A stretch of 33,858 nucleotides of DNA from Candidatus Neomarinimicrobiota bacterium (GTDB lineage: Bacteria; Fidelibacterota; Marinisomatia; Marinisomatales; S15-B10): contig JASLRT010000068.1 in the NCBI GenBank assembly GCA_030743815.1, positions 1-33,858 of the forward strand, in the 5' to 3' direction. Both the position numbers and the translations under genes were made by a program. Below are positions 1 through 33,858 of the stretch, in pieces (the stretch's first letter is position 1; every line of letters begins with the position of its first letter). The notes under the pieces are model-generated. The model was not told the origin of the DNA, did no database searches, and worked only from the letters and a program-made list of their open reading frames with translations.

Positions 1-113
1 TGGTGTTTCATTTGCCCTAATATAATGCTTAATTTACATAATGTCAAGTATTGTTTATATTATTATTTACAATGGGTATTGTAATAGTGATTGCAAGGGG
101 TTTAATATCACCT

Positions 114-524
114 ATGAAAGCAAGAGACGCAATCCTTGGACTTATCAGGGACAGTAAAATTCAAGCGATTCGGGTTGCCGAACTCTCAGGTATTACAGCG
201 AATACTATCTCACGCTGGCGAGCTGATCAGGACGCACACATCCGACCGTCCAGTATTGAGGCGATTGCCTCCGCCCTACATTGTCGAACTATATGGAAGG
301 ACTATAATAAGACCGAATGTGAGTTTGTAGATGAAGAGAGTCCCTCATTGGAAAAGGAAGGGGCTACAATGGAAATAGAACAGCGATACGAAGCACACGT
401 GGTAGAGGGGCAACGTGAACGCTTCGACAAAGTTACTGGCACATGGGAACGATACGATGAGGAGGGCGACGAATGGCACGTCTTGGGGGGAGGCGTGTCA
501 CGCAAACAAATGCCAACCAAATAA
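114..524 (+). CDS. Small helix-turn-helix (XRE-like) DNA-binding protein
   Basis: The protein has 136 residues. Residues 1-55 look like a lambda-repressor/XRE fold: the segment VAELSGITANTISRWR is a helix-turn-helix, followed by a helix with the spacing usual in this family. The C-terminal half is acidic, with a W-E-R-Y-D-E-E-G-D-E-W patch, and matches nothing I know. I chose the ATG at 114 because the family starts just before the first helix and AAGGGG lies at 95-100. A TTG at 51 is in frame but would add a hydrophobic stretch that looks non-coding. TATAAT at 21-26 could be the -10 box. A strong terminator follows. It is probably a transcription regulator; its target is unknown. Confidence 0.7.
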   Translation: MKARDAILGLIRDSKIQAIRVAELSGITANTISRWRADQDAHIRPSSIEAIASALHCRTIWKDYNKTECEFVDEESPSLEKEGATMEIEQRYEAHVVEGQRERFDKVTGTWERYDEEGDEWHVLGGGVSRKQMPTK

Positions 525-551
525 TTGCTCCTAAAAGCCCCGAAAAATAAC

Positions 552-585
552 AAGCCCGACAGTTTCTACCATCGGGCTTTTTTCT
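552..585 (+). terminator. Rho-independent terminator of the HTH gene
   Basis: An 8-bp stem, AAGCCCGA (552-559) with TCGGGCTT (572-579), has a 12-base loop and is followed by a T run. It lies 28 bases after the HTH gene stop. Confidence 0.8.
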
Positions 586-603
586 CCCCCACTGCCGGAG
601 GAT

Positions 604-697
<94 letters not shown>

Positions 698-806
698 AAT
701 GTTGTCGTTTCCGTCGAGAGTGATGACAAAGTTACCAATAAGTCCATCCTCTTTCAAATAGCTTTTCCGAACACCTGATGCGATTTAGTCGAGATGTTAC
801 TCCTGA

Positions 807-835
807 TTGCTTTGCGACCAAACTTATAGTATAAT
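807..835 (+). promoter_or_regulatory. Candidate sigma-70-type promoter for the shikimate-kinase-like gene
   Basis: TTGCTT at 807-812, a 17-base spacer, and a perfect TATAAT at 830-835. Transcription would start near 842, about 20 bases before the ATG. Confidence 0.6.
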
Positions 836-861
836 TGAACAGATCTTAACGTCACTAGAGA

Positions 862-1380
862 ATGAATAATCAGTTGCGCAACATTTATCTCATCGGCATG
901 ACCGGTGTCGGAAAATCAACCGTCGGCAAGATACTCGCCAATCGCCTGCGGTGGGCGTTTGTGGATATCAACGAAACTATGGAAGCTATCTATGGACGAA
1001 GTTTGAGAGAGATCATTGAATCGTTTGGCGAGGAATCTCTCAGGAATATGGAAAGTACCACGCTTCAGGAACTGTCGCAGGGTGAACACCAGGTCTTTGC
1101 TTGCAATAGTGATTCCGTACTCGATGAGTCAAAGATGGGTACAATGCAGACTACAGGAATCACTATCTGGCTCGACGCTCCGGCAAACGAACTCGTTCAG
1201 AGAATCGAAAGAATGGAAGACCCGATAGTACCGGAGGAAGGAGAGCCGTCAAAGGTGATTGAAACCATGTTGAAAGAGAGAGAAGCATTCTATCAGCAGG
1301 CCGATGCCAGAATCGCCACCGACGAGTTCACGCCCGAATCGGCGGCTGAGCAGATCCTGCAGCTGCTGCGCAAACTATAA
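862..1380 (+). CDS. Shikimate-kinase-like P-loop protein with degenerate substrate site
   Basis: The protein has 172 residues, the usual shikimate kinase length. The Walker A loop GMTGVGKS (12-19) is intact. Residues 52-61 (IESFGEESLR) match the family block carrying the shikimate-binding Arg, here R61, and R140 in the KEREAFY block matches the late conserved Arg. The Asp-x-Asp motif is D35-I-N37. The triple glycine that holds shikimate is absent: residues 82-87 read NSDSVL where GGG-x-V is expected. The lid motif R-P-L is replaced by M-E-D-P-I-V. It probably still binds ATP, but shikimate phosphorylation (AroK) is doubtful. Its own promoter lies upstream and a terminator downstream; no other aromatic pathway gene adjoins it on the same strand. 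Confidence 0.8.
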   Translation: MNNQLRNIYLIGMTGVGKSTVGKILANRLRWAFVDINETMEAIYGRSLREIIESFGEESLRNMESTTLQELSQGEHQVFACNSDSVLDESKMGTMQTTGITIWLDAPANELVQRIERMEDPIVPEEGEPSKVIETMLKEREAFYQQADARIATDEFTPESAAEQILQLLRKL

Positions 1381-1396
1381 TCTTTTCTATACGCAA

Positions 1397-1422
1397 AAAG
1401 GGGAGATTTAACTCTCCCCTTT
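1397..1422. terminator. Bidirectional terminator between convergent genes
   Basis: A 10-bp perfect stem, AAAGGGGAGA (1397-1406) and TCTCCCCTTT (1413-1422), with a 6-base loop. On the minus strand it is followed by two more Ts, so the T run fits trpB2 best, but it also lies just after the shikimate-kinase-like gene. Confidence 0.75.
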
Positions 1423-1459
1423 CACGTTGATTGTATGGAACTATACTGTCAGGCTCGCC

Positions 1460-2818
1460 TCAGACAGGCAATCCTTCCAATGCGGCAAGACTTTCTTTCA
1501 GATCTTCGTCACTGAAAGGTTTGTCCTCCAAGTTGCCTGCGAAGTAGTTATCGTAAGCAAGCATATCGAAGTGACCGTGACCTGAGAGGCCGAAAAGAAT
1601 GGTCTTCTCTTCACCCGCTTCCTTCGCCTGAACTGCTGCATCGATAGCGCTCTTGATAGCGTGACTCGATTCTGGCGCCGGGACGATCCCTTCTGCACGA
1701 GCAAACTGAACTGCGGCGGCGAAGACATCATTCTGTTCGTGTGCCTCGGCCCGGATAATGCCGTCTTTCACTAACTGGCACAGCATCGGTGCATCGCCGT
1801 GATAGCGAAGTCCGCCCGCATGAATCGGCTCCGGTGTGAATGTATGTCCCAGCGTGTACATGGGAACCAGCGGCGTCATACCGATTGTATCGCCGAAGTC
1901 GTAACGCCACTCACCTTTCGTTAAGGTTGGACATGCGGTAGGTTCAGCAGCCACAAAGTCAATATCCTTGCCGTTGATCTTGTCCCTCACGAACGGAAAA
2001 GCGAGGCCGGCAAAGTTCGATCCTCCGCCGACACAACCGATTACTACATCAGGTGAATCACCGGCGATTTCCATCTGCTTCATCGCCTCTTGTCCGATGA
2101 TGGTCTGATGAGTAAGCACATGGTTCAGCACAGATCCGAGCGAATACTTGGTGTCTTCACGTGTAGCCGCATCTTCCACGGCTTCAGAGATGGCAATCCC
2201 CAAACTTCCCGGTGTGTCGGGAGTCTGCTCGAGAATCTTCCTCCCGGCTTCCGTATCAGGACTTGGGCTGGCTACAATTTCGGCGCCGAAGGTCTGCATG
2301 AACGCCTTGCGATACGGTTTCTGATCAAAACTGATACGCACCATGTAGACTTTGCACTCCAACCCGAACATCTGCGCGGCATAGGAAAGGGCACTACCCC
2401 ATTGACCAGCTCCGGTCTCCGTCGAAAGCCGCTTTACTCCTTCTTCCTTGTTATAGAAAGCTTGAGCAATGGCGGTGTTCGGCTTATGACTCCCCGGCGG
2501 ACTTACTCCTTCATACTTGTAGTAAATCTTGGCCGGTGTACCGAGTACCTTTTCAAGCCTGTGTGCCCTGTAGAGAGGCGACGGCCGATAGAGACTGAGC
2601 GCCTCGAGAACAGGTTCAGGGATATCTATATACCGCTCCTGACTTACCTCCTGGAGAATAAGTCCCATAGGGAACAAAGGAGCAAGATCGTCGGGGCCGA
2701 TGGGCTCTCCCGTCCCCGGATTGATGGGCGGCGGTGGTGGCGTCTCCATATCCGCCGCTACATTGTACCACTGCCTCGGAATATCCTTCTCATCCAACTG
2801 TATTTTTGTCTGATTCAT
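1460..2818 (-). CDS. trpB2: Tryptophan synthase beta chain, TrpB2 type
   Basis: The protein has 452 residues, longer than TrpB1 (about 400) and in the TrpB2 range. This PLP enzyme condenses indole and L-serine to tryptophan. Visible sites are the PLP lysine K112 in GSHKPNTA, the catalytic glutamate E134 in TETGAGQWG, and the phosphate-binding loop GGGSN (264-268). The N-terminal extension before residue 70 is typical of TrpB2, which binds TrpA poorly or not at all. No trpA or other trp gene is nearby, so it may salvage indole or use another partner (inference). A strong ribosome site, AAAGGAGGT (2827-2836), supports the ATG at 2818. The gene is transcribed alone, towards the shared terminator at 1397. 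Confidence 0.95.
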
Positions 2819-2955
2819 AGTCTGCGTACCTCCTTTGAACTTTTGTCAGCGATTCCCAAAATTTCTTTAAGACCATATTACACTATACCTCTCTATTTAA
2901 AGATTTATCGAGGCAAATACTGTTTAACAATTGAGCAATGTGACTGCGTCTCACC

Positions 2956-2990
2956 CTAAGGCACTTAGTCCCACCTCACGTTAAATGAGG
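2956..2990. repeat. Two small inverted repeats upstream of trpB2
   Basis: CTAAG (2956-2960) pairs with CTTAG (2964-2968), and CCTCA (2974-2978) pairs with TGAGG (2986-2990). They lie in the 284-base gap between murA and trpB2, which otherwise holds no recognisable gene. They could be an operator or leader structure of trpB2, or chance. Confidence 0.3.
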
Positions 2991-3102
2991 GATGTAATGT
3001 TCAGTGCAAATCAGGCCCCCATTGTTATTCTTAATATTGATAAAATGATCGTGTGATGCAATAAAAAAAATCCGAGGCAGAAAAAGTGTTCTAAGGACTA
3101 AA

Positions 3103-4356
3103 TCACTCACTCTCGCGCCAGATTTCAGCGCCGAGTGCCCTGAATTTATCTTCGATATTTTCGTAACCCCGATCGATATGATAGACACGGGAAATATCAG
3201 TTCGGCCCTCAGCTGCCAATCCCGCAATAATTAGAGAAGCGCTGGCGCGGATGTCGGTCGACATCACAGGCGCACCAATCAGCTGTCCGGTGCCATAAAC
3301 ACGGGCGTTGTTACCCTCCAGCTCAATTCTGGCTCCCAAACGGGACAGCTCTGCCACATGGGTAAACCGGTCTTGATAGATTGTATCAACAATAGTAGCG
3401 TTTCCGTCAGCCAGCGCCATCAGCGCCATCCACTGCGCCTGGACATCTGTAGGAAATCCTGGATAGATTGATGTTGTCACATCCACCGGCCTTATCCGTT
3501 CTCCCCTCTTGAGCGTAACTGAATCTGTGCCGATTGTGATATCATTTCCGGCATCGTTAAGCCGTTCAATCACACCGGCAATGTGATCGGGAATTACTCC
3601 GAGAACCGATACGGTATCCCCTATCATTGCACCGGCGATAAGAAACGTAGCCGCCTCAATTCTGTCCGGAATGATTCCGAAGTCTACGGCTTGAAGGGAT
3701 TCCACGCCGCGAATCTTTATTGTGTCGGACCCCATTCCCGAAACCTGACCGCCCATGGCATTGATGAAATCACACAGTGTCACTATTTCCGGTTCACAGG
3801 CCGCATTCTTCACAACAGTCTCGCCTTCAGCTCTCACCGCTGCCATGACTGCATTTCCGGTGGCGCCCACTGAAGATTTGTCGAAATCGATTGTGTTGCC
3901 GTACAGTTTCTCTCCTTTTGCCACCACATATCCTTCTTCAAGAGAGGTTTCAGCACCCAGCGCCTTCACGGCGGAGACGTGGAAATTAACTGGGCGGGGT
4001 CCCCACGCACACCCTCCCGGAAGTGAAACCCTGGCATAACCGAAGCGGGAAAGGAGCGGCCCCAGCACATAAAAAGACGCACGCATCGTCTTCACAAGTT
4101 CATAGGGTGCCTCCGGATTGTCACACCCTCCCGTATCGATCGTAACCAGGCCGTCATCAAATGATACCTCCGCCCCGATTAATTTGAGCAGTTTGATCAT
4201 GGTACGTGTGTCGCGAAGATTTGGTACACGGCTGATCCTGTACTCCCCCGGCGCCAGCAGGGTAGCCGCCATGACTGGCAAAACAGCATTCTTGGCGCCG
4301 CTTATCTCAACACTCCCGTTGAGTTCATTGCCGCCGATGATAACAATCTTATCCAT
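3103..4356 (-). CDS. murA: UDP-N-acetylglucosamine 1-carboxyvinyltransferase
   Basis: The protein has 417 residues, the normal MurA length. It transfers enolpyruvate from PEP to UDP-GlcNAc, the first committed step of peptidoglycan synthesis, in the cytoplasm. The N-terminal ELNGSVEISGAKNA block holds the conserved Lys and Asn. The loop LPGGCAWGPRPVNFH carries the catalytic Cys that fosfomycin attacks, so the protein is predicted sensitive. I chose the ATG at 4356: GAGG sits 7 bases before it, and an in-frame TTG at 4377 has no such site. The start overlaps the vanZ-like stop by 8 bases, so the two are probably translationally coupled. It is last in the HAD-acpS-nnr-vanZ-murA run; a T8 run follows the stop, but no convincing hairpin. 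Confidence 0.95.
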   Translation of the reverse strand: MDKIVIIGGNELNGSVEISGAKNAVLPVMAATLLAPGEYRISRVPNLRDTRTMIKLLKLIGAEVSFDDGLVTIDTGGCDNPEAPYELVKTMRASFYVLGPLLSRFGYARVSLPGGCAWGPRPVNFHVSAVKALGAETSLEEGYVVAKGEKLYGNTIDFDKSSVGATGNAVMAAVRAEGETVVKNAACEPEIVTLCDFINAMGGQVSGMGSDTIKIRGVESLQAVDFGIIPDRIEAATFLIAGAMIGDTVSVLGVIPDHIAGVIERLNDAGNDITIGTDSVTLKRGERIRPVDVTTSIYPGFPTDVQAQWMALMALADGNATIVDTIYQDRFTHVAELSRLGARIELEGNNARVYGTGQLIGAPVMSTDIRASASLIIAGLAAEGRTDISRVYHIDRGYENIEDKFRALGAEIWRESE

Positions 4357-4738
4357 GTTTATCCTCAACCTGTTCAATCGCTTTGTTCATCTTCAGGAAT
4401 CTTTCTGGCAAAAGCACAACCGCACTCCCGACGAGAACGCCAGCACTGTCCGCCATCCAGTCGTAGAACTGCCCTGATCTTCCTGACACAAAATGCTGCC
4501 ACAATTCATCAAGCATACCAAAACAACACCCCATGAGAATCACCCCTGTCACGCCGGGCAAAGTCCTTTGTTCCAGCGAGCGTATCAGTAACCACCCGAG
4601 AATTGAGTATTCCGCCAGATGAAACATCTTATCCCAGTTCAGCAATCGAAAATGGAGGGTTCTGCCCGGAATTGATGAAACAAATATTATCAGGAGACAG
4701 TACGCTATCGCCAAGCGGCGATACCTAATCGCACTCAT
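4349..4738 (-). CDS. VanZ-like integral membrane protein
   Basis: The protein has 129 residues. It shows the VanZ family pattern: a first hydrophobic helix (about 9-24), then D-K-x-x-H-x-x-x-Y (WDKMFHLAEY), a second helix, then D-E-x-x-Q/H-x-x-x-x-x-R (LDELWQHFVSGRSGQ) followed by a last helix with D-x-x-A-D-x-x-G. VanZ proteins are small membrane proteins; one gives low-level teicoplanin resistance, but most have no known function. I chose the ATG at 4738 within the end of nnr (14-base overlap) because the residues before it are nnr codons read in another frame. The position before murA suggests an envelope role (inference). Confidence 0.8.
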   Translation of the reverse strand: MSAIRYRRLAIAYCLLIIFVSSIPGRTLHFRLLNWDKMFHLAEYSILGWLLIRSLEQRTLPGVTGVILMGCCFGMLDELWQHFVSGRSGQFYDWMADSAGVLVGSAVVLLPERFLKMNKAIEQVEDKHG

Positions 4739-6260
4739 AACCAGCGATGACAGAGGGGACGCTTTTAAGCAGATCTCCGGCAATGAGACCGCGGTATCCG
4801 TGTGAAGCGAGCAGTGCGTCCGCCGCTTTGCCGTGGATATAGACTCCCAGCTGTGCCGCGTCGAATAGAGGCACTCCCTGAGCGAGAAATCCGGCGATCA
4901 ATCCCGTCAGAACATCGCCGGTTCCGCCCGTGGCTAATCCCTGGTGACCGCTTGTATTTGCCACTACACTTGCACCGTCAGAGATAAGCGTCGGTGCTCC
5001 TTTTAAAACAAAGACACCACCAACCTCCCTGGCCGATTCGAGAGTAAACTGAAAGGGATCGTCAATAATCGTCTGCTTCTCGATGCCGAAGATGGCCGCA
5101 GCCTCACCGGCGTGAGGCGTCAGGATGAATTCATTGCTCATAGATTTTACAAAACCAGGATTGCCGTGCAATACCCTCAGTCCATCTGCATCGATGACAA
5201 CAGGTTTGTCAATTGCGGAGAGGAGTCTCTTTGCAAATTCAACTGATTCACCTGATGTTCCCAGACCCGGGCCAACGGCAGATACGTCGCACCATTCAAT
5301 CTGATCTTTGAGGTGATCGACCGACTTTTCGGTGAAATATCCTTTCCCATCATCGATCACCGGAGCGGTGATGACTTCCGTCAGTTTTGACTCGTAGATG
5401 ATATTCAGGCTCTCAGGAATTCCGGCAATGACCAGTCCCGCCCCCGAACGCAGAGCCGCCTCCGATGCCATACAGACGGCACCTGTATATCCTTTGCACC
5501 CGCCAACCACCAACACCTTGCCCTGTCGATGCTTATAGGTGTCGGCAGCCGGCTTGGACAGAAACTGTTGTGCAAAAGAGTCCTCTACTATTCGTTTGTC
5601 TATCTTAAGCATTTGGAACGCCTCCTCCGGATAGGCGAGTTCCGCAATTTCCAGATCGCCTGACAGTGAAGCTCCCGGCTCCACCACCAGTCCCTGCTTC
5701 AAAAAACCCATCGTAACTGTCGCCCCGGCTTCCACTGACACACCAAGAACCTGACCACTGTCAGAACTGACTCCCGATGGAATATCGATAGAGAGAACGG
5801 GGAGACCAGATGCGTTAATATGGTTAATCCATTCTACCGCTTCCTCTCTCACCTTACCTTCTATCCCAGTCCCGAGAAGACCGTCCACGATAAGATCGAA
5901 ATTGGAAAGGTCCACGTCACGCATGTTACCGGGAAAGGTAACCTCCATTCCGTCAGCGATGCACTTGTCGTAAAAAACTTTAGCATCACCGTCTATCTTC
6001 TCTTCAGGAACAGATGAGAAGAGAGTAATCTCAACATCAGCCCCGGACAGGTGAAATGCCGCTGCATACCCATCTCCTCCGTTATTACCTTTGCCGCAGA
6101 TGATTGCCACTTGTTTGCCACCCGCTGTTGATACCACCTGCTCAATTCTTTTTGCGAGAGCCTCTCCCGCCTGACCCATAAGCGTTTCTCCGGAGACGCC
6201 CATTTTTGTCATCGTATGACGATCAATCAGCCGCGCATCTTCCGATGACAGAACCCTCAT
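4725..6260 (-). CDS. nnr: Bifunctional NAD(P)HX epimerase / dehydratase
   Basis: The protein has 511 residues and two fused domains, as in E. coli Nnr (YjeF). The N-terminal epimerase (about 1-215) has the GKGNNGGDG loop, DGLLGTG and DIPSG. The C-terminal ribokinase-fold dehydratase (about 235-505) has VVGGCKGYTGA, VGPGLG, VIDADGL, LTPHAGE and GGTGDVLTG. It repairs hydrated NADH and NADPH, using ADP or ATP. The start is the ATG at 6260, which forms a 4-base ATGA overlap with the acpS stop; a GTG two codons upstream is less likely. The nnr-after-acpS order is common in bacteria. Confidence 0.95.
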   Translation of the reverse strand: MRVLSSEDARLIDRHTMTKMGVSGETLMGQAGEALAKRIEQVVSTAGGKQVAIICGKGNNGGDGYAAAFHLSGADVEITLFSSVPEEKIDGDAKVFYDKCIADGMEVTFPGNMRDVDLSNFDLIVDGLLGTGIEGKVREEAVEWINHINASGLPVLSIDIPSGVSSDSGQVLGVSVEAGATVTMGFLKQGLVVEPGASLSGDLEIAELAYPEEAFQMLKIDKRIVEDSFAQQFLSKPAADTYKHRQGKVLVVGGCKGYTGAVCMASEAALRSGAGLVIAGIPESLNIIYESKLTEVITAPVIDDGKGYFTEKSVDHLKDQIEWCDVSAVGPGLGTSGESVEFAKRLLSAIDKPVVIDADGLRVLHGNPGFVKSMSNEFILTPHAGEAAAIFGIEKQTIIDDPFQFTLESAREVGGVFVLKGAPTLISDGASVVANTSGHQGLATGGTGDVLTGLIAGFLAQGVPLFDAAQLGVYIHGKAADALLASHGYRGLIAGDLLKSVPSVIAGYECD

Positions 6261-6622
6261 CGGCACTCTACGATGGCCACCGCGGTGGCATACCGCTGTG
6301 TATGTGAAATGGAGATCTGAAAATCATATTTATTCTTGATGGAAGAACCGACATTTACGGAAGGAGGACCATCATCGCGCAAGATTTCAATATCGATAAG
6401 AGGGATATTCTTCTCACCAAGCGTGAGGAGAGCTTTCTTCACTGCCTCCTTTGCCGCAAAGCGGCCGGCCAGATGGATGTCCGGGTCGGCGCGCTCTTTA
6501 CACCATGCAACCTCTTGACGTGAGAATATGTGATTAAAGAATCTCTCTCCATGATGCTCATGCATCTCACGAATTCTGTCTATTTCAACAATATCGGTTC
6601 CTACCGCATAATTATTCTGCAT
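6257..6622 (-). CDS. acpS: Holo-[acyl-carrier-protein] synthase
   Basis: The protein has 121 residues, the standard length for the AcpS type of phosphopantetheinyl transferase. It moves 4'-phosphopantetheine from CoA to Ser of acyl carrier protein. Both metal-binding motifs are present: GTDIVEIDRI with the Asp near residue 9, and AGRFAAKEAVKKAL with the Glu. The C-terminal block ISISHT is also typical. The start overlaps the HAD gene by 11 bases (6612-6622), and the stop overlaps nnr by 4. Confidence 0.97.
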   Translation of the reverse strand: MQNNYAVGTDIVEIDRIREMHEHHGERFFNHIFSRQEVAWCKERADPDIHLAGRFAAKEAVKKALLTLGEKNIPLIDIEILRDDGPPSVNVGSSIKNKYDFQISISHTQRYATAVAIVECR

Positions 6623-7295
6623 TTAGAGATTCCACGATATTGACAATTTCATAGACATTCTCTACGTCCCAGTCAGCACCCGAATCTTTTGTGCCGAACG
6701 TATCACCGTACTGAGCAAAGACGGTACGGATACCCAGTTTTGACGCACCGACAACGTCCCGCTCCGGCCAGTCTCCCACCATGAGCACTTCAGCCGGATC
6801 CAGCTTCAGCCTGTCCAGGACCAGTTGAAATCCCTTTGGTGACGGTTTACGTTCCCCAACATCGTCGAATGTCAAGACGAGATCGAAGAGATGGTGCAGA
6901 TTGAGGTAGTAGATTCTCAGCCACGCTTCTCTTGTAGGAGCATCCGAAACCACGGCCAGCTTTATGCCCATCTTGGCCAAAGTGATGAGAGTGCGCTGCA
7001 CATTGGGATAAAGCATCAGTGAGGCCTCGCGCGCTCGCCGATAGGCAACGATCCCGGCCGCTAGAAACTTGAAATCGACGCTCCCGTGCTCTTGCTTAAG
7101 AAAATCGTTGAATACTTCCTGATTCTCCCACCCCTGCGTTTCGTAAAGATGCATAATGTCGTTATAAGCCTTCTCGGCATCTATATCAAGGCCGGCTTCT
7201 ATCATGGAATCTACAGAGGCACGGATGGCATTCTGTTTCATCTTGATAAAATCAAGAAGTGTGTTATCCAGATCGAATATAACAGCCTTAATCAT
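6612..7295 (-). CDS. HAD-superfamily hydrolase
   Basis: The protein has 227 residues. HAD motif I is FDLDNTLLD with the nucleophile D8 and acid D10; motif II is VVSDAP; motif III is the Lys in GERKPSP; motif IV is GDWPERD. The cap between motifs I and II is alpha-helical, as in phosphoglycolate phosphatase or haloacid dehalogenase relatives (subclass I). The substrate cannot be told from sequence. It heads the acpS-nnr-vanZ-murA run, 49 bases after the TPR gene's terminator, so it needs its own promoter. I see no clear promoter or ribosome site there. Confidence 0.9.
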   Translation of the reverse strand: MIKAVIFDLDNTLLDFIKMKQNAIRASVDSMIEAGLDIDAEKAYNDIMHLYETQGWENQEVFNDFLKQEHGSVDFKFLAAGIVAYRRAREASLMLYPNVQRTLITLAKMGIKLAVVSDAPTREAWLRIYYLNLHHLFDLVLTFDDVGERKPSPKGFQLVLDRLKLDPAEVLMVGDWPERDVVGASKLGIRTVFAQYGDTFGTKDSGADWDVENVYEIVNIVESLNAE

Positions 7296-7343
7296 GATAG
7301 ACGAAAATACGGCGTGCAGCTGTGAATTAAAACGAATGGATAC

Positions 7344-7371
7344 AAAAAAGGGTGCCTCGAGGCACCCTTTT
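7344..7371 (-). terminator. Strong rho-independent terminator after the TPR gene
   Basis: The 18-base palindrome at 7350-7367 (GGGTGCC, TCGA loop, GGCACCC) is extended by A4/T4 pairs and followed on the minus strand by a run of six Ts (7344-7349). It ends the comF-pgk-tpiA-secG-tRNA-TPR region. Confidence 0.9.
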
Positions 7372-7385
7372 CAACATACATGGAA

Positions 7386-8699
7386 TCATTTAAACTTATC
7401 CGGATTCTTTATCTTGTCGATTTCGTATTCAGCCGCCTTACGCCACGATCTGTCTTTGCGCGCTTTTTCAAGCGCATTCAAGGCTGCCGTTTTGTTACCC
7501 AGACATTTCTCCGCCATCGCCAGTTCAAACCAGGCCGGCGCAAAGTCTGCTTTCCCATCGATGGACTCGTGAGCCGCCTCCTTGGCTAATTCACAGGAAC
7601 CTTGAGCATTATGCGCCTGAGCCAGCATGGACCATGCAACCGCCGATTTACCATTCAAGGCAGTTGCTGTCATCAAGGTGTTGACAGCCTCACTCCACCG
7701 TTTCTGCTGCACAAATATCTTGCCCAGGTCCTCATACGCCTTGGCATATGAAGGATCGGCTTGTATTGCCTGGTTATACGCTGATGCAGCTGCATCGTAA
7801 TCACCCATCTTGAGATGGATTGTCCCTTTCTGTGAATACGCTTTGGCATAATAGGGATCTGTCTCAGTGGCACGATCCAGAGATTTAAGCGCACTATCGA
7901 TATCACCATTTCTCTGTTGAGCGAGGGCTAGTGCAAACCACCCCTTGGCGTAATCAGGAGCCAGTGCAACAGTCTTCTGATAGCGTTCGATAGCTTTACC
8001 GTACTCGCCCAGTTTTGTGTTGATGTAACCCAGCTGAAAGTGAGCGCGGTGGTATTCCGGGTCAAGTTTCAACACATCTTCGAAGCTTGTTGCGGCCCCG
8101 TCATAGTCACCCCGTCTCAGGGACTGATTACCTTTATTATACGTTTTATCAGTTATCCCTTTTAGGGCTACCCGTGGTCTTTCGTAGGATGGATCACTGG
8201 CTATAGCTGCCCTGAAAGAAGCGGCCGCTTCGCTGATCATATCGTCTCTCATGTTCGCAAGACCAATATAATAGAGTGCGGGGGGTGTGAATTCAGGATA
8301 CTCCTCCATTACTTTCTCAAACTTGCTAATAGATGCAGAAGCTTCACCGCCGTTAAGGCTCCGTGTGGCATTGCCTAAGAGGGAATTTAGCCCACGAATC
8401 CTGTCGAACTCTTGACGGTATACTTCATTGTATTCGTCGTTCTCGATGGCATTTCTCAGGTATTTTCCGGAACTGTCGAGGTCATACTTCATGATTGCTA
8501 TCCGACTCAGCTGAAAATAGGCTTCAGCGAAGAGTGGATTGATATCCACTGCCCTCTTAAGCACCGCCTCTGCCGAATCGGTCAAACCTTGTTCAATTAA
8601 ACTCTGTCCCTCGGACAAAAGATCTTCACCGCTTTGCGCAGAAAGAAAGTAGCCAATTAAAAGAACCAATGCTGATAAGTGTTTGATGCTTCGTATCAT
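7386..8699 (-). CDS. Secreted TPR-repeat protein
   Basis: The protein has 437 residues. A signal peptide (about 1-21, ending A-Q-S) is followed by a chain of about ten tetratricopeptide repeats, with recurring A-x-x-x-Y/F-x-x-A and final D-P-x-Y-A-K-A-Y or similar, up to residue 430. TPR arrays are protein-binding scaffolds, so it probably works in the periplasm as an assembly factor. No catalytic domain is present. GGGGATAAT before the ATG is a fair ribosome site. It follows tRNA-Leu on the same strand and ends at the terminator at 7344. The partner is unknown. Confidence 0.85.
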   Translation of the reverse strand: MIRSIKHLSALVLLIGYFLSAQSGEDLLSEGQSLIEQGLTDSAEAVLKRAVDINPLFAEAYFQLSRIAIMKYDLDSSGKYLRNAIENDEYNEVYRQEFDRIRGLNSLLGNATRSLNGGEASASISKFEKVMEEYPEFTPPALYYIGLANMRDDMISEAAASFRAAIASDPSYERPRVALKGITDKTYNKGNQSLRRGDYDGAATSFEDVLKLDPEYHRAHFQLGYINTKLGEYGKAIERYQKTVALAPDYAKGWFALALAQQRNGDIDSALKSLDRATETDPYYAKAYSQKGTIHLKMGDYDAAASAYNQAIQADPSYAKAYEDLGKIFVQQKRWSEAVNTLMTATALNGKSAVAWSMLAQAHNAQGSCELAKEAAHESIDGKADFAPAWFELAMAEKCLGNKTAALNALEKARKDRSWRKAAEYEIDKIKNPDKFK

Positions 8700-8736
8700 A
8701 TTATCCCCGTTTAACTGATTATTAAAACAATCCTCG

Positions 8737-8820
8737 TGCCGAAGGCGGGACTCGAACCCGCACGTCCTCTAGGACACTACCCCCTCAAGATAGCGTGTCT
8801 ACCAGTTCCACCACTTCGGC
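8737..8820 (-). tRNA. tRNA-Leu(GAG)
   Basis: The acceptor stem GCCGAAG/CTTCGGC is perfect. The anticodon GAG (8784-8786, complement) sits in loop TTGAGGG. A long variable arm and GGGTTCGAGTCCC T-arm are present. The discriminator is A (8737), and CCA is not encoded. It lies between secG and the TPR gene on the same strand, so it is probably processed from a longer transcript. Confidence 0.95.
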
Positions 8821-8841
8821 GACATTCCGGAACATGTGGCA

Positions 8842-9177
8842 CTATTTCTCTCTCGCTTCCGGCAATGAAAGTGGTACAGGAAGATCTACGGCTGGTGAAA
8901 CTGTTTCTCCTTCTGCCCTCTGCTTGACAATCGATTCGTTGCTCGCCGAAGGAACATTCACGAGACTAATAAGAATAGCAAGTGTCATAAAGGCGATAGC
9001 CAATCCAACTGTTACTTTACTGAGAAAACTGCCGGCGCCCCGCCCGCCAAAGATGGCCGTTGAAGCTCCCGCACCAAAAGTGCCAGACAGACCACCGCCG
9101 CGACTGGCTTGCATCAGAATCACAGTTATCAGCAAGATACTAACAACCACATGCAAGAAAATCAGAAAACCGTACAT
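8842..9177 (-). CDS. secG: Preprotein translocase subunit SecG
   Basis: The protein has 111 residues. It has the two hydrophobic segments of SecG (about 4-22 and 53-73) and the conserved loop between them, with MQASRGGGLSGTFG followed by Gly-rich sequence. SecG is the accessory third subunit of the SecYEG channel in the inner membrane. The tail after residue 75 is polar and Pro-rich. A good ribosome site (AAAGGAG) lies 19 bases or less after the tpiA stop. The tpiA-secG order is common in many bacteria. Confidence 0.95.
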   Translation of the reverse strand: MYGFLIFLHVVVSILLITVILMQASRGGGLSGTFGAGASTAIFGGRGAGSFLSKVTVGLAIAFMTLAILISLVNVPSASNESIVKQRAEGETVSPAVDLPVPLSLPEAREK

Positions 9178-9196
9178 TTACGTTATTAATCTCCTT

Positions 9197-9955
9197 TCAG
9201 ATCGCTGCTCTGATAATTTTCTCAAATTTCTCAACTTCCAGACTCGCTCCTCCCACCAGAAAACCGTCAACTTCCTCTACTTCAATCAGTTCCTTGCAAT
9301 TGTCACCATTGACGCTGCCCCCGTAAAGGATTCTGACAGAGTTCGCTTCGTCTTCAAATGTCTCTGTCAGCATACCTCTAATTGTGCTGTGTGCTTCCAG
9401 GATCTGCTGCGGGTCAGCATTAAGTCCCGTCCCGATTGCCCAGACAGGCTCGTAGGCAATCACTACCTTTTCGACTGTACCCGTTGCCAGAGTTGTGAAC
9501 ACAGCATCAAACTGATGTCGCAGAACATCCACTGTTGCCCCGCGCTCTCGCTGCTGAAGACTCTCACCGATGCAGACAATTGGCCTGAGTCCCTCAGCAA
9601 TAGCAAGAGAAGTTTTTGACGCGACAGTTTCGTCAGTCTCCTGGTAAAGATTCCTCCTTTCTGAATGCCCGATGATAACCCAGTGGGATCCTGAGGTTTT
9701 CAGCATAGTGGAAGATATCTCACCGGTGAATGCACCTTCTCTTTGGAGAGCCATATTTTGTGCACCCAGCTGCAGGTTTTCCTCTTCGAATAGAGGACCT
9801 ATGTGAAAGAGCGAAGTATAAGGAGCGCATAATATAATATCGACCTCATCTATGTCCAAAATCTTATTCTTCAGCAACTGGACATAAGTAAAACTTTCCT
9901 GGGCTGTTTTATACATCTTCCAGTTCGCCGCTATTAATCGTCTGCGGTTATTCAT
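9197..9955 (-). CDS. tpiA: Triosephosphate isomerase
   Basis: The protein has 252 residues, the usual TIM length. It interconverts dihydroxyacetone phosphate and glyceraldehyde 3-phosphate. Visible sites are AANWKM (Asn and catalytic Lys near residues 11-13), IIGHSERR (catalytic His), AYEPVWAIGTG (catalytic Glu and the flexible loop) and the phosphate site YGGSV. The ATG at 9955 shares one base with the pgk stop (TGATG), so the two are translationally coupled. An in-frame TTG at 9958 is less likely. Confidence 0.97.
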   Translation of the reverse strand: MNNRRRLIAANWKMYKTAQESFTYVQLLKNKILDIDEVDIILCAPYTSLFHIGPLFEEENLQLGAQNMALQREGAFTGEISSTMLKTSGSHWVIIGHSERRNLYQETDETVASKTSLAIAEGLRPIVCIGESLQQRERGATVDVLRHQFDAVFTTLATGTVEKVVIAYEPVWAIGTGLNADPQQILEAHSTIRGMLTETFEDEANSVRILYGGSVNGDNCKELIEVEEVDGFLVGGASLEVEKFEKIIRAAI

Positions 9956-11151
9956 CAAGACACCCCAAGAGCCTCAAAGGCAGGCAGATCAGCGCCCGCC
10001 AAGAGTGCCAACGACGCCCCGCCACCTGTAGAAATATGAGATATATTTTCATGCTGTCGAAATTTCCGGACGGCTGCGGCAGTATCTCCACCGCCAAGGA
10101 TGGTGGTTGCACCCCGGGATGTAGCCGCCGCAACTGTCTTTGTCATCGCTGCTGTACCGTGACTGAACGCTTCTACTTCAAAGATTCCCATCGGTCCGTT
10201 CCAGATGACTGTGGCACTCTGATCTATCACTTCTTTAAATCGCATCATCGTCTGCTCACCAATATCCACCCCTATTTCGTCTTCCTCTATATCATGCATG
10301 TTCTTTTCGCCTTTGGCGCGGCCGGAAGCTACATCATCAGTGACAACAAAATCCAGCGGCAATCGCAGCCTGGCTACCGAGCTTACGGACTTTTCCAGAA
10401 TATTTTTCGCCGTATCAATCATTTCATCTTCCACCAGCGACTGTCCTACTGTCTGACCGTCAGCTTTCAGAAAAGTGAAGGCCATCCCGCCACCAATGAG
10501 AATATTATCGGCTTCGCGCAGAAATCTTCTGATCAAAGAAAGTTTTGTGCCGATCTTGGCTCCGCCCAAAATGATAGTCAGCGGTCTTTTCGGACTGGTA
10601 ACCGCCTGATGCAAATAATGATACTCCTTCTCCATAAGTAAGCCTGCCGCTCTGTCAACAGAGGATAAGGCAACCCCCACGTTCGAGGCGTGAGCACGAT
10701 GGGCAGTGCCGAAGGCATCATTGATATACTTTGAACTATGCCGTGACAGTTTTCGCGCAAATTCTGGATCGTTTGATGTTTCACCAGCGTGAAAGCGTAG
10801 ATTCTCCAGCAGGTGAACTTCGCCGGGCACGAGATTGTGCGAAACATCGACAGCATCTTCTGACACACAATCTTCAGAAAACTTTATCGGCAGTTCCAGT
10901 AAATCTGAGAGTGTTTCGCCAACAGGAATCAAACTGAGTTCATCTTTTCTCATTCCTCCGGGACGGCCGAGGTGCGACATCAGGATCAGGGACGCCCCTT
11001 CCTCAAGACAGTAATTGATGGTAGGCAATGCAGACCGAACACGAAAATCATCCGCTACAAGATCGTTCTCAAGCGGTACGTTAAAATCGACCCGGACTAA
11101 GATTCGCTGTCTTTTCAACTCCAACTGTGTTACTGTGCTGATCACTGTCAA
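9955..11151 (-). CDS. pgk: Phosphoglycerate kinase
   Basis: The protein has 398 residues, the normal length. It makes ATP from 1,3-bisphosphoglycerate and ADP. Motifs in order are RVDFNVPL, MSHLGRP, ENLRFHAGE, NDAFGTAHRAHAS, GGAKIGTK, WNGPMGIFE, GGGDTAAAV and STGGGASL. The start appears to be a TTG at 11151; a GTG at 11145 is the alternative, and no ATG fits. Only a weak purine stretch (GAAAAG) precedes it. Gene order comF-pgk-tpiA-secG, all on one strand with gaps of 29, -1 and 19 bases, suggests one operon. Confidence 0.97.
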   Translation of the reverse strand: MTVISTVTQLELKRQRILVRVDFNVPLENDLVADDFRVRSALPTINYCLEEGASLILMSHLGRPGGMRKDELSLIPVGETLSDLLELPIKFSEDCVSEDAVDVSHNLVPGEVHLLENLRFHAGETSNDPEFARKLSRHSSKYINDAFGTAHRAHASNVGVALSSVDRAAGLLMEKEYHYLHQAVTSPKRPLTIILGGAKIGTKLSLIRRFLREADNILIGGGMAFTFLKADGQTVGQSLVEDEMIDTAKNILEKSVSSVARLRLPLDFVVTDDVASGRAKGEKNMHDIEEDEIGVDIGEQTMMRFKEVIDQSATVIWNGPMGIFEVEAFSHGTAAMTKTVAAATSRGATTILGGGDTAAAVRKFRQHENISHISTGGGASLALLAGADLPAFEALGVS

Positions 11152-11180
11152 ATTCTTTTCTGATGACCGTTTCCCGGTGC

Positions 11181-11720
11181 CTAAAGGTATGGCGTTCCAA
11201 CTGTCACCACAGCAACAAATTTTGCTCCTGATTCCTTCAATGCCATAGCAGACGAAGAGACAGTTGCCCCCGAAGTCAGAATGTCATCCACGATGAGGAT
11301 TCTTTCATGATCACTCATTCCGGACACCATAAATGCACCGGCAACATTTTTCTCCCTCCCCTGCAGCGAAAGCGTCGTCTGGGAGACGGTATTCCTGCGG
11401 CGGCGAAGAAGGTTCGGGACGTATGCGATACCCAGTTGTTCAGCCAGAGGTTCCGCAATGGATTCGCTCTGATTAAATCCACGCTGGCGCAATTTTGTCA
11501 CATGGAGCGGAATCGGCACCACGGCATCCAACCTCATTTTCTCGATCTCATCCCTTAACATTCCGGCCAACCGCCTGGACAGTTCGCCGGCCACTGACCG
11601 CTTCTCATCGTACTTGAGCGCATGAACAATTAGCTGAAGAACTTCATCGAAATACCATCCTGAGAAAGCGGCGTCCAGTGTATCACCCAGAGAAAGCTTC
11701 TCGACCCAGTTGCCGAGCAT
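11181..11720 (-). CDS. comF: ComF-family phosphoribosyltransferase
   Basis: From the first ATG the protein has 179 residues. VPIPLH and RGFNQSE are ComF hallmarks, and ILIVDDILTSGAT is the PRPP-binding loop of type I phosphoribosyltransferases. ComF proteins in competent bacteria help bring DNA into the cell and also start with a small zinc finger. Here the zinc-finger codons do exist in the same frame upstream (11721-11897) but without an ATG, GTG or TTG; see the next entry. The ATG at 11720 has no ribosome site and would cut the zinc finger off, so it is probably not the true start. It is the first gene before pgk, 29 bases away. Confidence 0.8.
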   Translation of the reverse strand: MLGNWVEKLSLGDTLDAAFSGWYFDEVLQLIVHALKYDEKRSVAGELSRRLAGMLRDEIEKMRLDAVVPIPLHVTKLRQRGFNQSESIAEPLAEQLGIAYVPNLLRRRRNTVSQTTLSLQGREKNVAGAFMVSGMSDHERILIVDDILTSGATVSSSAMALKESGAKFVAVVTVGTPYL

Positions 11721-11937
11721 AGTAGCATCGAGCCGTCCCCAGCAGTGGTGACAGACAATCTCTTCATGTTGCTTAAGTTTCTCATCACATGCAGTACAAA
11801 ATGGCGGATAGATGAGGTCTACGAATCCTCCTGCCAGTTGCTTGATTATGGAGTGGTTCTGTTTGCTATTCAGCAGTTCATCTCTTTTTTTGAGTAATCA
11901 AGATTTGTCTTTTTAGGATTAAATCCGGATTGAACAT
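11721..11937 (-). other. In-frame N-terminal zinc-finger part of comF lacking a standard start
   Basis: In the comF frame, 11721-11897 is open and encodes DLIYPPFCTACDEKL and then VCHHCWGRL, with C-x2-C pairs at 11787-11798 and 11742-11753. This is the ComF zinc finger directly joined to the transferase domain. The frame runs into TGA at 11898-11900, with no ATG, GTG or TTG in between. An ATG at 11935-11937 is open in another frame and reaches an A7 run (11885-11891); dropping one A there would join it to the comF frame. The possibilities are a sequencing error, slippage at A7, a non-standard start, or a recent frameshift. Confidence 0.65.
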
Positions 11938-12098
11938 GGCGATAATTTACACATTTTCACGACATAGTGCGGGTAGAGAAACAAGCAAAATATGTGTAAA
12001 AAACCATCGTTGATTCACTAAAGATTTGTAAATTTAGTGTAGGAATAGTTCTGTTCATTATAACCGTCTGACACGTGTTTTTTCGATTGACAAACTGA

Positions 12099-13466
<1,368 letters not shown>

Positions 13467-13503
13467 CCTGACAACAATCCTATTAGAAGACCAAGCCTAT
13501 CTC

Positions 13504-16500
13504 TTAGGCCAGCCCGTTTTCTTTCCGAATTGATACCGATTCCCTGATCACGGCCATGCCGGTCTGCCCATCTATCCAGATTGAGAGAGGATTCTCCAGT
13601 CTTACCCATGTCACCAGCGGTGACTGACGATAGACCGGCTGATCACCCAGCCAATCCCAGTCGATAAAGTCGTGTCCGCCTTTATGGCTTACCGTAAGGT
13701 AGCCCAGATGAAAACTGGTAACATTCTGGAAAAAATGGCTGCCGAATGACGGATCGATAGGAACCTCCTCCAAGCCTACCTCAACAATCACTTTGACCCG
13801 CGAAATATGATCCCATTTCACAGGGATGCCAAGCCATGGGTCGGCACTACCCCAGCGCCCCGGTCCCATGAGGAGATATCGTGTTCTACCTCGCATTTCC
13901 CGGTTGAACTCAGCAATCTCACTGGCCATTTCACCGGTCTTGGCTGTATCGAACACAGCAGGCTTCACAAACACCACGTCGCTCAAGTCTTCGATTCTTC
14001 CGTTTCCGAGCGCCAGACTGCTTCTACATACAATACTGTCCTCATCAATTGTCTTTAGCTGGATGTTACGATCAAGCGTATCGATGGTCATGGGACGCAC
14101 CTGAAGTAGACAGAATTCTGATTTTATTTCAGGATCATCTGAAATATTGCAGGCAAACTCCGCTTCGACGGGACATCCCAATGCCGCGTGCCCCGCATCC
14201 AGCAAGTGAGCAGATATATCGCTTAGAGGAAAGGTATCCGTCTTGAGAATATTGGCAAAAGTCACCACACGCGGTCCCTCATAGCTAAGTGAATCGCGGA
14301 CGATGTCATCTTGCGCTGTAATCACGCTGCCCACATGACGTAAAGTTCCGTCTTCTTCGGCGACAGAAAGAGGCAGGAGATCCAAGTTATCCTCTTCATT
14401 GATATCGTGTGGGTGGACCTCCTTTGTCAGATCGAGAGCGTAGAAAGCCGTCTGGGAGTTCTCCAGAATAGCTTCTGTGGAATAGAACTGAGGAAGTATG
14501 GAGGGGTATTTGGGTGAAAACCGCAGCGCTTTCCCCCCTTCGGCGATGGTCTTGCCCAAGCCCAGCGCCACATGAACCGCGCCTTCCTCACGCTTCATGT
14601 AGGAAACGGGATAGTAATTCAAGCTCTGTCCGACACCACTGAAGGTCGGATAGAAGCGGTTGTTCTTGGTTTCACCAACCAACTCTTGGATGATGATAGC
14701 CATCTTTTCGTCTTCTATTAGATGAGAGGATGCCTCCATGGCGACCTTCACTTCGTTTGAGAACATAGAGGCATAGACTAGTTTGATGGCAGCACTTACC
14801 TTCTTGACCCTGGCGGTGAGAGATCCGGATCGGTTCGAAATCATGTATGTGGCGTAGAGACCAGCAAGAGACTGGAAATGCATATCTTCCAGAAGTCCGG
14901 ATGAACGGATCGCAAGAGGCGCTTCCAGCTGACCAAGATACGTCTTGAGGAAACGGATAACTTCTTTCGAGAGTTGCGCTGAAAGAAACTTTCTCTTTAT
15001 TGCGTCAAAATCGGAAACGTCAAAAACAAACTGCCAGAGATCATTCTTGTTCATGAAATCGTCAAACTCATCAGTCGCCACAACAGCAATTCGTGGAATT
15101 CGGATGGTCACATTTGGAAAAGACTTTTGCAGATCCTTTTGCTCGATGAGATTGGTGGCGAATGCCAGCCCGCGGGCCTTTCCTCCCAGCGAACCTCCAC
15201 GGACACGAATGAAGTTCGAGGAGGGATCGATAGGTCCCTCTTTGTACTGGTAGACGCGTCCAGAATAGTGGACATGCCTTGTCATCTCTATGCAGCTCAC
15301 CAGATACTCACGCAAAGTCTGCGCATCCGGAAAATCAGATATCTGAACAATCCTGACCTGAGATGCGATGGAGAATTCTCCCCGGGCTGCCAGCCAGTTT
15401 GAGAAATGATTCCTGGTGGCATGATAAACAATGGATTCGTCGGTTACGGTCAACAGCAGTTTTTCCATTTCATGAAATGTTGTAGCGCGGGCTACTTCTT
15501 TACCGTTCGGTGCGCGAAATACAAAATCACCAAAACCAAAATTCTCCTTAATGAAAGTCCTAAGGTCGTGTATCAGTGTTTTTGAATGCTTGTATAAGAA
15601 AGCTGTTCTTAATTCATCAGCAGTAGCTTTGAGATTAAGATTCGACGACTGAAAAAGGATCGGCATAAGCGGCTCTTTTTCCCTGACCCACTGAATGAGC
15701 CGGTAGCCGGCATTGGGATCCTTCTGCCCTTTGCGGGGAAAGCGAACATCAGAGATGATGCCGAGGAGGTTTTCACCGCACATCTCCACATAGTTTTGAG
15801 CTTCTTCGTATTCCGTTGCTAAAAGGATCTTCGGGCGGGCGCGCAATCTTAGCAGCCGATGAGTATCGTTAAGACTGCGATCCATAAGCGCCCTGGTGTG
15901 ATAGAGAATCTCTGCATAGACGAGAGGCAGAATGATGGAATAGTAGAGCGGATTATCCTCAACAATAATGATTGCCCGCACATCACCCCGCTGAATATCG
16001 CGTTTAACGTTCTGTCTGTCTTCAATGTACTTAATGATCACCGGGAAAACGTTTGCATTGCCGCTCCAGACAAATGTTCTGTCAATGGCCTCCGGCTGAA
16101 GATGATCGCGAATATGGCTGATTTCAGTGACGTCATAGACCAGCAAGATAACGGGAGTGTTGGGATAGTTCTGCTTCACGCGGCGGCCAAACGCATTGGG
16201 GTCCATATCGGTGATCCTGAGAAGAGTAATGATAAGATCATAATGACGGCGCGAGAGCATTTCCAATGCTTCCGATGCGCTGGAGGCGCGCCATACCCTC
16301 GGCGCATAGCTGAGGTTCATTCCGAGATACTCTGAAAGTATCTGTTCAGTCAGCCGGCCGTCCTCTTCCAGGATGTAGGCGTCGTAAGGCGACGCCACCA
16401 AGAGAATCTCGTGCACCCGGTGCAACATTAGATCGTGGTAGTCCCAGCGCGGAAGCCTGTCGGCTTCAGATTGCTTCACCATGCTGTTGAACCTCTCATC

Positions 16501-16560
16501 AATTTCTTCCCGTAAAGATTGCCTCTGGAACCTACAATTCAGCCGGGTTAGACGCAACAC
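13504..16560 (-). CDS. Two-receiver / PEP-synthase-like ATP-grasp fusion protein
   Basis: The protein has 1018 residues. Residues 50-180 look like a receiver domain, but L113 stands where the phosphorylated Asp should be. Residues 195-340 look like a second receiver, with acidic E201-D202, D271 in the acceptor position (GIISDVRF) and K324/K327. Residues 450-825 match the nucleotide-binding domain of PEP synthase and pyruvate phosphate dikinase: GGSLGGKARG, IRSSGLLED, IIIQELV and LLQVRPM. The last 190 residues hold MGPGRWGSADPWLGIPVKW, a block I recall from similar Bacteroidetes proteins. The swivelling phosphohistidine domain and the PEP/pyruvate TIM barrel are missing, so ordinary PEP synthesis is unlikely. 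The start is unclear: GTG at 16560, or ATG at 16482 after GAGAGG. It lies 43 bases after smc. The function is unknown. Confidence 0.85.
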   Translation of the reverse strand: MLRLTRLNCRFQRQSLREEIDERFNSMVKQSEADRLPRWDYHDLMLHRVHEILLVASPYDAYILEEDGRLTEQILSEYLGMNLSYAPRVWRASSASEALEMLSRRHYDLIITLLRITDMDPNAFGRRVKQNYPNTPVILLVYDVTEISHIRDHLQPEAIDRTFVWSGNANVFPVIIKYIEDRQNVKRDIQRGDVRAIIIVEDNPLYYSIILPLVYAEILYHTRALMDRSLNDTHRLLRLRARPKILLATEYEEAQNYVEMCGENLLGIISDVRFPRKGQKDPNAGYRLIQWVREKEPLMPILFQSSNLNLKATADELRTAFLYKHSKTLIHDLRTFIKENFGFGDFVFRAPNGKEVARATTFHEMEKLLLTVTDESIVYHATRNHFSNWLAARGEFSIASQVRIVQISDFPDAQTLREYLVSCIEMTRHVHYSGRVYQYKEGPIDPSSNFIRVRGGSLGGKARGLAFATNLIEQKDLQKSFPNVTIRIPRIAVVATDEFDDFMNKNDLWQFVFDVSDFDAIKRKFLSAQLSKEVIRFLKTYLGQLEAPLAIRSSGLLEDMHFQSLAGLYATYMISNRSGSLTARVKKVSAAIKLVYASMFSNEVKVAMEASSHLIEDEKMAIIIQELVGETKNNRFYPTFSGVGQSLNYYPVSYMKREEGAVHVALGLGKTIAEGGKALRFSPKYPSILPQFYSTEAILENSQTAFYALDLTKEVHPHDINEEDNLDLLPLSVAEEDGTLRHVGSVITAQDDIVRDSLSYEGPRVVTFANILKTDTFPLSDISAHLLDAGHAALGCPVEAEFACNISDDPEIKSEFCLLQVRPMTIDTLDRNIQLKTIDEDSIVCRSSLALGNGRIEDLSDVVFVKPAVFDTAKTGEMASEIAEFNREMRGRTRYLLMGPGRWGSADPWLGIPVKWDHISRVKVIVEVGLEEVPIDPSFGSHFFQNVTSFHLGYLTVSHKGGHDFIDWDWLGDQPVYRQSPLVTWVRLENPLSIWIDGQTGMAVIRESVSIRKENGLA

Positions 16561-16603
16561 CCGCGCATGAAGGGACAGTATTTAGTGAAGAACAGTATTC
16601 TAA

Positions 16604-19600
16604 TCAGTCAAACTTGACTGATACTATATTGGAAACACCCGACTGGGCCATTGTCACACCGTAGAGAAACTTTGCCGCCTCCATAGTGAGCTTGTTGTGA
16701 GTGACAATAATAAACTGCGTATCCTCAGAGAATTTCTGCAGCACTTTCGTGAACTTACTAATGTTGTTATCATCCAGCGGCGCATCCACCTCGTCAAGGA
16801 TACAGAAGGGACTCGGCTTTACAAGATAGATTGCAAACAGAAGCGAAATAGCGGTCAGTGCCTTTTCACCAGAAGAGAGCATTCTGAGGTTTTTGGTATG
16901 TTTGCCTGGCGGTTTCGCCAGGATTGATATGGAGGCCTCAAGAGGATCGTCAACACCGGTGAGATCAAGGTCTGACTCACCCCCATCAAAAAACAGTTTG
17001 AATGTCCCCCTGAAATTGTCACGAATCTTGCCGAAAGTTTCAAGAAACTGATCCCTAGCAGCTTTGTCGATGCGGCCCATTGTTTCCATCAGGCTCGCCT
17101 CTGACTTTAGCAGATCGGCCAGCTGTTCTTGCAGGAATTCCAGCCGCGCGCTTTCTTCACCGTATTCGTCCTTTACCGCCATGTTTATGGGACCGATCCT
17201 CTCAATACTGCGTTCAATTCTGTCGATCTCAAAGGTAAGATCTTCTATTGAGCCGGAGACGTCAGTAACCTCCGTCAGATCCGAGCGGTACTTTTCACGG
17301 ATACGGCTCTCGATCAACTCGATCTGACCTTCGTAGTCAGCCACCTGCAGCTCCATTCTTTTCACCTTTTCCGCCAGTCTCTCCCTCTCCTTCTGCTCAT
17401 CCCTGATCTCACGTTCAAGCTTCTCGATCTCACGGAATGTCCCGCGAAACGCCTCCTCCTTCAACTCTTTTACAGATAACACCTTTTTATATTGCGCGTT
17501 CAGCTTTTGCAGCTTCTTCACTTCCGCACTCTTATCGTTATCCAGCTGCACCATCTCTTCCTTCAGACGTGAAGTCTCTTCCGTCAGATGTACAATCTTT
17601 TTCTCCATCTCATCAATACTGTCTTTCGCCGCCTCTATCCGATAGCTCAGTGTCTCCTTCTCATTCTCCAGGCTGACCAGCTCAAAACGGACCTCCTGAA
17701 TGGCGGTATTTTTTTCCTCACGCCTGTTTTTCACCTGCTCCAGCGATTCACGTGCCAAGGCAATCTTGCCCTCGTAATTCTCCTCCTGAGTCTTAAGATC
17801 GTGCAACTGAGGTGTCATCTTGTCTAAAGATTTCTCCAGTCCGAGGATATCATGCCTTGTGGTGACTATCTGATGCGTCAAAGCCTTCAGGGCGTCCACG
17901 GTCTGTGAGATCATGTATTCATTGCGAGTGATCTGTCTCTCAACTTCAGACAGGGCGTCAATGTCAGCACTCAGTTCGCCGGATATAGCCTGGTGTTTGT
18001 CTTCGCTTGATGATAGTTTTTCATCCGCTTCGCGCACATTTTCCTGCACTATGTTACCCTTCTTCACCAGCTTATCTATTGTGGCATCCAGCTCCTTCAA
18101 TTTTTCTTTTCTCCCCAGGATGCTCACTTCTTCCTGAACGTCAACGCTGGAAATGGCGCCGGTATTCTCATAATAGCGACCCGACAAATCAGCGATACTA
18201 CCCGAAAAACTTTTCGATTTCCGCAACCGTTCTGCAGCACCGGAATCTTGCACCAGTGTGAGGTCACCGAACAGGAAACGGATCAACGGCACCACATCTT
18301 TCTGCGTATTAATCACGTCGCAGGCCTGAGCGACAATTCCCTTACCGGCGGGCGCTTTGCCTGAACGGGACGGACCCGGCGGCACACTGTCAAGAGGGAT
18401 GATAGCGACATTGCCCAGCTTTCGTTCTCGGATGTCGTCAAGCACGGTGTAGGCCGACTCCCGCGTTTCGCATACCAAGTATTTCGCCTTCAGTCCCAGA
18501 CTGGCTTCCAGGGCACGACGATACTTCTGATCGACTTCAATCAGATCCGCAACACTCCCGAGAACGGACGGATAGTCTTCTAAGTGATTGAGTACATGCC
18601 TGATCCCGGAAGGGTATCCTTCCTTGCTCTCTATGATTTCGCTGTAGAACTGACGTTGCGATTCAAGACTTTCCACCTGGTTCGCAATCTTATGAAACTC
18701 AAGGGTCAGATCGTGCCGTTCGGAGCGCAGAGTCTGGATCTCTTCATCCAGCTGCTCGATGGCTTTGCGCTCCGTAGCGACAGATTGCTCAAGATCTTTC
18801 CTCTGATTCAAATATTTCTTCTGCTGCTGCAGGATCGTTTTCTTCTCACTCTCAGCTTCGTCAGCATCCGATTCGAGCGTTTCCAGGTACTCACCCTTAT
18901 CTTCCAGTGTCTGCTGTGTTCTCTCCAGAAGTGAGCGAAGGTCGTTCAGTTTCCTCAGATGATCAATGTGATGAGAACTGAGACGCTGGAGATTCTCTTC
19001 AACTCTGCGGTAGTTTTCATCGCTCTCATCAAACTCTTCTCGCCGCGCATTATATTGCCGCTCCTTATCCTCAATCTTGGGAGCGAAAGTCTCCATCTCA
19101 ACTTCAAGTTCGCTGATGCTGAATTTCTGGGCACCGATTTTCTCTTCGAGCTCCTCTTTCTCTACCGAAAGTCGCTCGATAGTTCTTTCAGCACTCTTTA
19201 CCTGCTCAGTGATTACCAGAATACGATTGTTGGTAGATTGCCTGGCGTCAGACAGTTCATTCAATTTCTCCTGCATTGATCTCAATTCTAACTCTTCACT
19301 CTTGTAAGTCGTCCGCAACTGTTCCAGAGAAGATTCATGGATTTTCTCCCCCTCCACACCGATGGAACGCTGATGGGTCAATTCGGTAACACTCTTGACA
19401 AGCGGTACCAGAGCTGAGTTGAGCTCCTGACGCTGAAGAAACGCCCGCTCAACCTCCTTCTGCTGAAGTTTATCTACCAGTTTGGCGTGGCGGTCGTAAC
19501 GTTTAAGCTGCAGCTTGAGAGCATTCACTTTGCCGTCAACTTCGGCGATTATGTCGTTCACCCTGTTGATATCAGCGGTTGTTGCTTCAATTTTCAGCAA

Positions 19601-20131
19601 CGTCGATTTTCGCTGATGCTTGTACTTGTTAATGCCGGCGGCCTCTTCAAACATCCTTCTCCGGTCTTCCGCATTCTCGCTGAGAATGTCTTCAATCATC
19701 TTCAATTCGATGACTGAATAAGCGTCCGCTCCCATACCGGTATCAACAAAAAGGTTGTGAATATCTTTCAGACGGCACTTTGCCCGGTTGATCATGTACT
19801 CACTTTCGCCATTCCTGAAAACGCGGCGCGTGATTTCTACATCCGTATAGTCCACCGGTAGCTTCCCTTTATCGTTGTGGACGGTAAGATTGACTTCGCA
19901 GACGCCCAGTGGCTTCCTCGATTCTGAGCCGTTGAAAATAATATCCTCCATCTTCTTGCTACGCAGCATGGTGTACTTCTGCTCACCGAGGACCCATCTC
20001 ACCGCATCGACGATATTCGTTTTGCCGCAACCGTTTGGTCCCACGATAGCGGTGATACCATCGCCAAAATGGAGCTTCTCCTTCTTGGCAAAGGACTTGA
20101 AGCCGTGCATCCTGAGTTCTGAGATATACAT
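16604..20131 (-). CDS. smc: Chromosome segregation protein SMC
   Basis: The protein has 1175 residues, full length. Walker A is GPNGCGKTN (31-39), with Cys-Thr in place of the usual Ser-Ser. Two long coiled coils flank a hinge (about 510-640, with YPSGIRHVLNHL and GSVADLIEV). The C-terminal head has the signature MLSSGEKALTAI, Walker B CILDEVDAPLDD and the His switch FIIVTHNK. SMC forms ring dimers with ScpA and ScpB to compact and separate chromosomes; no scp gene is in this window. The ATG at 20131 has no ribosome site. The 111-base gap after the HIT gene holds no gene. Confidence 0.97.
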   Translation of the reverse strand: MYISELRMHGFKSFAKKEKLHFGDGITAIVGPNGCGKTNIVDAVRWVLGEQKYTMLRSKKMEDIIFNGSESRKPLGVCEVNLTVHNDKGKLPVDYTDVEITRRVFRNGESEYMINRAKCRLKDIHNLFVDTGMGADAYSVIELKMIEDILSENAEDRRRMFEEAAGINKYKHQRKSTLLKIEATTADINRVNDIIAEVDGKVNALKLQLKRYDRHAKLVDKLQQKEVERAFLQRQELNSALVPLVKSVTELTHQRSIGVEGEKIHESSLEQLRTTYKSEELELRSMQEKLNELSDARQSTNNRILVITEQVKSAERTIERLSVEKEELEEKIGAQKFSISELEVEMETFAPKIEDKERQYNARREEFDESDENYRRVEENLQRLSSHHIDHLRKLNDLRSLLERTQQTLEDKGEYLETLESDADEAESEKKTILQQQKKYLNQRKDLEQSVATERKAIEQLDEEIQTLRSERHDLTLEFHKIANQVESLESQRQFYSEIIESKEGYPSGIRHVLNHLEDYPSVLGSVADLIEVDQKYRRALEASLGLKAKYLVCETRESAYTVLDDIRERKLGNVAIIPLDSVPPGPSRSGKAPAGKGIVAQACDVINTQKDVVPLIRFLFGDLTLVQDSGAAERLRKSKSFSGSIADLSGRYYENTGAISSVDVQEEVSILGRKEKLKELDATIDKLVKKGNIVQENVREADEKLSSSEDKHQAISGELSADIDALSEVERQITRNEYMISQTVDALKALTHQIVTTRHDILGLEKSLDKMTPQLHDLKTQEENYEGKIALARESLEQVKNRREEKNTAIQEVRFELVSLENEKETLSYRIEAAKDSIDEMEKKIVHLTEETSRLKEEMVQLDNDKSAEVKKLQKLNAQYKKVLSVKELKEEAFRGTFREIEKLEREIRDEQKERERLAEKVKRMELQVADYEGQIELIESRIREKYRSDLTEVTDVSGSIEDLTFEIDRIERSIERIGPINMAVKDEYGEESARLEFLQEQLADLLKSEASLMETMGRIDKAARDQFLETFGKIRDNFRGTFKLFFDGGESDLDLTGVDDPLEASISILAKPPGKHTKNLRMLSSGEKALTAISLLFAIYLVKPSPFCILDEVDAPLDDNNISKFTKVLQKFSEDTQFIIVTHNKLTMEAAKFLYGVTMAQSGVSNIVSVKFD

Positions 20132-20242
20132 ATATTCAGGCGTTACTCTATTGGACGCCAGAAGTCTGCTACTGTATCGAACAGCCTGTTAGGGGAATGA
20201 GGTGTCATCCTGAAAAGCTCTCTCCGCGTTTTAGATTTCCTG

Positions 20243-20590
20243 TTATCCAGGCGGCCAGGACATCCTGCGCCCTCCCAGAAGATGTAAGTGAATGTGGAAC
20301 ACCGCCTGACCAGCATCGGCATTGCAGTTAAAGACCGTCCGGTATCCTGTTTCGGCTATTCCGAGATCCACCGCAATCTTTTTAGCGGCCAAAGTAACTT
20401 TACCCACCAGAGCGTGATCATTTTCGGCCAGGTCGTTCAGCGTGGCAATATGTCTCTTCGGCACTATCAGCACATGGTGCGGCGCCTGAGGATTAATATC
20501 CTTGAATGCGAATACATCTTCGTCCTGATGGACGATATCAGCGGCGATTTCACCATCAATCATCTTGCAGAAAAGACAGTCATCCACCAT
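20243..20590 (-). CDS. HIT-family (histidine triad) nucleotide hydrolase
   Basis: The protein has 115 residues. The histidine triad HIHLHLL (H99, H101, H103) is the catalytic motif, with His nucleophile on the middle strand. C5-x2-C8 and a later His may bind zinc, as in HINT proteins. The block PHHVLIVPKRHI is typical. HINT-type enzymes cleave the phosphoramidate bond of AMP-lysine and similar nucleoside monophosphates. A fair ribosome site (AGGGTGAA) overlaps the end of rsmE, 7 bases upstream. The rsmE-HIT pairing is common and suggests one transcript. Confidence 0.93.
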   Translation of the reverse strand: MVDDCLFCKMIDGEIAADIVHQDEDVFAFKDINPQAPHHVLIVPKRHIATLNDLAENDHALVGKVTLAAKKIAVDLGIAETGYRTVFNCNADAGQAVFHIHLHLLGGRRMSWPPG

Positions 20591-20597
20591 GGTCGCT

Positions 20598-21323
20598 TCA
20601 CCCTGTAAAACAGTGATCTACGATCGTCAGAGCCGAGAGTGCGGCTGTCTCCGATCTCAGCCTTCTCTTACCAAGAGAGACAGCCTCCAACCCGAGCTGT
20701 AAAACGGGCTGGAGTTCTTCATTTTCAAAGCCGCCTTCGGGACCTACCGCTAACCAGACATCGGAAGTGCTGTCCGGTAAATTCCTTAACCAGTCTACCA
20801 TCGGTTTTGCGGCGTCTGAATTGTGAAGCAGCGCCCCACAGCCGGCTTTCATTTTCTGGCACCATTCGCTAAGAGAGGCCGGTTCATTGATCTCTGGCAC
20901 ACGGCCGCGACCGCACTGTTTAGCGGCACTCCTGGCAACGTTTGTTAACCTGTTCCTGTTTACGCCCTTCTTCACGTTTCGCTTTAAAATTAGAGGGGTA
21001 ACGGAAGCGACACCGAGTTCCGTCCCCTTTTCAGACACCAGATCCAGTCTGGCGCCTTTCAGAATTGCGATCCCTAAGTGAATGTTTACTGTCGGCTCAT
21101 GATAGCCTTGAATCATATCGAGAATCGGACCACGAATGGCACCTTCGCTGATGCTGTCTACGGCCGCCCGGTAAGCTTTACCCCGGGTATCGATGAGATA
21201 GACTTCATCTCCTACACCGATGCGGGCAACGTTGCTGAGATGGTGAGCCTCATCACCGTTAAGATGGAAACGACCGTCCTCGATCTGATTGTCTGAAAGT
21301 ATGAAGTGATGGCGCTCAGCCAT
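20598..21323 (-). CDS. rsmE: 16S rRNA (uracil-1498-N3)-methyltransferase
   Basis: The protein has 241 residues, the normal RsmE length. It methylates N3 of U1498 in the 16S rRNA decoding region within the 30S subunit. A PUA-like N-terminal part (1-70) contains GDEAHHLSNVARIGVGD. The SPOUT methyltransferase part has KGTELGV, SAAKQCGRGRVPEI, AVGPEGGF and VSLGKRRLRSETAA, which bind S-adenosylmethionine in the trefoil knot. Its ATG is 3 bases after the stop of the outer membrane-like gene, so the two are in one operon. Confidence 0.97.
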   Translation of the reverse strand: MAERHHFILSDNQIEDGRFHLNGDEAHHLSNVARIGVGDEVYLIDTRGKAYRAAVDSISEGAIRGPILDMIQGYHEPTVNIHLGIAILKGARLDLVSEKGTELGVASVTPLILKRNVKKGVNRNRLTNVARSAAKQCGRGRVPEINEPASLSEWCQKMKAGCGALLHNSDAAKPMVDWLRNLPDSTSDVWLAVGPEGGFENEELQPVLQLGLEAVSLGKRRLRSETAALSALTIVDHCFTG

Positions 21324-21325
21324 TC

Positions 21326-21955
21326 TTAATTCAGTTTCCTGCCCATCATTATTTTAAAGAGAGTACCACTGTATTCATTCTTGCCATCTACATCCTTGCC
21401 CATGGGCAGAAAATCATATCCAAGGGCAATACTCACAAACTGTTTTGTCTGAATCTGAAAGTCAGCACCGATGCCGAGAAAAGCTCCGCCATGAAAAGAT
21501 GACTTCATTTCCCGGATCTGCTGGGAAAAGCCGACATTTTCCGGTGAATCCAGAATACCCAGCGGGCCGGCTAGGACGACAGCAAATGGACTGAAATTAT
21601 TGGCTATCTGACCAATGAAAGGGTGGAACTTTAATCCTATAAAGAGCGGCACCAGCACCAGGTTTACTTCGCCAACCTTGCGGGTATAGCCTGTATAGGG
21701 ATCGTATACAGGCATTTCCGTCTCCCCTGTTATGCTGAGGAGTTTAAACTGGCTGAAAAACTGGAGATTCCTTGCTAAAACCCTGGTGTAAAAGACACCT
21801 ATACCAGTGCCATGGCTTTCAGTCTCCAGGGAAAAGCCGAAAGTATTACCCGACAGGCTATAACCGGGATCGAGGGCCGACTGCGCACTCCCCAAATGAA
21901 CCGCCGTAAAGAAAATCAGGGAGATGAAATATCTCCGAGGTCTCAGTTGCAGCAT
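21326..21955 (-). CDS. Secreted beta-barrel-like protein (hypothetical)
   Basis: From the ATG at 21955 the protein has 209 residues and begins with a clear signal peptide (RRYFISLIFFTAVHLGSA, cleavage after S-A-Q or nearby). The rest alternates hydrophobic and polar residues with many Gly and Tyr, and ends in a strand-like motif, as in small outer membrane beta-barrels. I see no named family. The frame is open upstream to 22111, but those codons are not protein-like and would place the signal sequence inside the protein. No strong ribosome site is visible. It is joined to rsmE by a 2-base gap. Confidence 0.65.
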   Translation of the reverse strand: MLQLRPRRYFISLIFFTAVHLGSAQSALDPGYSLSGNTFGFSLETESHGTGIGVFYTRVLARNLQFFSQFKLLSITGETEMPVYDPYTGYTRKVGEVNLVLVPLFIGLKFHPFIGQIANNFSPFAVVLAGPLGILDSPENVGFSQQIREMKSSFHGGAFLGIGADFQIQTKQFVSIALGYDFLPMGKDVDGKNEYSGTLFKIMMGRKLN

Positions 21956-22402
21956 CACGTCAGAGAATTTACCACTTTCCGTCGAGGGAGCAAAAAGTTT
22001 TAGACAGTTACGAACAAAATAGCCGAGCCTGTCCAAAACGATTATTTTACAGCAGATAACCCGCCATAAATGACGGGAAAATACTATTAGCCGGCTTGCT
22101 CCCCCTGCCATCCACTCATCTGGACTTATCGAGCAGACAAGCTTTGGATTGTCTGCCCAGAATCCTCACACCTTTCTTTCTCGCAATCACTATTGGGGAT
22201 TGCTATTAGATCAAGTGTAAAAGTCTGTCCAAGATGAATGTTGTACGCGGAAGTATGTAAATAATTATCAGCATATTGCGTTTCCACGGTTATCACGGTA
22301 TCCCTCCCTTTAAGTAAGCCTTTCTGTCATCGAGAAATTATAGTAGATTTAACCTGCCCCAATCTAAGACGTCTAAAAATCAATAAGAGAAAGGGAAAAA
22401 AG
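21956..22402. other. Divergent intergenic region with three inverted repeats
   Basis: This stretch of 447 bases carries no credible gene. It contains an imperfect 18-base palindrome (22060-22077, CCCG-CAT pairing with ATG-CGGG), a perfect 8-bp inverted repeat (22133-22156), and GCAATC/GATTGC at 22183-22203. TATAGT at 22339-22344 may be the -10 box of the lipoprotein gene, but I see no matching -35. Promoters for both flanking genes should be here. Confidence 0.5.
22133..22156. repeat. Perfect 8-bp inverted repeat
   Basis: GCAGACAA (22133-22140) and TTGTCTGC (22149-22156) are separated by 8 bases. There is no T run on either strand, so it is not a typical terminator. It could be an operator site for the divergent genes. 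Confidence 0.5.
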
Positions 22403-23356
22403 ATGAAACGGCAATTTGTAACCTCCTTACTTGTAACAGTAGTCGCGATCTTCCTCTCCGGTTGCGATAACCCTTTTGCGCAAAGCGATGAAGTTCAGTT
22501 CGATTCGCCTGATCTGGAAATGTTTTCCAGTGAACTGGAAAATGATCTAAACCTCTCTAAGAAGAGCACCAATAATCTCCGTTCTGCTCTGGGCAGGCAC
22601 GGCATGGGTGGTGAAGTCGACAGGGATCCCGGTTTCCTCTGGAAGCTGGCCGCTGAGCTTCAACAGACACTGACTGAAGAAGAGAAAAATAATATCTTCA
22701 CCAAGCTTGAAGAAGTGAAAGAAAAGGGTAAAGATAGAGGAAAAGACGCTGACAAAGGCCGGGGCGAAAAAGATGGGGGCGCCCTAAGGGTTATCTACTC
22801 AGTTCTCACGGAAGACCAGAGGGCTGAATTCGACGCCATCATGGAAGAATTCAGAGCTAACATGGGGGCCCTCAAGGCCAGCATCAGATCCGGTGAGATG
22901 ACCCGTGAAGAAGCGGAAACGGAAATTGAATCACTGGAAGAAGCTATGAAGGCCACCATCGATGCCCTGTTAACCGATGACCAGAAAGCTCAGCTGGAAC
23001 AGATGAAGGCGGACCACAAAGCCGAGATGGAAGCCTATATGGAAGCCATCCGCCAGGCAAAGATCGAAGCTCTCGCACTTACCGGTGATCAGATTGCCGC
23101 CATTGAGGCTGCAAAGACCGAAATGGAAGCTGCAATGGAAGCTTTAAAGGCGCAGGTGGAATCCGGCGAGATGACAAAAGAAGAAGCCCGTGAAGCAGCC
23201 AAAGTCATCTACGAGGCCAATAAAGCTGCGATGGAAGAGATTCTAACCGCCACACAGATGGAGATTGTAAAGATTCACCGCTACCTGGAAATGAAATGGC
23301 ACCAGCGGCAGAAAAACGGTGACCGGGACGATAACGGTAGTCGAAACAAACCTTAA
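22403..23356 (+). CDS. Lipoprotein with repeated LTxxQ motifs (Spy/CpxP-like)
   Basis: The protein has 317 residues. The signal peptide ends in lipobox L-S-G-C with Cys21. Residues 71-300 are almost entirely charged helix, rich in Glu, Lys, Ala and Met. L-T-x-x-Q (or a close form) occurs at about 90, 135, 190, 226 and 281. Such LTxxQ motifs are the hallmark of the Spy/CpxP family of periplasmic chaperones and stress sensors; family membership is inferred from the motif. Residues 135-225 and 226-316 are a tandem repeat. Residues 105-125 are a Lys/Asp/Gly-rich linker. AAAGGGA before the ATG is the ribosome site. Confidence 0.8.
   Translation: MKRQFVTSLLVTVVAIFLSGCDNPFAQSDEVQFDSPDLEMFSSELENDLNLSKKSTNNLRSALGRHGMGGEVDRDPGFLWKLAAELQQTLTEEEKNNIFTKLEEVKEKGKDRGKDADKGRGEKDGGALRVIYSVLTEDQRAEFDAIMEEFRANMGALKASIRSGEMTREEAETEIESLEEAMKATIDALLTDDQKAQLEQMKADHKAEMEAYMEAIRQAKIEALALTGDQIAAIEAAKTEMEAAMEALKAQVESGEMTKEEAREAAKVIYEANKAAMEEILTATQMEIVKIHRYLEMKWHQRQKNGDRDDNGSRNKP
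22805..23350 (+). repeat. Two-copy tandem repeat of 91 codons in the lipoprotein gene
   Basis: Copy one encodes residues 135-225 and copy two 226-316. Anchors keep an exact 91-residue offset: LTEDQ 135 and LTGDQ 226, SGEMT 163 and 254, LTDDQ 190 and LTATQ 281. The DNA copies have diverged clearly, so the duplication is old. Confidence 0.75.
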
Positions 23357-23377
23357 CTTCATTCTTCTAAACGACAT

Positions 23378-23406
23378 AAAAAAGGGCGATTCGATCGCCT
23401 TTTTTT
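23378..23406. terminator. Bidirectional terminator between convergent genes
   Basis: A6 precedes and T7 follows the hairpin GGCGAT/ATCGCC (loop TCG). The T run on the plus strand ends the lipoprotein transcript, and the six Ts on the minus strand can end the TPR gene. Confidence 0.8.
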
Positions 23407-23452
23407 ATACTCAAACATGCTTAATAAGTATCGGCTGGATAATTAAGATTCT

Positions 23453-24898
23453 TTATTTGTTGAGTTTTTGCAGCCGTTTTTCTGCCTTCGCAGCGTTTTT
23501 TGTGTCGGGGAATTCGTCAACAATCAGACTAAGAACGTCAACAGCCTTGTCTCTCATTTTCAGTTTCTTCTCATAAATTACGGCACATTTCTCCAGGCCC
23601 GACAATGCGCCATCTGTCCCGGGATATTTATCATGTATAACCATATACTGATCAACGGCTTTTGCGTATTCCTTACTTTTTTCGTACAATTCCCCCGCAC
23701 GCTGGAGCGCTTCTGTGGCCTGGGCTGTGCTGTCCGGATACTCAGAAGCGACCCTGTTATAAGTGGTAATCGCCTCTTCCCTCTGCTTCAGTTTTCCGGC
23801 CTGAATTTCGCCGATACGGAGTAAGCTGGGGATAGCATGGATAGATGAGGAATACTGCGTAACCAGCTTCTCATATTCTTCGATAGCATTGGCCCAGTCC
23901 TTAAAATTTTTATCAGCAATTGTGGCGATGCGATATTGGGCATTCGACACAAGACTATCTTCCGGGAATTGCTGCAGGAATTGGCGAAAGGTGGTGACGG
24001 CGGCTTCAAATTCGCCGAATTGCTCCTGTTGAAGCGTACCGGTCTGGTATAACGCTGCCGCCAAATCCGGACTGGTTGGGTAGAGACTCATCAACTTCTC
24101 ATAGATCATCAGGGCTGTATGATGAGCGTTACTGACCAACTCCTCTTCAGCCAACCACATAAGTACAGCGCTGGCATGGGGTAAATCAGAATAGAGAGCA
24201 AGGAATTCCCACGCCTCTCGTATAAAAATCGATGAAAGCCTTGAATCATTGAGTGAATGAACGGTTGACAGGAACTCAGCATAGCTGTCGTGGATTTCCT
24301 CTGATTCCGGTGATTCCTGTAACATTGATAGGAGCTTATCCCGATTGGATTGGTAGTAATCTTCCTTTTGTACGAATTGAGAACTATTTTCTATCACCGG
24401 CCCTCTTAGGGGAGAATCTGGATAGAGGCAGACAAACTTTAACAGCCCCACCTGCACTTCATCCCACTTTTTCTGGCCAATGTAGGATTCAATCATATAA
24501 CTCTGTACATAGTCAGAATGAGCATCGGGGAAATAGATATTGAGATATGATTTGTATTCGTCAATCTTATAACTCGAAAGGTCTCTTGAAGAGCGCACCA
24601 AGCGACCTAAAAGTTTTCCGGATTTTTTCTGCTGTTCACTATTCAGTGCTTTGAGAAAATCAAAATAAGCTTCTTCAATGGATCCGGCTTCAGATGCAGG
24701 CGCTGATTGAGATTCACTTACCTGCGTGGCTGGATGAAGGGATTCCACCTGCGGTGACGGTTCACCCTCGACAGCATTATTTTCCATCTGTCCAATTTCA
24801 ATAGAGTCCTGAGCAGAATTGAACATCGGTATTGCGGGTGTGATTAAAATGGCCAAGATCAGCAAAACAGTGCTTAGATGACTAAAATTCCTAATCAT
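23453..24898 (-). CDS. Secreted TPR-repeat protein with low-complexity linker
   Basis: The protein has 481 residues from the ATG at 24898, chosen because GGGGAG lies 9 bases before it; an in-frame ATG at 24931 is less likely. A signal peptide (about 1-30) is followed by a Ser/Glu/Pro/Gln-rich linker (about 35-75). A helical region and then several tetratricopeptide-like repeats follow from about residue 230, with recurring A-x-x-x-Y-x-x-L/V and Y-P-x-S motifs, as in YbgF/BamD-like proteins. It probably binds other envelope proteins in the periplasm. It is not an enzyme as far as I can see. Its promoter lies at 24946-24974. Confidence 0.75.
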   Translation of the reverse strand: MIRNFSHLSTVLLILAILITPAIPMFNSAQDSIEIGQMENNAVEGEPSPQVESLHPATQVSESQSAPASEAGSIEEAYFDFLKALNSEQQKKSGKLLGRLVRSSRDLSSYKIDEYKSYLNIYFPDAHSDYVQSYMIESYIGQKKWDEVQVGLLKFVCLYPDSPLRGPVIENSSQFVQKEDYYQSNRDKLLSMLQESPESEEIHDSYAEFLSTVHSLNDSRLSSIFIREAWEFLALYSDLPHASAVLMWLAEEELVSNAHHTALMIYEKLMSLYPTSPDLAAALYQTGTLQQEQFGEFEAAVTTFRQFLQQFPEDSLVSNAQYRIATIADKNFKDWANAIEEYEKLVTQYSSSIHAIPSLLRIGEIQAGKLKQREEAITTYNRVASEYPDSTAQATEALQRAGELYEKSKEYAKAVDQYMVIHDKYPGTDGALSGLEKCAVIYEKKLKMRDKAVDVLSLIVDEFPDTKNAAKAEKRLQKLNK

Positions 24899-24945
24899 TA
24901 TAACTTTCTCCCCAATAGTTAACAGTTTCATAAAAAACGGGACGT

Positions 24946-24974
24946 AGTGTAGAATTTACAATCTGTTCAATCAA
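24946..24974 (-). promoter_or_regulatory. Candidate sigma-70-type promoter of the second TPR gene
   Basis: On the minus strand, TTGATT (24969-24974), 17 bases, TACACT (24946-24951). The predicted leader is about 40 bases. Confidence 0.45.
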
Positions 24975-25096
24975 ACGCAACCAAAAAGGGTAAGTTTATC
25001 TCTCATTCAAATGGTGAATCAGATTGAGAAGGTGACGGTGTTTGGAATCCATACAGCCGGCTTTTGATATTAGATATTATCAACGGTATAGTGACG

Positions 25097-25122
25097 AAAA
25101 ACCCTCCATTCGGAGGGTTTTT
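25097..25122 (-). terminator. Terminator after tRNA-fMet
   Basis: A perfect 11-bp stem, AAAAACCCTCC with GGAGGGTTTTT and an ATTC loop, ends in a T run on either strand. It lies 3 bases after the tRNA-fMet 3' end. Confidence 0.85.
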
Positions 25123-25125
25123 ACG

Positions 25126-25199
<74 letters not shown>

Positions 25200-25209
25200 A
25201 TCAGTCCGA

Positions 25210-25238
25210 ATTTAACGAAGAATGATGTTACAGGTCAA
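25210..25238 (-). promoter_or_regulatory. Candidate promoter for tRNA-fMet
   Basis: On the minus strand, TTGACC (25233-25238), 17 bases, TTAAAT (25210-25215). Transcription would start a few bases before the tRNA 5' end. Confidence 0.45.
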
Positions 25239-25307
25239 TCTGATTTGTCAATCGGATCAATAATAATATGTGACTATGAGATCGATGTAATTGACTCTCT
25301 GAAACCT

Positions 25308-26618
25308 TCAGGATCTGCGAAATGAGAGGCGAACCGGAACGCCGTTCAGTTCCAGCGCCTGCCGCAACCGGTTCTCCAGGTAGTTCCTGTATGAGACCGG
25401 AATCAGATCGGGAAAATTGCCAAAAAAGGCAAAATGCGGCGGCGATACGCTCACCTGCGTCGCATACTTGATTTTAACACTTTTCCCCTTCGTAGCTGGC
25501 GGCTGATAGGAATCCGTCGCCTCCCTGACAACCTGGTTAATGATACCTGTCGGTATCCTGTCGCTCCAGCGCTGGTATACACTCTTTACTTCAGGAATTA
25601 TCTTCGATATTCTCTGATTCGTTTCTGCTGAAATAAAAAGGATCGGATAGTCCTCAAGCGATTTGAAGAGGCGTTTGATCTCCTTCTTGAATGTCTCATG
25701 CGTACCGGTCTCCTTTTGAATCAGATCCCATTTGTTCACCAGTAGTATCAGACCTCTCCCCTTATCCATCACTTCGCGCACAATGTGCTGATCCTGCTTA
25801 CTGAAGCCTCTCATGGCGTCAACCACTACCAGAACAATATGCGACGATTCGATAGCCCTGTGGGTCCTCAGCGTGCTGTAATATTCGATATTCTCGCTTA
25901 CCTTTGCTTTCTTGCGCAATCCCGCCGTATCCACCAGAATGTACATCTCACCGTGGTATCTCAGCCTGGAATCGATTGCATCACGCGTGGTGCCCGGAAT
26001 TTCCGTCACGATCGATTTCTCTCTGCCGAGAAGCCGATTCGCGATGGATGATTTTCCCGCGTTGGGCACACCTACAATAGCGATGCGAACGCCCTCTTCC
26101 TGCTTATCTTCCTTTAGTTTATCTCCCAGCGACTCTACCACCATATCGAGCAGATCGCCCACCCTTCTACCTCCCAGGGCCGACAGCGTCACAACCGGAT
26201 CAATCCCGAGTTCGTGGAACTCGTGCTGGAGTAGCTCCTGATCATTATTATCGATCTTGTTGACTACCATAACATGAGGTTTGCCCGACTTCCTCACAAG
26301 ATCGGCCAGGAATGAATCAGACGTTACAATCCCCTCCCTACCGTCCACTATGAACAGTATATAATCCGCTTCATCGATGGCCAGTTCCACCTGCTGCCTG
26401 ACAGCCGCATCAATCACATCATCGATCTGAGGAATAAAGCCGCCAGTGTCCACAATAGTGAAGGTATGGCCTGTCCATTCGACTTTGCCGTAGATACGAT
26501 CACGTGTAATCCCCTCCTGTTCGTCAACGATAGCATGACGGCGCTGGACAAGCCTGTTAAAGAGGGTAGATTTGCCCACGTTGGGACGTCCTACGATTGC
26601 TACAACGGGTGTTGCCAT
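25308..26618 (-). CDS. der: Ribosome-assembly GTPase Der (EngA)
   Basis: The protein has 436 residues, the usual Der length. It carries two GTPase domains in tandem followed by a KH-like domain, a layout found only in Der. Domain 1 has GRPNVGKS (10-17), DTGG and NKID; domain 2 has GVPNAGKS, DTAG and NKWD. The C-terminal part (about 350-436) with the F-F-G-N-F-P-D motif is the KH-like domain. Der acts in assembly of the 50S subunit. It lies between tRNA-Gly and tRNA-fMet, all on one strand. Only a weak ribosome site precedes the ATG. Confidence 0.97.
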   Translation of the reverse strand: MATPVVAIVGRPNVGKSTLFNRLVQRRHAIVDEQEGITRDRIYGKVEWTGHTFTIVDTGGFIPQIDDVIDAAVRQQVELAIDEADYILFIVDGREGIVTSDSFLADLVRKSGKPHVMVVNKIDNNDQELLQHEFHELGIDPVVTLSALGGRRVGDLLDMVVESLGDKLKEDKQEEGVRIAIVGVPNAGKSSIANRLLGREKSIVTEIPGTTRDAIDSRLRYHGEMYILVDTAGLRKKAKVSENIEYYSTLRTHRAIESSHIVLVVVDAMRGFSKQDQHIVREVMDKGRGLILLVNKWDLIQKETGTHETFKKEIKRLFKSLEDYPILFISAETNQRISKIIPEVKSVYQRWSDRIPTGIINQVVREATDSYQPPATKGKSVKIKYATQVSVSPPHFAFFGNFPDLIPVSYRNYLENRLRQALELNGVPVRLSFRRS

Positions 26619-26688
26619 GTCTAACTTTTTATGTGGTTACTAATACTACGCTAGATGTGTCCGGTGCCAGAAATCGCTGAAAGAGATG

Positions 26689-26759
26689 AGCGCCCGAAGG
26701 GGATCGAACCCTCATGACGAGCTTGGGAAGCTCGGATGTTACCATTACATCACGGGCGC
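26689..26759 (-). tRNA. tRNA-Gly(CCC)
   Basis: The sequence is 71 bases before CCA, with acceptor GCGCCCG/CGGGCGC and a perfect anticodon stem CGAGC/GCTCG. The loop TTCCCAA gives anticodon CCC (26725-26727, complement), which reads GGG. The discriminator is U, as in other bacterial tRNA-Gly. CCA is not encoded. Confidence 0.95.
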
Positions 26760-26867
26760 CTTATGTACAGCGCAAATTTATGGGAAAAATGTACCGTCAC
26801 AAAGACAACTTCATTGTCAGGATCAGAAGAAAAAACAAAAAAAATTGTAACAAATGCAGGATACTGC

Positions 26868-26896
26868 TTGCCACTTTTTTCAAGCGAATTTATATT
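26868..26896 (+). promoter_or_regulatory. Candidate sigma-70-type promoter of nrdJ
   Basis: TTGCCA at 26868-26873, 17 bases, TATATT at 26891-26896. The leader would be about 79 bases, too short for a cobalamin riboswitch, and I see no NrdR-type box. Confidence 0.6.
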
Positions 26897-26981
26897 CATG
26901 AAGCTACTCGTGGGACTTACCGCCTAATACCGTACGCTTTTGCAGGTTAAGGCTGAACAAAGATTGTAATCGGGAGTTGCA

Positions 26982-29471
26982 ATGGCTAAAGCAATGCAAT
27001 ATGAATTTCCTATCTCTGGGCGCAAAGAGAAACCCTCGGAAGAGATTAGTCAGAGGATTCAAATTGAAGCTCCCGAGAGCAGAGAAAAGACATCACCTAC
27101 CACAGATTTGCCCGAAGTTCTGGGCGAAGCTACACCACCTCAATACACAGTAGATGAATACTACCTCGGCGACGACCTTGGTAAAGAGGTTTTGCAAAAC
27201 AAATATCTGGCCCCTTGGGAAAAGGGACCCTATGATATGTGGAAGCGCATCGCCAAAGCGATGGCGTCAGCAGAGGATAATGTAGACGTCTGGTACCAGA
27301 GATTTTTCTCCATCCTCGAAGATTTCAGATTTGTCCCCGGCGGCAGAATCATGCACGGCGCCGGGCGCGAAGACATCACCACGACCCTGAACAACTGTTA
27401 TGTAGTAGCCATTCGGGACGATGCCATAAAGGCCATTTACGAGGCGATCCAGGAGGAAGCTCTAACCTATAAATATGGCGGCGGCTGCGGTCACGACCTA
27501 TCTGTGTTGCGTCCCGGCGGATCAGCCATTGAAGGCACTGGCGGCGAATCGTGCGGACCTACCGGCTTTATGAATCTGTTCAGCGAAAACACCAATACCA
27601 TTGCCCAGCACGGCCGGCGCGGCGCCAATATGCAGACCTTGCGTGTAGATCATCCTGATATTGAAAAATTTGTCGCTATTAAGCGCGGCAACAGAGATAT
27701 GGTGAAATACTCCAACATCTCCGTACTGCTGACGCGTGAATTCATGCAGGCGGTGGAAAAAGACATCGACTTCGACCTCAGATGGGGCGGAAAAGTCTAC
27801 CACACGGTCAAGGCCTCTGACCTGTGGCAAAAGATTGTGACGTCTGCCCATGAAAGCGCCGAACCGGGTATCATCTTCTGGGACACTATGCGTGACTACC
27901 ACAACGCTGAGTATTGTAGTCCACTCGTTTCCACAAATCCGTGCGCGGAACAACCTCTGCCGGACGGCGGGTGCTGCAATCTAGGATCTATCAACCTCGA
28001 ACGCTTCGTGGATAGTGACGGCAAATTCAGACAGGATGAATTCTGTGATACCGCCGCTACCGCCACCCGCTTCATGGATAATGTGGTAGACTATAACATG
28101 GACAGGCACGCTCTGAGAGTCCAGAAAGAAAATGCCATGAATGACCGTAGAATCGGTATCGGCTTACTAGGTCTTGGTGATATGCTGGTAAGGATGAAGA
28201 TCAAATATGACAGCGACGAGGCGCTGAAGATGGCTGAAAATGTTTGCCGACTAATGAGAGATACAGTTTATGAAACGTCGGTAGAGATAGCGCGCGAAAA
28301 GGGACCGTTCCCGAATTTCGAACCGAAGGGATTCTCTGAGAGCAAGTTTGTCAAGACACTTCCCGCTTCCACTCAGGAGAAGATAACAAAACACGGTATT
28401 CGCAACTCAACCCTTCTGACCGTACCCCCCACCGGTAGTGGCGCCATCGTTGCCAGAGTTTCATCTGGCATTGAACCAGTTTTTCAGACGTCATATTTCC
28501 GCCGCGTAAAACAGAATAAGGGATACGGCAACACCTTCAAGGAGTTCAAAGTCTATCACCCAATCGTTGAAAAACTCTTCGGCACGGACGAAAAACTTCC
28601 CGACTATATGGTGACGGCACACAAGATTGATCCTTATTTTCGGGTAAAAATGCAGGGGGTGATCCAGCAGTACATTGATTCCTCCATCAGTTCAACCGTA
28701 AACCTTCCGGCCGATATTGACAAAGAAACCGTAGCCGACATCTACCTCACCGCCTACAAGGCCGGATTGAAAGGGATCACTGTTTACCGCGAAGGCTCGA
28801 GAGAAGGAATTCTGTTAACAGAAGAACAACAGGCAAAACAGCAACAGGAAACTGTACCGCAAGAAAAGCCCGCTAGCGTGGAAATAAAACCTGGTGATAA
28901 CGAAGTCCCTCAAATGCGGTCAGCAGGTGAGCAGCTTGAACTAAGACCAAGATTCCGCCCAAGTATGACAGAAGGTGTAACTAAAAGAATCAGAACGGGT
29001 GAAGGATCTCTCTATATTACTATCAATCATGATGAGCACGGACTCTGCGAAGTATTCACAACCATCGGCAAGGCAGGCGGAAACGCCGCGGCTCAATCCG
29101 AAGCTATCAGCCGCCTCATCTCGCTGGCTCTGCGATCGGGAATTGATCCTTATGACGTTGTGAAACAGCTCAAGGGAATCAGCGGGCCCCATCCTACCTG
29201 GGAGAACGGACAACTGATCCTCTCCACGCCGGATGCCATCGGGAAAGCGCTGGAAGAATATATCCAAGAAAGCTCCGATGGGAGCGAAAATGCCGATTCC
29301 GATTCCCAGGGAGGTACCCTGTTCTCACTGGCTGATGAGAGTGAAACTCCGATAGATACTGCTAACTTCAATCCGAGAACAATGGTGTTGTGCCCTGACT
29401 GCGGCAGTACTATCTTCCACGAAGCCGGGTGTGTCACGTGCCCCAGCTGCGGTTTCTCAAAATGTGAATAG
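26982..29471 (+). CDS. nrdJ: Adenosylcobalamin-dependent (class II) ribonucleotide reductase
   Basis: The protein has 829 residues. It reduces ribonucleotides to deoxyribonucleotides using vitamin B12 coenzyme and needs no oxygen. Residue C139 (NNCYV) and C331/C332 (GCCNLGSIN) are the redox and active-site cysteines, and STNPCAEQPL (317-326) holds the radical-site Cys321 and Glu323. LTVPPTGSGA is the phosphate-binding loop. A TSCPD domain follows (about 665-755, ITINHDEHGLCEVF), and the protein ends in a zinc-ribbon-like C804-x2-C807 and C820-x2-C823 with C817 and C828. No nrdA/B/D is in the window. The promoter is at 26868; a weak site (GGGAG) precedes the ATG. Confidence 0.97.
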   Translation: MAKAMQYEFPISGRKEKPSEEISQRIQIEAPESREKTSPTTDLPEVLGEATPPQYTVDEYYLGDDLGKEVLQNKYLAPWEKGPYDMWKRIAKAMASAEDNVDVWYQRFFSILEDFRFVPGGRIMHGAGREDITTTLNNCYVVAIRDDAIKAIYEAIQEEALTYKYGGGCGHDLSVLRPGGSAIEGTGGESCGPTGFMNLFSENTNTIAQHGRRGANMQTLRVDHPDIEKFVAIKRGNRDMVKYSNISVLLTREFMQAVEKDIDFDLRWGGKVYHTVKASDLWQKIVTSAHESAEPGIIFWDTMRDYHNAEYCSPLVSTNPCAEQPLPDGGCCNLGSINLERFVDSDGKFRQDEFCDTAATATRFMDNVVDYNMDRHALRVQKENAMNDRRIGIGLLGLGDMLVRMKIKYDSDEALKMAENVCRLMRDTVYETSVEIAREKGPFPNFEPKGFSESKFVKTLPASTQEKITKHGIRNSTLLTVPPTGSGAIVARVSSGIEPVFQTSYFRRVKQNKGYGNTFKEFKVYHPIVEKLFGTDEKLPDYMVTAHKIDPYFRVKMQGVIQQYIDSSISSTVNLPADIDKETVADIYLTAYKAGLKGITVYREGSREGILLTEEQQAKQQQETVPQEKPASVEIKPGDNEVPQMRSAGEQLELRPRFRPSMTEGVTKRIRTGEGSLYITINHDEHGLCEVFTTIGKAGGNAAAQSEAISRLISLALRSGIDPYDVVKQLKGISGPHPTWENGQLILSTPDAIGKALEEYIQESSDGSENADSDSQGGTLFSLADESETPIDTANFNPRTMVLCPDCGSTIFHEAGCVTCPSCGFSKCE

Positions 29472-29501
29472 ACTTCCAAACTGACCGTGGGTGAGTCTTA
29501 G

Positions 29502-29529
29502 CCCTCGAGAGCTGTCTCGAGGGTTTTTT
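29502..29529 (+). terminator. Terminator of nrdJ
   Basis: A perfect 9-bp stem, CCCTCGAGA (29502-29510) and TCTCGAGGG (29515-29523), loop GCTG, then six Ts. Confidence 0.93.
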
Positions 29530-29567
29530 ATTCCGAACCTCTTATCGAACGCTCAGCTGATTCCGCT

Positions 29568-29593
29568 AAAAAAAAGCCCCGAAAACGGGGCTT
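29568..29593 (-). terminator. Terminator of the ribosomal/pyrH/frr cluster
   Basis: The 8-bp stem AAGCCCCG/CGGGGCTT with an A4 loop on plus (T4 on minus) is followed on the minus strand by a run of Ts (29568-29575, partly in the stem). It lies 28 bases after the frr stop. Confidence 0.9.
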
Positions 29594-29621
29594 CAAGCGT
29601 AGAGTCGATTCATTGAGATTA

Positions 29622-30182
29622 CTACTCTTCCATGATCTCTTTCTCTTTCATCTGTATCAGCTTATTCAATTCCTCTATATGATTATCAGTGATCTTCTGG
29701 ATCTCATCGTGCGCAAAATGTCCCTCATCCTCAGACATATCGTGCGACCGCTCCAGTTCACGCATGTGGTTATTGATATCTTTGCGCACATTCCTGACCG
29801 CCACGCGCCCTTCTTCAACCAGATTGTGAACCAGTTTCACCAGTTCAAGCCGCCGCTCTTCGGTAAGTGCCGGAATCGGCAAACGGATGACATTGCCGTC
29901 GTTGGTGGGGTTAAGTCCCAGATCGGCCGCCTGAATGGCCTTTTCGATATCAAAAATAAAATTCTTATCAAACGGCTGGATCACCAGCAGCCTCGCCTCC
30001 TGGGCAGTGATATTGGCGATGGTCTTTAGAGGGGTCGGAGCGCCGTAATACGGTACTTTTACTCCCTCCAGTAGTGCTGGAGAGGCGCGGCCCGTCCTGA
30101 TCTGAGCCAGTTCCGTCCTACAGTGCTCCACCGCCTGATGCATACGATGCAGCGCATCTTTCTTGAAGTCTTTCAGATTCAT
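29622..30182 (-). CDS. frr: Ribosome recycling factor
   Basis: The protein has 186 residues, the standard RRF length. With EF-G it splits the post-termination ribosome. The N-terminal block TGRASPALLEGVKVPYYG is the family signature; KAIQAADLGLNPTNDGNVIR and ALTEERRLELVKL follow. The ATG at 30182 forms a 4-base ATGA overlap with the pyrH stop, so the two are coupled. It is the last gene of the rplM-rpsI-rpsB-tsf-pyrH-frr cluster. Confidence 0.98.
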   Translation of the reverse strand: MNLKDFKKDALHRMHQAVEHCRTELAQIRTGRASPALLEGVKVPYYGAPTPLKTIANITAQEARLLVIQPFDKNFIFDIEKAIQAADLGLNPTNDGNVIRLPIPALTEERRLELVKLVHNLVEEGRVAVRNVRKDINNHMRELERSHDMSEDEGHFAHDEIQKITDNHIEELNKLIQMKEKEIMEE

Positions 30183-30898
30183 GATCCTGTCACCAAAGTT
30201 CCTATCTTTTTGCCTTTAAGGATATTCATCAAATTGTCAGTCTGGTTCACATTAAACACGATGATGGGAAGATTATTCTCTTTGCATAGTGTTACCGCCG
30301 TCAGATCCATCACTCTCAGACCGTCCTCGATCACTTTCTGGAAACTGAGTTGCTCGTACTTCTCGGCTTGATCATCTTTTTCCGGGTCACCGTCATAGAC
30401 ACCATCCACCTTAGTCCCCTTGAGGACAACATCAGCCTCAATTTCCGTAGCGCGGAGTGCGGCGGCGGTATCGGTGCTAAAATACGGATTTCCAGTCCCA
30501 CCCGCAATAATGATTACTCGATCCCGCTCCAAGTGTCGAATGGCGCGACGGCGAATATAGGGCTCGGCCAATTGAGCAATGCCGATAGCTGTCAGCGTCC
30601 TGGTTTCACACCCCTCTTTTTCCAGCGCATCCTGAAGGGTGATAGCATTCATGATTGTAGCCAGCATGCCGAGATAATCGGCAGAAACACGATCCATCCC
30701 CTGGATTTCAGCCATTTCTCCCCGGATGATATTGCCGCCACCAATAACAACACCTACCTGGACACCCATCTCCCGCGCCGACACCACCTGCTGTGCCAGC
30801 GCCTTGGCCTTGGATGGATCTACGCCAAAACCCTTCTCGCCAGCAAGGATTTCACCACTCAGCTTGAGTAGTATCCTGCCGTAGAAGGGCTGTGACAT
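30179..30898 (-). CDS. pyrH: UMP kinase
   Basis: The protein has 239 residues from the ATG at 30898, the usual PyrH length; an in-frame GTG or other start further up would overlap tsf and is less likely. It phosphorylates UMP to UDP with ATP, an essential pyrimidine step, and belongs to the amino-acid-kinase fold. Motifs are ILLKLSGE, VVIGGGNIIRG, MDRVSADYLGMLATIMNA, IIAGGTGNPYFSTDTAAA and VDGVYDGDP. It starts 16 bases after the tsf stop, and its stop overlaps frr. Confidence 0.97.
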   Translation of the reverse strand: MSQPFYGRILLKLSGEILAGEKGFGVDPSKAKALAQQVVSAREMGVQVGVVIGGGNIIRGEMAEIQGMDRVSADYLGMLATIMNAITLQDALEKEGCETRTLTAIGIAQLAEPYIRRRAIRHLERDRVIIIAGGTGNPYFSTDTAAALRATEIEADVVLKGTKVDGVYDGDPEKDDQAEKYEQLSFQKVIEDGLRVMDLTAVTLCKENNLPIIVFNVNQTDNLMNILKGKKIGTLVTGS

Positions 30899-30914
30899 TA
30901 ACTGTTTTTCTGGA

Positions 30915-31532
30915 TTATACTTCGCCGTTCGAGGAGGGACCTTCACCTACCTCGAAGCGGGCAAAACGGGCCACCGCGATATTCTCACCAAGGGCAGCAA
31001 TATTTTCCTTAATCAAGTTCTGGACTGTCTTTTCGTGATCCTTGATAAATTGCTGCTCCAAGAGGCAGTTCTCCTGGTAAAACTTCTCCAGGCGCCCCTC
31101 AACAACCTTGTCCACTACGTTGTCTGGCTTGCCCATAGACTTAGCTTGCTCTCTGTAGATGTCTTTTTCACGATCAACAGTAGTTTCATCAATCTCTTCA
31201 CGGGTGATAGCCATGGGGCCAGTTGCGGCTACCTGCATGGCAAGATCCTTGACAAGACTGGTAAAACCGTCTGTTTTTGCCACGAAATCTGTTTCGCAGT
31301 TCACTTCCACTAAAACTCCGATCCTGTTTCCGGGATGCACATAAGACAACACGACTCCCTGATCGGCCTTTCTGCCAACTTTTTTCTCAGCCTTCGCTAT
31401 CCCCAGTTTCCTCAGAAGTTCAACAGCCTTATCCATATCGCCTTCAGCATTAACGAGGGCTTCTTTACAGTCCATAATTCCTGCGCCAGTTTTTTCACGC
31501 AGGGATCTGACTACTTTTGCATCCACAGTCAT
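30915..31532 (-). CDS. tsf: Translation elongation factor Ts
   Basis: The protein has 205 residues, a short EF-Ts. It exchanges GDP for GTP on EF-Tu. The N-terminal UBA-like part VRSLREKTGAGIMDCKEAL and the core TDFVAKTDGF are typical; the core has one dimerisation subdomain, as in short forms. The ATG overlaps the rpsB stop by 4 bases (ATGA). Confidence 0.97.
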   Translation of the reverse strand: MTVDAKVVRSLREKTGAGIMDCKEALVNAEGDMDKAVELLRKLGIAKAEKKVGRKADQGVVLSYVHPGNRIGVLVEVNCETDFVAKTDGFTSLVKDLAMQVAATGPMAITREEIDETTVDREKDIYREQAKSMGKPDNVVDKVVEGRLEKFYQENCLLEQQFIKDHEKTVQNLIKENIAALGENIAVARFARFEVGEGPSSNGEV

Positions 31533-32419
31533 TTTTCTTCTTTCGTCTCCTCAGGTTCAACACTTGTTTCCATTTCTTCCTCTTCAGGCTCGGATTTTTC
31601 TTCAGCGCCAGCTTCTTCAGCCGCCGGCTCTTCATCTATTTCTGATTCGGCACCGTCCCCGTTTGTAGATATTTCTACACTTTCTTCTTCCGCCGGCTCC
31701 TCATCCGTCGCCGCTGCGGCGGATTCACCGTCTTTCAGGTAGGCCATGTTCTTTGCCTCACATATGGTGCGCGATACCTCGCCTACAATCAGTTTGACGG
31801 CCCGGATAGAATCGTCATTCGCCGGGATGGCATAGTCGATGCCCGTGGGATCGGTATTGGAATCGACAATAGCCACTACAGGGATATCGAGGTGGCGCGC
31901 CTCCTGAAGGGCAATCGTCTCGAGATTCGCATCTACTACAAAGATTGCATTAGGCAGACGCTTCATATCCTTAATTCCGCGGTGAAGATCCTGCAGCCTG
32001 ATCATCTCCCGCTCCAGGGAGAGAATCTCTTTCTTGGTAGCGTTCTCGTAGAGTGGACTCGACTCCTTTTCAAGAAGCTGGAGTCGTTTAATACTCTTGC
32101 GAATGGTGCTGAAATTTGTCAGCGTACCGCCGAGCCATCGCTCCACTACATAAAACATACCGCACTTATCAGCCTCCTGCTGAACAATGTCCTTAGCATT
32201 CTTCTTCGTCCCCACGAAGAGGATTTCACCGCCGTTATCAGCCACATCGGAGAGAAAGACGGTTGCTTGCTCAAGTCCTTTCAAAGTTTCTTCGAGATTG
32301 ATGATGTGAATACTGTTTCTCACCATCAGGATGTAGGGGCGGTAGTTAGGGTGCCATTTGCGCGTCAGATGACCAAAGTGGGCACCAGTACTCAATAAAT
32401 CATCAAACGTAATATTCAT
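31529..32419 (-). CDS. rpsB: 30S ribosomal protein S2, with acidic tail
   Basis: The protein has 296 residues. Residues 1-230 match S2: LLSTGAHFGHLTRKWHP, FVGTKKNAKD, RWLGGTLTNF, and VDSNTDP. The last 67 residues are about half Glu/Asp with Ala, Pro and Ser, an unusually long acidic extension beyond the usual 240-260 residues. I chose the ATG at 32419 because AAAGGA lies just before it; codons before that belong to the rpsI end and its neighbour. It is 7 bases after rpsI and overlaps tsf by 4. Confidence 0.97.
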   Translation of the reverse strand: MNITFDDLLSTGAHFGHLTRKWHPNYRPYILMVRNSIHIINLEETLKGLEQATVFLSDVADNGGEILFVGTKKNAKDIVQQEADKCGMFYVVERWLGGTLTNFSTIRKSIKRLQLLEKESSPLYENATKKEILSLEREMIRLQDLHRGIKDMKRLPNAIFVVDANLETIALQEARHLDIPVVAIVDSNTDPTGIDYAIPANDDSIRAVKLIVGEVSRTICEAKNMAYLKDGESAAAATDEEPAEEESVEISTNGDGAESEIDEEPAAEEAGAEEKSEPEEEEMETSVEPEETKEEK

Positions 32420-32426
32420 AAATCCT

Positions 32427-32828
32427 TTATCGTTTGGAGAACTGGAACGCTCTCCTGGCTCCCCGAAGGCCATATTTTTTGCGCTCTTTAACACGCGCAT
32501 CACGAGTGAGAAAACCGGCCTTTTTCAGGATCGGTCTATGATCTTCACTGATTTCAACCAGAGCCCGGGAGATGCCGTGAAGGACAGCGCCAGCCTGACC
32601 GTTGAGACCGCCACCGTTTACATTGGCAGAAATATCATACTTCTTTTCGATTTCCAGCAGCAGTACAGGTTGCGTAACAATTTTCCTCTGTGTCATTCTC
32701 CCAAAGTAGTTTTCAAGATCACGACCATTAATAGTGATTTTTCCCTTGCCGGGCGTCATCCGAACGCGGGCGACGGAAGATTTTCTGCGTCCCGTCGCGG
32801 CGTAGACTGCTTCAGCTTTTGTCGCCAC
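32427..32828 (-). CDS. rpsI: 30S ribosomal protein S9
   Basis: The protein has 133 residues. S9 sits in the 30S head and its C-terminal tail reaches the P-site t[31 protein letters not shown] and the C-terminal [18 protein letters not shown] block identify it. The start is a GTG at 32828, with GGAGG about 9 bases upstream. It follows rplM with a 3-base gap. Confidence 0.98.
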
Positions 32829-32831
32829 TGA

Positions 32832-33272
32832 CTATACCTCCAGAACCTTGGGCTGCTGTGCCAGATGTGGATGATCCGTTCCGGCATAAACTTTCAAATG
32901 CTTCAGCAACTTGCGACCGAGACGGTTATGAGGCAACATCCCGCGCACGGCCTTCTTAATCACCCTGTCAGGATGACGCTGACGCATGGCGTGAAGGTCG
33001 ATCTGCTTGGCGCCCCCCGGATAACCTGAATGACTGAAATACTTTTTCGATTTTTCCTTGTCGCCTGAAACACGAACTTTGTCAGCATTCACCACAATGA
33101 CAAAATCACCCATGTCCATATGCGGTGTAAAGGTAGGTTTATGCTTCCCGCGCAGGATCTGAGCGATCTTCGAGGCGAATCGCCCGAGGGTCTGACCATC
33201 AGCATCGGCGATGTACCAATCCTTCTGGATTTCGCCCGCCTTCATCGAATATGTTTTAGTCCTGTTTCTCAT
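32832..33272 (-). CDS. rplM: 50S ribosomal protein L13
   Basis: The protein has 146 residues, the standard L13 length. It is an early-assembling 23S rRNA-binding protein. Recognised blocks are DADGQTLGRFASKIA, LRGKHKPTF, VVNADKVRVSG and RGMLPHNRLGRKLLK. It is first in the six-gene cluster. The 117 bases upstream hold its promoter: TACAAT is a possible -10, but no good -35 is seen. No ribosome site precedes the ATG. Confidence 0.98.
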   Translation of the reverse strand: MRNRTKTYSMKAGEIQKDWYIADADGQTLGRFASKIAQILRGKHKPTFTPHMDMGDFVIVVNADKVRVSGDKEKSKKYFSHSGYPGGAKQIDLHAMRQRHPDRVIKKAVRGMLPHNRLGRKLLKHLKVYAGTDHPHLAQQPKVLEV

Positions 33273-33389
33273 TTGTTACAGCATGCCAAATTAGTGAAAT
33301 TATTGTATTACAGACAAGCAGTTTTCGCTGAGACTCTATAGATAAGAAATAGACAGAAGAAGATCAGAACGGAGGCTCAAAACAGTCAC

Positions 33390-33858
33390 CTATTTGAGGA
33401 GAAGCATTTTGCGTGTTTTGGAGAAGGCGGTTCCATCCACCCCCCGAGCTGTCAATTGATAGAAGTAAAGTCCGGCGCTGACAGGCGCTCCCGCATTATC
33501 CCTGGCGTCCCACACAATGTTGTGGAAACCGGCATCCGTCATGGCGCTGGAAATCAGATTTCGCACCTGCCGGCCGAGAACGTCATAGACAGTCAGTCCT
33601 ATCTCTGATTCGTCCGGCAGACCAAACTGGATCTGTGTTGTTGGGTTGAACGGATTGGGATAATTCTGATTCAGGACGAATTCAGCCGGCACCGGCGTAA
33701 CGTCCATCGTTATTACTCCCTGTCCGGTAACAACTCCATCTTTGCCATATAGCGCAAAAGAAAGAGTTAGTGTGGAAGAGTGTCTCCCATATTCAAGGGG
33801 CAGGACAAAATTTCTTTCTCCATCCTCATTGAAGTAAGCGAAATCCATGACGCTTTGC
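33390..33858 (-). CDS. C-terminal part of a secreted protein with a T9SS-type sorting domain (partial)
   Basis: The frame is open to the window edge, so the 5' end lies outside; the ATG at 33848 has no ribosome site and is probably internal. The last 90 residues contain LNQNYPNPFNPTTQIQFGLP, then a beta-sandwich with VYDVLGRQV, WDARDNAGAPVSAGLYFYQL and a final KTRKMLLLK. This is the FlgD-like/C-terminal sorting domain of proteins exported by the type IX system or a relative. What the main part does cannot be told. Confidence 0.85.
   Translation of the reverse strand, partial: QSVMDFAYFNEDGERNFVLPLEYGRHSSTLTLSFALYGKDGVVTGQGVITMDVTPVPAEFVLNQNYPNPFNPTTQIQFGLPDESEIGLTVYDVLGRQVRNLISSAMTDAGFHNIVWDARDNAGAPVSAGLYFYQLTARGVDGTAFSKTRKMLLLK

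Follow-up and report, generated by a model that had tools for sequence, protein, structure and literature searches.

Among enzymes with a PPDK_N-type ATP-grasp domain (PF01326), PEP synthase and PPDK pass phosphate through a His domain and have a PEP/pyruvate barrel, and the dikinase-like enzymes RPH (rifampin phosphotransferase), PigC (prodigiosin ligase) and GWD join the same ATP-grasp to a non-PEP acceptor and retain both a canonical His domain and a domain that binds the acceptor. Dedicated proteins that control a nitrogen-assimilation enzyme are represented by GlnE and GlnD, and in orphan response regulators with enzymatic output an enzyme is fused directly to a receiver whose phosphorylation site is complete. 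Glutamate dehydrogenase (GDH) is a main ammonium-assimilating enzyme of gut Bacteroides, and we know of no comparable protein dedicated to GDH control; the openly (CC-) licensed literature likewise yielded no link between a PPDK_N-type or PEP/pyruvate-binding protein and the control of GDH.

The gene described here lies in a window of 33,858 nucleotides (the whole stretch of DNA that was analysed, from a Candidatus Neomarinimicrobiota bacterium) and encodes, in order, a receiver, a second receiver, a PPDK/PEP-synthase-type ATP-grasp domain and a conserved C-terminal domain (Table 1). Like PEP synthase and PPDK, this fusion protein has a whole ATP-grasp with invariant motifs, followed by a further domain in the position that the His domain holds there; unlike them, it has no detectable PEP-utilizers domain or barrel, bears two receivers in front and has a GDH gene as its neighbor. 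Nor did sequence comparison show in it the canonical His domain and the acceptor-binding domain of RPH, PigC and GWD. It resembles orphan response regulators in linking an enzyme to a receiver that has all its phosphorylation residues, but its output is an ATP-grasp, a pseudo-receiver precedes the competent one, and no paired histidine kinase gene occurs near it. With GlnE and GlnD it would share the proposed logic, whereas their type of Pol-beta nucleotidyltransferase domain is absent from the window protein and present only in its relatives of 1064-1070 aa. Judged from its sequence and gene neighborhood, the fusion is probably an unrecognised controller of bacterial nitrogen uptake, and we see an even chance that it is specifically a GDH-control protein, which would use ATP to modify or switch GDH and receive its signal through receiver 2.

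Table 1. Coordinates of the fusion gene, its parts, the adjacent GDH gene and the loci of variant relatives (window positions unless a locus is named).
Feature	Position	Strand	Basis or remark
REC-REC-ATP-grasp-GRWGS protein	13504..16560	-	open frame of 1018 aa from GTG at 16560
Receiver 1, residues ~52-180	16021..16407	-	Pfam Response_reg; columns of 47 orthologs
Receiver 2, residues ~194-335	15556..15981	-	column counts; without Pfam call
D271 acceptor codon	15748..15750	-	47/47
Linker, residues 341-445	15226..15540	-	conserved H380, H385, F386, W389
PPDK_N-type ATP-grasp, residues 452-828	14077..15207	-	Pfam E 1e-28; hhalign; invariant motifs
Conserved C-terminal domain, residues 832-1010	13531..14067	-	GPGRWGS and SxG[ST]HFF motifs; no Pfam family
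GPGRWGS motif, residues 899-905	13846..13866	-	G899, G901, R902, W903, G904 invariant also in distant forms
H942 codon, candidate phosphohistidine	13735..13737	-	kept throughout the 47 orthologs and 8 distant relatives
NADP-specific glutamate dehydrogenase (GDH)	12129..13466	+	NF006929 over cut-off; proposed partner
Relatives of 773-800 aa	L069, L070, L071, L134-L137, L141-L143		beside archaeal-type GDH
Relative of 1064-1070 aa	L068:5898-9110	-	
Relative of 1064-1070 aa	L067:11471-14683	+	
Relative of 1064-1070 aa	L074:4597-7791	-	

The open reading frame first described from the letters alone is real and lies on the minus strand, and the conservation of the family over two phyla rules out chance. 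Because the orthologs begin at about residue 27 of the 1018 aa frame, where the window has an ATG at 16482 preceded by GAGAGG, this ATG is probably the true start. Pfam matched the window protein to Response_reg at residues 66-151 (E 7e-9) and to PPDK_N at 457-828 (E 1e-28), with no match to PEP-utilizers or to the PEP barrel, and residue columns were counted in an alignment of 47 full-length sequences of the family, drawn from Neomarinimicrobiota and Bacteroidota. Receiver 1 keeps its acidic pair, and its acceptor position, L113 in the window protein, is Met in 40 orthologs, Leu in six and Thr in one; because the profile matches yet the acceptor Asp is replaced, its sequence identifies it as a pseudo-receiver. 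The second region is a receiver by its residue columns, though without a Pfam call: E201, D271 and K324 are present in 47 of 47 orthologs, D202 and S305 in 46, which makes up the full set of phosphorylation residues. The linker that follows has a sub-threshold match to DUF5752 at 358-427 (E 2e-4, below the curated cut-off). The preliminary description had proposed two receiver-like domains coupled to the ATP-binding half of a dikinase, with Leu at the first acceptor site (Met or Leu in 46 of 47 orthologs), Asp retained at the second, and no PEP/pyruvate barrel; all of this agrees with the Pfam matches and residue columns, and the protein stops about 190 residues past the ATP-grasp.

Membership of the ATP-grasp domain in the PPDK_N superfamily (PF01326) follows from the profile together with the GGK, RSS..ED and E...Q.RP motifs. 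Invariant in the 47 members and in eight distant relatives are K461 (GGK), R552, S553, S554, E558 and D559 (RSS..ED), E801 and Q820. Alignment by hhalign against the ATP-grasp domains of PEP synthase gave a probability of 99.2% with the motifs in register, the ATP-grasp profile picks up solved structures of the PEP-synthase type, and the best partial matches of the window protein in NCBIfam are PigC and PEP synthase. The site thus appears intact, and the suggestion that it might be dead, named in the preliminary description as a possible refutation, found no support in nucleotide-site motifs that are all invariant.

The C-terminal domain has the conserved stretches GPGRWG, LGIP, VIVE and SxG[ST]HFF, and H942 in the last of these is kept even in relatives with only 22-28% identity. 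A Pfam search with this domain from 29 members produced no convincing family match and no PEP-utilizers (PF00391) match, and the matches of its profile against the PDB look like chance. Against a PEP-utilizers profile that we built from PPDK, PEP synthase, enzyme I and relatives, hhalign returned a probability of 1%, and in hmmsearch the domain scored the same as shuffled sequence; homology to a known His domain was rejected at the sequence level on the strength of Pfam, hhalign and hmmsearch. AlphaFold2 models made without an alignment (residues 826-1018 and 450-1018) had a mean pLDDT of about 32 and were unusable. The claim that the protein lacks a His domain therefore stands in part: no known one is recognisable, and this means only that known ones are undetectable by sequence, but residues 832-1010 are not a mere tail, being a conserved domain with an invariant histidine.

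By the sequences compared, the fusion is an old, conserved family in Neomarinimicrobiota and Bacteroidota. At E<=0.001 (distant forms included), matches occur in 121 of 149 genomes of the phylum of the window, and the genome of the window has a single copy; the fusion is absent from all the reduced genomes (0.7-1.0 Mb) of family f2, and a search of viral contigs returned no relative. The preliminary description placed similar proteins in Bacteroidetes, and they do occur there (Parabacteroides distasonis, Phocaeicola massiliensis and a Prevotella sp.) under no specific name, the annotation, where any exists, being only 'PEP/pyruvate-binding domain-containing protein'. BT1971, considered as the dikinase-like gene of the gdh region of B. 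thetaiotaomicron, was rejected, since the literature names it a catalase.

In the window, the GDH gene is convergent with the fusion gene across a gap of 37 bp; on the other side, an SMC gene (16604-20131) precedes the fusion gene by 43 bp, and comF-like, PGK and TIM genes lie farther out in the window. When the fusion and GDH matches of the same 149 genomes were placed together, at least 86 of 115 family loci had a GDH gene within 3.1 kb (84 by pairing, and those of G107 and G056 in loci read directly), a count drawn from related, and so not independent, genomes. This adjacency is present in 16 of 25 families. The 84 paired loci comprise 70 convergent, 12 tandem and two divergent arrangements, so that most pairs, being convergent, do not form one operon. 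GDH is the one neighbor that persists: SMC and PGK/TIM are common to only part of the loci, and relative to them the GDH-fusion pair stays together but has opposite orientations in different lineages. In P. distasonis and P. massiliensis, gdh adjoins the fusion; the nearest copy points away from the fusion, which is on its upstream side, and a second gdh lies 3.5-4 kb off. The Prevotella locus has no gdh nearby. Several of the non-adjacent cases lie at contig ends. Adjacency is lost in most of f15 and in all four genomes of f16, where the genes are truly separated. Family f2 has kept GDH (L124-L132), though its genomes lack the fusion, and in all nine of these loci GDH has Leu at the position of W391 in fusion-associated GDH; only this position stood out when associated and unassociated GDH were compared, with no clear signature and no convincing modification site.

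Variant relatives share with the fusion only the ATP-grasp and the C-terminal domain, and come as a core alone (579-586 aa), with another N-terminus (773-800 aa) or in a longer form (1064-1070 aa). In every locus read, the receiver-less 773-800 aa form stands in tandem directly downstream of a GDH of archaeal type, for which the best NCBIfam model is NF040817 and which is about 31% identical to the GDH of the window; the 579-586 and 1064-1070 aa forms occur together in an apparent operon with the same GDH type. The longest form has, by eye, a GAF-like N-terminus and ends in an NTP_transf_2 domain (Pol-beta nucleotidyltransferase) with the motif GS...DIDIL, an addition reminiscent of the control of nitrogen enzymes by GlnE and GlnD, and its loci are possibly a GDH nucleotidylylation system. 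A single constant core is thus found with two subfamilies of GDH, in two arrangements of the genes and with differing domains for signal input, which makes GDH the best candidate partner of the fusion. A signal-controlled action on another protein, as originally envisaged, fits this evidence, and the gene neighborhood suggests GDH as its target.

On the mechanism that we propose, a sensor kinase would phosphorylate D271, and the phosphorylated receiver would gate the ATP-grasp, which would cleave ATP as its relatives do; the phosphate would then pass, perhaps via H942, to GDH or to a regulatory site on GDH and change its activity. A donor for D271 is possible because the genome has two HisKA kinases, neither of them on the contig of the window. 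Its receiver-bearing proteins number four: the fusion, an NtrC/AtoC-like sigma-54 activator with an adjacent kinase, a single-domain receiver and PorX, the T9SS response regulator (over cut-off; L148:1087-2646, plus strand). If GDH is indeed modified, this would be a new control system for the enzyme, and a dikinase-type ATP-grasp would work without the classical His domain. The question is directly testable in ordinary laboratory Bacteroides, since the gene is conserved, stands next to GDH in two phyla and has its ATP-grasp and receiver sites intact. A more far-reaching version, in which a receiver-gated phosphotransfer enzyme activates GDH, GRWGS/H942 marks a new phosphohistidine-bearing domain that replaces the classical swivel domain, the protein is the trans-acting GDH factor of Bacteroides, and a GlnE-like layer of GDH control exists in two phyla, is in our view speculative and probably not correct as a whole. 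Baggio and Morrison, in 1996, reportedly dealt with trans-acting genes affecting Bacteroides GDH, to go by their title, and their report may concern the fusion family.

How phosphate would leave the ATP-grasp admits two alternatives. The C-terminal domain could be a very diverged swivel domain, with H942, or S/T905 at the His position, as its phosphate-bearing residue; the protein would then be a complete dikinase-type kinase, which is compatible with the control of GDH. The domain occupies the place of the PEP-synthase His domain, its SxG[ST] is followed by an invariant His, and a V/I-DG-xxG stretch stands at its end. When the ATP-grasp alignment is forced to extend in hhalign, it enters that PEP-synthase domain at low posterior values; set against this, the Pfam, hhalign and hmmsearch comparisons described above leave such an origin doubtful. 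In the preliminary description, one possibility was instead that a separate protein with a phosphohistidine takes over the phosphate from the ATP-grasp, for which there is a parallel in the split dikinases of some relatives: in L094, L095 and L096, PEP synthase is seemingly divided into an ATP-grasp ORF of about 360 aa and an adjacent His-domain ORF of about 640 aa. The analysis gave no support for this carrier: the only PEP-utilizers domain in the genome of the window is inside PPDK, the related genome G048 has the fusion and no such domain at all, and none was seen among the neighbors of the fusion, so that we consider a free carrier highly improbable.

Two further explanations concern what the fusion does beside GDH. 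Most known PPDK_N enzymes have a small molecule as their substrate (PEP synthase, RPH and PigC, to which the matches here are weak), and in the tandem locus L069 a CarB gene comes after the 773-800 aa relative, which points to nitrogen-metabolism clusters; the fusion might accordingly be a metabolic enzyme that activates a small molecule of glutamate/2-oxoglutarate metabolism and sits beside GDH as part of the same pathway. We regard this as unlikely, because what is attached to this one core, be it receivers, a nucleotidyltransferase or a GAF-like N-terminus, looks regulatory, and no other pathway gene is common to all loci read. It is also conceivable that the ATP-grasp only senses ATP or AMP and that the protein acts on GDH through binding, as a regulator or chaperone. 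This would suit the adjacency equally well, and the lack of any detectable phosphohistidine domain of known type or acceptor barrel also speaks for it. However, the Lys of GGK, the Arg of RSS, E801 and Q820 are invariant in two phyla and in the short forms, beyond the needs of binding, and a non-catalytic regulator seems to us quite unlikely. GDH control by an ATP-using protein is the reading that we prefer.

In f16, an acetyl-CoA synthetase gene is found near the fusion at two loci and a histone-deacetylase-like gene at a third (the three being L043:3459-5393, L051:4368-6323 and L045:6111-7010). A conserved 261 aa gene without a Pfam or NCBIfam match adjoins an RsmE-type gene in the window (21326-22111, minus strand). 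In f20, a 606 aa gene with no Pfam match lies between the fusion and GDH (L056:10966-12786, plus strand), and in other f20 genomes the two genes are likewise some 2.7 kb apart. Family f23 (L040, L041) belongs to another class, yet its fusion and its GDH both group with the class of the window (node support 0.82 in the fusion tree and 0.57 in the GDH tree), while the identities of its Der and S2 are ordinary for its distance, which suggests that the pair was transferred together. Finally, at L055:6678-14421, one GDH gene is flanked by two copies of the fusion.
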